In this document: positions 1 to 64,000 of the stretch, piece by piece | Layout: every line of letters starts with the position of its first letter | How positions within the stretch are numbered: position 1 is the stretch's first letter | Origin: Sulfurivirga caldicuralii | GTDB lineage: Bacteria; Pseudomonadota; Gammaproteobacteria; Thiomicrospirales; Thiomicrospiraceae | Direction of reading: 5' to 3' | NCBI RefSeq assembly: GCF_900141795.1 | Contig: NZ_FSRE01000003.1 | Span: forward strand, 1 to 64,000 | Length of the DNA: 64,000 bases | Notes under the pieces: generated by a model | Database searches by the model: none | The model's input: only the letters and a program-made list of their open reading frames with translations | What the model was told of the DNA's origin: nothing | Made by a program: the position numbers and the translations under genes

Positions 1-311
1 TTTTTTCACTCGCCAACTCAACCTCTGTCGTCGTTGGCGGAGCGCGTATTATAGTGACTCCAGAAGAACTTTCAAGAGGCTTTGAGAAGTTTTTTTCCGC
101 ACCGTCCGGTGCGTCTCAATCCTGCTTGTTCGCCCCAGAGGCTACCCCCTGAAGCGAGATGCGTATTATAGGGATCAGCCAGAAGCTTTCAAGTCCCTTT
201 CGCATCTTTTTTCCGAAAAGCCGGGGCAAGTACTTCGCACTGCAGACCCGGCTCGTCGGGAAGGCGTATTATAGGAACAGCAGCTCAATGTTCAAGAGGA
301 ATGTGTAACTT
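1..311. repeat. Degenerate tandem units of about 100-117 bp, no gene
   Basis: I see no coding sequence here. The 11-mer GCGTATTATAG occurs at 44-54, 161-171 and 264-274, so the spacing is 117 and 103 bases. Each copy is followed about 20 bases later by TTCAAG. The first two are then followed by a T6-7 run with CCG, and the third by a shorter T run. A T6 run at position 1 suggests another unit to the left of the window. Small inverted repeats lie between units, for example CGCCAAC/GTTGGCG at 11-39 and CGCACCG/CGGTGCG near 98-113. TATTAT resembles a -10 box, but no -35 was found. From memory, similar arrays occur beside rRNA operons in pseudomonads; the function is unknown. Confidence 0.6.
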
Positions 312-632
312 TTATTGCAGACTTCCTGACTGGGGATCTTCTGGGGCTTCCACCGGTTGGGGCGATACCCAGTAGCGCTGCGAAAGAATCATGGACAGCT
401 GGGTAGAACTTTTCAGCGGATCATCGATCTGTACCACCTCTCCCTTGCTGCTGGTAAGGCTTCCCTGCCTTTTAGCCTCTTCTATCAATGGACGTACCCA
501 GTCCACACCCTGTCCCTGCAGCTCCCCGGTCTCGATATTCCAGAACACAACGGTTTCCGGGATTTCATTTTCAAATTGTGGCAATGGGGTCAGCCCCATG
601 CGAATCCAGGCCAATGGCTTCTTCTCACTCAC
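312..632 (-). CDS. Small uncharacterised protein at the end of the suf run
   Basis: This 106-residue soluble protein is one I do not recognise. It has no signal peptide, membrane segment or cysteine pair; Trp and Pro are frequent and the C-terminus is rich in Pro and Ser. It starts with GTG and overlaps the sufS stop by four bases (GTGA), so it is probably translationally coupled to sufS and co-expressed with the Fe-S assembly genes. That position suggests an accessory role in Fe-S assembly, but nothing in the sequence demonstrates one. It is the last gene before the non-coding repeat region at the window edge. Confidence 0.7.
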   Translation of the reverse strand: MSEKKPLAWIRMGLTPLPQFENEIPETVVFWNIETGELQGQGVDWVRPLIEEAKRQGSLTSSKGEVVQIDDPLKSSTQLSMILSQRYWVSPQPVEAPEDPQSGSLQ

Positions 633-1840
633 AGCAGCATATCCCTTGCTTCATTGATGGAGGCAACAAGACGGTCGATGTCCTCCTTGGAATTGTACAC
701 GCCCAGCGAGGCACGTACGGTTGCGGGTACATTAAAGTGCTGCATGACCGGCATGGTACAGTGATGACTGGCACGCACGGCAATGCCGTCCTGATCCATG
801 AGTGTGGCCATGTCGTGAGGATGCGCGCCGTCCACAATAAAGGAGATCACACCCCCCTTGTGCTCGGACGTACCAATAATGCGCAACCCTTCAATTTCCT
901 GCAGCTGCTCTGTGGCATAGGTGAGCACGTCATGCTCATAATGAAAAATAGCCTGCCGCCCCAACTGCTCCATCCATTTGGCCGCCTCTGCAAGTCCGAT
1001 GGCGCCGGCGATATGGGGTGTGCCTGCCTCGAATTTATAAGGCAGAACGTTATATTCCGTCTTTTCAAAGGTGACGGAATAGATCATGTCCCCACCGCCC
1101 TGATAGGGCGGCATTTTTTCAAGCAGTTCCTCACGCGCATACAGCACGCCAATGCCGGTGGGCCCATACATCTTGTGGCCGGAGAGCACATAGAAGTCAC
1201 ATTCCAGTGTCTGCACATTCACCGGCATATGAGGTACAGCCTGCGCCCCATCCAGAAGCACTTTTGCACCTGCAGCATGCGCCTTGTCCACAATCGCCTT
1301 GACGGGATTAATCGTCCCCAGCGCATTGGACATGTGGGTAATCGCCACCAGCCGTGTGCGCTCGCTCAAGAGTGCATCCAGCGCATCCAGCTGCAACTCA
1401 CCGACATCATTGATGGGCAACACCTTGAGCACAATGTCAAATCGATCCCGCAAAAGCTGCCACGGCACAATATTGGAGTGGTGTTCCATTTCGGAGATGA
1501 TGACTTCATCGCCGGGCTGCAACAGCTGACCAAAACTGCTGGCCACCAGATTGATGCCTTCCGTAGCACCGCGCACAAAGACGATTTCACGGGTTGAGCG
1601 TGCATTAAGAAAGGCTCGCAGGGTTTCCCGGGCACCCTCATAAAGCTCGGTCGCCCGTTCGCTGAGACCATACACCCCACGGTGCACATTGGCATTCTGT
1701 TCTCGGTAATAGCGATCAAGCGCTTCAATAACGCATAGCGGCTTCTGCGCGGTGGCGGCACTGTCCAGATACACGAGGGGGCGGCCATTTTCCTGCTGCT
1801 GCAGAATCGGAAATTGTGCGCGAATGGCTTGAACGTCCAA
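629..1840 (-). CDS. sufS: Cysteine desulfurase SufS
   Basis: SufS is a PLP-dependent group II cysteine desulfurase that takes sulfur from L-cysteine and feeds the SufBCD scaffold. The PLP lysine lies in SGHKMYGPTG (about residue 223) and the catalytic cysteine in RASHHC (about 361), close to the E. coli positions. I prefer a TTG start at 1840 because AGGAG lies 6 bases upstream and the N-terminal length then matches E. coli SufS. An ATG six codons upstream (1858) has no ribosome-binding site. No sufE or sufU partner gene is in the window. It is separated from sufD by a hairpin and overlaps the next gene by four bases. Confidence 0.95.
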   Translation of the reverse strand: MDVQAIRAQFPILQQQENGRPLVYLDSAATAQKPLCVIEALDRYYREQNANVHRGVYGLSERATELYEGARETLRAFLNARSTREIVFVRGATEGINLVASSFGQLLQPGDEVIISEMEHHSNIVPWQLLRDRFDIVLKVLPINDVGELQLDALDALLSERTRLVAITHMSNALGTINPVKAIVDKAHAAGAKVLLDGAQAVPHMPVNVQTLECDFYVLSGHKMYGPTGIGVLYAREELLEKMPPYQGGGDMIYSVTFEKTEYNVLPYKFEAGTPHIAGAIGLAEAAKWMEQLGRQAIFHYEHDVLTYATEQLQEIEGLRIIGTSEHKGGVISFIVDGAHPHDMATLMDQDGIAVRASHHCTMPVMQHFNVPATVRASLGVYNSKEDIDRLVASINEARDMLL

Positions 1841-1871
1841 TCTTTTCTCCTGTCTCATCTTTCAAATACAG

Positions 1872-1896
1872 AAAGGCCCGCATGACACGGGCCTTT
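1872..1896 (-). terminator. Hairpin between sufD and sufS
   Basis: This is a perfect 9-bp stem, AAAGGCCCG/CGGGCCTTT, with a 7-base loop in the 75-base gap between sufD and sufS. On the minus strand it is followed by a poorly T-rich sequence, so it may be a partial terminator or an RNA-processing hairpin that lowers sufS expression relative to sufBCD. That role is inferred from structure only. Confidence 0.5.
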
Positions 1897-1915
1897 CGTT
1901 GCCATGCAGATCCGG

Positions 1916-3232
1916 TCAGGGATTCAGCTTGGCTGCCAGCAGATCGTGCAACCAGTGGCGCACGGCATCGTTACTGATACTTTCCACCGGCTCGGTCAAA
2001 AACGCGGTGGTAATAAGCAGGCGTGCATCGGCCTCGCTAATGCCGCGGGCACGCAGATAGAATACCTGATCCCGATCCAGCTCACCGGTTGCGGAACCGT
2101 GGGAGCACTTGACGTCATCGGCGTAGATTTCCAGACGCGGCTTGGCGTCCACCTTGGCCTTCGGACCCAGGAGGAGATTCTTGTTATCCATGAGCCCATC
2201 GGTCTTTTGCGCACCGCGCGCCACGCGGATCATGCCATCAAAAACACCACGGGCAGCATCATCCACCACCAGCTTGTGCAGCTGGCGGCTGGTACAGTTG
2301 GGTACATCGTGCCCGGTATAGGTACGCGAATCCATCACCTGCGTGCCTGTCGCCAGGCCGGCGCTGTTGATATCGGCATTGGCATTTTCGCCCAGCAGGC
2401 AGGTATGCGTCATGTGACGAGTAACCGAGCCGCCCAACGCCGCATAAACACTGGCGCTGTCGCTGCCATCCTGCTGGCGCAGGAAATGGTGCGCCATATG
2501 AAAGGCCTGCTCACTCACCTGCTGCAGCTTGACGTGACGTAGAATGCCGCCGCTGCCCACATCCGTTTCCATCACCGGCACGCTCAGGGCCGCACCATCC
2601 CGCAACGTCGCATGGATTTCAATCAGGCTCAGCTGCGCCTGCGGCTCGACCCGCAGCAAATGACGCGGCGCTGCAATACCATTGGATTGCGTATAGAGGT
2701 GCAGCAGCACAACCGGCAGATCTACCATGCCAGTTGCGCTCAGCTGAGCGCCGCGTTCCAGCAGCGCCAGATTCATCAGTTCAAACGCATCGCGCTCCAC
2801 CGTGGCCAACTGCTGCCAGCGCTTCAGCGTCAGCTCATCCACCTGCTCGATGGAAGCAAGCGCCACACCTTTTGGCAAGGGATCCGAAAGGTCGGGCTGC
2901 CAGACGCCATCCACAAGCACCTGCACACTGGCAGCAAACGGCGGGCGCATCGTCTCAACCTGGGAAGCATCGACCGAACCTGCGGCTGGCGTGGCATAGT
3001 CTGCCTTGAGCACATCGTTTAGCGGGGTATACTGCCAGTCCTCGTCCTTGCGCGAGGGAAACCCGCGTGTTTCCAGAGCCTGCAGCGCCTGCATGCGCAC
3101 ATCACGCCGCAACGGCCGAGGATCACTGGCATTCAGCGCTTCAACCGCGCTGCGCACCCACGCCAACAGCTTGTCGGACTGGGGATGACGCGGAAAGTCC
3201 TGCTTAGCCAAACTGGCGGATGAGGTCGTCAT
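1916..3232 (-). CDS. sufD: Fe-S cluster assembly protein SufD
   Basis: SufD is a beta-helical scaffold subunit that pairs with SufB in the SufBC2D complex and supports iron acquisition. The 438-residue protein ends with the typical SufB/SufD signature: KCSHGSATGELDRDQVFYL, then a helical C-terminus. The ATG at 3232 is chosen because GGAGGAG lies 8 bases upstream. The reading frame stays open further upstream, but that part is antisense-like sequence within sufC. The chosen start overlaps the 3' end of sufC by 29 bases. The N-terminal region is divergent, as usual for SufD. Confidence 0.95.
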   Translation of the reverse strand: MTTSSASLAKQDFPRHPQSDKLLAWVRSAVEALNASDPRPLRRDVRMQALQALETRGFPSRKDEDWQYTPLNDVLKADYATPAAGSVDASQVETMRPPFAASVQVLVDGVWQPDLSDPLPKGVALASIEQVDELTLKRWQQLATVERDAFELMNLALLERGAQLSATGMVDLPVVLLHLYTQSNGIAAPRHLLRVEPQAQLSLIEIHATLRDGAALSVPVMETDVGSGGILRHVKLQQVSEQAFHMAHHFLRQQDGSDSASVYAALGGSVTRHMTHTCLLGENANADINSAGLATGTQVMDSRTYTGHDVPNCTSRQLHKLVVDDAARGVFDGMIRVARGAQKTDGLMDNKNLLLGPKAKVDAKPRLEIYADDVKCSHGSATGELDRDQVFYLRARGISEADARLLITTAFLTEPVESISNDAVRHWLHDLLAAKLNP

Positions 3233-3962
3233 AGCCTTTCTCCTCCAGTTCATGAGCCAGCTCAAAGCCGCCGGACTTGATAATGCGGCCGTTGTAAAGC
3301 ACATGCACAAAATCCGGCTTGATGTAGTCCAGCAGGCGCTGATAGTGGGTCACCACGATAAAGCTGCGCTGCCCGTCCCGCAGACTGTTCACGCCGTCGG
3401 CCACGATACGCAGCGCATCGATATCCAGTCCGGAGTCAGTTTCGTCCATTACGGCCAGCTTGGGCTCCAGCATCGCCATCTGGAAAATGTCGTTGCGCTT
3501 TTTCTCACCACCCGAGAAACCCACGTTTACGGAGCGCTCCAGCATGTCCGGGCGCATCTTGAGCAGCTTCATCTTTTCAGCCGCCAGTTCTTCAAATTCG
3601 TGCATTTCCAGCGGCGGCAGGCCGCGCGCTTCACGTACCGCATTGACCGCGGTAAACAGGAACAGCTTGTTGGACACCCCCGGTATTTCCACCGGATACT
3701 GGAACGCCAGGAACAGACCGGCGCGAGCACGCTCTTCCGGCTCCATCTCCAGCAGGTCTTCGCCGTCGAACAGTACGCGCCCGTCGGTCACTTCATAGTC
3801 CTCGCGACCGGCAAGCACGTTGGCAAAGGTGGACTTGCCCGAGCCATTGGGGCCCATGATGGCGTGCACCTCGCCCGGGTTCACCTGCAAGTTCACGCCC
3901 TTGAGAATTTCCTTGTCCGTTTCCGCCACCTTGGCGTGCAGATTGTTTACGTCCAGCAACAT
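3204..3962 (-). CDS. sufC: Fe-S cluster assembly ATPase SufC
   Basis: SufC is the cytoplasmic ABC-type ATPase of the SufBC2D scaffold, where nucleotide binding drives the conformational change that exposes the cluster-building site. The 252-residue protein has Walker A GPNGSGKST, the SufC-type signature SGGEKKRNDIFQMAML, and a Walker B region LAVMDETDSGLD with the family's extended D-loop. There are no transmembrane segments or partner permease. It lies 21 bases after sufB and overlaps sufD. Confidence 0.97.
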   Translation of the reverse strand: MLLDVNNLHAKVAETDKEILKGVNLQVNPGEVHAIMGPNGSGKSTFANVLAGREDYEVTDGRVLFDGEDLLEMEPEERARAGLFLAFQYPVEIPGVSNKLFLFTAVNAVREARGLPPLEMHEFEELAAEKMKLLKMRPDMLERSVNVGFSGGEKKRNDIFQMAMLEPKLAVMDETDSGLDIDALRIVADGVNSLRDGQRSFIVVTHYQRLLDYIKPDFVHVLYNGRIIKSGGFELAHELEEKGYDDLIRQFG

Positions 3963-3983
3963 TGTCTTGTCCTCAAATTCCGA

Positions 3984-5450
3984 TTAACCGACCGAGCCTT
4001 CCAGGCTGATCTTGAGCAACTCTTCCGCTTCCTGTGCAAACTCCAGCGGCAACTCCTTGAATACTTCCTTGCAGAAACCGTTCACCATCATGGAGATGGC
4101 ATCCTCTTCGTCGATGCCGCGTGCCTTGAAGTAGAACAGCTGATCCTCTCCGATGCGACTGGTGGTCGCTTCGTGCTCCACCTGCGCAGTGGGGTTTTCA
4201 ATTTCGATATAGGGGAAAGTGTGCGCGCCGCACTTGTCGCCGATCAGCATGGAGTCGCACTGGGTATAGTTGCGCGCGCCCTCGGCACCCGGCATCACCT
4301 TCACCAGTCCGCGGTAGGTGTTGTCGGACTTGCCGGCACTCAACCCCTTGGAAATGATGGTGGAACGGGTGTTCTTGCCGATATGGATCATCTTGGTGCC
4401 GGTATCGGCCTGCTGACGGCGGTTGGTCAACGCCACCGAGTAGAACTCGCCGATGGAGTTGTCCCCTTTCAGAATACAACTGGGGTACTTCCAGGTGATC
4501 GCCGAGCCGGTTTCCGCCTGGGTCCACGACAGCTTGCTGTTGCGCCCTTCGCACAGGCCGCGCTTGGTCACAAAGTTGAGAATGCCGCCTTCGCAGTCCT
4601 CGTCGCCCGGGTACCAGTTCTGCACAGTGGAGTATTTCACCTCCGCGTCCTCGTGCACCACCACCTCGACCACCGCGGCGTGCAGCTGGTAGCTGTCGCG
4701 AATGGGCGCGGAGCAGCCTTCGATGTAGCTGACATAGCTGCCCTTGTCCGCAATCAGCAGCGTGCGCTCAAACTGGCCGGTCTTGGCCTCGTTGATGCGG
4801 AAGTAGGTGGAAATGTCCACCGGGCAGCGCACGCCGGGCGGGATATATACGAAGGTACCGTCGGATGCTACCGCCGCATTGAGTGCGGCGAAGAAGTTGT
4901 CGTGATACGGCACTACCGAGCCCAGGTACTTGCGCACCAGATCCGGATACTCCTGCACCGCCTCGGAGAAGGAGCAGAAGATAATGCCCAGTTCCTTCAA
5001 CTTTTCCCGCTGCGTGGTACGCACGGAAACGGAGTCGAAGATGGCATCCACAGCGATGTCCGCATCATCGTTCAATGGCACGCCCAGCGCCTCGAAGGCC
5101 TTGGCCACTTCCGGATCAATCGCCTCCTCGGTTTCCTCAGTGGCGCAGCCGTCGGTCGCACAGCTGGCGCACTGGGGTGCGGCATAGTAGCTGTAATCCT
5201 GATAGTCCAGCGGTTCATATTCCGCCTTGGCCCAGTGCGGCTCCTTCATGGTGAGCCAGTGACGATAGGCTTTCAGGCGCCACTCCAGCATCCACTCCGG
5301 TTCGTTTTTCTTGGCGGAAATGGCGCGGATAACATCCTCGTTGATGCCCTTTTCCAGCTTGTCCACCACCGTCTGGGTATAGAAGCCCTCCTTGTAAAAG
5401 GAGCTCTTTTCCAACAGGGTGTTGATTTCCTGATACTGCGTTTCAGACAT
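3984..5450 (-). CDS. sufB: Fe-S cluster assembly scaffold SufB
   Basis: SufB is the main scaffold subunit on which the nascent Fe-S cluster is built from SufS-derived sulfur. The 488-residue product resembles E. coli SufB throughout, for example [16 protein letters not shown] near the N-terminus and [20 protein letters not shown] near the C-terminus. The cysteine equivalent to E. coli Cys405 is present in YTQCDSML. I chose the ATG at 5450 (MSETQ) for family length, with an AGGA about ten bases upstream. Another ATG at 5483 lies immediately after the upstream stop codon. It follows the CobW-like gene by 34 bases, so it may share transcripts with znuA. Confidence 0.96.
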
Positions 5451-5484
5451 GGCGATTCGCGTCCTGTTATCAATCCCGAGCATT

Positions 5485-6183
5485 CTACTCGGAAATTACC
5501 TCAATGTCCACGTCTTCACCGGGTGCGCGCACCGCCTGCAACGCCTCCGAAAGCCGCTCCAGATCCAGATTTTCCACCTGCATGATCAGCCGCCCCACCG
5601 GGCCGTCTTTTATTGCTGCGGCATGGGTATACAACCCGCTCAGACTGCCTTCAATCGCCACCGCATTGGCATATTCGAGCGTCTGCACCACCCCCTTGAT
5701 ACGCCAGAAACGCATGGGCGTGCTCTGCTCCAGCCCCTGAAATACAAACAGCAGATGATCCAGCACCACGGTGGGCAGCTGCACGATAACCCCTGTTCGA
5801 CGTGGCCACCCGCAACTGCAGGCAGCTTTTGAAGAAGTCCTTGGAAAGTCGGGAGGCGGTGGCTGCAGAAAATGACTGAAATAAAGGGGGGTCCCCGACT
5901 TTTTCAACGGTGCCAAAAATTCACGCCAGCGCATCTGTGTTTCAATGGGGCTTTCTTCGGCAAAATGGCCTATTAGGGCGTCTGCCCGCTGCAGACAGGA
6001 CGTCAGTACTGTTTTGATGGTTTCATCCAGCGGTTGGCGCAGATCCAAGACCCACCACACGGCCCGCGCTGCGGGCAACGTGTCGTCGTGCCATTCCTGC
6101 AACCAGGACGGCTCGGGCTGCGCCGCAATCCAGCGGCTTTTGCCGCTGCCGGGCAACCCCGCGATCAGGACGGGCTCAGACAT
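5485..6183 (-). CDS. Degenerate CobW-like P-loop protein with a repeat insertion
   Basis: This 232-residue protein begins with a Walker A motif, GLPGSGKSR (residues 9-17). It ends with a region resembling the C-terminal domain of COG0523/CobW GTPases, including CSCGW and MRFWRIKGV. Family members usually exceed 300 residues. The middle is short, and the guanine-specificity motif NKxD is not seen: after ADALIG comes HFAEES. Residues 93-102 ([10 protein letters not shown]) are encoded by a copy of the dispersed repeat at 5884-5907. COG0523 proteins are often zinc-regulated metal chaperones, which fits its position overlapping the 3' end of znuA by 19 bases. GTPase activity is doubtful and it may be decaying. 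Confidence 0.65.
5884..5907 (-). repeat. Dispersed repeat copy 1 (inside CobW-like gene)
   Basis: This copy has the core AAAAGTCGGGGACCCC on the minus strand, read in frame as KSGTPL within the CobW-like gene. Inverted partial copies lie nearby on the plus strand at 5829-5840 (TTGAAGAAGTCC) and 5845-5854 (AAAGTCGGGA), so the whole 79-bp segment could fold as a loose hairpin. Copy 7 at 60411 shares an extended match, including the following CTTTATTT. Confidence 0.85.
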
Positions 6184-7094
6184 TGCACGTAGCCTTTCAC
6201 AATGCTGCTGAACCAGTCATCCAGTGCATTGTGTTGCCAGCCGAGCACATCCACCGCCTGCGTGCGCACTGGCAGGCCGCGCACCAGCTGACGAAGCAGA
6301 CGGGGATTTTTGTGTGCCGGATAGAGAACGCAGCGCACATTGGCCTGCTGGAGCCGCTCGCGCATCGCCAGCAGGCGTTTAAGACCGATGCCACTGGCAG
6401 GCGGCTCGATTACACCCACCTTGTTCAGGCGATAGGTTTCGTCGAAATAGGCAAAGGCATCGTGCAGCACCATATAGGGCACATCTCGCAACGGTTTCAA
6501 TGCAGCATCTGCCTGTTCATCCAGCTGCGTCAGCTGGGCAAGCGCCGCCTGCTCACGCGCCTGCACGGCCTGGCGTTGCTGCGGATGCAGGGTCTGCTGC
6601 ACGGCAGCAACCGCCCGAACCAGGGCACGGCCGTTTTGCGGCGACAGCCACAGGTGGGGGTTGAGATGCAGTGCGTCCTTTTCCGCCGGCGCGTCTCCGT
6701 CAACACCGTGAGCATCTCCATGCTCCGCTTCACTGTCGTGATGGTGGCCCTCGCCATACAGCAACTTCACCCCCTCCAGCGCAGACCAGACCAACAACGG
6801 GCGTTGATGCGCCCGCGCCCAGCGGTACAAGGGGGACTCCAGTGCGGGGGCAACCAGCACAATATGGTCAGCCTCGGCCAGCGCCCGGATCTGGGAAGGC
6901 TTCAGCGCCCAGTGATGGGGCGACTGACCGGGCGGCAGCAGCACCGTCAGCGTATCCTCCGGCAACAGCATCGGTCGCACCCAGTGGGCCACGGCCGGCA
7001 GACTGACGACCCAGTGCGAAGCCCAGCTTGGGAGCGCCATGCTCCACAACAACGCTCCGAGCAGCAGCCACTTCCTTACAATACCCCTATGCAT
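6165..7094 (-). CDS. znuA: Zinc ABC transporter substrate-binding protein ZnuA
   Basis: ZnuA captures Zn(II) in the periplasm and hands it to the ZnuB permease. The 309-residue precursor has a signal peptide (WLLLGALLWSMALPSWA). Candidate metal-binding histidines are in SPHHW, NPHLW and HDAFAYF, and the typical charged His-rich loop is GEGHHHDSEAEHGDAHG. The ATG at 7094 has AAGGAG seven bases upstream; a TTG six codons earlier has no such site. The start codon abuts that of znuC on the other strand within the palindrome ATGCAT. I found no clear Zur operator. Confidence 0.92.
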   Translation of the reverse strand: MHRGIVRKWLLLGALLWSMALPSWASHWVVSLPAVAHWVRPMLLPEDTLTVLLPPGQSPHHWALKPSQIRALAEADHIVLVAPALESPLYRWARAHQRPLLVWSALEGVKLLYGEGHHHDSEAEHGDAHGVDGDAPAEKDALHLNPHLWLSPQNGRALVRAVAAVQQTLHPQQRQAVQAREQAALAQLTQLDEQADAALKPLRDVPYMVLHDAFAYFDETYRLNKVGVIEPPASGIGLKRLLAMRERLQQANVRCVLYPAHKNPRLLRQLVRGLPVRTQAVDVLGWQHNALDDWFSSIVKGYVQCLSPS

Positions 7095-7838
7095 ACGGAA
7101 CTCCTTGTTCAACTGAAACGGATCACCTTCGGCTATCAGCCTGCGCAGCCGGTGCTGCAGGATGTGAGTCTGACCCTGCGCCGTGGCGAGATTTTAACCC
7201 TGATCGGCCCCAATGGCGCCGGCAAATCCACGCTGCTGAAGATCATGCTCGGCCTGTTGCAGCCGCAGGCGGGCACGGTGTGGCGCCGCGACGGATTGCG
7301 CTTCGGCTATGTGCCGCAAAAACTGCACGTGGACGCCAGTCTACCCATGACCGCACGGCGCTTTATCGAACTGGGGCTACCGCCGGGCACGCATACACTG
7401 AGCAACCGCTGGGTAGAGCTCACACGCGTGAGCGCGTTGCTGGATAAACCGCTGCAGGGACTGTCCGGCGGTGAATTGCAGCGGGTGATGCTGTGCCGTG
7501 CGATTCTGCGCCAGCCGGATGTGCTGGTGCTGGATGAACCGCTGCAGGGCGTGGATGTGCAGGGGCAGAAATTTCTCTATCAACTGCTGGTGACCATCCG
7601 CGATGAACTGCAGTGCGCCATTGTGCTGATCAGCCACGATCTGCATCTTGTCATGGCGCAGACCGACCAGGTCATCTGTCTCAATCACCACATCTGCTGC
7701 AGCGGCACGCCACAGAGCGTCGCGGAGCATCCGGAATACCGCCGCCTGTTTGGCGAGGATGCCGGCCTGTTCGCCATTTACACCCACCATCACGACCCGC
7801 ACCGCTGTGCCGAACACGAGGGCTGCACCCATGAATGA
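7089..7838 (+). CDS. znuC: Zinc ABC transporter ATPase ZnuC
   Basis: ZnuC is the cytoplasmic ATPase that powers zinc import. The 249-residue protein has Walker A GPNGAGKST, signature LSGGELQRV, Walker B VLVLDEPLQGVD and the switch histidine in LISHDLH. The C-terminus is His-rich (YTHHHDPHRCAEHEG), as in other ZnuC proteins, perhaps for zinc sensing. The ATG at 7089 is the only reasonable start. No Shine-Dalgarno precedes it, but TACAAT at 7077-7082 would place transcription start near the ATG, so a leaderless message is possible. It overlaps znuB by 8 bases. Confidence 0.94.
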   Translation: MHTELLVQLKRITFGYQPAQPVLQDVSLTLRRGEILTLIGPNGAGKSTLLKIMLGLLQPQAGTVWRRDGLRFGYVPQKLHVDASLPMTARRFIELGLPPGTHTLSNRWVELTRVSALLDKPLQGLSGGELQRVMLCRAILRQPDVLVLDEPLQGVDVQGQKFLYQLLVTIRDELQCAIVLISHDLHLVMAQTDQVICLNHHICCSGTPQSVAEHPEYRRLFGEDAGLFAIYTHHHDPHRCAEHEGCTHE

Positions 7839-8613
7839 TTGGCTGCTCTGGATCGGGCTGGCGGGGATCATGCTGGGGCTGACGGCCGCTCTGCTCGGAG
7901 TGTTCGTCGTGTGGCAAAAGCAATCTTACTTCGGTGCCACACTGGCCCATACCGCCCTGCTGGGGGTGGCACTGGGGCTGCTGCTGCGCATTGACTGGCA
8001 GTGGAGCGTGATTGCGGTTGCCCTGCTGACCGGCTGGGCGGTGCATGCCCTGATGAGACGCACGCGCCTTTCCAGCGACACCCTGCTGGGCATGCTGGCC
8101 CACTCGACCCTTGCCATCGCGCTGGTGCTGTTGAGTTATACGCCGGTGCAGATCAGCCTGGACAGCCTACTGTTCGGTGACCTGCTGGCGATCACGCCTC
8201 AGGATGCGTGGTTATTGAGCGGACTGACACTCCTGACCGGTTTGTTCTACTGGCGCCACTGGCGAGATCTGCTCAATATCACCCTCAATCGTGAACTGGC
8301 GTTTGCCGAAGGCGTGCCGGTTCAACGCGTGGAGCGGCTGTTTATCCTGCTGCTGTCGCTGGTGATCGCCCTGTCCATCAAACTGGTCGGCGTGCTGCTG
8401 ATCACCTCACTGCTGATTTTGCCACCGGCTGCAGCCCGCCATCTGAGCCGCACGCCGGAACAGATGCTGGCAGGAAGCGTCCTGATTGCGGTTGTCAGCG
8501 GGGTAGGCGGACTGGCGCTCTCGTGGCAGCTGGACTGGCCCAGCGGCCCCGCCATTGTCGTGGTAGCCACCGCCGGCTTTTTGTTGCTGCTGCCGCTTCG
8601 GCGTGGCCAGTAA
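7831..8613 (+). CDS. znuB: Zinc ABC transporter permease ZnuB
   Basis: ZnuB is the inner-membrane permease of the zinc importer, family ABC-3. The 260-residue protein is almost entirely hydrophobic, with about eight membrane segments. It carries the family-typical SYFGATLAHTALLGVALG near the N-terminus, and IKLVGVLLITSLLILPPAAAR in the later half, which is the probable ATPase-contact and core region. Its ATG lies inside the end of znuC (8-base overlap), so the two are translationally coupled. The stop codon is followed directly by a selO-like remnant on the other strand. Confidence 0.94.
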   Translation: MNDWLLWIGLAGIMLGLTAALLGVFVVWQKQSYFGATLAHTALLGVALGLLLRIDWQWSVIAVALLTGWAVHALMRRTRLSSDTLLGMLAHSTLAIALVLLSYTPVQISLDSLLFGDLLAITPQDAWLLSGLTLLTGLFYWRHWRDLLNITLNRELAFAEGVPVQRVERLFILLLSLVIALSIKLVGVLLITSLLILPPAAARHLSRTPEQMLAGSVLIAVVSGVGGLALSWQLDWPSGPAIVVVATAGFLLLLPLRRGQ

Positions 8614-8619
8614 TCAGGT

Positions 8620-8788
8620 CCCGCAGGACGCCAGCCCGCGTTTCGGCGTCCGCCGCCCAGCGGTCAAGGCCCAGTTGTTCGGCAAGAGTGTCATTCCACA
8701 CCACCAGATCTGGTGCACGCACCGGCTCCGGGTCGATGCGCACCCACAGGTCCCGCGGCAGATTCGTATAGGTGTATTGAAAAGGCCA
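8620..8788 (-). pseudogene. Remnant of a selO/ydiU-type gene (N-terminal fragment)
   Basis: Read on the minus strand, this stretch encodes FQYTYTNLPRDLWVRIDPEP followed by VRAPDLVVWNDTLAEQLGLD. That resembles the N-terminus of SelO/YdiU (UPF0061) protein AMPylases, which are normally about 480-500 residues. Only about 55 residues remain. The similarity stops at the znuB stop codon, after which the frame is simply antisense to znuB. No start codon or ribosome site precedes it; a terminator hairpin does. I read it as the scar of a deletion that joined selO to the znuB end. Assignment is from memory of the family. Confidence 0.5.
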
Positions 8789-8806
8789 GTCGCTTGACTG
8801 GCCTTT
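8781..8806. terminator. Bidirectional terminator between znuB and bolA
   Basis: A perfect 11-bp stem (AAAGGCCAGTC/GACTGGCCTTT) with a 4-base loop lies between the converging znuCB and bolA transcripts. Short T-rich sequence follows on both strands, so it probably ends both. Confidence 0.8.
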
Positions 8807-8813
8807 CTTGACT

Positions 8814-9122
8814 TCAGGCACGCTTGCTCCCGCCCCGACACGGTGGTGATGGCGGCGCACCGGTACGCTGCGCCCACTCCAGCGGTGTATAGGTGTGCAG
8901 CGCCAGGGCATGAAACTGCGCCATCAGATCACCCAGTGCCTCATGCACGGCGCGGTGGCGCTTGATCAGCGGGAGACCGTCAAATTGATCACTCACGATC
9001 ACCACCTTGAAATGGCTTTCCGTCGCCGGGCCGCTGTGCTGATGGCTTTCGTTTTCCACCTGCAGTAGCGCAGGTGTCAGATGTTCGGCAAGACGCTGTT
9101 CAAGCTGTGCCTGCAGGCTCAT
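8814..9122 (-). CDS. bolA: BolA family protein
   Basis: BolA proteins pair with monothiol glutaredoxins in Fe-S trafficking, and E. coli BolA also acts as a stress-related transcription regulator. This 102-residue protein matches E. coli BolA along its length: ESHFKVVIVSDQFDGLPLIK, then RHRAVHEALGDLM, then HALALHTYTPLEW, and a C-terminal SPPCRGG. The ATG overlaps the TGA of the DUF302 gene by one base (TGATG). A second BolA-family gene, ibaG, is at 19165. The two differ clearly and are not recent duplicates. Confidence 0.93.
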   Translation of the reverse strand: MSLQAQLEQRLAEHLTPALLQVENESHQHSGPATESHFKVVIVSDQFDGLPLIKRHRAVHEALGDLMAQFHALALHTYTPLEWAQRTGAPPSPPCRGGSKRA

Positions 9123-9598
9123 CAATAGTTCTCCACAATGCCTTCGATAATGTCGCGCAGCAATTTTTCCACAGGTTTGAAAGCCGGCTCATTCTTCGGC
9201 CCAATACGATAGGCGAGAAAGACCTTGCCCGGTTCGCCCGCCACATCGTAAACGGAAATCGCGTAGGGGCACAGCACGATATTGTGCGGGTTGGCACGCA
9301 CCAGCTTGTTGGAAATGTCCGACTTGCAGAACAGGAAGATTTCCGCCCCACCGGGATAGACGGAATCCTTGAAGCCGATGTCCTTGCCGGTGCGCTCCAG
9401 CATCGCCTTTGCATGACTGATATAGCTGATGACCATGCCGCGGGATTCGATTGCATCCTTCAGGTCATCACGCACATCCTGATAGTCAGCCTCGACGGCC
9501 CAAACCATGGCTTCGCCCATCTGCTTCGGCCAGTCACTGCCCCCTGCCCATACACTCAAGCTCAGGGCCCAAAGTACGATCAGCAACCCTTTACGCAT
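9122..9598 (-). CDS. Exported DUF302 protein
   Basis: This is a 158-residue precursor with a signal peptide (MRKGLLIVLWALSLSVWAGG), so the mature protein is probably periplasmic. The body follows the DUF302 pattern: a predicted helix YQDVRDDLKDAIESRGMVI, then IFLFCKSDISNKLV, and a strand-rich end with SVYDVAGEPGKVFLAYRIG. DUF302 proteins are small alpha/beta proteins of unknown function, often exported and sometimes linked to sulfur or redox genes. It is the first gene of a two-gene unit with bolA. Confidence 0.8.
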   Translation of the reverse strand: MRKGLLIVLWALSLSVWAGGSDWPKQMGEAMVWAVEADYQDVRDDLKDAIESRGMVISYISHAKAMLERTGKDIGFKDSVYPGGAEIFLFCKSDISNKLVRANPHNIVLCPYAISVYDVAGEPGKVFLAYRIGPKNEPAFKPVEKLLRDIIEGIVENY

Positions 9599-9715
9599 CG
9601 TCTCATCCTCCTCATTTGCAGACGCAAAAGAATGTTTAATTTACGCCCCCTGCCCGCAAATTGCATCCCTGATAGAATATTTTTGTTTTTGAGCAACCTC
9701 AATAAGGAAACTGAT

Positions 9716-9970
9716 ATGAGCAAGATCATTGTCAAGGGTCAGGGCGAGTGCGAGTTTGACGGGCAGTTTTCCATTCTGGAGTGTCTGGATGAAGCCGGCT
9801 TCGACGTGCCCTACAGCTGTCGTGGTGGCAGCTGCGGCGCCTGTGAAGTGAAGCTGGTGCAGGGCGAAGTGGAATATGTGCAGGATCATGCCTACGAGCC
9901 GCAACCGGGCCACATCCTCACCTGCTCCACCATTCCCAAGTCTGAAATTGTGGAGATCGAACTGCCCTGA
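9716..9970 (+). CDS. [2Fe-2S] plant-type ferredoxin
   Basis: This is an 84-residue cytoplasmic electron carrier. The cluster ligands are visible as CRGGSCGAC with a fourth cysteine in HILTCSTIP, the C-x4-C-x2-C-xn-C pattern of plant-type ferredoxins. It is a stand-alone domain, not fused to a reductase. AAGGAAA precedes the ATG by 5-6 bases, and TAGAAT at 9673-9678 could be a -10 box. A strong terminator follows. The electron-transfer partner cannot be told from context. Confidence 0.93.
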   Translation: MSKIIVKGQGECEFDGQFSILECLDEAGFDVPYSCRGGSCGACEVKLVQGEVEYVQDHAYEPQPGHILTCSTIPKSEIVEIELP

Positions 9971-9999
9971 TCGCAGAAAGGCTGTTACGTACCTCAAAG

Positions 10000-10022
10000 G
10001 CCCCGTTTTTCGGGGCTTTTTT
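10000..10022 (+). terminator. Rho-independent terminator after ferredoxin gene
   Basis: Stem GCCCCG/CGGGGC with a five-T loop, followed by six T residues. It lies 29 bases after the ferredoxin stop codon. Confidence 0.9.
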
Positions 10023-10044
10023 GTGCCGGCAGAAAATGGGCCTG

Positions 10045-10066
10045 TAAAAAAGTCGGGGACCCCTTC
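10045..10066 (+). repeat. Dispersed repeat copy 2 (between ferredoxin gene and radA)
   Basis: Core AAAAGTCGGGGACCCC on the plus strand, preceded by TAA and followed by TTCC. It lies about 10 bases beyond the radA stop codon. Relative to radA it reads as GGGGTCCCCGACTTTTTT, a G/C-rich block then a T tract. Confidence 0.85.
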
Positions 10067-10076
10067 CGAAAACCCC

Positions 10077-11447
10077 TTAAAGTTCGCTCAGCACCTTGAG
10101 TGCGTCCTGCAGGGTGCGCACCGGATACACCTGCATGCCGTCAGTGGCATGCTTTGGCTGGTTGGCATAAGGAACGATGGCACGGCGAAAGCCATGCTTG
10201 GCCGCCTCTGCAATGCGCTCCTGACCCGACGGCACCGGGCGGATTTCCCCAGCCAGCCCCACCTCCCCAAACACAATCAGATCCTGTGGCAGAACCTGAT
10301 TGCGCAGGCTGGAGACAATGGCCGCCAGGGTAGCCAGATCCGCGGCCGTTTCGGTCACCTTTACGCCGCCAACCACATTGAGATACACATCCTGATCACC
10401 TGCCTGAACACCGCCATGACGGTGCAGCACCGCCAGCAGCATGGCCAGTCGATTTTGCTCAAGCCCTACGCTCACGCGCCGCGGTGCACCAAATGGGGCG
10501 CTGTCCACCAGCGCCTGCAGTTCCACCAGCAGCGGACGCGTACCCTCCCATACCACCATCACCACCGAACCCGGTGCAGGCTCGCCACGACTGAGGAAAA
10601 TGGCAGAAGGATTGCGCACCTGCTTCATGCCGCCTTCAGTCATGGCGAACACGCCCAGCTCATTCACCGCGCCAAAACGGTTTTTCAACGCGCGCAGGGT
10701 GCGAAAACGGCTATCACTACGCCCCTCCAGAAACAGCACGGCATCGACAATGTGTTCCAGCACGCGCGGGCCGGCCACTTCACCGGACTTGGTGACGTGG
10801 CCCACTAGAAAGATGGCCGTTTGCGACTGCTTGGCATAGCGCGTCAACACAGCCGCGGCTTCACGCACCTGCGACACGCTGCCGGCAGCAGACTGAATCT
10901 CGGGGACCTCCATGGTCTGGATGGAGTCAATCACCATCACCTGCGGTTTGGCCTGAGCCGCCTGTGCCACAATGGCCTCCACGTCGGTTTCCGCCAGCAA
11001 CTGCAGCGCGTCGGTTGGCAGCTTCATCCGCTGCGCCCGCAACGCCACCTGCTGCAGGGATTCCTCTCCGGTGACATAGAGTACCGGCCTTTGCTGGCTC
11101 AGCAGCAACAGCGTCTGCAGCAGCAGTGTGGATTTGCCTACACCGGGATCGCCGCCCACCAGCGCCACTTCGCCCGGCACCAGGCCGCCGCCCAGCACCC
11201 GATCCAGCTCGCCCAGGCCTGTGGGCCAGCGCGCCACATCCTGCGCCTGCACATCGCTCAGGCGCTGAATGCCGCTGCCGCCCACGCCGGCATACCCGCC
11301 CGCACGAACGGCGCGGCGCGCCTTGCCTGTGCTCAGACGGATCTCCTGCAGGCTGTTCCAGGCACCACACTCGGCGCACTGGCCTTGCCACTTGCTGAAC
11401 TCCGCGCCACACTCGGTGCAGACATAGGCACTTTTGGCTTTTGCCAC
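10077..11447 (-). CDS. radA: DNA repair protein RadA
   Basis: RadA (Sms) is a RecA-like hexameric ATPase that processes recombination intermediates. The 456-residue protein has an N-terminal zinc finger (CTECGAEFSKWQGQCAECGAW), Walker A GDPGVGKST, Walker B VMVIDSIQ, the RadA-specific KNRFG motif and a C-terminal Lon-protease-like domain. I place the start at GTG 11447 (GTG-Ala-Lys-Ala-Lys), with AGGGAG about 8 bases upstream. The frame is open further upstream but only through the preceding terminator. The last 12 bases before the stop are close to repeat copy 2. Confidence 0.95.
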   Translation of the reverse strand: MAKAKSAYVCTECGAEFSKWQGQCAECGAWNSLQEIRLSTGKARRAVRAGGYAGVGGSGIQRLSDVQAQDVARWPTGLGELDRVLGGGLVPGEVALVGGDPGVGKSTLLLQTLLLLSQQRPVLYVTGEESLQQVALRAQRMKLPTDALQLLAETDVEAIVAQAAQAKPQVMVIDSIQTMEVPEIQSAAGSVSQVREAAAVLTRYAKQSQTAIFLVGHVTKSGEVAGPRVLEHIVDAVLFLEGRSDSRFRTLRALKNRFGAVNELGVFAMTEGGMKQVRNPSAIFLSRGEPAPGSVVMVVWEGTRPLLVELQALVDSAPFGAPRRVSVGLEQNRLAMLLAVLHRHGGVQAGDQDVYLNVVGGVKVTETAADLATLAAIVSSLRNQVLPQDLIVFGEVGLAGEIRPVPSGQERIAEAAKHGFRRAIVPYANQPKHATDGMQVYPVRTLQDALKVLSEL

Positions 11448-11464
11448 GCTCACGACTCCCTGAA

Positions 11465-11491
11465 ACAAAAAGCCCTGCACAAGGCAGGGCT
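11465..11491 (-). terminator. Terminator of the petABC operon
   Basis: Stem AGCCCTGC/GCAGGGCT with a 5-base loop, followed on the minus strand by TTTTGTTTC. It lies 21 bases after the petC stop and before the radA start. Confidence 0.9.
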
Positions 11492-11511
11492 ATTGGTAGC
11501 GTCCGACGCGA

Positions 11512-12174
11512 TTATTTCACGTCGCGCCAGTATTCCTTCTTCAGCAGGTAAGTAATGATGAAGAAAATAAACAGGAACAGCAGGACCTTCCAACCCAGAT
11601 CCCAGCGCTTTACCTTGATGGGCTCACCCACATACTCCAGGAAGTTGGTGAGATCCCGTGCGAGCGCTTCCCGCTCATCCACCTTGGCAAAACGATACTT
11701 GTCTTCCAGCACGTTGGGCATGGCGGTTCCGGGCAGGTAGTGGTTGTCCCATACACCCTTTTTCGGGTCCTTTTCAAAGTAACCCAGCAGGAAGCTGTAG
11801 ATGTAGTCCGACCCTTTCAAGCGCGCCACCAGCGACAGGTCGGGCGGCGTGGTGCCCAGTACCTGATGAATCGCCTTCAGATCGCCGCGCGCCATGACCG
11901 GGTCGACCGGTTTGCTCAGGCCTTTGGCCATCTTGGCCACCACTTCCTCATCCGTCCAGCTCAGATCACGGGCGATACGGTTATAGCGGATATATTTGAG
12001 AGTGTGACAGGCCATGCAGTAGTCGGAAAAGGCAATGGCGCCACGACGCAGGGAAGCCTGATCACGCAAGTCATTGTTGGCCTTGTGCAGCTCCACCCCG
12101 CTGTGGCCGCCCCCTGCCACGGCAAACAGGGGGAGAAGCAGGCCAACCGTTATCGCAAAGAATTTCTTAACCAT
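11512..12174 (-). CDS. petC: Cytochrome c1 of the bc1 complex
   Basis: This is the membrane-anchored cytochrome c1 that passes electrons from the Rieske protein to soluble cytochromes c. The 220-residue precursor has a signal peptide ending in AVAGG, a haem c site CMACH near residue 51, a likely axial methionine in PGTAMPNVL and a C-terminal membrane anchor (KVLLFLFIFFIITYLL). It overlaps petB by 8 bases. The small cytochromes c encoded at 55441 and 55853 are possible electron acceptors. Confidence 0.95.
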   Translation of the reverse strand: MVKKFFAITVGLLLPLFAVAGGGHSGVELHKANNDLRDQASLRRGAIAFSDYCMACHTLKYIRYNRIARDLSWTDEEVVAKMAKGLSKPVDPVMARGDLKAIHQVLGTTPPDLSLVARLKGSDYIYSFLLGYFEKDPKKGVWDNHYLPGTAMPNVLEDKYRFAKVDEREALARDLTNFLEYVGEPIKVKRWDLGWKVLLFLFIFFIITYLLKKEYWRDVK

Positions 12175-13441
12175 GATATGTCACCCTCGTTGGCACCGGT
12201 TTGCACTTTTCCCGCGCCGATGTAAACGGCAGCAGAATAAAGAACGAGAAATACCCCAGCGTAAACAGCTGTGCCAGACGGGTCAGGGTTGGCGTGGCCG
12301 GCTGTGTGCCAAGATACCCCAGGGCGATAAAGCTTACCGTGAACACCGTCAGCAGAATCTTGAAGGACAGCCCACGGTAACGGATCGAGCGCACCGGACA
12401 GCGATCCAGCCAGGGCAGCAGGAACAGCACACCAATGGCACCGCCCATGGCCATGACACCCAGGAACTTGTCCGGGATGGCGCGCAGAATGGCGTAGAAC
12501 GGGGTGAAGTACCACACCGGTGCAATGTGTTCCGGCGTCTTCAGCGGATTGGCCGGTTCAAAGTTGGGCGGCTCGAGGAAGAAACCGCCCCCTTCCGGGA
12601 AGTAGAAGATTACCAGCGCAAACAGGAAGGCAAAGGCCACTGCACCAACGCTGTCCTTGACCGAATAGTAGGGGTGGAATGGAATGCCGTCCAGCGGCGT
12701 ACCGTCAGGCCCCTTGACCTTCTTGATATCAACCCCGTCCGGATTGTTGGAGCCGACACGGTGCAGGGCCACGATATGCAGGAAAACCAGGATCAACAGC
12801 ACCAACGGCAGCGCAATCACGTGCAGAGCGAAGAAGCGGTTCAGCGTGGCATCGGAGATCACATAGTCACCACGAATCCACACAGCCAGATCGGGCCCCA
12901 CAAAGGGGATGGCACCAAACAGGGAGATGATGACCTGCGCCCCCCAGTAGGACATCTGCCCCCACGGCAGCAGGTAGCCCATGAAGGCTTCACCCATCAG
13001 CACCAGGAAGATGAGCATACCGATGATCCACACCAGTTCGCGCGGCTGCTTGTAGGAGCCATACAACAGCCCCCGGAACATGTGCAGATAAACAACGATA
13101 AAGAAGGCCGAAGCACCGGTAGAGTGCATGTAGCGGATCAGCCAGCCCCAGTCCACATCACGCATGATGTATTCGATGGAGTTGAACGCCTCCGCCGCGC
13201 TGGGCTTGTAGCTCATGGTCAGCCAGATGCCGGTGACGAACTGATTCACCAGCACCAACAGCGCCAGTGAGCCGAAGAAGTACCAGAAGTTGAAATTCTT
13301 GGGCGCGTAGTACTGGCCCACATGCTCATTCCACGTCTCCACCAGCGGCAGGCGCTTGTCGAGCCAGTGCAGCAGCGAGCCCGGCTTGGCAAAATCCGGG
13401 GTGTCGCCACGCTCCGGCATGGGTTTGTTCACATCGCTCAT
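12167..13441 (-). CDS. petB: Cytochrome b of the bc1 complex
   Basis: Cytochrome b is the quinol-oxidising, proton-translocating core of ubiquinol:cytochrome c reductase. The 424-residue protein has about eight membrane segments. It carries haem-ligand histidines in the second and fourth helices (for example HSTGASAFFIVVYLHMFRG), the GQMSYWGAQVI region and a PEW-related Qo motif, here APVWYF near PEHI. It is full length, with overlaps of 4 bases with petA and 8 with petC, which shows tight coupling. Confidence 0.95.
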   Translation of the reverse strand: MSDVNKPMPERGDTPDFAKPGSLLHWLDKRLPLVETWNEHVGQYYAPKNFNFWYFFGSLALLVLVNQFVTGIWLTMSYKPSAAEAFNSIEYIMRDVDWGWLIRYMHSTGASAFFIVVYLHMFRGLLYGSYKQPRELVWIIGMLIFLVLMGEAFMGYLLPWGQMSYWGAQVIISLFGAIPFVGPDLAVWIRGDYVISDATLNRFFALHVIALPLVLLILVFLHIVALHRVGSNNPDGVDIKKVKGPDGTPLDGIPFHPYYSVKDSVGAVAFAFLFALVIFYFPEGGGFFLEPPNFEPANPLKTPEHIAPVWYFTPFYAILRAIPDKFLGVMAMGGAIGVLFLLPWLDRCPVRSIRYRGLSFKILLTVFTVSFIALGYLGTQPATPTLTRLAQLFTLGYFSFFILLPFTSAREKCKPVPTRVTYHG

Positions 13442-14049
13442 GCCTGGCCTCCTTCCTTGGGATCTTCACCCACGCGGATCAGCGTGGCACTGCGGTAATG
13501 GTGCGGAGGAATTTCCAGATTGGTGGGCGCCGGCACCGCCTTGAATACGCGTCCAGCCAGATCGAAGCGGGAGCCATGGCAGGGACAGAAGAAGCCGCCG
13601 GGCCAGTCGCTGCCCAGATCCGCATCGCCAGGATCCGGCTTGAACAGTGGCGCACAGCCCAGGTGCGTACATACGCCCACAGCTACAAACATTTCCGGCT
13701 TGATGGCGCGGTAGTTGTTCTTGCAATAGGGCGGCTGGATGGACTCATTGGAATCCGGATCACGCAATTCAGACTCAACCTTGTCGAGGGTCGCCAGCAT
13801 CTCCGGCGTGCGTTTCAGCACCCATACCGGCTTGCCGCGCCAGTTCACGGTCAGCAGCTGGCCATCTTCCAGCTTGCTGATATCCACATCCACCGGGGCC
13901 CCCAGCGCCTTGGCACGCTCACTGGGCTCCCACGAGGCCACAAACGGCGTCGCCAGAAAGGTGGCACCGATGGCGCCCATGACACCCGTGGCGGCCACCA
14001 GCATGCGCCGGCGCTTGATGTCCACATCCACTGTTTTCTGTTCCCGCAT
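13438..14049 (-). CDS. petA: Rieske iron-sulfur subunit of the bc1 complex
   Basis: The 203-residue Rieske protein carries the high-potential [2Fe-2S] cluster. The ligand motifs are CTHLGC and CPCHGS. The N-terminus has a twin-arginine type signal/anchor (KRRRMLVAATGVMGAIGATF), so Tat-dependent export is expected. It is the first gene of petABC, preceded by 126 bases without a gene that presumably hold the operon promoter; that stretch is AT-rich, but I could not pick a convincing -35/-10 pair. Confidence 0.95.
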   Translation of the reverse strand: MREQKTVDVDIKRRRMLVAATGVMGAIGATFLATPFVASWEPSERAKALGAPVDVDISKLEDGQLLTVNWRGKPVWVLKRTPEMLATLDKVESELRDPDSNESIQPPYCKNNYRAIKPEMFVAVGVCTHLGCAPLFKPDPGDADLGSDWPGGFFCPCHGSRFDLAGRVFKAVPAPTNLEIPPHHYRSATLIRVGEDPKEGGQA

Positions 14050-14175
14050 GGCTTGCGCCTCTTTTGTTCAATCTGGCCTATTCTACCGATGCGCAGCGGG
14101 GCACCGCATTAATGTTGCTTCGCACATCATTAGATTATTTTATAAGTTCAAATTATGAGCAGCCATAAATAAAAC

Positions 14176-14922
14176 TCATACTGGATTGGGGATATCAACG
14201 AACCGCACCTTCAACTCCGGGAAAACCGCCTGCAAGTGTTCGCCCAGCGCCTGAACCCCGACCCGCTCTGTGGCATGATGACCGGCCGCCAGATAATGAA
14301 TGCCCAGCTCCCGTGCCTGATGAGTGGTCTGCTCGGAAACCTCGCCACTCACATATACGTCTGCCCCCCAGTCTGCAGCGCGATCAATGTAGCCCTGCGC
14401 TGCACCACTGCACCAGGCGACGATCTGAACGCGCTCTGGCCCGCCTGGCAGATGCAACGGCGCGCGCCCCAGTGTTCGCTCTACCGTCAAGACGAATTCT
14501 TCCAGTGGCACCGCCGCTGGCAGGCGTCCCAGTCGCACAAGACTGTCGTCGTCCGGTGTGATGTCATGCAGCTCCCACAGTTTGCCCAGCTGCGCGTTAT
14601 TGCCCAGCTCAACGTGGGCATCCAGCGGCAGGTGGTACGCCACCAGGTTGATGTCATGCTGCATAAGGGTGCGAATGCGCCACCCCTTCATGCCGGTCAG
14701 TGTGACCGGCTCGCTTTTCCAAAAGTAACCGTGGTGCACCAGCACCATGTCCGCCTGCCAGCGTACCGCCATATCCAGCAGCGCCTGACAGGCGGTAACC
14801 CCCGTTACGATCCGTGTAACCGTCTCCGTCCCCTCAACCTGCAGACCATTAGGCGCATAGTCGTTGAAAGCGTCCGGCTTCAGCAGGCCATTCAAATAGG
14901 CCAGCAGTTCATCCCGCTTCAC
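14176..14922 (-). CDS. Nif3-like dinuclear metal centre protein
   Basis: This belongs to the Nif3/YbgI family, a widely conserved toroidal hexamer with a two-metal site. Its true reaction is unclear, and the database name GTP cyclohydrolase 1 type 2 rests on limited evidence. Metal-binding residues are visible in VLVHHGYFW and, near the C-terminus, in [10 protein letters not shown]. The 248-residue start at GTG 14922 has GGAG seven bases upstream, and a TTG two codons earlier is too close to it. It overlaps hisC by 14 bases and ends the long minus-strand run. Confidence 0.88.
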
Positions 14923-15973
14923 TGACAATCTCCTCCAGCGCTGTCAGCAGCGCATCATTTTCGTGCGGCGCACCGATAGTGATGCGCAGCCAGTTGCGAA
15001 TACGCGGCGCCTTGAAGTGGCGCACGATAATGCCCCGCTCACGCAGTGCCTGCATCACCACCTCGGCAGGACGGGGCGGACGGGTAAAGACGAAGTTGGC
15101 CTTGGACGGCAACACTTCGAAGCCCAACCCTGTCAATGCCTGTGTCACCCGCTCGCGCTCGCGCATGACCCGATCGCGCACATCCTGAAAATAGGGCTCG
15201 TCCCCAATGGAGGCGATCCCGGCCGCTTCCGCCAGCCGATCGATGGGATAGGAATTGAAACTGTCCTTGACCCGCACCAGCGCCTCGATAAGCTCGGGCG
15301 CACCCAGTGCATAGCCCAGACGCAACCCTGCCAGTGAACGAGACTTGGAGAAAGTTTGCACCACGAGCAAATTGTCATAACGGGCGATCATAGGCACGGC
15401 ACTCTCGGCACCGAAGTCCACATAGGCCTCGTCCACCACCACCACACTGTCAGGATTGCGCTGCAGCAACGCCTCGATATCCGCACGGGACACGGCCCGC
15501 CCCGTGGGTGCATTGGGATTGGGGAAAATAATGCCGCCATTGGGCTGATCGAAATCAGCCAATACCAGGGAAAAGTCGTCTCGCAATGGAACGATGCGGT
15601 AATCGATCTCAAACAGGTTGCAATAGACGGGATAAAAGCTGTAGCTGATATCCGGGAACAACAGCGGCGCGTCATGCTTGAGCAGGGCCTGGAAGGCATG
15701 CGCCAGCACTTCATCGGAGCCGTTGCCCACAAAGACGTTTTCCACCTTCAGCCCGAAATAATCGGCCAGTGCCTGCTTGAGCCGGGTGGAATCGGGATCC
15801 GGATACAGGCGCAGCCTGTCATCCGTGGCCGCCGCAATGGCCTCAAGCACCTTGGGCGACGGCGGCCATGGATTTTCATTGGTGTTGAGCTTGACCAGAT
15901 TGGGGTGCTGCGGCTGCTCTCCCGGCACATAGGGGGTCAGCCGATGCACCACCTCGCTCCAGTAGCGGGGCAC
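14909..15973 (-). CDS. hisC: Histidinol-phosphate aminotransferase
   Basis: HisC is a PLP enzyme that converts imidazole acetol phosphate to histidinol phosphate. The 354-residue protein shows the fold-type I pattern: [12 protein letters not shown] near the N-terminus, [22 protein letters not shown], and the PLP lysine in [15 protein letters not shown]. It starts with GTG, preceded by AAGGA. The order hisG-hisD-hisC is kept with murA upstream. The remaining histidine genes (hisBHAFIE) are not in the window. Confidence 0.94.
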
Positions 15974-15976
15974 GGA

Positions 15977-17278
15977 TCAGTCCTTCAGACGATAGCGAGC
16001 CGACTGGGCGTGGGCCGGCAGCCCCTCACCGTCCGCGAGGATGGCAGCCACTTCGCCCAAGGTCTGCGCGCCCTCCTCGGACACCATGATAATGCTGGAG
16101 CGCTTGACAAAGTCGTACACACCCAGCGGTGAACTGAAGCGTGCGGTGCGACTGGTGGGCAATACATGGTTCGGGCCGGCACAATAGTCGCCCAAGGCCT
16201 CGGAGGTGTAACGGCCCATGAAGATGGCCCCTGCATGGCGGATGTCGGGCAGCAGCACTTCCGGTGCTTCCACGGAAAGCTCCAGATGCTCCGGCGCAAT
16301 GATATTAATCATCTCTACCGCCTCGTCCAAATCGCGCACGGTAATAAGCGCACCGCGGGCTTCCAGTGCCTTCTGAATGATGTCTCTACGCGGCATGGTG
16401 GGCAGCAGTTTTTCGATGCTGGCCGCCACCTGGTCGGCGAAAGCGACATCCGGCGTCACCAGGATCGCCTGGGCATCCTCGTCGTGCTCGGCCTGTGAAA
16501 ACAGATCCATGGCGATCCAATCCGGATTTGTCTTGCCATCGCACACCACCAGAATTTCGGACGGACCCGCGATCATGTCGATGCCGACCGTGCCATACAC
16601 ATAGCGTTTGGCCGTGGCGACGAAAATATTGCCGGGGCCTACGATCTTGTCCACCTGCGGAATGGTTTCGGTGCCATAGGCCAGTGCAGCCACCGCCTGT
16701 GCACCGCCAATGGTGAAGACGCGATCCACGCCGGCAATGGCGGCCGCCGCCAGCACCATGTCGTTCACTTCGCCATGGGGCGTGGGCACCACCATGATGA
16801 GTTCTTCCACACCCGCCACCTTGGCCGGAATGGCATTCATCAATACGGAGGAAGGATAGGCCGCCTTGCCGCCCGGCACATACAGGCCGACACGATCCAG
16901 CGGGGTAATTTTCTGACCAAGAATGGTGCCGTCTTCTTCCTCGTAGTTCCAGCTCTTTTCCACCTGGTGCTCGTGATAGGCCTTGATGCGATCGGCAGCG
17001 AATTCCAGTGCTTCACGCAGCTTAGGGTCGATGGTGCGCAGCGTCATCTGCAGACGCTCCTGCGGAATTTCCAGCTGCTCAGCGGACTGTACATCCAGCT
17101 GGTCGAAACGGGCGGTGTACTCCAGTACCGCAGCATCACCACGGGTGCGCACGTTGTGCAAAATTTCGCGCACGATATCATTTACCTTGTCGTCGGATAC
17201 GCTCTCCCAAGCCAGCAGCGCGTCCAGTTGCGCGCGAAAGTCGGGCTGGGCGGCATCGAGTCTGCGGATATTAACCAT
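15977..17278 (-). CDS. hisD: Histidinol dehydrogenase
   Basis: HisD is a Zn-dependent, NAD-linked enzyme that oxidises histidinol to histidine in the last two steps of the pathway. The 433-residue protein contains the family signature ([20 protein letters not shown]), the catalytic region APEHLEL and the metal-binding [10 protein letters not shown] near residue 360. The ATG at 17278 (MVNIRRLD) fits the family. It overlaps the end of hisG by 8 bases. Confidence 0.95.
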
Positions 17279-17909
17279 TGTTGACGGCCTCCTGAATGTG
17301 CTGAACCAGTTCACGAATCATGTCGTGCTTGAGCTTGTAGGCGTGCTGATTGACGATCAGCCGCGAGGAAATGTCGGCGATGTGTTCCATGGGCGCCAGC
17401 CCATTGGCCTTGAGGGTGTTGCCGGTGTCCACCAGATCCACAATCACGTCTGACAGCCCCACCAGCGGGGCCAGCTCCATGGAGCCGTACAGTTTGATCA
17501 ACTCCACCTGCTCGCCCTTCTCGGCAAAATAGCGCTGTGCAGAGCGCACGTACTTGGTGGCGACACGCAGGCGGTGTCCCGCCGGCGTAAAGCCTGGCTG
17601 TCCCGCCACCATCAGACGGCACCTGGCAATGCCCAGATCCACCAGCTCATAGAGGTTTTCGCCCTCGATCTCCATGAGCACGTCCTTGCCGGCCACACCC
17701 AGGTCAGCCGTGCCGTAGTTGACATAGGTGGGTGCATCGGTGGCGCGCACTGCCAGCAGCTTGATATGGGGCTGGTTGGTATCCAGAATCAGTTTGCGGC
17801 TGCTGTCCGGATCGTCCAGCGGATGAATGTCCGCCGCCGCCAGCAGCGGGAGGGTTTCCTTGAGAATGCGCCCCTTGGAAAGCGCGATGGTAAGTGTATT
17901 CTGAGCCAT
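17271..17909 (-). CDS. hisG: ATP phosphoribosyltransferase, short form
   Basis: HisG catalyses the first committed step of histidine synthesis, ATP plus PRPP. At 212 residues it is the short form (HisG-S), lacking the C-terminal regulatory domain of the roughly 300-residue long form. Typical segments are TIALSKGRI at the start and a PRPP-binding region [15 protein letters not shown]. Short-form HisG needs the HisRS-like partner HisZ for activity and feedback control; no hisZ is in this window, so it must lie elsewhere. Confidence 0.94.
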
Positions 17910-17912
17910 GTT

Positions 17913-19392
<1,480 letters not shown>

Positions 19393-19413
19393 GATGGCCT
19401 CTTGTTTTCAAGA

Positions 19414-20175
19414 CTAATTTTTTATTTTAACCCCGCGCACCAGCAAATACAGGTTGATCGCGGACACCACCAGCAAAAAGGACAGCGTCACGGCCAGGCT
19501 CGTCCATACCGACACATCGCTGTGCAGGAAAAAGCCGTAGCGGAAGCCGTCCACCATGTAGAAGAAGGGGTTGAACTGCGACAACTGCTGCCATAGCGGC
19601 GGCAAGGAGTGAATGGAATAGAACACCCCGGCCAGAAAGGTCAGCGGCACCACAACAAAATTCTGAAAGGCGGCCAGATGATCGTATTTATCCGAGAGGA
19701 TACCGGCCAGCAGCCCCAGCCCACCCATTACGGCGGCACTGAGCACGGCAAAGACAAGCACCCATGCAAGTGACTGCCAGTACAGATCATACCCCAGCCA
19801 TCCGACCACGAACACGCCCAGCCCCACCACCAGCCCCCTCACGATGGCGGCCGCAACGAAGGCCAGGTAAATCTCCAGTGGCGACAGCGGCGACAGCAGA
19901 ATGAAGGTCAGGTTGCCGTGCATTTTCGACTGGATCAGGCTGGAGGAACTGTTGGAGAAGGCGTTCTGCATCAACGTCAGCATGACCAGCCCCGGAATCA
20001 GGAAGGTACCATAGTCCAGGTTGTCGAACTGCACGCCCCCTTCGTCCAGCAGATGGCCGAAAATGAGCAGATACAGCAGCGTCGTGACCACCGGGGCCAG
20101 CACCGTCTGAATGAATACCGACCAGAAACGGCGCACCTCTTTGTAGAGCAGCGTCCAGGTTCCCGCCCAGTTCAT
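19414..20175 (-). CDS. ABC-2 type transporter permease (YadH-like)
   Basis: This 253-residue inner-membrane protein has six hydrophobic segments and the ABC-2 family pattern. It begins NWAGTWTLLYKEVRRFWSVF and continues QTVLAPVVTTLLYLLIFGHL; further in are NAFSNSSSSLIQSKMHGNL and FNPFFYMVDGFRYGF. With the ATPase encoded upstream it forms an exporter of the YadGH type, whose substrate is not established. A 4-base overlap couples the two. Confidence 0.88.
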   Translation of the reverse strand: MNWAGTWTLLYKEVRRFWSVFIQTVLAPVVTTLLYLLIFGHLLDEGGVQFDNLDYGTFLIPGLVMLTLMQNAFSNSSSSLIQSKMHGNLTFILLSPLSPLEIYLAFVAAAIVRGLVVGLGVFVVGWLGYDLYWQSLAWVLVFAVLSAAVMGGLGLLAGILSDKYDHLAAFQNFVVVPLTFLAGVFYSIHSLPPLWQQLSQFNPFFYMVDGFRYGFFLHSDVSVWTSLAVTLSFLLVVSAINLYLLVRGVKIKN

Positions 20176-21086
20176 GTGTGCGTCTCCTGAGTAAGGGAGA
20201 GAAACACCTGCTCGAGACTGGCACGCTGGCTGCGCAGATCCTTCACATCCAGATGACTGCGCTGCACCCAGTCGAGAAAATCCGCCATGGGCACATCCCG
20301 CTCAACGCGAAAACGCAGCAGGTCGCCTTGGCGCTGCTCCAGTCGCGCGCTCAGTTCCGAGCACAATTCGGCCACCTCATTCGTTTCCAACTCAATATAG
20401 CGCCATGGATGAGCCGCCAGCAGTTCTTCCTTGGAAGCCACCGTCAACAGCTCGCCGTGATCGATAATGGCGATGCGATCGCACAGCGCCTCGGCTTCCT
20501 GCAGGTAGTGGGTGGTCAGCACGATGGTCATGCCCTGCGCATGCAGCTCCTGCGCAAACGCCCACAGACTCTGGCGCAGGCCCACATCCACGCCTGCCGT
20601 CGGCTCGTCCAGCACCAGCACCTTGGGATGGTGCACCAGCGCCATGGCGATGAGTACGCGTCGCTTCATGCCCCCGGAGAGCTGATGCGTCTTCACGTCC
20701 GCCTTGTCCGTCAGCGCCAGCCGCTCCAGCAGCTCATCGATCCATGCCGCCTGAGCACGGCCCCGCAAACCGAAATAACCGGACTGAATGCGCAGCAACT
20801 CGCGCACCGAGAAAAACGGTTCGTCGATCAGTTCCTGCGGCACCACCCCCAGCAGGCGGCGTGTGTGCCGATACTCGCGCACCACATCGTGGCCCAGCAC
20901 TTCGATGCAGCCGTGCGTCAGATTCACCAGCCCCGCCATGGCATTGATCATGGTGGATTTACCGGCGCCGTTATGCCCCAGCAGACCGAAGAAGCTGCCC
21001 TGCGGGATTTCAAGCGTGATCTCCTTGAGCGCGCACAGATCACCGTAGCACTTGCGCACCCGCTGAAAACTGACGGCCGCGGTCAT
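20172..21086 (-). CDS. ABC transporter ATPase (YadG-like)
   Basis: This 304-residue ATPase has Walker A GHNGAGKST, signature LSGGMKRRV, Walker B VLVLDEPTAGVD and the H-loop in VLTTHYLQEAE. The C-terminal 80 residues form the regulatory extension seen in YadG/CcmA-like exporters. It overlaps both mlaB upstream and the permease gene downstream by 4 bases. Insertion of this pair between mlaB and ibaG suggests an envelope role, but that is inference from context. Confidence 0.9.
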   Translation of the reverse strand: MTAAVSFQRVRKCYGDLCALKEITLEIPQGSFFGLLGHNGAGKSTMINAMAGLVNLTHGCIEVLGHDVVREYRHTRRLLGVVPQELIDEPFFSVRELLRIQSGYFGLRGRAQAAWIDELLERLALTDKADVKTHQLSGGMKRRVLIAMALVHHPKVLVLDEPTAGVDVGLRQSLWAFAQELHAQGMTIVLTTHYLQEAEALCDRIAIIDHGELLTVASKEELLAAHPWRYIELETNEVAELCSELSARLEQRQGDLLRFRVERDVPMADFLDWVQRSHLDVKDLRSQRASLEQVFLSLTQETHT

Positions 21087-21394
21087 GAGGCAGGTTCAGA
21101 AGGACTAAAACGCAGGAAATCCAGCTCGTAGAGGCGCGCAAGCGTGCGCAGGTTTTCAGGCGGGTTTTCAAAAGTCGGGGACCCCCCACCCGCCAGTGGA
21201 CATAGCGCCAGCAGCCAGGCCAGCGCACTGCTGTCCACGCGTTCAACCGCCTGCAGATCCACGCGGCGCAAGGGCGGTGAAAGGTTTTGCAGCGCGGCAT
21301 ACAGCGACGGCACAGTTTCCAGCGTCAGCGGGCCGCTCACATACAGGCGATCCGCCACCTGCGCAAGCTGATTACGCACGGGTTCACTGGCCAT
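21083..21394 (-). CDS. mlaB: MlaB-like STAS protein with a repeat-derived loop
   Basis: MlaB is the cytoplasmic STAS-domain subunit of the MlaFEDB phospholipid transporter. The 103-residue product has LYVSGPLTLETVPSLYAAL, then the STAS-type strand/helix VDLQAVERVDSSALAWLLAL, then LARLYELDFLRF. Between them, GGGSPTF is encoded by copy 3 of the dispersed repeat. It falls in the loop before a predicted helix (NPPENLRTLARL), so the fold could tolerate it. The ATG at 21394 (MASEP) is preferred; it overlaps mlaC by 11 bases. Confidence 0.8.
   Translation of the reverse strand: MASEPVRNQLAQVADRLYVSGPLTLETVPSLYAALQNLSPPLRRVDLQAVERVDSSALAWLLALCPLAGGGSPTFENPPENLRTLARLYELDFLRFSPSEPAS
21165..21187 (+). 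repeat. Dispersed repeat copy 3 (inside mlaB)
   Basis: TTTTCAAAAGTCGGGGACCCCCC on the plus strand contains the invariant 16-bp core. mlaB is on the minus strand, so the gene reads it in the opposite direction (as GGSPTFE), unlike copies 1 and 5. Confidence 0.85.
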
Positions 21395-22037
21395 GGTCTT
21401 GCGCGGACTGCGCATCGCTCTGCTCGAGGAAGGCACGATTCTTGATCTCCATTTCCTCGATCACCTCATCAATACCCATCTTCTGCAGCTCGCTGTTGAA
21501 TACCTTGCGGTAGTTGAGCAGCAGGCTGATGTTTTCAGCCACCACATCGTAAATTTTCCAGGCATTGGCATCCTTGTCCCAGTAAACACGATAGACCACC
21601 TTGGCATCAGTGCCATCGGCCCGGCGAACTTTTTGCTCTACTGAATAGCGGCCACGCTGGCCGGGCACCACCTTTTCCACTTGCATTGCCTGAATCTGCA
21701 GATGCAGCAGGGTATTGGCATAGCTGCGCAGCAGCATGTCCTGGAAAGCCTTTACAAAACGCTGCTGCTGTTGCGGCGTGGCACTGCGCCAGTGGCGCCC
21801 CATGACATATTTGGCCATTTTGGCCACCGCAACATGGGGCAGGACCTCCTTTTCGGCGAAGGCCTTGAGCGCGCGGTGATCCTGTTTGAATATTTCGCGG
21901 TTGGCTTCTAGCTTTTTCCACAGGGTGTGGGTAAGCTGATCAATGAAAGCACCTGGGTCCTGCTGCGGCTGCGCCTGAGCAATGGATACCAGCAGCAGCC
22001 CCAACCCGATCACCCATGTCTTCAGCCAGTTTTTCAT
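21384..22037 (-). CDS. mlaC: Periplasmic phospholipid-binding protein MlaC
   Basis: MlaC shuttles phospholipids between the outer-membrane MlaA complex and the inner-membrane MlaFEDB complex. The 217-residue precursor has a signal peptide (MKNWLKTWVIGLGLLLVSIAQA). The body is MlaC/Ttg2D-like, including HVAVAKMAKYVMGRHWRSAT, then FVKAFQDMLLRSYANTL, and near the end WKIYDVVAENISLLLNYR. It overlaps mlaD by 4 bases. The mlaA gene is not in the window. Confidence 0.94.
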   Translation of the reverse strand: MKNWLKTWVIGLGLLLVSIAQAQPQQDPGAFIDQLTHTLWKKLEANREIFKQDHRALKAFAEKEVLPHVAVAKMAKYVMGRHWRSATPQQQQRFVKAFQDMLLRSYANTLLHLQIQAMQVEKVVPGQRGRYSVEQKVRRADGTDAKVVYRVYWDKDANAWKIYDVVAENISLLLNYRKVFNSELQKMGIDEVIEEMEIKNRAFLEQSDAQSAQDHGQ

Positions 22038-22507
22038 TGCTTGTCTCCACTGTCCGTAAGCTTGACCATCAGCTGACCGATAAGGTTTTCCAGCACCAGA
22101 GCAGACTGCGTCATCTCAATTTCATCTTCATCTGCCAGATACTGGTCATCGCCTCCCGGCTCAAGGCCGATGTACTGATCCCCCAGCAGGCCACTGGTGA
22201 GAATTGAGGCCGAGGTATCCAGCGGCAACTGATAGGCCTTGTCGATCTTCATGGTCACCAGCGCGCGATAATTGCTCTTGTCGACGCCGATACTGGCCAC
22301 CCGCCCGATGACCACACCGCTGAGTTTCACCGGTGCACGCACCTTCAGCCCGCCGATATTGTCGAAATGGGCCTTGAGCGTATAGGTCGGCCGATCCTGC
22401 GCCATGTCAGCAAAATTGCTTACCTTCATGGCGATCACGAACAGCGAAATAATGCTGAACAGCACCAGAATGCCGACACCGATTTCGATTTTTGCCTGCT
22501 TGCCCAT
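22034..22507 (-). CDS. mlaD: MCE-domain protein MlaD
   Basis: MlaD is the single-pass inner-membrane protein whose MCE domain forms a hexameric ring for phospholipid passage. The 157-residue protein has one N-terminal membrane segment (IEIGVGILVLFSIISLFVIA), the MCE core (LKAHFDNIGGLKVRAPVKLS) and the GLLGDQYIGLEPGGDD segment. The hydrophobic end LENLIGQLMVKL is also typical. It lies 9 bases after mlaE. Confidence 0.95.
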   Translation of the reverse strand: MGKQAKIEIGVGILVLFSIISLFVIAMKVSNFADMAQDRPTYTLKAHFDNIGGLKVRAPVKLSGVVIGRVASIGVDKSNYRALVTMKIDKAYQLPLDTSASILTSGLLGDQYIGLEPGGDDQYLADEDEIEMTQSALVLENLIGQLMVKLTDSGDKQ

Positions 22508-22516
22508 TGCGTATCC

Positions 22517-23293
22517 TCAGTTAAACATCAGTGCGGTAAGTATGAAATCCAGCCCCAACACGCCCAGCGAGCCGTGCACCACCGTGCGGGTGGTGGCATA
22601 GCTGACCCCTTCCGAAGTGGGCGCTGTCTCACTGCCCTGAAACAGAGCCACCACGGCGATCAACAACGCGAAGGCAACCGACTTGATCATGCCGTTGACC
22701 ACGTCTTCACGCCAGTCCACATGGGCATGCATCTGCGACCAGAAGGCGCCGTCGTCCACACCCAGCCAGCCCACGGCCACCAGCCAGCCGCCCCAGATCC
22801 CCAGTGCGATAAAGATCAGCGTCAACAGCGGCAGGGTGATCAATACCGCCATAAAGCGGGGGGCATAGATAAATTTCAGCGGATCCACCGCCATCATTTC
22901 CAGCGCGGACAGCTGCTCTGTTGAACGCATCAGGCCGATTTCGGCTGTCAGTGCCGAGCCCGCGCGACCCACAAACAGCAGCGCCGCCACCACCGGCCCC
23001 AGCTCACGCAACAGGGAGAGCGCCGTCATGGTGCCCACGGCCTCTTCCGAGTTGTAGTCCACCAGCACGTTGTAGCCCTGCAGCCCCAGCACCATGCCGA
23101 CAAACAGCCCCGCCGTCATGATGATGGGCAGAGAAAGCGTGCCCACATTGAAGGTCTGCTTGACCAGCAGACTGACCCGCCAAATGGCATAGGGCAACGC
23201 GGGCAGCAGCGACAGCAGGAACAGCCCCAGCCGCCCGGCACTGCGTGTCAGATTAATGCCCCATGCGCCCAGCTGCTGCAGTGCTTTCAGCAT
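22517..23293 (-). CDS. mlaE: Phospholipid transporter permease MlaE
   Basis: MlaE is the membrane subunit that binds phospholipid in the MlaFEDB complex. The 258-residue protein has about five membrane segments and the family-defining stretch [20 protein letters not shown], followed by [20 protein letters not shown]. The start overlaps the end of mlaF by 7 bases. Full length for the family. Confidence 0.95.
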
Positions 23294-24081
23294 AGCCCCA
23301 GCTCCTCGGCATAGGCCGGCGCGGGATAGTGGAACGGCACCGGCCCGTCAGGCAGGCCATTAAGGAACTGGCGCACATAGGGCTGTTCACTCTGTGCCAC
23401 TTCCTCCGCCGCACCCTCGGCCACCACTCGGCCCTCGGAAATGACATACACGTAATGGGCGATACTCATCACCTCCTGCACGTCGTGAGAAACCACGATA
23501 CTGGTCAGGCCCAGGCTTTCGTTGAGGCGCTGGATCAGTTTCAGCAAAACACCCATGGTGATGGGGTCCTGCCCCACGAAGGGTTCGTCATACATGACCA
23601 CTTCCGGATCCATGGCAATGGCGCGCGCCAGAGCCACGCGGCGGGCCATGCCCCCGGAGAGTTCGGACGCCATCAAGTGCCTGGCGCCGCGCAGACCAAC
23701 GGCCTGCAGTTTCATCAGCACCAGCTTTTCGATCAGCACTTCCGGCAACTTCGTATGCTCGCGCAGCGGAAAGGCCACATTGTCAAATACATTGAGATCC
23801 GTGAGCAGTGCCCCGCTCTGAAACAGCATCCCCATGCGCTGGCGCAGCCTGAACAGTTCTCCGCGGCGCAGGGCATGAACATCCTGACCATCAAACAGAA
23901 TACGGCCTGAATCCGGGGTCAACTGGCCGGCGATGAGCTTGAGCAGTGTCGTCTTGCCTGTGCCGCTGGGCCCCATGATCGCCGTGATCTGCCCTTCGCG
24001 GATGGTCAGCGACAGCCCATCGAAGATTCGCCGCGCACCGCGGGAAAAGGTCAGGTTATCCACATCGATCAGGGTTCGCAT
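23287..24081 (-). CDS. mlaF: Phospholipid transporter ATPase MlaF
   Basis: MlaF is the cytoplasmic ATPase of the MlaFEDB system, which keeps lipid asymmetry in the outer membrane. The 264-residue protein has Walker [10 protein letters not shown], signature LSGGMARRV, Walker [13 protein letters not shown] and switch His in [11 protein letters not shown]. The short C-terminal tail after the ATPase domain is the part that contacts the neighbouring subunit in E. coli. It overlaps the upstream gene by one base. Confidence 0.95.
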
Positions 24082-24659
24082 CAGAGGCCCAGCAGCTCCA
24101 CCAGCTGTTTAAACTGTTTAAGTTGGGCAATATTAGCGCAGCCCTGCACCACAATAAAGGGCGCACCGCTGTTTTTGTCCGGCAGTGATGCGGCAAAGTC
24201 CTCCAGCAGCCTGCGCTGCGCCTTCAGGTCCTGCGGCAGCACTTCCACGACCCCCAGCGGCGCACCGCTCAACGCCTGCCACTGCCACTCGCCCTGCGCG
24301 ACAGCCCCTTTGCAGGTCACGCCCACGTATTCCGGCAATGCGGGACACGCCCCCTCCAGCACCAGCACCCCCACCTCGGTCGCGCCGTCCTGTTCAAGTT
24401 GCGCCAAGCCTGCGAGCAGACGCTCGTGAATGGATGCATCCCCTCCCAGCCACTCAAAACCAATCCAGCGCAGGGTGTCTGCACTCTCCGCAAACGCTTC
24501 CCAGCCATCAACACCCCAACTGGCCCACTGCGCCTGGGGCACCAGCAGGGCCGAAAACGCATTGGCATAGTAGTCCAGCTGCCACTCTTCCGGCAGATCC
24601 TCGGGATAATAGTCCTGACACGCCCAGCCACGCGCGCCCACCTCGATGTTCTCAAGCAT
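24081..24659 (-). CDS. Conserved hypothetical protein, DUF72-like N-terminus
   Basis: This 192-residue cytoplasmic protein has no signal peptide or membrane segment. Its N-terminus (VGARGWACQDYYPEDLPEEW followed by LDYYANAF) recalls the DUF72 pattern GTSGW-YPHW-FYP-LP-LEYYA, but the protein is shorter than the usual 240-290 residues and the rest is not clearly DUF72. Trp and acidic residues are frequent. It is the first gene of the mla run, with AGAGGAG before the ATG, and shares one base with mlaF. Its role is unknown. Confidence 0.72.
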   Translation of the reverse strand: MLENIEVGARGWACQDYYPEDLPEEWQLDYYANAFSALLVPQAQWASWGVDGWEAFAESADTLRWIGFEWLGGDASIHERLLAGLAQLEQDGATEVGVLVLEGACPALPEYVGVTCKGAVAQGEWQWQALSGAPLGVVEVLPQDLKAQRRLLEDFAASLPDKNSGAPFIVVQGCANIAQLKQFKQLVELLGL

Positions 24660-24730
24660 AAACTGGTCTCCTCTTGTTTATTCATATTCACTATAATAAT
24701 TTTCTTTTATACCCTATATTGCGATTGATT

Positions 24731-25726
24731 ATGACTGAACTGCTTCTCCCTGCCCTTGCCCTGATCGTTGGCCTTGCCCTGCTAGTGAAGAGTGCCGACG
24801 CCTTCATCGAAGGGGCGGCCAGCGTCGCAGTGCATCACAACGTCAATCCGCTTATTGTCGGGGTCGTCGTACTGGGCTTCGGCACGTCCATGCCGGAAGT
24901 CATCGTCTCCATTCTGGCGGCGCTGGACCATGCACCCGAGCTGGCCGTGGGTAATGCCATCGGCTCCAATATCGCCAATATCGGCCTGGTACTGGGCACC
25001 ACGATCCTGATCGCACCGCTGGCGGTGCGCTCTCAGGTGCTCAAGCGGGAAATGCCGCTTCTGGTGGGTGTAACGGTACTGGTTGGCCTGCTGTTGCTGG
25101 ATGGCATGCTCAGCCGGCTTGACGGCCTGCTTCTGCTGCTCGGCCTGGTGGGCGCCATGGGCTGGATGATCTATCTGAATCGCCATGCGTCCGCGAGCGA
25201 TCCGCTGGAGCAGGAAACCGAAGAGGAGCTGGAGGAACTGGCCCGGCTGACACCTGCAAAGGCGTGGCTGTATACCCTGGGCGGCCTCGTCGTGCTCATG
25301 CTGTCTGCACGCATGATGGTATGGGGGGCGGTGGAAATCGCGCACTACTATCACGTATCTGAAGCGATTATCGGCCTGACCATCGTCGCCATCGGCACCA
25401 GCCTGCCCGAGCTGGCTGCCGGCATCTCCGCAGCCCGCAAGAACGAGGCAGACCTGATGGTGGGCAACGTGCTGGGCTCCAACCTGTTCAACCTGCTCGC
25501 CGTCATGGCCATGCCGGCGCTCATCTACCCCGCCCGCCTCAATGCGGACATCATCACCCGCGACTACCCCATCATGCTGGGCTTTACCCTGGCCATGCTG
25601 CTGTTTGCCCTGCCACTGGGCAAGCGACCCGCTCGCCTTAATCGCATTGAAGGGTGGGTACTGCTGTTGGCATTTTTTGCCTACCTGTTTATGCTGTATC
25701 TGGCCATTCAAGGAACCCGCCCATGA
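24731..25726 (+). CDS. yrbG: Calcium/sodium antiporter family protein (YrbG-like)
   Basis: This 331-residue inner-membrane protein is an inverted duplication of the Ca/Na exchanger fold. The two alpha repeats are visible as VVLGFGTSMPEVIVSI and VAIGTSLPELAAGISA, each followed by a GN-x-GSN motif (VGNAIGSNIANIGLVLG and VGNVLGSNLFNLLAVM). A Glu-rich cytoplasmic loop sits between the halves. The ATG at 24731 opens the lpt-side run. The 71-bp divergent region upstream is AT-rich and holds TATAAT at 24692-24697 without a clear -35. The gene has no proven role in LPS export despite its location. Confidence 0.92.
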   Translation: MTELLLPALALIVGLALLVKSADAFIEGAASVAVHHNVNPLIVGVVVLGFGTSMPEVIVSILAALDHAPELAVGNAIGSNIANIGLVLGTTILIAPLAVRSQVLKREMPLLVGVTVLVGLLLLDGMLSRLDGLLLLLGLVGAMGWMIYLNRHASASDPLEQETEEELEELARLTPAKAWLYTLGGLVVLMLSARMMVWGAVEIAHYYHVSEAIIGLTIVAIGTSLPELAAGISAARKNEADLMVGNVLGSNLFNLLAVMAMPALIYPARLNADIITRDYPIMLGFTLAMLLFALPLGKRPARLNRIEGWVLLLAFFAYLFMLYLAIQGTRP

Positions 25727-26256
25727 CCATGAACCCTTCCCTGCATGAACGCGCCGCACGCATCCGCCTGGTGGTACTGGATGTGGATGGCGTACTCACC
25801 GACAACCGCCTCTTTTACGGCGACAACGGCGTGGAATACAAATCCTTCTATACCCGTGATGGCCATGGCATGGTACTGTTGCGCCAGGCAGGCATCGATC
25901 TCGGCATCATTACCGGTCGCGAGTCCGAACTGGTCACCCGACGCATGAACGACCTGAAGGTCAAGTACGTTTATCAGGGCGTACCGGACAAGTTGCCCAG
26001 CTTTGAACATCTGATGGCCGAGTGTGGTCTGCAGCCCGAGGAGGTGGCCTACATGGGTGACGACATTCTCGACCTGCCTCTGCTGCGGCGCGTCGGGCTG
26101 GCCGCCATGCCGGCAGACGGTGAACCGAGCATCCGCCCCTATGTGCACTTTACCAGCCACCACCCTGGCGGGCGCGGTGCCGTGCGCGAGCTGTGCGAGC
26201 TGATTCTCAAGGCGCAGGGCAAGTGGGACGATGTCATGGACTTCTACCTACGCTGA
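25723..26256 (+). CDS. kdsC: KDO 8-phosphate phosphatase KdsC
   Basis: KdsC hydrolyses KDO-8-phosphate to KDO for LPS inner core synthesis. It is a HAD-family C0 phosphatase of 177 residues with motif I VLDVDGVLTDNR, motif II IITGRES, the lysine region PDKLPSFEHL and motif III MGDDILDLPLL. The ATG overlaps the yrbG stop (ATGA). The kdsD gene, which usually lies between yrbG and kdsC in gammaproteobacteria, is absent here. Confidence 0.95.
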   Translation: MTMNPSLHERAARIRLVVLDVDGVLTDNRLFYGDNGVEYKSFYTRDGHGMVLLRQAGIDLGIITGRESELVTRRMNDLKVKYVYQGVPDKLPSFEHLMAECGLQPEEVAYMGDDILDLPLLRRVGLAAMPADGEPSIRPYVHFTSHHPGGRGAVRELCELILKAQGKWDDVMDFYLR

Positions 26257-26259
26257 GGC

Positions 26260-26814
26260 ATGAAGGGTCTGCGCATACCTCGCCCCCTCATCTGGCTGCT
26301 TCTGGCCTTGGCGGCGGGGGTGCTGGTTTGGTTCAACAGCCACCACGAAGGCGACTCAGTTGATAAAAATAAAACGCCTACGCCCACCAACCCTGACTGG
26401 ATCGCACACAATGCCAGTACCTGGCGGATCGATCTGGCGGAACAGGAGCAATTTTTTGTGGAAGCCGAGCAGACCACCCACTGGAAGAAGGCCAACCTCA
26501 CCGATCTGAAGCACCCACGCGGCTGGTTGGCAAAGCCAGATGCCGCCTACGACTTTGAGGCCGTGCTGGGTCGTACCGACCCGATTCGGGTTCACCTGCA
26601 GGGAAATGCCCGCATCCGCCAGCTCGAACCGCAGGCGCTCAGCCTGCAGAGTGAACGACTGGATTATGCCCGCGAAACACGCCTGCTCACCACGCCTGCC
26701 CCCGTTCGCCTCAGCAGCGAAAAGGGCTGGACCACCGGCGTCGGTTTACAATGGTGGCTCGCTGCCAAGCGCCTGATTATCCAACGGGAGGTTCATACCC
26801 ACTATGCGCCCTGA
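26260..26814 (+). CDS. lptC: LPS export protein LptC
   Basis: LptC is a bitopic inner-membrane protein whose periplasmic beta-jellyroll receives LPS from LptB2FG and passes it to LptA. The 184-residue protein has one N-terminal membrane segment (PLIWLLLALAAGVLVWF). Its beta-rich domain contains WKKANLTDLKHPRGW-like and QALSLQSERLDY segments. Similarity in this family is weak, and the call rests partly on position between kdsC and lptA. It overlaps lptA by 11 bases. Confidence 0.88.
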   Translation: MKGLRIPRPLIWLLLALAAGVLVWFNSHHEGDSVDKNKTPTPTNPDWIAHNASTWRIDLAEQEQFFVEAEQTTHWKKANLTDLKHPRGWLAKPDAAYDFEAVLGRTDPIRVHLQGNARIRQLEPQALSLQSERLDYARETRLLTTPAPVRLSSEKGWTTGVGLQWWLAAKRLIIQREVHTHYAP

Positions 26815-27325
26815 CATGCTTCTGGCCGCCCTGCTGCTGACGCTCAGCGTTGTTGTAGCCCATGCCGAACCCACAGCACAACAGGATCCCGATGCGAAGC
26901 AGCCCATCGACATTCTTGCCGACCACCTGGAAGCACGTCAGAAGGACGGTTTCAGTCGCTATACCGGCCATGTCGTCGTCACCCAGGGCAGCTTCCGTCT
27001 ACAGGGGGACACCCTGGACGTCTATTTCGAAAACGGCCAGATCAGCCGCGCCATTGCCCATGGCAAGCCGGCCCACTTCCGCAAGAAAAGCCCACGCGAC
27101 GGCCGACTAATCACGGGACACGCGCTGACCATTACCTACAGCCTGAAGCCACACAAGCATCTCCTCTTGGAAGGCAACGCCGTCGTCACGCAGGCCAGCG
27201 GCGAAACCATACGCGGCGCCCGCCTGGACTACGATCTTGAACAGGAAACCCTGCAGGCGCATGGCGACAGGAAACAGCGCGTACACCTGACCATTCCCCC
27301 CCAGCAGGACACGTCCGCGCCATGA
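26804..27325 (+). CDS. lptA: LPS periplasmic bridge protein LptA
   Basis: LptA forms the periplasmic bridge that carries LPS to LptDE. The 173-residue precursor has a signal peptide ending VVAHA. The OstA-like domain includes [18 protein letters not shown], then [20 protein letters not shown], and [20 protein letters not shown]. Full length for the family. It overlaps lptC by 11 and lptB by 4 bases. Confidence 0.94.
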
Positions 27326-28047
27326 GCCACTTCTACGCCCGCAACCTGGCGAAACGCTACCGCAAGCGCACCGTGGTCAAGGCGGTGGACATTGACGTAT
27401 ACAGCGGCCAAGTCGTGGGCCTGCTGGGGCCCAACGGTGCAGGCAAGACCACCACCTTTTACATGATGATGGGCCTGGTTCCCACTGACAAGGGACAGAT
27501 TTTCATCGATGACCGGGAGATCACCGATGCGCCCATCCATGTGCGCGCCCGTGCCGGCATCGGTTATTTGCCGCAGGAAGCCTCCGTATTCCGCCGCCTG
27601 ACCGTACGGGAAAACATACTCGCCATTCTGGAAATGCGCCCGGAACTCACCCGAGCGGATCGCGAGGCGAAGCTGACCGACCTGCTCGACTGGCTGCAGA
27701 TTGCACACATCGAAGATCAGCCCGGGCAGGCCCTCTCGGGTGGCGAGCGCCGTCGCGTGGAAATCGCCCGTGCACTGGCTGCCGAGCCGCGCTTTATTCT
27801 GTTGGATGAACCCTTCGCCGGCGTGGACCCCATTTCCGTCAAGGAGATCCAGTCCATCATCGAGCAACTCAAGCAGGAAGGCATCGGCATTCTCATCACT
27901 GACCACAATGTGCGTGAAACCCTGTCGGTATGCGACACCGCCTACATCCTCGCCGATGGCCATATCCTCGCTCAGGGAAGCCCGACGGACATTCTTGCCA
28001 ACCAAGCCGTGCGCGACCATTATCTGGGCCACGATTTCCGCGTATAG
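27322..28047 (+). CDS. lptB: LPS export ATPase LptB
   Basis: LptB is the cytoplasmic ATPase that powers LPS extraction with LptFG. The 241-residue protein has Walker [10 protein letters not shown], the LptB-typical [17 protein letters not shown], signature [16 protein letters not shown], Walker [14 protein letters not shown] and the H-loop in [11 protein letters not shown]. In many relatives rpoN follows lptB; here hpf follows, with its own promoter. Confidence 0.97.
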
Positions 28048-28058
28048 GATCGCAGTGT

Positions 28059-28087
28059 TTGCATTCCCCGCCCTATTTCGCTATAAC
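28059..28087 (+). promoter_or_regulatory. Sigma-70-like promoter for hpf
   Basis: TTGCAT at 28059-28064 and TATAAC at 28082-28087 are separated by exactly 17 bases, in the lptB-hpf gap, 48 bases before the hpf start. Confidence 0.7.
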
Positions 28088-28134
28088 AGAACCAAACCCG
28101 ATCACTTTTTCCAACCCAGAGCAAAGGAGCCGCT

Positions 28135-28473
28135 ATGCAACTGGAAATCACCGGCCATCACATCGACGTCACCGACGCCCTGCGTGACCACATCAAGAGC
28201 AAGCTGGAAAAAATCAAGCGTCATTTCGACCAGGTCATGCGCGTACACGTCATTCTGGACTCGGAACGCGCCTTCAAGATCGCCGAAGCGACCGTGCATG
28301 TCGCCGGCCATGACTTTTTCGCCAAGGACGAAAAGGATGACATGTATGCCGCCATCGATGGCATGGTAGACAAGCTGGATCGTCAGATCGTCAAGCACAA
28401 GGAAAAGATCCGTGGCCACAACAAGAAAAGTGGCGGCGTAAAGGGCATGGAGGCTGAAGAAGCCAGCGCCTGA
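28135..28473 (+). CDS. hpf: Ribosome hibernation promoting factor, short form
   Basis: This 112-residue HPF/YfiA-family protein binds the 30S subunit in stationary phase and promotes 100S dimers in the short-HPF system. Family features are MQLEITGHHIDVTDALRDHI at the N-terminus, the basic helix KSKLEKIKRHF, and DDMYAAIDGMVDKLDRQIVK. It ends in a Lys-rich then acidic tail. Its promoter is separate from lptB, and a strong terminator follows. rpoN, which usually precedes hpf, is not here. Confidence 0.94.
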   Translation: MQLEITGHHIDVTDALRDHIKSKLEKIKRHFDQVMRVHVILDSERAFKIAEATVHVAGHDFFAKDEKDDMYAAIDGMVDKLDRQIVKHKEKIRGHNKKSGGVKGMEAEEASA

Positions 28474-28498
28474 TCACCAACACCAGTTAAACCTTTCA

Positions 28499-28526
28499 GG
28501 GGGCGCATTCGTGCCCCCTTGTTTTT
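28499..28526 (+). terminator. Terminator after hpf
   Basis: Stem GGGGGCGC/GTGCCCCC with a 4-base loop, followed by TTG and seven T residues. Confidence 0.9.
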
Positions 28527-28594
28527 TTCTGACGTGCCCCCATCTCTGCACTTTATGAATGCCTTAAAATACACGCGCACTAAAAGGATACCGC

Positions 28595-29968
28595 ATGTCA
28601 GAAATTACCCTAACCCCGGAACAGCAGGAACAGCTCATCGAAGACATTCTCGAAGCGGCGCAAGAGAAGGATGTCCTGCGCACCGAGAAGCTGCTGAAGG
28701 AGCTGGTGCCTGAACAGATCGCTCAGCTGCTGGAAACCACACCGCCCGAGCTGCGACATTTCATCTGGGAGCATGTGGAACCTGAGCATCACGGCGAGGT
28801 GCTGGCGCACCTGAACGAGGAAGTGCGCACCAAACTCCTCGAAACCCTCAATCGCGAGGAGATCGAGGAGCTGGCAGAAGAGCTGGAAACGGACGATCTG
28901 GCCGATATCGCCCAGTCCCTCTCCGATGAAAACAAGGCTATCCTCCTCGAAGCGCTGGACGAGGATGAGCGCGTCGCCGTGGAAACCGCCATGTCCTATC
29001 CGGAGGACACGGCCGGCGGCCTGATGAACTCCGACGTCATCAGCGTGCGGGGGGACGTCACCATCGAAACCGTGATGCGCTACCTGCGCCAGCTGGGTGA
29101 ACTGCCCGACAACCTGCTGGAGTTGATCGTACGCGACCGTCACAACCACTATCTGGGCGTGGTCAAGCTCTCCGATCTGCTCACCCACGAGGAAGACACG
29201 AAGATTGAAGAGTTGCTGGATGCCTCCAAACCCGCGGTGCTCGTGCTGACACCCGCCAAGGACGTGGCCAAGCTGTTCGAGCAGAACGACTGGGTCGATG
29301 CGGCTGTGGTGGACAGCGACAACCACATCCTCGGCCGCATCACCATTGACGATGTGGTGGACATCATCCGTGAAGAGGCTGAGCACGCCCAGATGGCGCA
29401 GGCCGGTCTTGATGAAGATGAAGACATCTTCACTCCCCCGCTGGTTTCAGCGCGCCGTCGCGCCTTCTGGCTGGGGATCAACCTGCTGACTGCCGTTTTT
29501 GCAGCCTGGGTGGCCAGCTTCTTCGAAGACACCCTCGACAAGATCGTCGCCCTGGCACTGATGATGCCCATTGTCGCCAGCATGGGCGGTATCGGCGGCA
29601 CACAGACAGCCACCATCATCATTCGCGCCATGGCCAAGGGCGTCCTCTCGGGACCCAACATGCGCGCGCTGATTCGCAAGGAAATTCTGGTCGGTACGCT
29701 CAACGGGCTTTTCTGGGCATTGGCTACTGGTGCCTTCGCCTGGTGGTGGTTCGGCGACGCCCTGCTCGGCTTCGTATTCGGTGCCGCCATTTTTATCAAC
29801 CTGGTGGCCGGCGCGGTGGCGGGCGCGCTTATCCCGGTAATCCTCGATCGCTTCAAGATCGACCCGGCCTTGGCATCTGGCCTGATGCTCACCACCGTCA
29901 CCGACACCATGGGCTTTTTCGCCCTGCTCGGTCTGGCGACGGTCATCATTCTGCGCCACAGCGTATAA
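28595..29968 (+). CDS. mgtE: Magnesium transporter MgtE
   Basis: MgtE is a homodimeric, Mg-gated inner-membrane Mg channel. The 457-residue protein has an acidic N-terminal domain (residues 1-130), two CBS domains (about 135-260; for example DNHILGRITIDDVVDIIREE) and five C-terminal membrane segments. These include LMMPIVASMGGIGGTQTATI and LASGLMLTTVTDTMGFFALL, the Mg-path region. It is flanked by terminators on both sides, so it is a single-gene transcript. AAAGGAT precedes the ATG. Confidence 0.95.
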   Translation: MSEITLTPEQQEQLIEDILEAAQEKDVLRTEKLLKELVPEQIAQLLETTPPELRHFIWEHVEPEHHGEVLAHLNEEVRTKLLETLNREEIEELAEELETDDLADIAQSLSDENKAILLEALDEDERVAVETAMSYPEDTAGGLMNSDVISVRGDVTIETVMRYLRQLGELPDNLLELIVRDRHNHYLGVVKLSDLLTHEEDTKIEELLDASKPAVLVLTPAKDVAKLFEQNDWVDAAVVDSDNHILGRITIDDVVDIIREEAEHAQMAQAGLDEDEDIFTPPLVSARRRAFWLGINLLTAVFAAWVASFFEDTLDKIVALALMMPIVASMGGIGGTQTATIIIRAMAKGVLSGPNMRALIRKEILVGTLNGLFWALATGAFAWWWFGDALLGFVFGAAIFINLVAGAVAGALIPVILDRFKIDPALASGLMLTTVTDTMGFFALLGLATVIILRHSV

Positions 29969-29990
29969 CGCGCATTTGGCACACAACGAA

Positions 29991-30020
29991 AAACGCCCCG
30001 ATTTTACGGGGCGTTTTTTC
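29991..30020. terminator. Bidirectional terminator between mgtE and dsbC
   Basis: A perfect 10-bp stem, AAACGCCCCG/CGGGGCGTTT, with a 6-base loop, and T residues on the plus side. It sits between converging mgtE and dsbC. The same stem sequence ends rplS at 31706-31730. Confidence 0.9.
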
Positions 30021-30049
30021 ATTCACCTGGTTTCTACTGCGACAGTCCC

Positions 30050-30766
30050 TCAGCGCTTGCCCACCAGATGCTCGATGAGCATTTTCGGGGGCACATAACC
30101 GGGAATCATTTCGCCATTATCCAGCACCATGAAGGGGGTACCGGTCACGCCAATCTTCTGTGCCAGCGCCAGGTGCTCGTTGATGGGGTGACGGCATACC
30201 TTGGTGTCGGGCACCTTGCCGGTTTCCATGGCCTCGTCAAATGCCTTGCGGCGATCTTCGGCGCACCAGACCTTGATGGCGCCATAATAGCTCTCAGACC
30301 CCAGCCCATTGCGCGGAAAGAACAGCACATGGATGGTGACACCGGCTTCCTGCAGTTTCGGGAAGATCCCATGCAACTTGCGGCAGTAGGGACAGTCCAG
30401 ATCATCGAACACCCACACTTCCCGCTTCTGCTCACCCTTGGCCGGATAGGTGATCGTCTTGTCCACAGGCAGCGACTTGAGCAGGTCCGCACGCGCCTTC
30501 TGTTTCGCCGGCTCGGTCAAATTTTGCTTGGTCTGCAGATCGATCAGATTGCCCTGGAAGGCATAGCGGCCATCGCCGCTGATGTAGAACACCTGTCCAT
30601 CCAGGGTAATTTCGTAGAGGCCGGGAACCGGCGTCTCCTTGACCTGAACCGACTGTCCCGGCGGCAATTGCTTCTGCAGCTTATGCTGCATGGTCCTGGC
30701 ATCGGCCAGCGCCTGGAAAGCCATTGTGCTCAGCCCGAGCGCAACAAAAAGGGGTTTGAGTTTCAT
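30050..30766 (-). CDS. dsbC: Thiol:disulfide isomerase DsbC
   Basis: DsbC is a periplasmic dimer that repairs wrong disulfides, for example in LptD encoded at 39696. The 238-residue precursor has a signal peptide (MKLKPLFVALGLSTMAFQALA), the N-terminal dimerisation region, and a thioredoxin domain with the active site DLDCPYCRKLH and the cis-proline loop GVTGTPFMV. The ATG at 30766 has AAAGGAC six bases upstream. It follows xerD as in pseudomonads. Confidence 0.93.
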   Translation of the reverse strand: MKLKPLFVALGLSTMAFQALADARTMQHKLQKQLPPGQSVQVKETPVPGLYEITLDGQVFYISGDGRYAFQGNLIDLQTKQNLTEPAKQKARADLLKSLPVDKTITYPAKGEQKREVWVFDDLDCPYCRKLHGIFPKLQEAGVTIHVLFFPRNGLGSESYYGAIKVWCAEDRRKAFDEAMETGKVPDTKVCRHPINEHLALAQKIGVTGTPFMVLDNGEMIPGYVPPKMLIEHLVGKR

Positions 30767-30797
30767 GGAAAGTCCTTTCAAATGGGGTTGAGGCATT

Positions 30798-31688
30798 TTA
30801 ACCGCGCGGATGGTGCTGCGCATGCAATTGCTGCAGGCGCGCATTGGCTACATGGGTATAGATTTCCGTGGTGGAAAGATTGGCGTGCCCCAGCAGCATC
30901 TGTACCGTACGCAGATCGGCCCCATGGGTCACTAGATGGGTTGCAAAGGCGTGCCGCAGCGTATGCGGCGACAGATACTCGGTGGAAATACCCGCCTGCT
31001 GCGCCAGCTTCTTGATGCGATGCCACACGCTCTGGCGCGTCATGGGCCGTCCCTGCTGGGAGACGAACAGGGCATCACTCAGGCGTTCGCCCAACAGGTG
31101 TGGCCGGCCATGACGCAGATAGCGCTCCAGCCAAACCACCGCCTCCTCCCCCAGTGGCACGATACGGTCCTTGCGCCCCTTGCCCGCCACCACCAGCACC
31201 ACACCCTGGTGCAGGTTGACCTGATCCACCTGCAGGCGCACCAGCTCACTGACACGCAATCCCGCAGCATACAGGGTCTCCAGCAGGGCACGGTCACGCA
31301 GACCCAGCGGTGTGCGGGTATCCGGTGTCTGCAAAAGGGTTTCCACATCCTGCTCGCTCAGGCTACGCGGGATCTTGCGCGTCTGGCGCGGTGTGCTGAC
31401 CAGATGGGTGGGATTGGCGGAACAGGCCCCCTGCTGCACCGCAAAACGGTAAAAGCGTTTCAATGCGGACAGCCGGCGGGCGGCAGAACTGGGTTTGCCC
31501 GTTTCAAGTACCGCGCCCAGATAACGCTCAATGGTATCCCGATCCACCTGCACCGGATCGCCGGCATCGCCCAGCCAGTGGGAAAAATGCAACAGGTCGC
31601 GGCGGTAGGCTGCAAGCGTGTTGACGCTCAGCTGCGCCTCCAACTGCAAGGAGAGAAGAAAGGCATGCAAAACTTCGTCAAACGTCAT
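30798..31688 (-). CDS. xerD: Site-specific tyrosine recombinase XerD
   Basis: With XerC, XerD resolves chromosome dimers at dif. The 296-residue tyrosine recombinase shows the catalytic set: Arg in AAGLRVSELVRL, Lys in VAGKGRKDRIVPLG, HTLRHAFATHLV, the second His in LLGHANLSTTEIYTHV and the nucleophile Tyr in that last motif. XerD rather than XerC is favoured by the neighbour dsbC. I chose the ATG at 31688 (MTFDEV); there is no strong ribosome site. It lies just after the rplS terminator. Confidence 0.9.
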   Translation of the reverse strand: MTFDEVLHAFLLSLQLEAQLSVNTLAAYRRDLLHFSHWLGDAGDPVQVDRDTIERYLGAVLETGKPSSAARRLSALKRFYRFAVQQGACSANPTHLVSTPRQTRKIPRSLSEQDVETLLQTPDTRTPLGLRDRALLETLYAAGLRVSELVRLQVDQVNLHQGVVLVVAGKGRKDRIVPLGEEAVVWLERYLRHGRPHLLGERLSDALFVSQQGRPMTRQSVWHRIKKLAQQAGISTEYLSPHTLRHAFATHLVTHGADLRTVQMLLGHANLSTTEIYTHVANARLQQLHAQHHPRG

Positions 31689-31705
31689 GACATCAGCATA
31701 AATGA

Positions 31706-31730
31706 AAACGCCCCGACGAGCGGGGCGTTT
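31706..31730 (-). terminator. Terminator of the rpsP-rimM-trmD-rplS operon
   Basis: Stem AAACGCCCCG/CGGGGCGTTT with a 5-base loop, then TTCATTTATG on the minus strand, 21 bases after the rplS stop. The T tract is modest. Confidence 0.8.
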
Positions 31731-31750
31731 CATGGCATTCAAGAGTAGGA

Positions 31751-32113
31751 TCAGCCCTTCTTGGCGGTGATCTTTTCCTTGATACGAGCAGCCTTGCCGG
31801 AACGACCACGCAGATAGTAGAGCTTGGCGCGGCGAACGTCACCACGGCGCTTCACTTCGATGCTGTCGATCATGGGGCTGTGTGTCTGGAAAGTACGCTC
31901 CACACCCACGCCGTTGGAAATCTTGCGTACGATGAAGTTGGAATTCAGGCCACGGTTCTTCTTGGCGATAACGACGCCTTCAAACGCCTGAATACGGGTG
32001 TTGTCACCCTCTTTTACAACAACTTTTACAACAACGGTGTCACCTGGACCGAATTCGGGCAGGTCCTTGCGCAGTTGTTCTTCTTCAATTTTTGCGATGA
32101 TCGGGTTTTTCAT
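31751..32113 (-). CDS. rplS: 50S ribosomal protein L19
   Basis: This 120-residue ribosomal protein L19 sits at the 30S-50S interface. Family features are [40 protein letters not shown] and the basic C-terminus [20 protein letters not shown]. The ATG at 32113 ([10 protein letters not shown]) has AGGGAG upstream. It is the last gene of the classic rpsP-rimM-trmD-rplS operon. Confidence 0.97.
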
Positions 32114-32130
32114 GTCAGGTTTCTCCCTGT

Positions 32131-32910
32131 TCAATCGAGCGGTATGCCCCACTCGATCAATTGCTCATTGCTTACATGACCCAGCTTGCGTGCACGCTTG
32201 AGCAGCGCGCGCTGATCAGAGGTAAGCACCAGATTGTCCAGCAGGTCCGGGCGGCGCTCGGCCGTCCGACGGAGTTTTTCCAGCAACCGCCAGATGGCGA
32301 TCTGCTCGTGGTGCCCCTGCTGCAGCACCGCTGGAACCTCCATCCCGTCCACACTGGGCGGGCGGGTATAGTGCGGGCAGTCCAGCAGTCCATCGCTGAA
32401 GGAATCCTCCAGCGCAGACTGGGCATGCCCAAGTGCCCCCGGCAACAGCCGGATCACGGCATCCATCAGCATCATCGCCGGCAGCTCGCCGCCTGAAACG
32501 ACGAAATCGCCAACGCTGATCTCTTCATCCACGTGACGCTGGATGAAGCGTTCATCCACGCCTTCGTAGCGACCGCACAGCAGCGCAATCCGCGGCAGCT
32601 CGGCCAGCTCCTCTACCCGCCGCTGGGTCAGCGGTGCGCCCTGCGGGCTCAGGTAGATCAGGTGCGCCGGACGTTCATCCGCAGCCTGCATGGCTGCCAC
32701 CGTATCCGCAAGAGGCTGATACAGCATGACCATTCCAGGCCCGCCCCCGTAGGGGCGGTCATCCACCGTACGGTGAACGTCGTGGGTAAACGCCCGCGGG
32801 TTCCACAGCACCAGCTCGGCCAGCCGTTTTTCAAACGCCCGCCGCGTCACCCCATGGTCGGTGATGGCGGAGAACATCTCCGGAAAGAGGGTGATAACGT
32901 CAAAGCGCAA
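32131..32910 (-). CDS. trmD: tRNA (guanine37-N1)-methyltransferase TrmD
   Basis: TrmD methylates G37 of tRNAs reading CNN codons, preventing frameshifts. It is a SPOUT (knotted) methyltransferase of 259 residues with [44 protein letters not shown] and the knot region [19 protein letters not shown]. It starts with TTG directly after the rimM TGA, with AGGAGG about 5 bases upstream. A TTG start here could hold its translation low relative to the ribosomal proteins. Confidence 0.96.
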
Positions 32911-33435
32911 TCACGCCTCCTCCTGTTCCCAGTCCACGTCGATGCGCTTGCTCGGGATGTCCACAGCGGTGACGTAATGCCCTTCCACCATCGGGATCAG
33001 ATGCTGTTGCCCTGCCCCCTGGATGCGCATCACATCATGGGCGCCGGTTTCGATCATGTTGACCACCTTGCCAAGATGCGCGCCGTGCTGGTCGTACACT
33101 TCACAACCGATCAGGTCGGCCCAGTAGTAGCCGTCCTCGGCCGGTGGCAGCTGATCGCGATCGATGGCGATCTCGCACCCCATCAGGGTACGCGCCTGTT
33201 CGCGATCGTGAATGCCGTCCAGTTGGGCCACCAGCGCCTTGCCACCCATGTGGGTGCGGTGCCTGAGCACCTTGACCTGACGCCAATGGCCATCCTGGCA
33301 TTTCAGCCACCAGGGCTGATACGTGAATATGTTTTCAATGGGGTCGGTGTGGGAATAGATCTTGACCCAACCCTGCACCCCATAGAGGCCGTTGATCTTG
33401 CCGACAATCAGCTTCTCAGCGGCCATGTGCGTCAT
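32911..33435 (-). CDS. rimM: Ribosome maturation factor RimM
   Basis: RimM binds S19 and assists maturation of the 30S head. The 174-residue protein has the N-terminal RimM domain (LIVGKINGLYGVQGWVKIYS) and a C-terminal PRC-barrel (YYWADLIGCEVYDQHGAHLG). The ATG overlaps the rpsP stop (TGATG); another ATG three codons later is possible. It abuts trmD with no gap. Confidence 0.95.
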   Translation of the reverse strand: MTHMAAEKLIVGKINGLYGVQGWVKIYSHTDPIENIFTYQPWWLKCQDGHWRQVKVLRHRTHMGGKALVAQLDGIHDREQARTLMGCEIAIDRDQLPPAEDGYYWADLIGCEVYDQHGAHLGKVVNMIETGAHDVMRIQGAGQQHLIPMVEGHYVTAVDIPSKRIDVDWEQEEA

Positions 33436-33683
33436 CAGGCTGCTTTTTCAGCCTTTTTCACCAGCTGGGCAACACGCTCGGACATTTGCGCGCCTTCATT
33501 CAGCCAGTGCGCGAGACGCTCGCTGTCAATACGCAGGGTCTCTTCGTTGCCACGGGCATTGGGGTTATAGAAACCCAGCTGCTCGATGAAACGACCGTCG
33601 CGTGGCGAGCGCTTGTCTGCGACGACGATGCGATAAAATGGGCGCTTTTTGGCACCGCCCCGTGCCAGACGAATAACTACCAT
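33435..33683 (-). CDS. rpsP: 30S ribosomal protein S16
   Basis: S16 is an 82-residue early-assembly ribosomal protein. The sequence [20 protein letters not shown] and the following [19 protein letters not shown] are diagnostic. It is the first gene of its operon. The upstream 138 bases to lipA contain ATTATAAT (about 33773-33780), a palindromic -10-like element readable on both strands, but I see no convincing -35 for either gene. Confidence 0.97.
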
Positions 33684-33821
33684 ACTGGTTTCTCCTTTGT
33701 ATCAACAGCGACGACAGGAAAGCCTGCCGACTAATTCTTCTGTCCCTTTTCCCCTTTCGCGGGAAACGGGGAATTATAATCTATCTTTATTTATAAGCGC
33801 ATGATTTTTGCCGGGATATCC

Positions 33822-34817
33822 ATGAAAAACGCCGAGTACCACGAAATTCCACTGGAAAACCTGTCCCTGAAGGTACGCAACGCCCAGATGCCGAAAGGGG
33901 CTTACAAGACCAAGGCGCTCAAGCACCGACCCGACCCCGAAGCGCCGCGCCTGCCCAAGCCCCGCTGGATCCGCGCCAAACTGCCGCAGGCGCAGCATAT
34001 CGGCCGTATCAGCGAAATCAAGCAAACGCTGCGCGAGCATGGCCTGCACACCGTGTGCGAAGAGGCCACCTGCCCCAACCTGGCGGAATGCTTCGGCAAG
34101 GGCACGGCCACCTTCATGATCATGGGCGACGTCTGTACGCGCCGCTGCCCCTTCTGTGATGTGCGCTACGGCCGCCCCCACCCACTGGATGAAAAGGAAC
34201 CGCTCAAGCTGGCCGACACCATTGCCGCCATGGGGCTGCGCTATGTGGTCATCACCTCGGTGGACCGCGACGACCTGCGCGATGGCGGCGCTGCACACTT
34301 CAAGGCCTGTGTCGCAGCTGTACGCGAACGCTCGCCCGACACCCGCATCGAAATTCTTGTGCCCGACTTCAAGGGCCGGCAAAAAGTCGCGTTGGACACG
34401 CTGGCGCAGTGCCCGCCCGATGTGTTCAACCACAACCTGGAAACCGTCCCCCGCCTCTATGAAAAAGCACGCCCGCAGGCAGACTATCAGGGCTCGCTCA
34501 ACCTGCTGGCCCGATTCAAGGAGCGCTTCCCCGACATCCCCACCAAAAGCGGCCTGATGGTCGGTCTGGGCGAAACGCTTGAGCAGCTGGTGGACGTGAT
34601 GCAGGACCTGCGTGCCCACGGCGTGGAGATGCTCACCGTGGGCCAGTACCTGCAGCCCAGCCCCTACCACCTTGCGGTGGAAAAATACTGGACACCGGAA
34701 GAGTTTGCCGAGATCGAACGCATCGGCTATGAACTGGGCTTCGATCACGTCGCTGCCGGTCCCATGGTGCGCTCCAGTTATCACGCCGACCTGCAGGCCG
34801 AAGCGCTCATTTCCTGA
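33822..34817 (+). CDS. lipA: Lipoyl synthase LipA
   Basis: LipA is a radical-SAM enzyme that inserts two sulfur atoms into protein-bound octanoyl chains, sacrificing its auxiliary [4Fe-4S] cluster, so it depends on the Suf system. The radical-SAM motif is CTRRCPFCD; auxiliary cluster cysteines are in [12 protein letters not shown], and the C-terminal RSSY motif is present. The 331-residue start at ATG 33822 has a weak GGGA site; an ATG at 33801 has none. No lipB is adjacent. Confidence 0.94.
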
Positions 34818-34900
34818 ACCAATCCGAGCCAGAACCCTTGTTTTGGCCGGCCTGAACCCCCATATTGACTGCAAACAGCACGCCCCGATTTTTTGCGCCC

Positions 34901-34922
34901 TGAAAAAAGTCGGGGACCCCCT
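34901..34922 (+). repeat. Dispersed repeat copy 4 (upstream of hslO)
   Basis: TGAAAAAAGTCGGGGACCCCCT on the plus strand, 17 bases before the hslO start. CCCCGATTTTTT about 20 bases upstream (from 34883) is an imperfect inverted match to its left half, so the pair could form a hairpin in the lipA-hslO gap. Confidence 0.85.
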
Positions 34923-34939
34923 GTCAGAAGGAGGCAGAC

Positions 34940-35794
34940 ATGAATCAGCTACACGGATTTCTACTACAGGAACTGGATATTCGCGGCCAGCACGTGCTGC
35001 TGCAGGAAAGCTGGCGCGAAATGATCGCCGATCGCCACTACACCCCGGCTCTGCAGCGCCTGCTGGGCGAACTGACCGCCGTGGCGGTCTTTCTGGCCAA
35101 CGGGCTCAAGCACGAAGGCAAGGTGACGCTGCAGGTGCAGGGCCAGGGTCCCGTCTCCCTGCTGGTAGTGGAAGCCACCCATGATCTGGCGATCCGCGGC
35201 ATGGCGAAGACCCGAGAAGCGATCAGTGAAGAACTGGAAGGCATGGATGCCCTGCTGGGCGAAGGTCAGCTGGTGCTGACGCTCTACAACAGCGTCACCG
35301 ACCGCCACTACCAATCGTTCGTGCCGCGCCATGGCAACAGCGTGGCCGAGTCGTTCGAGCACTTTTTCAGTCAGTCCGATCAGCTGGACACCCGTCTGTG
35401 GCTGACAGCGAATGACCAGGCCGTCGGCGGCCTGCTGCTGCAGAAGATGCCAGAAGCCGACAAGAAGGACCCCGACGGATGGAGCCGCGTGGTGCATCTG
35501 GCGGAAACCCTCAAGGATGAGGAGCTGCTCACCCTACCGGCGCAGGAGCTGCTGCACCGCCTCTTCCATGAGGAAACAGTTGAACTCTATCCGCCGCGCG
35601 AGGTGCGCTACGAATGTACGCAGGACCGCGACCGCGTGCTGGCCGCCATCAAGGCCATGGGCGAAGAAGAAGTGCGCCGTATTCTCGAACAGGAAGGCGC
35701 CGTGGTCGTGCACAACGAACTGTGCAACTTCCACGTCAAGCTGGACGCCGCCGATGTGGATGCCCTGTTCAGCGCGGAGAAACCGCAGCAGTAG
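34940..35794 (+). CDS. hslO: Hsp33-family chaperone with incomplete zinc site
   Basis: Hsp33 is a redox-switched holdase activated when oxidation releases Zn from four C-terminal cysteines (CxC and CxxC). The 284-residue protein is Hsp33-like throughout: FLLQELDIRGQHV at the start, then ATHDLAIRGMA, LLLQKMP and LLHRLFHEE. But the zinc motifs read YECTQD and HNELCNF, so the second cysteine of CxC is Gln and the first cysteine of CxxC is Asn. I checked both codons in the DNA. Classical zinc-based redox control is therefore unlikely. A weak hairpin follows the gene at 35826-35847. Confidence 0.9.
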   Translation: MNQLHGFLLQELDIRGQHVLLQESWREMIADRHYTPALQRLLGELTAVAVFLANGLKHEGKVTLQVQGQGPVSLLVVEATHDLAIRGMAKTREAISEELEGMDALLGEGQLVLTLYNSVTDRHYQSFVPRHGNSVAESFEHFFSQSDQLDTRLWLTANDQAVGGLLLQKMPEADKKDPDGWSRVVHLAETLKDEELLTLPAQELLHRLFHEETVELYPPREVRYECTQDRDRVLAAIKAMGEEEVRRILEQEGAVVVHNELCNFHVKLDAADVDALFSAEKPQQ

Positions 35795-35911
35795 GTGCTG
35801 CAGGCACTGCAAACAGCAAATCTCTGTGCGCATGCGCTTTTGCGCACGCAGTTAACGGACCTTTCCGAACCATCTTGATGGCGGCAAGCAGCTTGCGCCC
35901 GCCGCCTTCTG

Positions 35912-36559
35912 TCATGCTGCACTATCCACAGCCTTGAAACGCCCCAGCCACACCTTCTCCCACCAGGGATGGCCCTGACGCAGGGTGGCATGCTCGGCCC
36001 GTTTTTCGAGGGTTGCGACGTCGCCAAACAGCTGTACCACTTCGTCATCGGGCACTACGAACGGCGGTCCGGCTTCCAGCGGCACGCCCTCGGCATCCAG
36101 GGAAATCAGCAAAAGCTGGGCGCCCGGCGCCAGCGACGCCAGCTGGCGCACATAATCCGGACGACGCGCCTGCGCAAAGGCGACCAATGCGGCACGGTCA
36201 TACACCGCATCCACCGCGCCTGCGCTATCGGGTGTCAGGGCAAAGAAGTCGCCTTCGAACCAGCGCAGGCGCCCCTCCTCACTGTGCCACCAGCCATCAT
36301 CACCCGGCAGCAATTCAATGCCCTGTTCCTCTACAAACTGCTCGCGGGCCAGCGGGCTCAATTCAGCGCCAATCACATGATATCCCTGTCCCAACAGCCA
36401 GGCGAGATCCACACTCTTGCCGCACAGCGGCACCAGAATGCTTGCACCCTGCGGCAAGGCCAGCTCGGGCAGATACTGCTTAAGCAGCGGGTTGGGTTCG
36501 GGCAGATGCCAGCCTATCTGCCCTGCCTGCCAGCGCTGATGCCAGAAATGGTGTTCCAT
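35912..36559 (-). CDS. tpm: Thiopurine S-methyltransferase family protein
   Basis: This 215-residue SAM-dependent methyltransferase has the bacterial TPMT pattern: FWHQRWQAGQIGWHLPEPNP at the N-terminus, the SAM loop ILVPLCGKSVDLAWLLGQGY and AVYDRAALVAFAQARRPDYV. Bacterial relatives methylate selenium or tellurium compounds and thiopurines; the natural substrate is not known. AGGAGG precedes the ATG, which overlaps the yaaA stop (TGATG). A GTG one codon earlier is possible. Confidence 0.92.
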   Translation of the reverse strand: MEHHFWHQRWQAGQIGWHLPEPNPLLKQYLPELALPQGASILVPLCGKSVDLAWLLGQGYHVIGAELSPLAREQFVEEQGIELLPGDDGWWHSEEGRLRWFEGDFFALTPDSAGAVDAVYDRAALVAFAQARRPDYVRQLASLAPGAQLLLISLDAEGVPLEAGPPFVVPDDEVVQLFGDVATLEKRAEHATLRQGHPWWEKVWLGRFKAVDSAA

Positions 36560-37338
36560 CACGCCTCCTGTCGGCGAGTAAATACCCAGGTGCTTTCATC
36601 GGACAGTTCTGGCGCGAAACCATAGCCCTCACGGTCAAAGTACTTCAGCTCCTCGGCGTCCTGCACCTGATGGTCAATGGCCCAGCGCGCCATCATGCCG
36701 CGCGCCTTCTTGGCATAGAAACTGATAATCTTGTACTGACCGTTTTTCCAGTCCTTGAACACCGGGGTAATGATGCGGCCATTCACCCGCTTCGCATCCA
36801 CCGCCTTCCAGTATTCGTTGGAGGCCAGGTTGACCAGCTCGCTGGAGCCGGATTCAGCCAGACGTTGATTCACCAAGGGCGTAATCCTGTCGCGCCAGTA
36901 GGCATACAGATCCTTGCCCGCCGGGTTCTCCAGCTTGGTGCCCATTTCGAGGCGGTAGGGCAGGATCCGATCCATGGGGCGCAGCAGGCCATACAAGCCG
37001 GAAAGGATGTTCAGATGACGCTGGGCATACTGGGCACCGGACGGCTTCAATCCCTGGGCATCCAGCCCCTGATAGACATCGCCCTTGAACAGATAGAGCG
37101 CCGGCTTGACCTTTTCCGGCGGAAACGGCACCTGCCACGCCTGATAACGTTCGAAGTTCAACTCTGCCAGCTTGTCGCTCAGCTTCATCAGGCTGGCCAG
37201 CTCGTCCGGCGCTTTCTGTTGCATGATTTTTGCCAGCGCGTCGGCGTCCTGCAGCAATGCAGGCTCTGTCGGTTCGATCGGCGGGTTGGTCAGCGGGGTT
37301 TCGTCCAGCGACTTGGCCGGGGAAATCAGCATCAACAT
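36559..37338 (-). CDS. yaaA: Peroxide stress protein YaaA (DUF328)
   Basis: YaaA limits intracellular iron toxicity during H2O2 stress in E. coli and has a DNA-binding fold. The 259-residue protein shows the DUF328 features [45 protein letters not shown] and a C-terminal [10 protein letters not shown]. The ATG at 37338 has GGAGACC seven bases upstream. It may share a transcript with tpm. Confidence 0.94.
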
Positions 37339-37355
37339 GGTTTGGTCTCCAATAA

Positions 37356-37377
37356 AAAAGCGCCCGAAGGCGCTTTT
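37356..37377 (-). terminator. Terminator after the small lipoprotein gene
   Basis: Stem AAAAGCGCC/GGCGCTTTT with a TTCG-type loop and a TTTTTTATT tail on the minus strand. It separates the lipoprotein gene from yaaA. Confidence 0.88.
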
Positions 37378-37403
37378 ATGACATAACCGCAAAAGGGTGT
37401 CAA

Positions 37404-37589
37404 TCAGCAGTCGCTGTCGGCATCCTTGTTGGGATCGTAGCCACCATGCGCAGGTGCAGCAGCCGGTGCCTGCTGCTGTTGAACAGCTGCCTTGGCCTTT
37501 TCCTGTGCAGCATTTTCATCCCCGCCCTTGGAACAGGCGGATACGGCAGCAACAAACAGCGCCATCAGGGCGATACGAAACAGTTTCAT
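37404..37589 (-). CDS. Small Ala/Gln-rich lipoprotein
   Basis: This 61-residue precursor has a signal peptide and lipobox ([10 protein letters not shown]), giving a mature lipoprotein of about 43 residues. The mature part begins [20 protein letters not shown], is then Pro/Ala-rich and ends DADSDC with a terminal cysteine. The ATG at 37589 has GGAGAG upstream, and a terminator follows directly, so it looks like a real single-gene unit. No function can be assigned. Confidence 0.75.
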
Positions 37590-37672
37590 GGCATGACTCT
37601 CCATTTAAGGTTTAAAACGGCACCCGCATTATACATTAGCGACCGCTGAAACACGCCTCGGCAAGCGCGTGC

Positions 37673-37951
37673 TTACTTTTCAAAGCTGTCAGGGGCAATA
37701 CCCTGCGCTTCTAGGAAGTGACGTAGTTTCATCACCTCGTCCTTGCTCTGAATCGCCGAACCGTGATGCGGCAGAATCACGACCACTTCGCTGCCATCCT
37801 CTGCCTTGATCTTGGCGTGGTTGTTCTTGGTAATCTCGATTTCAAAGCCAAGGTACTCAACCAGATGCTCCACCGCCTTCCAGTCCAGATTGGTGCTGAC
37901 CGGGTGGGCGAAAATAGTTTCCAGCGTATGACGATGCTTGCGTGCACTCAT
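37673..37951 (-). CDS. HicA-like small protein, no HicB partner
   Basis: This 92-residue protein resembles solitary HicA/YcfA-type proteins (double-stranded-RNA-binding-like fold). The N-terminal HRHTLETIFAHPVSTNLDWK is followed by EHLVEYLGFEI, then a central KNNHAKIKAEDG where HicA toxins have their catalytic His, then VILPHHGSAIQSKDEVMKLR. No HicB antitoxin gene is adjacent, so it is probably not an active toxin-antitoxin pair. Family placement is tentative. Confidence 0.7.
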   Translation of the reverse strand: MSARKHRHTLETIFAHPVSTNLDWKAVEHLVEYLGFEIEITKNNHAKIKAEDGSEVVVILPHHGSAIQSKDEVMKLRHFLEAQGIAPDSFEK

Positions 37952-37992
37952 GGTTTTCTCCTAATTTGAAGGGTTTGCGCAGATGCTTCCAT

Positions 37993-38652
37993 TTAAGCAC
38001 ATCCTAATGTTTTTTCCAATGCGTGCAGCCGTTCGGGGGTGCCCACGTCACTCCACAGCCCTTCGAAAACTTCGCCTGTGACAGTGCCCTGCGCCATGGC
38101 TTCGCGCAATAGCGGCGCCAGCGGACGAAAACCGGGGGCCACGCCACGAAAGAGCTTGGGCGACAACACACTCAGGCCACTGAAGGTCCACGGCCCCTGC
38201 GGCGTCACTCGCCCCGCCTCAAGTCCAAAGTCGCCATCCGAATTATGGGCTGGGCTCGGCACCAGCACCAGATGGGCAAGGCCCTGTGGTGGCTGAAAGC
38301 GGGCATAGTCATACTCGCTGAAGACATCGCCGTTAATAACGGCAAACGGCTCATCCCCCAGCCACGCCAGCGCCTGCACAATGCCGCCGGCGGTCTCCAG
38401 CCCCCCTGGGGGCTCAGGTGAAAAGATAATCTCCAGATCCAGCGTGCAAGCCTGCAGAAACGCTTCGATCTGTTCAGGCAGCCAGGCACCATTGACCACC
38501 ACACGCCGAAAGCCGGCATTCGCCAGCTTGTGCAGATGCCACGCCAGCAACGGACGCCCACACACGGGCAGCAGCGGCTTGGGTGTGGTATCAGTGAGCG
38601 GACGCATGCGTTTGCCGCGACCGGCCGCAAGCACCATGGCGGTATCAAGCAC
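37993..38652 (-). CDS. murU: N-acetylmuramate 1-phosphate uridylyltransferase MurU
   Basis: MurU converts MurNAc-1-phosphate to UDP-MurNAc in the peptidoglycan recycling route that bypasses de novo UDP-MurNAc synthesis. The 219-residue nucleotidyltransferase has AMVLAAGRGKRMRPLTDTTP, then PKPLLPVCGRPLL, AVINGDVF and SDVGTPERL. It starts with GTG at 38652, with AGGAGG six bases upstream, overlapping the amgK stop by 8 bases. Confidence 0.92.
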   Translation of the reverse strand: MLDTAMVLAAGRGKRMRPLTDTTPKPLLPVCGRPLLAWHLHKLANAGFRRVVVNGAWLPEQIEAFLQACTLDLEIIFSPEPPGGLETAGGIVQALAWLGDEPFAVINGDVFSEYDYARFQPPQGLAHLVLVPSPAHNSDGDFGLEAGRVTPQGPWTFSGLSVLSPKLFRGVAPGFRPLAPLLREAMAQGTVTGEVFEGLWSDVGTPERLHALEKTLGCA

Positions 38653-39655
38653 GCGGTGCCTCCTCGAAGGCAGGTAGGACGACTGATTCGACCCACTCGG
38701 CCAGCGCGTTGGTTTCGCGATAATTGCGCCCCACCTCGGCGATATAACGCAGCGTATTGGGAATGTCATCCAGATAGCGTGCCTTGCCGTCGCGCAGCCA
38801 CAGGCGTGCAAAGATGCCGGCCGCCTTCAGGTGGCGCTGCACGCCCATCAGGTCAAAGGCGCGCACGAACGGGACATGATCATTGCGCTGCTGCAGGCCT
38901 GCATCCACCAGGCGATCAAAATAGGCATCCCGCCACTGGGCAACCTTTTCCTCCGGCCAGCGCACATAGCAGTCGCGCAGCAGCGACACGGCGTCATAGG
39001 TAAGCGGGCCGGCCACCGCGTCCTGAAAATCGAGAATGCCCGGATTCGGGTCGGTCACCATCAGGTTGCGGCTGTGATAGTCGCGATGCCCGAATACCGC
39101 CGGCTGCGCCTGCGCCGATTCCACCAGCGCCTGCACCGTCTCTGTCCACGCCGGCGGCATTTCAAGACCCAGGTAGCGAGTGATCAGCCAGTCTGAGAAC
39201 AGCTCCATCTCTTCGTGCAGCAGGCGGGCATCATAGGGCGGCAGCTGCGACAGGTAGGCATCGCCACGGGTCTGCAGGGTCACCAGCGCATCCAGGGCAT
39301 CTGCATAGAGGGCATCGGCCGTGGCATCGTTCAGGGCAGTCTGATAATCGATGGTGCCAAGATCGGTCAGCAGCAGAAAGCCGTTTTCACGATCCCACGC
39401 CAGCACTTGTGGCACATGCAGCCCCATCTGCGCCAGCCAGCCGCTGATACGCACAAAGGGTTCACAATCCTCGTGCTGTGGCGGCGCATCCATGACGATA
39501 AAACGCTCATCCCCCCGACGCACACGAAAATAGCGGCGGAAACTGGCATCGGCCGAAGCCGATTCCGGCACGGAGAAAGGGGGGTCCCCGACTTTTTCAC
39601 GGGCGATGATTTTCAGCCACGCCTGCAGCTGCTCCAAACGGCTATCCTGCTCCAA
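38645..39655 (-). CDS. amgK: N-acetylmuramate/N-acetylglucosamine kinase AmgK with repeat insertion
   Basis: AmgK phosphorylates the anomeric carbon of MurNAc/GlcNAc for MurU. The protein has an aminoglycoside-phosphotransferase fold: ASADASFRRYFRV (nucleotide loop), catalytic FGHRDYHSRNLMV and the metal motif ILDFQDA. Near the N-terminus the stretch EKVGDPPFS is encoded by repeat copy 5, just before the conserved SADASFRRY. I prefer a TTG start at 39655 (336 residues), with AAGGAG six bases upstream; an ATG at 39691 lacks a ribosome site. It is divergent from lptD. Confidence 0.9.
   Translation of the reverse strand: MEQDSRLEQLQAWLKIIAREKVGDPPFSVPESASADASFRRYFRVRRGDERFIVMDAPPQHEDCEPFVRISGWLAQMGLHVPQVLAWDRENGFLLLTDLGTIDYQTALNDATADALYADALDALVTLQTRGDAYLSQLPPYDARLLHEEMELFSDWLITRYLGLEMPPAWTETVQALVESAQAQPAVFGHRDYHSRNLMVTDPNPGILDFQDAVAGPLTYDAVSLLRDCYVRWPEEKVAQWRDAYFDRLVDAGLQQRNDHVPFVRAFDLMGVQRHLKAAGIFARLWLRDGKARYLDDIPNTLRYIAEVGRNYRETNALAEWVESVVLPAFEEAPRA
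39575..39600 (-). repeat. Dispersed repeat copy 5 (inside amgK)
   Basis: On the minus strand GTGAAAAAGTCGGGGACCCC continues into CCTTTC. It is read in frame by amgK as EKVGDPPF. The frame differs from copy 1, which is read as KKSGTPL in the same direction. Confidence 0.85.
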
Positions 39656-39695
39656 ATTAGGCTCCTTGCGGCTAAAATGGGCCACATTCATTCAC

Positions 39696-41915
39696 GTGGC
39701 GCCTATTTTGAATCGACTCGCTCTGTTTTTCAGCCTCTTTTTGCTTTCAAGCGCCGCAGCGGCCAGCTGCGCGCGCCCATGGCTACTGCCGCCGCGCTCG
39801 CTGCCGAGCAGCGGCCCGACGCACGTATGGGGCGTCAACCTCAACGCCACCCGCACGCAGGTCACGCTCACCGGTGACGTGGAACTGTTGCGCCCGCGTC
39901 TGTATCTGCAGGCAGGGCAGCTCAGGTGGGATCGCCAAAACGACGTGATCACGGCACGGAATTCGGTCAGAGCGCAGACGGATCAGGTAATGCTGAAAAC
40001 CGATCTGCTCACCTGGTGGCGCCAGCAGCAGCGCGTTGCCACCAATGCCGTCATCTTTCAGCTGCGAGACCGCAACGCGCGGGGCAGTGCCGCACGCTTC
40101 GAACACCGCCACAAGGCGCAGACGAGCAATCTGAAACGTGCACAACTGACCACCTGTCCCCTTGGCACGGACGACTGGTTTTTTCGTTTCAGCGACCTGA
40201 AAATCGACCAGAAGGCGCAGCGTGCCTACGGAACCCATGCCTGGTTCGACTTTTATGGCGTGCCGCTGTTTTACAGCCCCTACATCAGTTATCCGCTCAA
40301 TGACCGCGCCTCGGGCTTTCTTATGCCTGTTTTTGAAAGCTATCAGTCCCCCAATCGCACCAGCAGCAGCTGGATTGTCGGAATCCCCTACTACTTCGCA
40401 CTGGCCCCCAATTACGACGACACCCTCACCGTGCTGCAGATGCAGGACCGCGGCACACTGCTGGACAACGAATTCCGCTATCTGACCCCGCGCCAGCACG
40501 GCATGCTGACCTTATCCGGCATTCAGGATGAAATCGCTTCCAGCCAAGGGATTACCTGGACCGACGCACAGGGGCAGCACCACACCGGCAAAACGCTGGA
40601 TACGCGCTGGCGGCTCAAGTGGATCAGCCAGTTTCGCCTCACCGACCATCTGCGCGGTCAGGTGGACTGGCACGAGATCTCCGACCCGGACTTCTATGCC
40701 GACATTCCGCTGGAAAGCGCCTACAGGACCGCCAGCACCCTCCCGCGCACCCTGCAGCTGGACTGGCGGCAGGACAACGTCAGCGCCTTTATTCGCCACC
40801 GCGACTATGTACGCCTGCGTAACGCCGGCTATAACTATGAAACCCGCCCGCAGCTGGGCATCACCTGGCAGAAGGCGCTGAGCCGCACCTGGCGGACGCA
40901 GCTGTACGCGGAAAACAGCTGGTTCGAAATCCCGGTCGCCGGACACACCAAGCCCGAAGGCCAGCGGCTGCGCCTGAAGCCCACACTCTGGGCCCGCTGG
41001 AACCGTCTCTGGGGCGACTGGGGCGCAACGTTGCAGATGAATGCAGTGAGCTACGAGCTCATCAGCCACGCACCACAAAAACGGCTGGACAGCGCCGTAC
41101 CCACGGTGAGTGTGGACGGCCGCCTGATTTTCGAGCGGGACATCCACCTGTTCGGCAAACCCTGGACGCAGACGCTGGAACCCAAACTGCAGCTGACATG
41201 GACGCCCTACGTGGACCAGGAGACCCAGCCGCTGTTTGACACTGGCACGCGCAGCCTCAGCTTCGACAATCTGTTCGCCCTCAACCGTTTCAGCGGCGGC
41301 GACCGCGTGGGCGACACGCTGCGGCTTTCGGCGGCGCTGACCACCCGCCTGCTGGACACTCGCGGCAAAGAGCGCCTCAGCGCAGCCATCGGTCAGGCGT
41401 TTTATCTCACGCCCCGCTACGTTACCCTGGGCGCCAATCGGAAGGATGACAGCCGCTACAGCCATATTTTTGCCCAGCTGCGTGCCCACAGTGGGCCGCT
41501 GTTCAGTGACAACGTTGCCGAGATCAACCCGGCCGACAGCAGTGTGCGCAACCTCACCAACCGGCTCGCCTGGCGGCAGGATCGCTTCACCTTTCTGCTC
41601 AATCACCAGTTGGCCAACAACCTGCAGAGCAACGAAGAACAGACCCTTGCCAGCGGCTTCTTCTGGCAGCCCCACGGCCGCTGGCAGCTGGGCGCCTACG
41701 TCAATTACGACCTCAAGCGCGACCTGCGCAGCGAAACCAATTACGCCCTCGGCTACGACAACTGTTGCTGGCGCACCGAGCTGCGTCTGGAGGAAACAAA
41801 GCTGGCGGACGGGCGCTATAATTACGGCTTCCAGTTTGTCTTTGTACTCAAGGGCATCAGCACGCTGGGCACACCGATGTCGCAGCTGCTGAATGAAAAA
41901 ATCGGCGCGTTCTGA
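39696..41915 (+). CDS. lptD: LPS assembly outer-membrane protein LptD
   Basis: LptD is the outer-membrane beta-barrel that, with LptE, inserts LPS into the outer leaflet. The 739-residue precursor has a signal peptide (NRLALFFSLFLLSSAAAA), an N-terminal OstA-like domain, and a C-terminal 26-strand barrel. The four cysteines that form interdomain disulfides in E. coli are present: SCARPW, LTTCPLG and the adjacent pair in GYDNCCWRTEL. GTG 39696 is the likely start; TTG 39708 is possible. The 5' end nearly touches divergent amgK, leaving almost no promoter space. Confidence 0.93.
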   Translation: MAPILNRLALFFSLFLLSSAAAASCARPWLLPPRSLPSSGPTHVWGVNLNATRTQVTLTGDVELLRPRLYLQAGQLRWDRQNDVITARNSVRAQTDQVMLKTDLLTWWRQQQRVATNAVIFQLRDRNARGSAARFEHRHKAQTSNLKRAQLTTCPLGTDDWFFRFSDLKIDQKAQRAYGTHAWFDFYGVPLFYSPYISYPLNDRASGFLMPVFESYQSPNRTSSSWIVGIPYYFALAPNYDDTLTVLQMQDRGTLLDNEFRYLTPRQHGMLTLSGIQDEIASSQGITWTDAQGQHHTGKTLDTRWRLKWISQFRLTDHLRGQVDWHEISDPDFYADIPLESAYRTASTLPRTLQLDWRQDNVSAFIRHRDYVRLRNAGYNYETRPQLGITWQKALSRTWRTQLYAENSWFEIPVAGHTKPEGQRLRLKPTLWARWNRLWGDWGATLQMNAVSYELISHAPQKRLDSAVPTVSVDGRLIFERDIHLFGKPWTQTLEPKLQLTWTPYVDQETQPLFDTGTRSLSFDNLFALNRFSGGDRVGDTLRLSAALTTRLLDTRGKERLSAAIGQAFYLTPRYVTLGANRKDDSRYSHIFAQLRAHSGPLFSDNVAEINPADSSVRNLTNRLAWRQDRFTFLLNHQLANNLQSNEEQTLASGFFWQPHGRWQLGAYVNYDLKRDLRSETNYALGYDNCCWRTELRLEETKLADGRYNYGFQFVFVLKGISTLGTPMSQLLNEKIGAF

Positions 41916-41950
41916 GCACCATGCCTGCGCGCCACAATCAGGATGGATCC

Positions 41951-42916
41951 ATGAAGAAAACCCTGCTGTTTGTTCTCGCGCTGCTGCTGGCCGCGCCTGC
42001 CTTCTCCGCCCAGCTGCTCGACCGCATCGTTGCCGTGGTGGAAGACCACCCCATCCTGCAGAGCGAGCTGGATCAGGCCACCTTCGAAGCCCTCAACCGC
42101 CTGCGTCAGCAGAGCATCACACCGCCACCGCTGAATGAGCTGCGCGAAAAAGTGCTCGAACAGCTCATTCTGCAGCAGGTGCAACTGCAACGGGCACAGC
42201 GCCGCGGCATTCAGGTCACCGACGAGGAAATCAACGCACAGCTGCAGCAACTGGCTGTTGCCAATGGCTTGACGCTGGAGCAGTTCATTACCGCCCTCGA
42301 TCAGCAGGCGCCGGGCCATTTCGACACATTGCGCAAACAGATCAAGGAACAGCTGATGATCCAGAAACTACGCCAGCTGGAAGTGGTCAATCAGGTCAGC
42401 GTCACCCGTGAAGAGCTGCAGCAGTTCCTCAAACAAGCCAACCAGGGCAGCACAGTCAGCTACCACCTGCGCCACATTCTCATTCCGCTGCCCAACACGC
42501 CCACCCGTGAACAGGTGGCTGCCGCCGAGAAACAGGCCAAGGCACTGCGCGACAAGATCGCCGTCGGAGCCGACTTCGGACGCATGGCGGTGGAACACTC
42601 TGCCGGTGCCGAAGCGCTGCAGGGTGGTGAACTGGGCTGGCTCAAGGCCAGCGAGCTGCCCGACAGCTTCCTCGAAGCAGTCAAGACCCTCAAGCCCGGT
42701 CAGCTCAGCCCGGTCATTCGTACCGCCGGCGGCTTCCATATCCTGCAATTGGTGGACAAGCGCGACGAGGCACTCAACCCGGTCGCCCAGCAGCAGGCGC
42801 TCCATGCGCTGCGCCTGCGCAAGGCCAACGAGCTGTTCGACCTGTGGCTGCGCCGCCTGCGCGACGAAGCCCACGTGGAGATCTATCTGAACGATCCGGC
42901 CACGCTGAAGCCATGA
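41951..42916 (+). CDS. surA: Periplasmic chaperone SurA, single PPIase domain
   Basis: SurA escorts outer-membrane proteins such as LptD to BamA. The 321-residue precursor has a signal peptide ([20 protein letters not shown]), the SurA N-domain ([20 protein letters not shown]) and one parvulin domain (about residues 170-275; [12 protein letters not shown] to [13 protein letters not shown]). A C-terminal helix completes it. E. coli SurA (428 residues) has two parvulin domains, so one is missing here. It overlaps pdxA by 4 bases. Confidence 0.92.
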
Positions 42917-43896
42917 GCCGAAGACTGGCCATAACCAGCGGCGAACCGGCGGGCATCGGCCCCGATCTGGTCGTTCAGCTGGCACAGCACCCCTGGCACG
43001 ATGAACTGGTGGTGCTGGGGGATGCCGAGGTGCTGCAGCAGCGGGCCGCCCTGCTCGGCCTGCCGCTGACCCTGCGAGAGTACAATCCCGACCAGCCGCC
43101 TGCGCCCAGCGCTGCCGGAGAACTCACCCTGTTGCACATTCCGACAGACGTCCCCGTTCAGCCTGGACAACTCGATCCGGCGAATGCACCCCATGTACTT
43201 GCCATGCTCGAACGCGCCGGCAGCGGCTGCCTCAAGGGTGAATTTGCTGCGGTCGTGACGGGTCCGGTTCACAAGGGCGTCATCAACGGTGCCGGCGTGC
43301 CCTTCAGCGGCCATACCGAATTCTTTCAGGCCCTGGCCGGGGTGGAACGGGTGGTGATGATGCTGGCCACCGAAGGACTGCGCGTGGCGCTGACCACCAC
43401 ACACCTCCCCCTGCGGGACGTGGCCGATGCCATCACGCCCGAGCGACTGGAAACGGTATTGCGCATTACCCACGCCAGCCTGCAACGGCAGTTCGGCATC
43501 CGTGAGCCGCACATTCTTGTGGCCGGTCTCAACCCCCACGCGGGCGAAGGCGGCCATATGGGCCGCGAAGAGATTGACGTGATCGAGCCGGTGCTGGAAG
43601 CGCTGCGTAAAGAGGGCATGCTCCTGACCGGACCGTTGCCGGCCGATACGCTGTTTACACCCCATCACCTCAACCATGCCGATGCCGTGCTGGCCATGTA
43701 TCACGATCAGGGCCTGCCGGTACTGAAATACAAGGGCTTCGGACGCGCGGTCAACATCACCCTCGGCCTGCCGTTCGTGCGCACCTCGGTGGATCACGGC
43801 ACGGCGCTGGATCTGGCCGGCAGCGGCAAAGCCGACGCCGGCAGTTTTCACACGGCCATTGAAACCGCCCAGCGCATGGTGGCGCATACAGCATGA
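42913..43896 (+). CDS. pdxA: 4-hydroxythreonine-4-phosphate dehydrogenase PdxA
   Basis: PdxA is a Zn- and NAD-dependent enzyme of pyridoxal phosphate synthesis. The 327-residue protein opens with [14 protein letters not shown] and has [20 protein letters not shown], the metal histidines ([16 protein letters not shown]) and the C-terminal [20 protein letters not shown] overlaps the surA stop (ATGA) and its own stop overlaps rsmA likewise. Confidence 0.96.
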
Positions 43897-44681
43897 GTAG
43901 GCACAAGCACAAGAAGCGCTTTGGTCAGAACTTTCTGCACAACCCGCGCGTCATCGAGCGCATCGTCAAGGCCATCCGTCCGCAGCCAACGGATCATCTG
44001 GTGGAGATCGGCCCCGGGGAAGCCGCCATCACCCTGCCGCTGGCACGCAGTGGCGCCCGCGTGGACGTCATTGAAATCGACCGCGACCTGATCCCGCGCC
44101 TCGAAGCGCTGTTTGCGCCCCATGACAACGTCACCCTGCACGCGGCCGATGCGCTCACCTTCGACTACAGCACGCTGGACCCCAAGCCGCTGCGTGTTGT
44201 GGGTAATCTGCCCTATAACATCTCCAGCCCACTGCTGTTCCACCTGCTCGACTACCGCGACCACATTCGCGACATGCACTTCATGTTGCAGAAGGAAGTG
44301 GTGGATCGCATCGTCGCCCAGCCGGGCAGCAAGACCTATGGGCGGCTCAGCGTCATGATCCAGTATTATTGCGAGGCGCAATACCTGTTTACCGTCGGGC
44401 CGGGCAACTTCAACCCGCCGCCGAAGGTGGATTCGGCCATCGTGCGCCTCACACCACGCCCCTTTCCCGTTCAGGCAAAAGATGATACCCTGCTGTCCGA
44501 CCTGGTGAAGCAGGCCTTCTCGCAGCGACGCAAGACACTGCGCAATACGCTCAAGGGCTGGCTGGACGACACCGACTTTGAGGCGCTGGGCATCGATCCC
44601 GGTCTGCGCGCTGAAGCGCTGCCCGTGGCCGATTTTGTCCGTCTTGCCAATCATCTGCATCACAAGCGGGTGCACGATTGA
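43893..44681 (+). CDS. rsmA: 16S rRNA dimethyladenosine transferase RsmA (KsgA)
   Basis: RsmA dimethylates two adjacent adenines near the 3' end of 16S rRNA. The 262-residue protein has [12 protein letters not shown], the SAM motif [15 protein letters not shown] and the catalytic [11 protein letters not shown]. The [14 protein letters not shown] segment in the C-domain is typical. In E. coli apaG follows; here apaH follows directly, sharing one base. Confidence 0.96.
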
Positions 44682-45523
44682 TGGCAACCTATATCATCGG
44701 TGACCTTCAGGGCTGTTTCGATCCCCTGCTGCAGTTGCTGCAGCAGCTGAACTACAACATCGCCACCGACGAGCTCTGGTTCGTGGGTGACATCGTCAAC
44801 CGCGGTCCGCAATCGCTGGAGTGTCTGCGTTTTGTCAAAAAGGTGGTTGAAGCCGGCCGCGGACGCATGGTGCTGGGCAATCACGACTTCCATCTGCTGG
44901 CCCAGGCTGCCGGACTGGAACGCTTCCGCTCGCGCAAGGACACGCTGCAGCCGATCCTGGAGGCGCCGGATCGCGATGCCCTCATCGACTGGTTGCGCCA
45001 GCAACCGCTGCTGGTTCGACATCCTGTCTATCCTGCCGTCATGGTGCACGCCGGCATTCCGCCACAGTGGAATCACAGCGAAGCCGCCGCCCACGCCGAC
45101 GAAGTGCACGACGTCCTGCGCAGCTCAGACTGGCGGGTGTTTGTGCGCGAACACCTTTTCGGGAGCGAGCCGACCTGCTGGAGCGATGCGCTGCAGGGCT
45201 GGGACCGCCTGCGCTATATCGTCAATGCCTTCTGCCGCATGCGCTACTGCGATGCCGACGGCTGTCTGGAATTCAAAGCAAAGGGCAAGCCCGGCTCACA
45301 GCCGCCTGGCTATCAGCCATGGTTCGTGCATCCCAACCGGCGCAACAAGGACATCGCCATCTTTTTCGGCCACTGGTCCACGCTGGGAGCCTTTGACGGC
45401 TACAACGTGCACGCGCTGGATACCGGCTGCCTCTGGGGTGGCCAGCTGAGCGCCTGGCGGCTTGAAGATGGCACACGCCACACTCTACAATGTCCGCAGA
45501 CCCTTCAACCCGGAAAAGCCTGA
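44681..45523 (+). CDS. apaH: Symmetrical bis(5'-nucleosyl)-tetraphosphatase ApaH
   Basis: ApaH cleaves Ap4A to two ADP and also removes NpnN caps from RNA. The 280-residue calcineurin-type phosphoesterase shows the metal motifs IIGDLQGC, FVGDIVNRGPQ and MVLGNHDFHLL, and the later HAGIPPQW and HALDTGCLWGG. The ATG overlaps the rsmA stop by one base. Full length. Confidence 0.95.
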   Translation: MATYIIGDLQGCFDPLLQLLQQLNYNIATDELWFVGDIVNRGPQSLECLRFVKKVVEAGRGRMVLGNHDFHLLAQAAGLERFRSRKDTLQPILEAPDRDALIDWLRQQPLLVRHPVYPAVMVHAGIPPQWNHSEAAAHADEVHDVLRSSDWRVFVREHLFGSEPTCWSDALQGWDRLRYIVNAFCRMRYCDADGCLEFKAKGKPGSQPPGYQPWFVHPNRRNKDIAIFFGHWSTLGAFDGYNVHALDTGCLWGGQLSAWRLEDGTRHTLQCPQTLQPGKA

Positions 45524-46402
45524 GTGGATCAAAACGCCGAACAGCTCCCCGCCTCGGAACCGCGCAGCGATGCCTTTGACGACAACCTGCCCACGGCGCA
45601 GGAACTGCTCGACCGCCTTAACGCCATCGATTTAACCCAACTGGACGTGGAGCTGGTGGCTTCCGAACTGCTGGGCCCGTGGAAATGGGCCCGTGTGCTG
45701 GCCATGCCCATTGGTGCACTGCTGCTGTTTCTGCTTACCTGGCTCGGCAGTTATTTCACTCATGTACTGATCAGCTTTACCGTCGCGGCCATTCTGGTTC
45801 TGCTGATTGGCAAGTGGCTTGACCGCTACGAGCGCAGTCTCAAGCTGCAGGCGCGTAAGGTGGTGGAAGGCCGCATTGCCGAGATCGAAGGCACCGACGG
45901 CCTGCTGCTTTACTTTCAAGACTTTCTGCCCAAGCGCTACAAGCCCCTGATCAAGGCGCTGCAGAAGGGGCACTACTATTACATTCCCCAGTACATCGAA
46001 GCGGTTGAGCTGCTGCGCAAGCAGCTGGACCCGGTCAAATTCCAGACATGGTGGCTGATAAAGCGCGACAGCCTCAAGACCCTGGGCAAACCGCTGCGCT
46101 ACTACACCTCCCGTGCAGAGCGCCTCAAACTGCTCTCTGACGAAGATCTGCAAACACTGCTGGAGCATGCCAAGGAACACGATATTCTCAATCTGCTGCT
46201 GCTCACCCACGACGAAGCGCTCGCCCGACGCGTACTCAACCTGCTCAGCGTCATGATCGCCAATCAGGTCAAGAACGACCTCTACTCCGTGCAGAAACTG
46301 GACGATGAAACGGCCAAGCTCTCGGTGGAACGCATTTTGGAGCTGGGCAAGAAGCTGGCACGCAAGGGGCAGCTCAGCGTCGAACCTGACTTCTTTGCCT
46401 GA
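45524..46402 (+). CDS. Uncharacterised two-TM membrane protein
   Basis: I do not recognise this 292-residue protein. It has a short acidic N-terminus, two adjacent membrane segments at about residues 60-95 (VLAMPIGALLLFLLTWLGSY and the next, VLISFTVAAILVLLIGKWL), then a 195-residue cytoplasmic or periplasmic part rich in Leu, Lys and Glu that looks helical. The GTG start follows the apaH TGA immediately, so it should be coupled. The tRNA-Arg promoter -35 lies within its last codons. No catalytic motif is seen. Confidence 0.75.
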   Translation: MDQNAEQLPASEPRSDAFDDNLPTAQELLDRLNAIDLTQLDVELVASELLGPWKWARVLAMPIGALLLFLLTWLGSYFTHVLISFTVAAILVLLIGKWLDRYERSLKLQARKVVEGRIAEIEGTDGLLLYFQDFLPKRYKPLIKALQKGHYYYIPQYIEAVELLRKQLDPVKFQTWWLIKRDSLKTLGKPLRYYTSRAERLKLLSDEDLQTLLEHAKEHDILNLLLLTHDEALARRVLNLLSVMIANQVKNDLYSVQKLDDETAKLSVERILELGKKLARKGQLSVEPDFFA

Positions 46403-46414
46403 ATTTCCTATAAT
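46386..46414 (+). promoter_or_regulatory. Promoter for tRNA-Arg
   Basis: CTGACT at 46386-46391 and a perfect TATAAT at 46409-46414 are spaced 17 bases apart, ending 13 bases before the mature tRNA 5' end. The -35 lies within the end of the preceding coding sequence. Confidence 0.7.
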
Positions 46415-46427
46415 GCTGCGCCACACC

Positions 46428-46503
46428 GCGCCCATAGTTTAACGGGATAAAACAGGGGCCTCCTAAGCCCCGGCTCCAGGTTCGAGTCCTGGTGGGCGCG
46501 CCA
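46428..46503 (+). tRNA. tRNA-Arg (anticodon CCT)
   Basis: This is a 76-base cloverleaf. The acceptor stem is GCGCCCA/TGGGCGC, with G as discriminator and an encoded CCA. The anticodon arm is GGGGC-CTCCTAA-GCCCC with anticodon CCT, reading AGG. The T arm is CCAGG-TTCGAGT-CCTGG. AGG is a rare arginine codon in GC-rich gammaproteobacteria. Confidence 0.95.
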
Positions 46504-46603
46504 TTTTCTCTATTGGTGGAATAAAACCCCGCTCTAAAACGTCTTCCTCATACAGCCAGTCATGCCGACTGATCCGCTTCACTGTCATTGAGGAGACTTC
46601 ATC

Positions 46604-47041
46604 ATGCGAATCCCTGCGTTCATCAGCTCGCTTCTGCTGGTCCTGCTTATCCTGACCACCCCGGCCCGGGCCACGGAGTATGGCCACCAGAAAGTGGTTT
46701 ATCACCTGAACTACGACAATACAACGCGTCAAAAAGCCGCCCTGCGCAACCTGCAGAACCATATCAATGCCGTCGGTGCCAAAAACCTGACCGCCCAGGT
46801 CGTGATGCACGGCAAGGGTATTACCCTTTTGCAAACCGCTAATGAAGACCAGCAACTGGCCAGCAAAATTGACAGCCTCAAGCTACAGCGCGTGTCCTTC
46901 AAAATCTGCGCCAACACCATCCGCAAGAAAAAGATTCCGCTGGATACGCTCTACGATGCCCACAAGGATGATATCGTCCCCAGTGGTGTAGCCGAGATTG
47001 GACACTTGCAGCAACAGGGATTCAGTTATCTGCGCCCGTGA
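46604..47041 (+). CDS. Exported DsrE/DsrF-like protein
   Basis: This 145-residue precursor has a signal peptide (AFISSLLLVLLILTTPARA), so it is periplasmic. The mature part fits the DsrE/F superfamily pattern: KVVYHLNYDNTTRQKAALRN, LTAQVVMHGKGITLL, and a conserved-type cysteine in RVSFKICANTIRKKKI. DsrE-type proteins often carry sulfur on that cysteine; whether this exported one does is inference. GAGGAG lies upstream of the ATG, and a terminator follows. Confidence 0.82.
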   Translation: MRIPAFISSLLLVLLILTTPARATEYGHQKVVYHLNYDNTTRQKAALRNLQNHINAVGAKNLTAQVVMHGKGITLLQTANEDQQLASKIDSLKLQRVSFKICANTIRKKKIPLDTLYDAHKDDIVPSGVAEIGHLQQQGFSYLRP

Positions 47042-47062
47042 AACCGGCTTTCCGCCAAAACA

Positions 47063-47089
47063 AAAAAGCCCGGCAATGCCGGGCTTTTT
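47063..47089. terminator. Bidirectional terminator between the DsrE-like gene and ilvC
   Basis: A perfect 12-bp stem, AAAAAGCCCGGC/GCCGGGCTTTTT, with a 3-base loop lies between two converging genes. Confidence 0.9.
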
Positions 47090-47114
47090 CATAACAAAAA
47101 ACGGGATCGAGCGA

Positions 47115-48158
<1,044 letters not shown>

Positions 48159-48167
48159 TTATGGAGA

Positions 48168-48659
48168 TTAAACGTGTAAAAACTTGTCGCCGTGCTGCAC
48201 GCCCACCGCCCCGGAACGCACCGTCTCCAGAATGTAGTCCGGATGCACGTTTTCCAGCAGCAGATCCAGCTTGTCGCTATCCCCCACCAATTGTAAGGTA
48301 TAGGTGCTGGGGGTGACATCCACGATTCGTGCATCAAAGATGTCGGCCAGACGCTTGAACTCTTCCCGCTGTGGGCCGAGCGCGCGCAGCTTGACCAGCA
48401 TCACCTCCACGGAATAGTGCTTGTTGTCACTCAGATCCACCACCTTGACCACGTCGATCAGCTTGTTGAGCTGCTTGATGATCTGTTCGATCTGGCGATC
48501 GTCGCCGCGCGTGGTAATGGTCATGCGCGACAGCGTGGGGTCTTCTGTCGGTGCAACCGTCAGTGCCTGGATGTTGTAGCCACGTGCGGAGAAAAGCCCG
48601 GCCACCCGCGAGAGGGCACCGGCTTCGTTTTCCATCAGAATCGAAATAATGTGTTTCAT
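48168..48659 (-). CDS. ilvH: Acetolactate synthase small subunit
   Basis: This is the regulatory subunit of acetohydroxyacid synthase, conferring valine feedback. The 163-residue protein has an N-terminal ACT domain (HIISILMENEAGALSRVAGL followed by FSARGYNIQALTV) and a C-terminal domain with REEFKRLADIFDARIVDVTP. It sits 15 bases after the large-subunit gene. Confidence 0.96.
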   Translation of the reverse strand: MKHIISILMENEAGALSRVAGLFSARGYNIQALTVAPTEDPTLSRMTITTRGDDRQIEQIIKQLNKLIDVVKVVDLSDNKHYSVEVMLVKLRALGPQREEFKRLADIFDARIVDVTPSTYTLQLVGDSDKLDLLLENVHPDYILETVRSGAVGVQHGDKFLHV

Positions 48660-48674
48660 GGTTGCCGCCTCGCC

Positions 48675-50381
48675 TTACACCAGAATCATTTCATCCTGAC
48701 CTGCACCGGCCGGGATCATGGGATAGACGTTCTCCTGCGCTTCCACCTGAATGTCGATAAACACCAGACGGTCTTTCAGGGCAAACGCTTCCTGCAGCTT
48801 GGCTTCCAGTTCGTCAGGCTTTTCGATGCGCAGACCCACGTGGCCATAGGCCTCGGCCAGCTTGACAAAATCCGGCAAAGAATCCATGTAGGACATGGAG
48901 TAGCGTCGCTCGTAGAACAGCTCCTGCCACTGACGCACCATGCCAAGGAAGCCGTTGTTCAAGTTGACGATCTTGATGGGCCAGCCGTACTGCAGACAGG
49001 TGGACAGCTCCTGAATGTTCATCTGGATGGAACCTTCTCCAGTGATACACACCACGGTGGCATCCGGATGCGCCAACTGTACGCCCATGGCCGCCGGCAG
49101 ACCGAAGCCCATGGTGCCGAGACCACCTGAATTGATCCAGCGACGCGGCTTGTTGAAGCGGTAGTACTGCGCCGCATACATCTGGTGCTGACCCACGTCA
49201 GAGGTGACGAAGGCATCGCCCTGGGTGATGCGATACACCGCTTCCACAGCCGCCTGCGGCTTGATCTTGCTGCCGGCGGTGGAATACTTGAGACACTCCA
49301 CCTGCTGCCATTCGCGGATCTGTTCCCACCATTCGTCCAGCTTTTCCTGATCAGGTTTCGCGCCCTTTTCCAACTGCCGATCCAGCACGTGGTTCATATC
49401 CTCCAGTACGCTGCGTACGGACCCCACGATGGGGATATCCACCTGCACGTTCTTGGAGATGGACGCCGGATCGATATCCACATGGATGATTTTGGCATTT
49501 GGGCAGAACTTCTCGATGTTGCCGGTCACGCGGTCGTCAAAGCGGGCACCAATGGCGATCAGCGTGTCGGCATGGTGCATCGCCAGATTGGCCTCGTAGG
49601 TGCCGTGCATGCCCAGCATGCCCAGCCACTGCGGATCGTCCGCCGGATAGGCGCCCAGCGCCATCAGCGTGGTGGTCACAGGATAACCCAGCTTCTTCGC
49701 CAGCGTCACCAGCTGCTCGGACGCATCGTCCAGCACCACGCCGCCACCCACGTAAAAGATGGGCCGCTCTGCAGACAACATCATCTCCACCGCCCGCTTG
49801 ATCTGGCCGCTATGGCCTTTGGTCACGGGCTGGTAGGAACGCATTTTGACTTCCTGGGGATAGGTATAGTCGCTTTTGGCGGTTTGTACATCCTTTGGAA
49901 TGTCCACAACCACAGGACCCGGTCGGCCCGTGGTGGCGATGTAGAACGCTTTTTTGAGCGTCATCGCCAGGTCGTTGACATCCTTGACCAAGAAGTTGTG
50001 TTTGACGATGGGACGGGTCACGCCAACCGTGTCCACTTCCTGAAACGCATCCAGACCGATCATGCTGGTGGGCACCTGCCCTGTCAGCACGACCAGCGGG
50101 ATGGAGTCCATGTAGGCGGTTGCGATACCGGTCACGGCGTTGGTTGCGCCGGGACCGGAGGTGACCAGTGCCACACCCGGTTTTCCGGTCGAGCGGGCAT
50201 AGCCGTCTGCAGCGTGCACGGCCGCCTGTTCGTGGCGTACCAGAAAGTGTTGCAGGTTCTTGGCGTCGGTATCCAGCGCGTCGTAGATCGGCAGAACCGC
50301 GCCACCCGGATAGCCCCAAATGTGCTCGACCCCTTCGTCCTCAAGAAACTTGATGACGATCTGGGCACCTGTCAATTCCAC
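48675..50381 (-). CDS. ilvB: Acetolactate synthase large subunit
   Basis: This is the catalytic ThDP/FAD subunit (AHAS) for branched-chain amino acids. The 568-residue protein has [20 protein letters not shown], the ThDP-activating Glu region [16 protein letters not shown], a central FAD domain, and the ThDP motif [16 protein letters not shown], continuing to [14 protein letters not shown] place the start at GTG 50381 (MELTGAQ) with GGAGG eight bases upstream. A TTG seven codons earlier is open but atypical. TATAAT on the minus strand at 50430-50435 may be the -10. Confidence 0.95.
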
Positions 50382-50443
50382 AACTTGGTCCTCCGTTAAC
50401 AATAGAAAAAGATAAAAAGGGAACGAATCATTATAACGAACCC

Positions 50444-51013
50444 TTATGACCCTTCGCCACGAAATTCCGGCAAAAACAGGTGCTTGCGGTAGTAGCGCAG
50501 CTCTTCGATGGAATCCTTAATGTCTTCCAGCGCCAGATGGATATCCCGCTTCAGCTGCTGCGCGCCTTCAAACACCGGCGGCGCCCAGCGACGTGCCAGC
50601 TCCTTCAGCGTGCTCACATCCAGATTGCGATAGTGGAAATAGGCTTCCAGCTTCGGCATGTAATTGACCATGAAACGGCGATCCTGACAGATGGAGTTGC
50701 CGCACATGGGCGACTTTCCGGGGGGCACATACTGATGCAAAAATTCCAGCGTGCGTGCCTCAGCCTCCTCAATGGGCACCCCTTCACGGCGGATGCGGTC
50801 GATCAGACCCGATTTGCCATGATGTTCCCGATTCCAGTCATCCATCGCCTCCAGCACCGTATCCGGCGTAGCAATGGCAAATACCGGACCTTCGGCCAGC
50901 ACGTTCAGTTCGCTGTCGGTCACCAGCGTGGCGATCTCGATAATGCGGTCCCGAGCGGGGTCCAGTCCGGTCATTTCCAGATCCAACCAGATCAGATTGT
51001 CATCGTTGCGCAT
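50444..51013 (-). CDS. orn: Oligoribonuclease Orn
   Basis: Orn degrades 2-5-nucleotide RNAs (including pGpG from c-di-GMP) to mononucleotides and is essential in many gammaproteobacteria. The 189-residue DEDDh exonuclease has [13 protein letters not shown] (first D and E), [13 protein letters not shown] (second D) and the C-terminal [20 protein letters not shown] (H and D). It is divergent from the M48 protease gene, with 54 bases between. Confidence 0.96.
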
Positions 51014-51067
51014 GATTGAAGCGTCCTTCCTTTAAAATGTCCCTCCTATTCTACTGAAGCGAACCCC

Positions 51068-52327
51068 ATGAACTGGATTTCAGAACTCTTCATCGCCGCA
51101 CTGACGCTGCATGTCATCATCGAGCTGGTCCTGAACGTACGCCAGTCGGTCAAGGTGGGCCTGAGCCGAAAGGCGGTACCGGAACCCTTTGCGGATCGCA
51201 TTACGCTGGAGGATCACCAGAAGGCGGTGGACTACACCCGGGCCAAACTGCGTCTGGCGCGTCAGCAGCTCTTTTTCGATGCCGCCATCCTGTATGTGAT
51301 GACCCTGGGCGGCGGCTTCGAGGCGCTGTATCGCCTCTGGCTGGACAGCGGGCTGGCACCGCTGTGGCGGGAAACAGGCTTTGTGCTCACCACATTGTGG
51401 CTGCTGAGCCTGCTGCACCTGCCGTTTCAGCTGATTCGCACCTTTAAAATTGAGGCGGAATTCGGCTTCAACCGCACCACACCCAGGCAATTCGTGATCG
51501 ACCTTATCAAGGGCTGGCTGCTGGGTGCCGCACTGGGCATCCCCATCGTGGCGGCGCTGGTGTGGCTGATGCAACAGCTGCTGGATGCGCAGTGGTGGCT
51601 GTGGGCCTGGGCGCTGTGGATGGGCTTCAACCTCTTTATCCTGTGGGCCTGGCCGCGCTGGATCGCCCCCCTGTTCAACAAGTTCACCCCCCTGGAAGAT
51701 GACACCCTGCGCCAGCGCATCGAAAACCTGCTGGCACGTACCGGCTTTGCCAGCAACGGCGTGTTTGTGATGGACGGCTCACGCCGCTCAAGCCACGGCA
51801 ACGCCTACTTCGCCGGCATGGGCCGCAACAAGCGCATCGTCTTTTTCGACACCCTGCTGGAAAAGCTGGAGCCGGAAGAAATCGAGGCCGTGCTCGCCCA
51901 CGAGCTGGGGCATTTCAGGCACGGCCACATCAAAAAGCGGCTGCTGCTGTCCGCCCTGATCAGTCTGGCCGGTTTCTGGCTGCTCAACTGGCTGATGCAG
52001 CAACCCGAATTCTTCACCGGCCTGGGCGTTCAGCCCCCCTCACCAGGCACGGCGCTAGTGCTGTTCGTCACTGCGGTGCCGGTGTTCTTCTTCTGGCTGG
52101 GGCCGCTGATGGCGCTGCTGTCGCGCAAGCACGAATTCGAGGCCGACGCTTTTGCAGCCGAGCAGGTGGGCAGCGACGCCATGATCCGCGCCCTGCTCAA
52201 GCTCTATCGCGACAATGCTGCGCCGCTGGTACAGGACGAGTGGTATTCCGCCTGGCACGACAGTCATCCACCGGCACCGGTGCGCATCGAACATCTGCAA
52301 CGCCACAAGGAGCAACACCATGACTGA
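51068..52327 (+). CDS. M48 family membrane metalloprotease (Ste24-like)
   Basis: This 419-residue integral-membrane zinc protease has the catalytic motif VLAHELGHFRHGHI and a downstream zinc-binding Glu in KHEFEADAFAAEQ. N-terminal RQQLFFDAAILYVMTLGGGF and FGFNRTTPRQFVIDLIKGWL match the CAAX protease 1 (Ste24) type rather than HtpX. Six or seven membrane segments are seen. Bacteria do not prenylate CAAX, so the substrate is unknown; membrane-protein quality control is plausible. It overlaps phhB by 8 bases. Confidence 0.9.
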   Translation: MNWISELFIAALTLHVIIELVLNVRQSVKVGLSRKAVPEPFADRITLEDHQKAVDYTRAKLRLARQQLFFDAAILYVMTLGGGFEALYRLWLDSGLAPLWRETGFVLTTLWLLSLLHLPFQLIRTFKIEAEFGFNRTTPRQFVIDLIKGWLLGAALGIPIVAALVWLMQQLLDAQWWLWAWALWMGFNLFILWAWPRWIAPLFNKFTPLEDDTLRQRIENLLARTGFASNGVFVMDGSRRSSHGNAYFAGMGRNKRIVFFDTLLEKLEPEEIEAVLAHELGHFRHGHIKKRLLLSALISLAGFWLLNWLMQQPEFFTGLGVQPPSPGTALVLFVTAVPVFFFWLGPLMALLSRKHEFEADAFAAEQVGSDAMIRALLKLYRDNAAPLVQDEWYSAWHDSHPPAPVRIEHLQRHKEQHHD

Positions 52328-52676
52328 TACCGTCGAACCCATCAAGATCCTGCTGGAAGAGCGCTGTGAATACATTCCCAAGGGCACCAAGCCGCTGATC
52401 ATCCCCACCATCGAAAGCTACTTGTCGCAGCTGCCCGGCTGGGAGGTGAGCCTGGACTATACGAAAATCAGCAAGACCTTCGAGTTCAAAAACTACCACC
52501 AGACGCTGGCGTTCATCAACGCGGTGGCGTGGATCGCCCATAAGGAAGACCACCACCCGGACATCTGCTTCGGCTACAACCGCGCCACCATCACCCTGAC
52601 CACCCACGCTGCCAAAGGGATTACCCTCAACGACCTGATCGTGGCCGCCAAGATCGACCAGCTGCTGGCCGACTGA
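52320..52676 (+). CDS. phhB: Pterin-4a-carbinolamine dehydratase
   Basis: This enzyme dehydrates 4a-hydroxytetrahydrobiopterin to recycle the pterin cofactor. The 118-residue protein has the family motif EDHHPDICFGYNRATITLTT and the preceding FINAVAWIAHK. In organisms without phenylalanine hydroxylase nearby, as here, it may have another pterin role. It overlaps the M48 gene by 8 bases, with rsgA one base after its stop. Confidence 0.93.
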   Translation: MTDTVEPIKILLEERCEYIPKGTKPLIIPTIESYLSQLPGWEVSLDYTKISKTFEFKNYHQTLAFINAVAWIAHKEDHHPDICFGYNRATITLTTHAAKGITLNDLIVAAKIDQLLAD

Positions 52677-52677
52677 T

Positions 52678-53667
52678 ATGGGCAAGCATACCCGCCGCAA
52701 GCTTAACCGCCAGCAGCAGCGCCGCGTGGAGCAGCGCCGCGATGCCACCGCCCTGACTGCGGAGGAAAAGGCGCAGGCCAGCGAAGGGGTGGTGATCACC
52801 AACTTCGGCAAGCGCGTACTGGTTGAGGGCCCGGATGGCGAAACCTACAACTGCGCCATTCGCCAGAATCTGGGGAAGCTGGTGGCGGGCGACCGCGTAC
52901 TGTGGCAGAAGACCGGCGTGGAAGGTGAGGGGGTGGTTATCGCGCTGGAGCCGCGCCAGAGCCTGCTGGCCCGCCCCGGCTTCCGCGGCCAGGACCGAAT
53001 GATCGCGGCCAATATCGACCGCATCGGTATCGTGGCACCGCTGGATCCCGGCATTCACCCGGACATGATCGACCGCTATCTGGTGGCCTGCTGTCAACTG
53101 GGCTTCGAGCCGCTGCTGATCGTCAACAAGACCGACCTGATCGAAAGCGAAGACCAGTGGGAAGAACTGGCGGAGGTATTGCTCACCTACGACGAGCTGG
53201 AGCTGCCCATCTTCCCGGTGTCTGCCGTGGACGGCAGCGGACTGGATGATCTGAAGGCGGCGTTGCAGGGGCATACCAGTGTCTTCGTGGGGCCTTCCGG
53301 CGCGGGCAAGTCATCGCTGATCAAGGCGCTGATTCCCGATCTGGATATCCGCATCGGCGCCCTCTCCCACGCCACCGGTCTCGGCACCCACACCACCACC
53401 AACAGCGTTCTTTATCATCTGCCGGACGGCGGTGATCTGATCGACTCGCCCGGCGTACGCCTGTTCAGCCCGCAGAAGCCGGAAAATCTGAAGGAACTGG
53501 AAGCCTGCTTTCCCGAGATACACGCTGCCGCACAGGGTTGCCGCTTCAACGACTGCACCCATACCGACGAACCGGGCTGTGCCGTCCTGGCAGCGGTTGC
53601 GGAGGGCGACATCGCCTTCAGCCGCTATCACAGCTTCCAACGCCTGCGCGAAGAATTCGGTTTGTAA
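52678..53667 (+). CDS. rsgA: Ribosome small subunit-dependent GTPase RsgA
   Basis: RsgA is a late 30S assembly checkpoint GTPase with circularly permuted G motifs. The 329-residue protein has an N-terminal OB fold, G4 (IVNKTDL) before G1 (VGPSGAGKSS), G3 (DSPGVR), and a C-terminal zinc motif CRFNDCTHTDEPGC. The stop codon TAA at 53665-53667 is the first part of repeat copy 6. Its grouping near orn is common in pseudomonads. Confidence 0.95.
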   Translation: MGKHTRRKLNRQQQRRVEQRRDATALTAEEKAQASEGVVITNFGKRVLVEGPDGETYNCAIRQNLGKLVAGDRVLWQKTGVEGEGVVIALEPRQSLLARPGFRGQDRMIAANIDRIGIVAPLDPGIHPDMIDRYLVACCQLGFEPLLIVNKTDLIESEDQWEELAEVLLTYDELELPIFPVSAVDGSGLDDLKAALQGHTSVFVGPSGAGKSSLIKALIPDLDIRIGALSHATGLGTHTTTNSVLYHLPDGGDLIDSPGVRLFSPQKPENLKELEACFPEIHAAAQGCRFNDCTHTDEPGCAVLAAVAEGDIAFSRYHSFQRLREEFGL

Positions 53668-53690
53668 GGGGGGTCCCCGACTTTTTTCAG
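53666..53690 (-). repeat. Dispersed repeat copy 6 (overlapping the rsgA stop)
   Basis: Plus-strand AAGGGGGGTCCCCGACTTTT continues TTCAG, beginning within the rsgA stop codon. The core is on the minus strand. It continues directly into a hairpin GCGCC/GGCGC (53690-53706) with a T-rich loop, so the region may help to end rsgA transcripts. Confidence 0.85.
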
Positions 53691-53798
53691 CGCCGTTTTT
53701 TGGCGCGCACAAAAAGGGCCGGTGCGGGTAGGGTAAAAGGGGTTTTAACCTCCAAAAGACAGCAACACGCCTGCACGGGTAGATAGCCGCCCCTTTTC

Positions 53799-53987
53799 CT
53801 ATTCCACGCCGCGTTCCGACACCAGCAGCGACACCCCATACAGCAACGCCACCGACAGCAGTGTGGCGGCAATCCAGAACAGAAATATTTTCAGCAGCGC
53901 CCGCTCGCGCCCGAACAGCTTCAGCACCAGAAAGGTGATCATCGTCATGACGATGACAAACAACCAGAAGCGAATGATATAAAGCAT
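53799..53987 (-). CDS. Small two-TM membrane protein
   Basis: This 62-residue protein is nearly all membrane: IIRFWLFVIVMTMITFLVLK, a basic loop FGRERALLK, then IFLFWIAATLLSVALLYGVS, ending LVSERGVE. The positive loop between the segments predicts both ends outside. AAGGGA lies about 9 bases upstream of the ATG. It is divergent from the YeeE/YedE pair and may share their control region. No function is known. Confidence 0.65.
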   Translation of the reverse strand: MLYIIRFWLFVIVMTMITFLVLKLFGRERALLKIFLFWIAATLLSVALLYGVSLLVSERGVE

Positions 53988-54072
53988 ATTAAGCTGTCCC
54001 TTATAATGGTTCCGTTATATTCACAAACCCTTATTCAACAGGAACCGTTCAACAAGAGCTGGAGGAGTATCC

Positions 54073-54663
54073 ATGTATCCTAAAGGAGAATGGGACTGGC
54101 TGAAAGGCGGATTGGCCATGGTTGCCGTGGCCATCGCCGCGTTTTTGCTGGTCAAGCCGCTGGGGGTATCTACCCAGTTTGCCGTGGTCGATACCATGAT
54201 CTGGAAAACCATCGATCCCGAGATCGTGCAGAAAAAGGAAGTCAACGGCAAGGAAGTGCTTACCAGTCCCAATGCCTATATCAACAAGTCTCATGCGGCC
54301 TATGCCCGTGCGGCAGAAAATCCGCTCAACTACGGGCTGATTTTCGTGCTGGCCATGATCGGCGGTGCGTTTCTCTCCGTACTGACCGGTGGGCCCAAAC
54401 CCTCAAAGGAAGAGCGTAGGGTGCCGGAAGGCTTCCAACGCTACTTTGGCCACAAGCCGTGGCTGCGCTACGCCCTCGCCTTTGTGGGCGGTATCGTCAC
54501 CCTCTATGGTGCACGCCTGGCGGGCGGCTGCACCTCCGGTCACATGATCAGCGGCATCTCGCAAACGGCGGTGTCCAGCCTGCTGTTTGCCGCGGGCGTA
54601 TTCATTACCGCCATTCCGACCGCCATCTGGCTCTACCGCAAACGGGGAGGAAACAACCAATGA
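54073..54663 (+). CDS. YeeE/YedE-family sulfur-compound transporter, first half
   Basis: This 196-residue inner-membrane protein has four to five segments and the signature of the YeeE/YedE (TsuA/PmpA-like) family: GARLAGGCTSGHMISGISQT, where the cysteine is thought to guide thiosulfate or persulfide-type sulfur. Full-length YeeE proteins are about 350-400 residues; this is a half-sized member paired with the next gene. GGAGGAG is 8 bases before the ATG. It overlaps its partner by 4 bases. Confidence 0.88.
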   Translation: MYPKGEWDWLKGGLAMVAVAIAAFLLVKPLGVSTQFAVVDTMIWKTIDPEIVQKKEVNGKEVLTSPNAYINKSHAAYARAAENPLNYGLIFVLAMIGGAFLSVLTGGPKPSKEERRVPEGFQRYFGHKPWLRYALAFVGGIVTLYGARLAGGCTSGHMISGISQTAVSSLLFAAGVFITAIPTAIWLYRKRGGNNQ

Positions 54664-55235
54664 AACTACTGCTGGCCATCATTCTGGGCGGAGCCTTCGG
54701 GTTTGTGCTGCACCGTATCGGCGCCACCAACCCTACACGTCTGATCGACATGCTGCGCCTGTCCGACCTCAAGCTGGAGAAGGTCATTCTTTTCTCCATC
54801 GGTACAACCATGATCACCCTGTTCACCATCAACACCCTTTTCCCTGGTGCGGTGCACTTCAGCGTGCGCGCGGCCTACTGGGGCGTGTTCGTGGGCGGGC
54901 TCATCTTCGGCCTGGGCTTCGCGCTCAGCGCGCTGTGCCCCGGCACCGGCGTAGCCGCGCTGGGCGAAGGCCGCAAGGACGCGGTGTTCTATGTGCTGGG
55001 TGGTCTGGTGGGTACCTTCCTGCTGGCGCTGAGCTGGGAATGGCTTGCGCAGACGGCGCTGTTCCAGTTGGTCATCGACGGCACGCCCAAGCCCGTACTG
55101 GCAGAGGGTGTCGTGGTGCGCGGTCACGAACTGCCAGCGCTGATTCACCTGCCGGGCTGGCTGACTGCGCTGATCTTCGGCGGTGCACTGATTGCCCTGG
55201 CGTTTGTGCTGCCACGCAAGCTGCGTGACAAATAG
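54660..55235 (+). CDS. YeeE/YedE-family sulfur-compound transporter, second half
   Basis: This 191-residue inner-membrane partner of the upstream protein has about five segments. Its core motif GFALSALCPGTGVAALGEGR, continuing KDAVFYVLGG, carries the second family cysteine. The pair matches the PmpA/PmpB-type arrangement in which two half-proteins form one channel. A 4-base overlap couples them. No BigR/ArsR regulator or sulfurtransferase gene lies next to them. A terminator follows. Confidence 0.88.
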   Translation: MKLLLAIILGGAFGFVLHRIGATNPTRLIDMLRLSDLKLEKVILFSIGTTMITLFTINTLFPGAVHFSVRAAYWGVFVGGLIFGLGFALSALCPGTGVAALGEGRKDAVFYVLGGLVGTFLLALSWEWLAQTALFQLVIDGTPKPVLAEGVVVRGHELPALIHLPGWLTALIFGGALIALAFVLPRKLRDK

Positions 55236-55261
55236 ACACCAGCTGTTTTTTCAGCATGTTG

Positions 55262-55292
55262 AACCCGCTCAGGCATTGCGCCTGCAGCGGGT
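55262..55292 (+). terminator. Terminator after the YeeE/YedE pair
   Basis: A stem-loop AACCCGCT...AGCGGGTT with an inner CAGG/CCTG stem, followed by TTTCG. Confidence 0.85.
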
Positions 55293-55357
55293 TTTTCGCA
55301 TAATAGCCTCTATTGATGTCCATCCGGCCATCTCAAGACTCTTGTCAGGCTTGTGCG

Positions 55358-55385
55358 TTGAGAAACGTCAACAAATCCCGATAAT
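55358..55385 (+). promoter_or_regulatory. Probable promoter for the cytochrome c gene
   Basis: TTGAGA at 55358-55363 and GATAAT at 55380-55385 with 16-base spacing. They lie 55 bases before the cytochrome start. AAGGAGA precedes the ATG. Confidence 0.55.
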
Positions 55386-55440
55386 AGAAACTGAACGGGC
55401 ATGCAACTGCCCTCCAGTTTCAAAACAAAGGAGAAATCCC

Positions 55441-55752
55441 ATGAAAAAGATGATCATTGCTCTGGCTACTGCTGGTCTGGTTTCCTTCGGTGCGTCCGCT
55501 TTTGCTGGCGACGCAGCGGCTGGTAAAGCGGTTTACGGCAACGCCTGTGTTGGCTGCCACGGCGCCAACGGTGAAGGTGGTGTTGGTCCCAAGCTGGCCG
55601 GCCAGTCTGCTGAAGACACCGCTGCCAAGCTGCACAAGTACAAGGCTGGCGAGCAAGTTGGCCCCATGACTTCCATGATGGCGCCCATGGCTGCAGGCCT
55701 GTCTGACGCAGACATCGACAACATCGCTGCTTACATCGCGACCCTGAAGTAA
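55441..55752 (+). CDS. Periplasmic class I cytochrome c
   Basis: This 103-residue precursor has a signal peptide (MIIALATAGLVSFGASAFAG) and one haem site, CVGCH, near residue 35, with a likely Met ligand in the Met-rich stretch GPMTSMMAPMAAGL. The ending DIDNIAAYIATLK is typical of c553/c5-like cytochromes. It could accept electrons from the bc1 complex. Codon use favours GCT and GGT more than the neighbours, consistent with high expression. It has its own promoter and terminator. Confidence 0.92.
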   Translation: MKKMIIALATAGLVSFGASAFAGDAAAGKAVYGNACVGCHGANGEGGVGPKLAGQSAEDTAAKLHKYKAGEQVGPMTSMMAPMAAGLSDADIDNIAAYIATLK

Positions 55753-55773
55753 TTCAGGTCGCCACTGCGATGC

Positions 55774-55798
55774 AAAACCGCCTGCGGGCGGTTTTTTT
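55774..55798 (+). terminator. Terminator after the first cytochrome c gene
   Basis: Stem AAAACCGCC/GGCGGTTTT with a TGCG loop, then TTT. Confidence 0.9.
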
Positions 55799-55852
55799 AT
55801 GCCCGCCATTCAAGGTAGAATGATCAACGATCATTACCTTGAGGACTGCACC

Positions 55853-56146
55853 ATGAAAAAGCTCGTACTCCCTGCTCTGCTGACAGCTCTGCCCTTCACG
55901 GCCCAGGCTGCCGACATGCCTGCCAAGGCTCAAGCCTGCGTTGGCTGCCATGGCGCCGACGGCAACTCCGTTTCGCCCATTTTCCCCAAACTGGCCGGCC
56001 AGCATGCCCAGTATCTGGAAAATGCGCTGAAGGCCTATCGCGACGGTTTCCGCCGCAACGACATGATGACTCGCTTCGCCAAGGGACTGACGGACGAAGA
56101 CATCAAGGCCATCGCCCAGTACTTTTCCAGCCAGAAGGCCAAGTAA
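55853..56146 (+). CDS. Periplasmic class I cytochrome c (second)
   Basis: This 97-residue precursor has a signal peptide (MKKLVLPALLTALPFTAQAA), haem site CVGCH and a probable axial Met in RRNDMMTRFAKGL. The PKLAGQHAQYLENALKAYRD segment places it with c4/c553 single-domain cytochromes. It is related to but clearly different from the first cytochrome. GAGG precedes the ATG. A MITE-like element lies between its stop codon and the terminator at 56405. Confidence 0.9.
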   Translation: MKKLVLPALLTALPFTAQAADMPAKAQACVGCHGADGNSVSPIFPKLAGQHAQYLENALKAYRDGFRRNDMMTRFAKGLTDEDIKAIAQYFSSQKAK

Positions 56147-56151
56147 ACTTA

Positions 56152-56387
56152 GGCACCTCCGCAAAGCCTATGAAGGGTCGCAACAGTGGCGATTCCGGTT
56201 CAAGGCAAGGCGCACCGAACGTGGCATGATCCATTCCATGCAAGTGAGGCGGAACGCCGCATTGGGCCGGAATCGCCCTCTCCTTTCGGGTTGCGGCGGG
56301 ATGGCAGCACCTTCTGTGTTGTACGTCTTGCCTTTGGCGCCATCGCGCCTGCAACGCGAGCGCATTCAGAGGTTCTGCGAAGATGCC
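56152..56387. mobile_element. MITE-like element, 236 bp, non-coding
   Basis: The ends are imperfect inverted repeats. The left end, GGCACCTCCGCAAAGCCT, pairs with the complement of the right end, GGCATCTTCGCAGAACCT, and the similarity continues, with gaps, for about 65 bases to AAGGCAAGGCG/AAGGCAAGACG. The 4-base CTTA flanks both sides (56148-56151 and 56388-56391), as expected for a target duplication. No ORF of note lies inside. The termini recall IS5-group elements from memory only; no parent transposase is in the window. Confidence 0.7.
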
Positions 56388-56404
56388 CTTACTTTCACGC
56401 AAAC

Positions 56405-56431
56405 AAAAAGCCGGGCACTGCCCGGCTTTTT
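56405..56431. terminator. Bidirectional terminator between the cytochrome c and FAD oxidoreductase genes
   Basis: A perfect 12-bp stem, AAAAAGCCGGGC/GCCCGGCTTTTT, with a 3-base loop. It probably ended the cytochrome transcript before the MITE-like element moved it about 240 bases away. Confidence 0.9.
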
Positions 56432-56458
56432 AATGGATGACGAAAAAAACCGCTGCGC

Positions 56459-59400
56459 TTACAGCAGCACCTTCTCCACCGCCCCGCCATTTTTCAGTTC
56501 GGCGAGGAACTGCGCCTTCCAGTCTTCCCCTTTCAGGAAGCGGGCCATCTCCACCACGATGTAGTCGCTCTTGAGGCCGGTGGCATCCTCGTAGCGATTC
56601 AGCCCCTGCTGACAGGCCGGACAGGCGGTCAACACCTTCACTTCATCCGGCTTCACCTTGTGGGCCTCGCCGGTCAGATCGGCTATGCCCTTGAACAGTT
56701 CCTGCTCCTTGCGGAAGCGCAGCTGATTGGAGATGTCTGGACGGCTTACAGCCAGGGTGCCCGCTTCGGCACAGCAGCGGTCGGTCAGTTCCACCTCGGT
56801 GCCCGCCATGAGCTGCTGCGCCACCTTGAGCGGGTCCTGCGTCTTGATGGGCGTATGACACGGATCGTGATACAGGTATTTCACGCCCGGCACATCCTCC
56901 ACCTTGTAGCCGCGCTCCAGCAGGAACTCGTGAATGTCCAGCATGCGGCAGCCCGGGAAGATGCGCTCGAACTCATACTTGAGCAGCTGATCGTAGCAGG
57001 TACCGCAGGAGACAATCACGGTGGTGATGTCCAGATAGTTGAGCGTATTGGCCACGCGATGAAACAGTGCGCGGTTTTCCGTGGTGATCTGCGCACCCTT
57101 GTGCTCCTGCCCCGCCGCCGTTTGCGGGTAGCCGCAGCACAGGTAGCCCGGCGGCAGAATGGTCTGCACGCCGGCGTCATACAGCATGGCGAGTGTGGCC
57201 AGACTCACCTGCGAGAACAGCCGCTCGGAGCCGCAGCCCGGGAAGTAGAACACCGCTTCCGCATCCTCGCTCACGTCCGGGCGGCGCAGGATGGGCACAT
57301 AGCGCGGATCTTCCAGCCCCAGCATGGCGCGCATGGGCGGTTCGTTAGGGCCGGTATTGAGCGGCTTGCGTACCAGATGCACCACCTGCTTTTGCACCGG
57401 CTGCGGCTTGTCGGATCGCTCCGGCAGCTCGGCCTGCACCGGCTTGATCAGCCCCAGCGCCTTGAAGACGTTGTAGCCCAGCCGCTGTGCCGTGGCGCCC
57501 CAGCCGATAAGGGTCTTGCGCAGCAGCTTGACGGTGCGTGGATCCTTGGCGTTCAGATAGAACAGCGCCGCCTTGGTCATCAGACCCATGCGCTTCTTGC
57601 CCATGCGGGTGAGGATGTTGCGCATGTGAATGGACACATCGCCAAAGTCGATGTCTACCGGACACGGCGTGGCACATTTGTGGCAGGTGGTGCAGTGATC
57701 GGCGATGTCGTTCATCTCGTCGAAATGGTGCAGCGAGATACCGCGGCGCGTTTGCTCCTCGTACAGGAACGCCTCAATCACCGCGCCAGTGCCGAGAATC
57801 TTGTTGCGCGGTGAATAGAGCAGGTTCGCCCGGGGTATGTGCGTCTGACACACCGGCTTGCACTTGCCGCAACGCAAACAGTGACGGATTTCGTTGTTGA
57901 GCGCATCCAGATCGGAGGCCTCAAGAATCAGCGCCTCCTGCTCCACCAGTGTCAGCGACGGCGTATAGGCCATCTCCAGGCTGGAGTCGGGCATCAGTTT
58001 GCCACGGTTGAACACATGGTTCGGGTCGATCCGGTTCTTGTATTCGACGAACTTCTCGACCTTCTCCGGTTCCAGATACTTGATCTTGGTCAGGCCGATG
58101 CCGTGCTCACCGGAAATGGCCCCGTCCAGCGACAGCGCCAGCTCCATCACGCGATCCACCACCTCGTCTGCCTTCTTGAGCATGGCGTAGTTGTCGGAGT
58201 GCACCGGGATATTGGTGTGCACGTTGCCGTCTCCGGCGTGCATGTGCAGCGCCACAAACAGGCGCACGTTCTTGAACTGGGCGTGAATGTCGCGCAGCCT
58301 CTTCAGGATCGGCTCAAAGTCGTAGCCGAGGAAGTTGTCGTGCACAAACGGCAGCACATCCTCGCGGAAGCGGGCGGTCAGATCGCGGCGCAGCAGCAGA
58401 TCCATGAGCGTATCGCCCTCACGGATTCTCGCCCGCGCCTTTTCCGGCAGCTGTTCGGCCAGTTTGGCAGCCGGGGTGTCGAAGTTGTCGCGATACAGCT
58501 GCCAGCGGGATCGCACGGTTTCCAAATGCGCGATGGCCAGCTGCACACGGTGCTGCACCAGATCCTCCACGTCGCCCTCGGTGGTTTCGATCGGTTCGTG
58601 CTGACGCAGCTCGGACGCATCGGAGCGCAGGTAGTCCAACTGGGCATCGAGGCAGCCCAGCTTGTTGTCCAGCGACAACTCGATATTGATCTTCTCGACG
58701 CCGGTGTTGTATTCATTCAGGCGCGCAAGCGGAATAACCACGTCCTCGTTGATCTTGAAGGCGTTGGTGTGCGCGGAAATGGCAGCGGTGCGTGAACGGT
58801 CCGCCCAGAACTTTCTGCGCGCCTCTTCGGTAATGGCGATAAAACCTTCGGCATTGCGCTTTTTCGCCATCTCAACGATCTCTTCCGCCGTCTTGGCCAC
58901 TTCGAAGCCGTTGTCGCCGGAGATGTCGCCCAGCAGAATCATCTTGGGCAGCTCGCGGCGATCCGCCTTGGTGTTGTACTTCACCGCCTTGATGTAGCGC
59001 TCGTCCAGATGCTCGAGACCGGAGAGCACCACGCCTTCGGCGCGTTTTTTCTCCATGAAGTCGGTGATCTCGACGATGGCCGGCACCGCCTGGCTCAGGT
59101 CGTGGCCAAAAAACTCCAGACAGAAGGTGCGCGTATAGGCCGGCATGCGGTGGAGGATAAAGCGGGCCGAGGTGATGATGCCGTCACAGCCCTCCTTCTG
59201 CGCCCCGGGCAGGCCAGCGAGGAACTTGTCGGTGACGTCCTTGCCCAGCCCGTGCTTGCGGAACATGCTGCCCGGCATTTCCAGAATGGTAGGCTCGCCA
59301 TCCTTGCTCATGCCGTCCGTCTTGAACCACTGCACCGAGAAGCGAACGGTTTCCTGATCGTGCAGCTTGCCCTGGTTGTGGTTCAGACGGGTCACTTCCA

Positions 59401-60328
59401 GCCAGCGCCCGTCGGGCATGACCATTTTCCAGCTGATGAGGTTGTCCAGCGTGGTGCCCCACAGCACCGCCTTCTTGCCGCCGGCGTTCATGGCAATATT
59501 GCCGCCGATGGTAGAGGCGTCCTGCGAGGTGGGATCCACCGCAAACACCCGCCCGTGGGCTTCCGCCACTTCGGAAACGCGGCGCGTCACCACGCCCGCT
59601 TCCACGTGCACGCTGTGCACCGTCACCGCTTCCAGCCCCGGCAGCGGAATCTCTTCCACCGGGCCGATATATTCCAGTTTTTCGGTATTGATCACCGCGG
59701 TATTGGGCACCAGCGGCACGGCAGAGCCGGTGTAGCCCGTGCCGCCGCCACGGGGAATGATGGTCAGCCCCAGCTCGATGCACGCCTGCACGATGGGCGC
59801 CACCTCCGCTTCCGTATCCGGGCTAATCACTACCAGCGGCAGCTCCACACGCCAGTCGGTGGCATCGGTGGCGTGGCTGATGCGCGCCAGACCGGAGAAG
59901 TCCACATTGTCGGCACGGGTGACCTTTTTCAGACGCTTGAGAATCTTCTCCCGCAGCGCGGCCTGCTCGGGGAACCAGGCCTCGAACTCATCCACGGCAC
60001 GCTCGATCTTGCGCAGCAGCCGCTCCGCTTCCTCGTTGCCGTTGAGGCGCTTTTCCACCTGCTTGAGGCGATGACGCAGTGCCTGAATCAGTTGCGCACG
60101 GCGCTTTTCGTTCTCGATCAAGTCATCCTGCAGGTAGGGATTGCGCGTCACCACCCACATGTCGCCCAGCACTTCGAACAGCATTTTTGCGGAACGACCG
60201 GTACGGCGCTGGCCGCGCAGATGCTCGATCACCTGCCAGCCCTCCTCGCCCAGAAAACGCTGCACGATTTCCCGATCGGAAAACGAGGTGTAGTTGTATG
60301 GAATTTCGCGGATACGTTGCTGTGTCAT
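56459..60328 (-). CDS. Giant FAD/FMN-binding oxidoreductase with Fe-S and CCG domains
   Basis: This 1289-residue protein is a fusion. An N-terminal DUF3683-type domain ([18 protein letters not shown]) is followed by an FAD-binding PCMH domain ([16 protein letters not shown]) and an FAD-oxidase C domain ([28 protein letters not shown]). Two 4Fe-4S motifs ([11 protein letters not shown] and [12 protein letters not shown]) and two cysteine-rich CCG-like domains ([36 protein letters not shown]) complete it. The layout resembles GlcD-GlcF or D-lactate dehydrogenases that reduce quinone; the substrate is not known. The start at ATG 60328 (MTQQRIRE) has AGGCG upstream. Confidence 0.92.
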
Positions 60329-60354
60329 GGTTCGCCTGCTTGTTATTAACTCAA

Positions 60355-60373
60355 AAAGCCCCATGTGGGGCTT
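60355..60373 (-). terminator. Terminator after der
   Basis: Stem AAGCCCCA/TGGGGCTT with a 2-base loop and a TTTTTGAG tail on the minus strand. A second hairpin, CCACGCC/GGCGTGG, lies at 60381-60396. Repeat copy 7 is between these and the der stop. Confidence 0.75.
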
Positions 60374-60410
60374 CCTGCATCCACGCCACGGCGTGGGAAA
60401 ATTTCGACTT

Positions 60411-60433
60411 TGAAAAAGTCGGGGACCCCCCTT
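60411..60433 (+). repeat. Dispersed repeat copy 7 (after the der stop)
   Basis: TGAAAAAGTCGGGGACCCCC continues CTT on the plus strand, ending within the der stop codon (60433-60435). The left half forms a 7-bp hairpin with the preceding CGACTTT (60405-60411). On the der strand it reads TAA, A, GGGGGGTCCCCGACTTTTT. Confidence 0.85.
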
Positions 60434-61878
60434 TATTTGCCCCGTTTCTTGCGCTGGAGTGCCTTTTTCTTCTGTTTCACGAATGCCATCAGCTTGCGCT
60501 TGCGGCGAATCTGCCGCTCGCTGAGTTTGGTGCGCTTGCCCTCAAAGGGATTGTCGGTGACGCGGTATTCGATCTTCACCGGCGTACCCTCCCAGCCAAA
60601 GGCCTTGCGGAACACGTTGGTCAGGTAGCGGGTATAGTGCTGCGGCACGCGGTCCACCATGTTGCCGTGAATAACCACCGTGGGCGGGTTGATACCACCC
60701 AGATGCGCATAGCGCATCTTGATACGGCGGCCACTGACCATGGGCGGTTGGTGTTCCAGCAGCGCCTGCTGCAGCACGCGGTTCAGCTCGCTGGTGGACA
60801 CCCGCGTGGTGGCCGCTTTATAAACCTGCCGAATCATGTCGAACAGGTTGCCCACGCCAGTGCCGTGCAGCGCCGAGATGAAATGGCGCGGCGCAAAATC
60901 GGCAAACTGCAGCTTCAGGTCCAGGTCCGCCTTGACCTGCCTGCGCTGATCCGGATCCAGGTTATCCCACTTGTTGATGGCGATAATCAGGCCACGCCCG
61001 CTTTCCAGCGCGTGGCCCAGCAAGGTCTGATCCTGATCGGTGATCCCTTCCGATCCATCGATCACCAGCACCACCACATGGGCCTGATCCATGGCCTCGA
61101 TGGCCTTGATAACGCTGAACTTCTCGATCTTGTCGTAAACCTTCTTGCGCCGCCGCACCCCGGCGGTATCGATCAGAGTGTACTTGACCCCGTCCCGCTC
61201 GAAGGGCACGCGAATGCTGTCACGGGTGGTGCCCGGCATGTCGTAGGCCACCACCCGCTCTTCTCCGATCATGCGGTTAATGAGCGTGGACTTGCCCACA
61301 TTGGGGCGACCCACCACCGCCACACGGATGCCGCTGTCGTCATCCGGTTCGGGGGCCTCGTCCTCGTCAGCCTTCGGCGCGACGATTTCGAGGATATAGT
61401 CAATGGCCTCGCGCACATGATCGCCGTGCTCGGCGGAAATCACCAGCGGCTCGCCCAGTCCCAGCTGATAGAACTCGGCCTTGACCACATCGGGATCACG
61501 CCCTTCCGCCTTGTTCACCAACACATAAATCGGCTTGTGGGCGAACTTCTGCCGCAACATGGCGGCAATCTGCTCATCTGCGGGCGTGAGACCGGCCTGC
61601 CCATCCACCAGAAACAGAATGACGTCGGCTTCTTCCAGCGCCGCGATCACCTGCTGTTCCATCAGTGGATTAACGCCCGCCTCCTCCCCGCTGAGGCCAC
61701 CGGTATCCACCACGATATAGGGATACTTGCCCACCTTGCCGGTGCCATACTGGCGATCACGGGTCAGACCCGGATAATCGGCCACAATGGCATCCCGACT
61801 CTTGGTGAGCCGGTTGAACAGGGTGGACTTGCCCACATTGGGACGGCCCACCAGTGCCACCACGGGTTTTCTACTCAT
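60433..61878 (-). CDS. der: Ribosome biogenesis GTPase Der (EngA)
   Basis: Der is the tandem-G-domain GTPase required for 50S assembly. The 481-residue protein has two G1 motifs ([14 protein letters not shown] near residue 9 and [14 protein letters not shown] near residue 193), DTGGLSGEE and DTAGVRRR as G3, VNKAEG and INKWDN as G4, and a KH-like C-domain. A Lys/Arg-rich tail ends it. An acidic linker ([13 protein letters not shown]) joins the G domains. It overlaps bamB by 8 bases. Confidence 0.96.
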
Positions 61879-63064
61879 GCGTCGTCAACTGAAAGCGATA
61901 TTGCGACAGATAGCCCTCGCCATCGATCACGTACACATCATCGCCAAGCGGCAGCACCTTCACCACCGGCGCACTGTGATGACTATAGCGACCGACAAGA
62001 CTGCCGGTGGTCGGATCTACAACATGCAGCAGTCCCTTCTCATCACCAAACACCACCTTGTCGTGCCAGACAGCCAGATCGGTCAGTTCGCGGTACTTCA
62101 GCTCGCTGTTCTGCCACACCGGCGTGCCGGTAATCAGGTCAAAGGCGTGCAGCACATCGTCATCATCCACGGCGATCAGTTTGCCAGCCACCAAGGCCAT
62201 GTCGCGGTAGGTGGAGAAATCCTTTACCCAGTAGAGCTGACCAGTGGCCGGATCCAGCGCCGCCAGCTTGCCGTGGAAGCCGCCCACAAACAGGCGCCCG
62301 GCATACAGGTGCGGCCGCGCCTGAATATCCACCATGCGCTCCAGATCGGTACGTCCTTTCGGCGTGGCAATGCGCTGCTGCCACAGGCCGACACCATTTT
62401 CCAGCGCCAGTCCTTCCACCAGGCCATTTTCCCACGCCACAAACAGACGGGAGCCGGCCACGGTAACCGCCGGCTCGCCCTGCAGGGCCAAAGCCGGCGC
62501 CTCGTGCTCGACCTGCCAGACGATGTCACCATCACCGAGACGTATTGCGTAGAGCTTGCTGTCGAGAGTGCGCACCAGCAGCCAATCACCGGCAACGACC
62601 ATGTCGGCATCCACGGAGCTGCTCAGCTGCTTCTGCCAGCGCACATGACCATCCACCGGATCCATGGCCACCAGCTTGCCCGAAGCTGTGCCTACATAGA
62701 GCCTGTCATTGGCCAGCACCGGACCGGACAGCACCGGCGAAGGCAGTTTCACCTGCCAGGCTACCTGATCATCCCAGCTGGGCTTGTCGCTGCGGTAAAA
62801 GGCGGTGACAAGACCATTGGGCATGCCAAGAAACACATAACGATCGCTTTCCGCCACGCCCAGTCCTTCCGCATCCGCACCGTTAAGGGGGGCGTAATAC
62901 TGGGTCCAGTTCATGGTGGCATTGAGACGGTTGTCGATCTGTTTCAGGGCCACCGGCTGCGGCGCACGGGCGGGCTCCAGAAAGAAGTCGCCCACTTTCT
63001 TGAAGCTGCACCCGCTTAAAAACAAAAGCGCCAGCAGGCTGGCGCTCAGGGCAATTCGTCTCAT
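61871..63064 (-). CDS. bamB: Outer-membrane assembly lipoprotein BamB
   Basis: BamB is a lipoprotein of the BAM complex; its eight-bladed beta-propeller contacts BamA. The 397-residue precursor has the lipobox LFLSGC at about residue 19, and repeated PQQ-type blades such as [40 protein letters not shown] and [20 protein letters not shown]. The order yfgM-bamB-der is conserved in gammaproteobacteria. It overlaps both neighbours, by 8 bases with der and 4 with yfgM. Confidence 0.94.
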
Positions 63065-63714
63065 GAACGGTCCTCGGTCAAGTCATCCAATTGCAGCTGG
63101 GCCAGTTGCTTGAGGCCCACATCGGCCTTGTCGTTGTTCTGCACGGCTGCGAAGGCTTCACTCGCCCCCTTCAGGTCGCCTTTGAACAGGGCGATTTCGC
63201 CCCGCACATAGTCATAAAGTGCTCGGCTCTCTGCCGCCAGCCCCGCGACGGCGACATGCTTCAACTGCGCCTGCGCCTCGTCAAACTGGCTGGCATCCGC
63301 CAGCAGTCGCGCGGCGCGCAGATGGGCAATATCCTTCATGCCGGTTTCCGGCGCATGCTCGGTCACCCAGCCCAGCTGTTCCAATGCGCCTTTCAGATCC
63401 TTTTCTTCTTCATACAGCCAGGCAGCCAACAGCAATGCGGCACCGGACGCATAGGGGCTGTTTGGATGCTCGGCCATCAGCTTGCGAGCCTCGCGGGCCA
63501 CCTCCTTGAACTGGCCCTGCGCCGCCTTCATCTGCAGGATTTCAAAGGTAGCGGAGGCATTCACCGCCTTGGCGTACTGCACCTGCTGCCAGTAGTTCCA
63601 GCCGGTTACGGCCGCCAGCGCCACAATCACCGCCAGCAGCAGCTGCTTGCCATTCTCGTGCCACCAGCGCTTGATGGCTTCCCACTGTTCTTCGTCGGTT
63701 TCGTAACGACTCAT
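63061..63714 (-). CDS. yfgM: YfgM-like ancillary SecYEG translocon subunit
   Basis: YfgM is a single-pass membrane protein with a periplasmic TPR domain that links SecYEG to periplasmic chaperones. The 217-residue protein has a short cytoplasmic start (YETDEEQWEAIKRWWHENGK), one membrane segment (QLLLAVIVALAAVTGWNYW) and helical repeats after it, for example SPYASGAALLLAAWLYEEEK. It lies 35 bases after hisS and 4 bases into bamB. Confidence 0.92.
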   Translation of the reverse strand: MSRYETDEEQWEAIKRWWHENGKQLLLAVIVALAAVTGWNYWQQVQYAKAVNASATFEILQMKAAQGQFKEVAREARKLMAEHPNSPYASGAALLLAAWLYEEEKDLKGALEQLGWVTEHAPETGMKDIAHLRAARLLADASQFDEAQAQLKHVAVAGLAAESRALYDYVRGEIALFKGDLKGASEAFAAVQNNDKADVGLKQLAQLQLDDLTEDRS

Positions 63715-63749
63715 CGCCTGTTCCTTTTAAAAGTCAATGCGGTGAAAGT

Positions 63750-64000
63750 TTAGCGCAAATAGCAGCCCATAATGCCGCCAAGGTGATCCGCCAGCTCGTC
63801 CCAGCTCACCACTTCCTGCTCACCCTGTCCGCGCAGCGGCTTGACCCCGGCGATTCGGCTTTCCACTTCTTCGTCGCCCAGCACTACTGCATAGGCGGCA
63901 CCGGACTTGTCTGCCTTCTTGAACTGGCTCTTGAAGCTGCCGCCGCCACAGTTGAGCTGAACATTCAGACCCGGCAGCTGTTCGCGCAGCTGTTCTGCCA
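63750..64000 (-). CDS. hisS: Histidyl-tRNA synthetase, C-terminal end (partial)
   Basis: Only the last 83 or so codons are inside the window; the gene continues past 64000. They encode the HisRS anticodon-binding domain end: [20 protein letters not shown], then [15 protein letters not shown] and [15 protein letters not shown], with stop TAA at 63750-63752. HisRS charges tRNA-His. The order hisS-yfgM-bamB-der is the usual gammaproteobacterial one. Confidence 0.93.

Follow-up and report, generated by a model that had tools for sequence, protein, structure and literature searches.

How is a chaperone switched on when two of the four cysteines of its zinc switch are gone? This question is raised by hslO in the 64,000-nucleotide stretch of Sulfurivirga caldicuralii DNA analysed here (the window), where an earlier note, made from the sequence alone, had described an Hsp33 homologue lacking two zinc cysteines in an otherwise intact open frame. 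The canonical protein holds zinc through four thiolates; when these are oxidised to disulfides, the metal is released and the linker unfolds, although mild unfolding is required in addition to the oxidation (PMC8282892; PMC4735815). The four cysteines have been called absolutely conserved (PMC4735815), completely conserved (PMC8282892) and fully conserved, with the second one missing in fewer than 10 of 1579 sequences (PMC7423844). A two-cysteine subfamily of bacterial Hsp33 was not described in the literature we searched, which was mainly that accessible without subscription.

The gene in the window is a complete and genuine Hsp33. hslO (34,940–35,794; this and all further features lie on the forward strand) starts with ATG, is preceded by GGAGG, directly readable as its ribosome-binding site (34,930–34,934), and encodes 284 amino acids. 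The Pfam family HSP33 (PF01430) covers residues 3–265 with 218.5 bits (cut-off 21.4), and the protein aligns over its full length with E. coli Hsp33 (1i7f), in agreement with the earlier description of an open frame and an intact remainder. The score for the NCBIfam HslO equivalog NF001033, 209.5 bits, is below the curated cut-off of 244. Both linker motifs as defined in PMC7423844 are present, TxxxxE as T190...E195 and RL(F/Y) as R207-L-F. A search of the genome returned this single Hsp33 match and no second, canonical copy.

In the alignment with the E. coli protein, "FKCTCSRER" faces "YECTQDRDR" and "MHCDYCGNHY" faces "VHNELCNFHV". The translated protein has no cysteines other than C226 (35,615–35,617) and C262 (35,723–35,725), which correspond to C232 and C268 in E. 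coli, while the zinc ligands C234 and C265 are replaced by Q228 (codon CAG, 35,621–35,623) and N259 (35,714–35,716). The CxC plus CxxC zinc site (C232, C234, C265, C268) is thus incomplete, as had been claimed, although the codon named as changed, 35,618–35,620, is that of the intervening threonine and the altered one is 35,621–35,623. Further zinc-binding cysteines, which could have refuted the claim, do not exist in the window protein, and we also rejected other cysteine or histidine residues as substitute ligands, as the nearby H258 and H265 are variable across the related proteins described below. Among those proteins the commonest extra cysteine is at position 79 (68 of 139), and none is general.

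Aligning the Hsp33s of close relatives, the check proposed in the earlier note, revealed that the loss is lineage-wide. Hsp33 is present in 62 of the 63 genomes of the order Thiomicrospirales, with Sulfurivirga, Hydrogenovibrio, Thiomicrorhabdus and Thiomicrospira among the carriers by name, and all 62 proteins have cysteine at 232 (E. coli numbering), a non-cysteine residue at 234 and cysteine at 268; position 265 is asparagine in 61 and falls on masked bases in one. Because the same two positions are altered in all 62, and because dN/dS of hslO is ~ 0.11 towards the nearest of two congeners (~ 0.30 towards the other), the chance of a sequencing or assembly error at 35,621–35,623 and 35,714–35,716 is practically nil; the order's other genomes come from independent projects. 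We also rejected a pseudogene reading, since all 62 carriers have an intact gene (split by masked bases in one) and hslO is under purifying selection.

The distribution beyond the order was assessed in 369 genomes of the window's class and in a scan of named public genomes. The canonical four-cysteine form is found in most families of this material, and the two-cysteine form also occurs in SUP05/Thioglobus-Ruthturnera, in a Nitrosomonas-type family (29 of 29 newly read loci) and in four further Burkholderiales families (f201, f224, f203 and f192), which were added by a two-cysteine profile search of the Burkholderiales-type order. We infer that the Nitrosomonas-type family (f176) is Nitrosomonas because tested members of its main genus carry one to three copies of amoA. 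Hsp33 in this family is restricted to one of four genera (g248), and some members of g248 lack it too. A phylum-wide sample yielded no high-scoring relative beyond the window's class, and a search for virus-borne Hsp33 copies found none. Of 316 distinct proteobacterial Hsp33s, 171 have cysteine at all four positions and 138 have C232 and C268 only, all of these with N or D at 265; one more such sequence contains masked bases. The rest are three four-cysteine proteins with a CxxC first pair, two cysteine-less proteins (W/S) and one with the residues A-I-C-T; among the 316 there is no further pattern with two or three cysteines. The CxxC proteins (L114, L120 and L124, from families f39 and f112) read CFGC, CNNC and CVGC, with the second ligand one residue further on. 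The A-I-C-T protein (L146, genome G119, family f58) has A at 232, I at 234, C at 265 and T at 268 and represents a separate cysteine loss outside the two-cysteine clade. The lineages encountered first were chemolithotrophs, but a link with autotrophy was rejected, as the RuBisCO large chain is encoded in 23 of 35 genomes with two- or zero-cysteine Hsp33 and in 19 of 31 with the four-cysteine form.

The scatter of the two-cysteine form over Thiomicrospirales, SUP05, Nitrosomonas and four other Burkholderiales families could be explained by several independent losses, or the form in this lineage by decay of a dispensable gene. We turn to trees calculated from N-terminal and linker columns only, in which the grouping is not driven by the redox domain since its columns were excluded. 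A quick tree of 91 rows united all two- and zero-cysteine rows in a single clade (SH-aLRT 100), and a careful tree of 61 rows split them from all four-cysteine rows at 100/100 support. This single clade and the identical two cysteines with the same N/D replacement everywhere speak against multiple losses, the intact genes and the low dN/dS to the nearest congener against decay, and both explanations are very improbable. Due to the 100/100 support without redox-domain columns, we consider the two-cysteine Hsp33s almost certainly a distinct, strictly conserved subfamily of single origin. The window protein, with C232 and C268, N/D at 265 and a non-cysteine at 234, lies inside the clade. The earlier note was thus right about a functional-looking Hsp33 without the canonical switch, whereas its framing as the loss in a single protein gives way to a monophyletic subfamily extending over the order and other lineages. 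Within the tree, one half of the clade holds Thiomicrospirales with SUP05 nested among them, and its sister half holds the Burkholderiales. Family f224 is mixed, with four cysteines in L338 and two in L276, L280 and L288. Spread of the two-cysteine gene by horizontal transfer would be the simplest reading, and both types in one family are expected from such replacement.

Two members of the clade have cysteine-less redox domains, L188:157-1005 (Zoogloeaceae MAG-184) and L289 (genome G904, family f201, a complete genome). In both, C232 is replaced by W jointly with C268 by S, and Hsp33 is open and intact elsewhere. As the two are sisters (support 99/90), the cysteine pair was lost once and jointly, and their existence shows that one sublineage, at least, can do without it.

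Elsewhere in the subfamily the pair is strictly kept. In 139 two-cysteine sequences, C226 and C262 show no variation and are among only 15 invariant columns out of 274 well-filled ones. Position 259 (E. coli 265) is N in 77 and D in 61, that is, N or D in every readable sequence. At position 229 (E. coli 235; D229 in the window protein, 35,624–35,626), where four-cysteine Hsp33s have S or T, all but two of the 139 have D, N or E; in 11 sequences, N occupies 229 as well as 259. The two-cysteine form further differs from the four-cysteine form by Y instead of F two residues ahead of C232 (position 230) and by S instead of G in the YQG/FQS motif. The mean conservation of the redox domain is 0.59 in two-cysteine and 0.60 in four-cysteine Hsp33s, a comparison whose region borders are displaced by 12 residues, which should make no material difference to it. 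Since C226 and C262 are strictly conserved together and lost together, they seem to share a role.

The AlphaFold2 model of the window protein (33 alignment rows) has a mean pLDDT of 94.2, with ten-residue block means of 88–95 over residues 221–280 and 47 for the final four residues; metals are absent from such models, and the fold of the redox domain may come from homology alone. Foldseek matched the predicted fold to B. subtilis Hsp33 (1vzy) over the full length (TM 0.87 over 296 columns) and further to T. maritima Hsp33 (1vq0) and the NMR structure of the E. coli redox domain (1xjh). The prediction is a closed three-part arrangement of N-terminal core, linker and C-terminal redox-switch domain (residues 221–284; 35,600–35,791). 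As this predicted fold fits that of reduced, zinc-bound Hsp33, the redox domain very probably persists without a Cys4 zinc site. In the model, helix 230–240 follows directly after residue 229, and residue 259 ends the strand 255–259, from which a turn leads to the strand 264–268. Helices are usually capped by S, T, D or N, and Asx can cap such a turn without metal; D229 is a likely helix cap.

What, then, can operate this domain? With the partner cysteines missing and two cysteines in total, within-motif disulfides cannot form. Because neither these nor a Cys4 zinc site are possible, the canonical switch, with zinc release and the disulfides 232–234 and 265–268, is almost certainly absent from two-cysteine Hsp33. 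With half of the zinc cysteines gone, the protein must be switched on otherwise. The best explanation, to which we assign a probability of roughly 45%, is a holdase gated by heat or unfolding, with a closed fold and C226 and C262 as a paired-thiol latch. The fold would be held by a hydrophobic core together with the Asx turn and helix caps (D229 and N/D259). C226 and C262 would face each other at the place where zinc would sit. In canonical Hsp33 one zinc is shared by the counterparts of both (PMC4735815), which should place the two close enough for contact, so that they could form one pair; that this is a metal-free thiol/disulfide pair we judge at slightly below even odds. The holdase would be gated mainly by heat or by unfolding of the metastable linker. 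Oxidation would create at most one C226–C262 bridge, which would staple two loops instead of forcing the domain open, so that the rule by which oxidant opens the chaperone would be lost or inverted. The more specific proposal that the Zn-Cys4 switch with its two disulfides gave way to one thiol pair between the loops, with heat opening the chaperone and oxidation holding it shut or doing nothing, is speculative, and we regard it as doubtful.

One could also suppose that redox control is gone completely, that the holdase is either constitutive or activated by heat or unfolding, and that C226 and C262 are merely buried packing residues. The impossibility of the canonical switch and the cysteine-less L188 and L289, open and otherwise intact, would agree with this. 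So would two precedents: an algal Hsp33 minus one cysteine is described in PMC7423844 as responding to milder stress without zinc binding, and the CnoX family has both bleach-activated and constitutive members (PMC6282202). If packing alone were at work, however, an occasional A, S or V would be expected, and both cysteines are invariant in 139 otherwise widely varying sequences and lost only together. We consider this explanation rather improbable.

The main rival retains a metal. The site could have been rebuilt in a Cys2Asx2 form that holds zinc or iron less tightly (C226, D229, N/D259, C262), in which thiol oxidation would free the metal and open the domain, so that redox control would survive at a different threshold. 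D or N at 229 and 259 is equally compatible with metal ligation, and the regularity of both positions, N or D at 265 in every readable sequence and the change from S/T to D/N/E at 235 in all but two, is in line with such a site. The position of D229 is probably reachable for a ligand, because the four-cysteine L114, L120 and L124 with their CxxC motif place their second cysteine exactly there. However, Asn is rarely a zinc ligand, and 11 sequences have it at both positions. A metal is also unnecessary to explain S, T, D or N at a position adjoining the predicted helix 230–240, as these are classic helix caps, and the neighbouring H258 and H265 are not conserved. We therefore think a rebuilt metal site unlikely and favor the heat- or unfolding-gated holdase with the thiol pair.

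The upstream region provides a candidate for heat control. Between lipA and hslO, a pattern search matched a putative sigma-32 (heat-shock) type promoter, CTTGTT-N15-CCCCATAT (34,837–34,865). Exact matches to this pattern number three in the 64 kb window against 0.20 expected; the other two are at 28,518–28,545, ~ 50 bases upstream of an open reading frame for an MgtE-like transporter (28,595–29,968), and at 60,339–60,366. Upstream of hslO, a match of this type scores 11–12 of 13 in all three congeners, with the -35 element in register and the -10 element roughly so, which suggests that hslO may be heat-induced in the genus Sulfurivirga. Outside the genus a heat-shock promoter as a trait of the subfamily was unsupported. 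In E. coli, too, hslO belongs to the heat-shock genes, and the match therefore does not separate the mechanisms. The upstream neighbour lipA (33,801–34,817), identified as a lipoyl synthase gene from a CxxxCxxC motif and from matching L151 and L152, precedes hslO also in Sulfurivirga L151 and Hydrogenovibrio L152. As a conserved partner of hslO it was rejected, because the two do not adjoin in SUP05 L175 or in UR.bin222 L187.

Hsp33 is a textbook chaperone with a zinc-cysteine switch, and a deep clade of single origin that keeps one cysteine per motif breaks its conservation rule. Many bacteria that oxidise sulphur or ammonia, and relatives of these, share the clade, and the automatic annotation of its members as redox-regulated chaperones is probably wrong in mechanism. 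If true, a latch that staples when oxidised would be an inversion of textbook Hsp33 logic. Nature also supplies Hsp33s with four, two and no cysteines, a series in which zinc, thiols and heat can be separated as contributors to activation.

Compared with the four-cysteine Hsp33s of E. coli, B. subtilis (1vzy) and T. maritima (1vq0), the window protein is alike in full-length homology, three-part architecture, linker motifs and predicted closed fold. It differs by the absence of C234 and C265, of the Cys4 zinc site and of within-motif disulfides, and by N/D at 265 and D/N at 235. A naturally incomplete zinc site is likewise known from Chlamydomonas HSP33 (Segal and Shapira 2015, cited in PMC7423844), in which only one cysteine was reported lost, in contrast to two in the bacterial clade. 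The trypanosome Hsp33 TrypOx is also divergent, with an altered linker and C-terminus, but it has the full set of four cysteines and a redox domain that is still a redox switch (PMC7423844). For different activation modes within one holdase family, the CnoX chaperedoxins are a precedent, with a bleach-activated member in E. coli and a constitutive one in Caulobacter (PMC6282202); CnoX is unrelated to Hsp33, and the likeness is one of analogy only.
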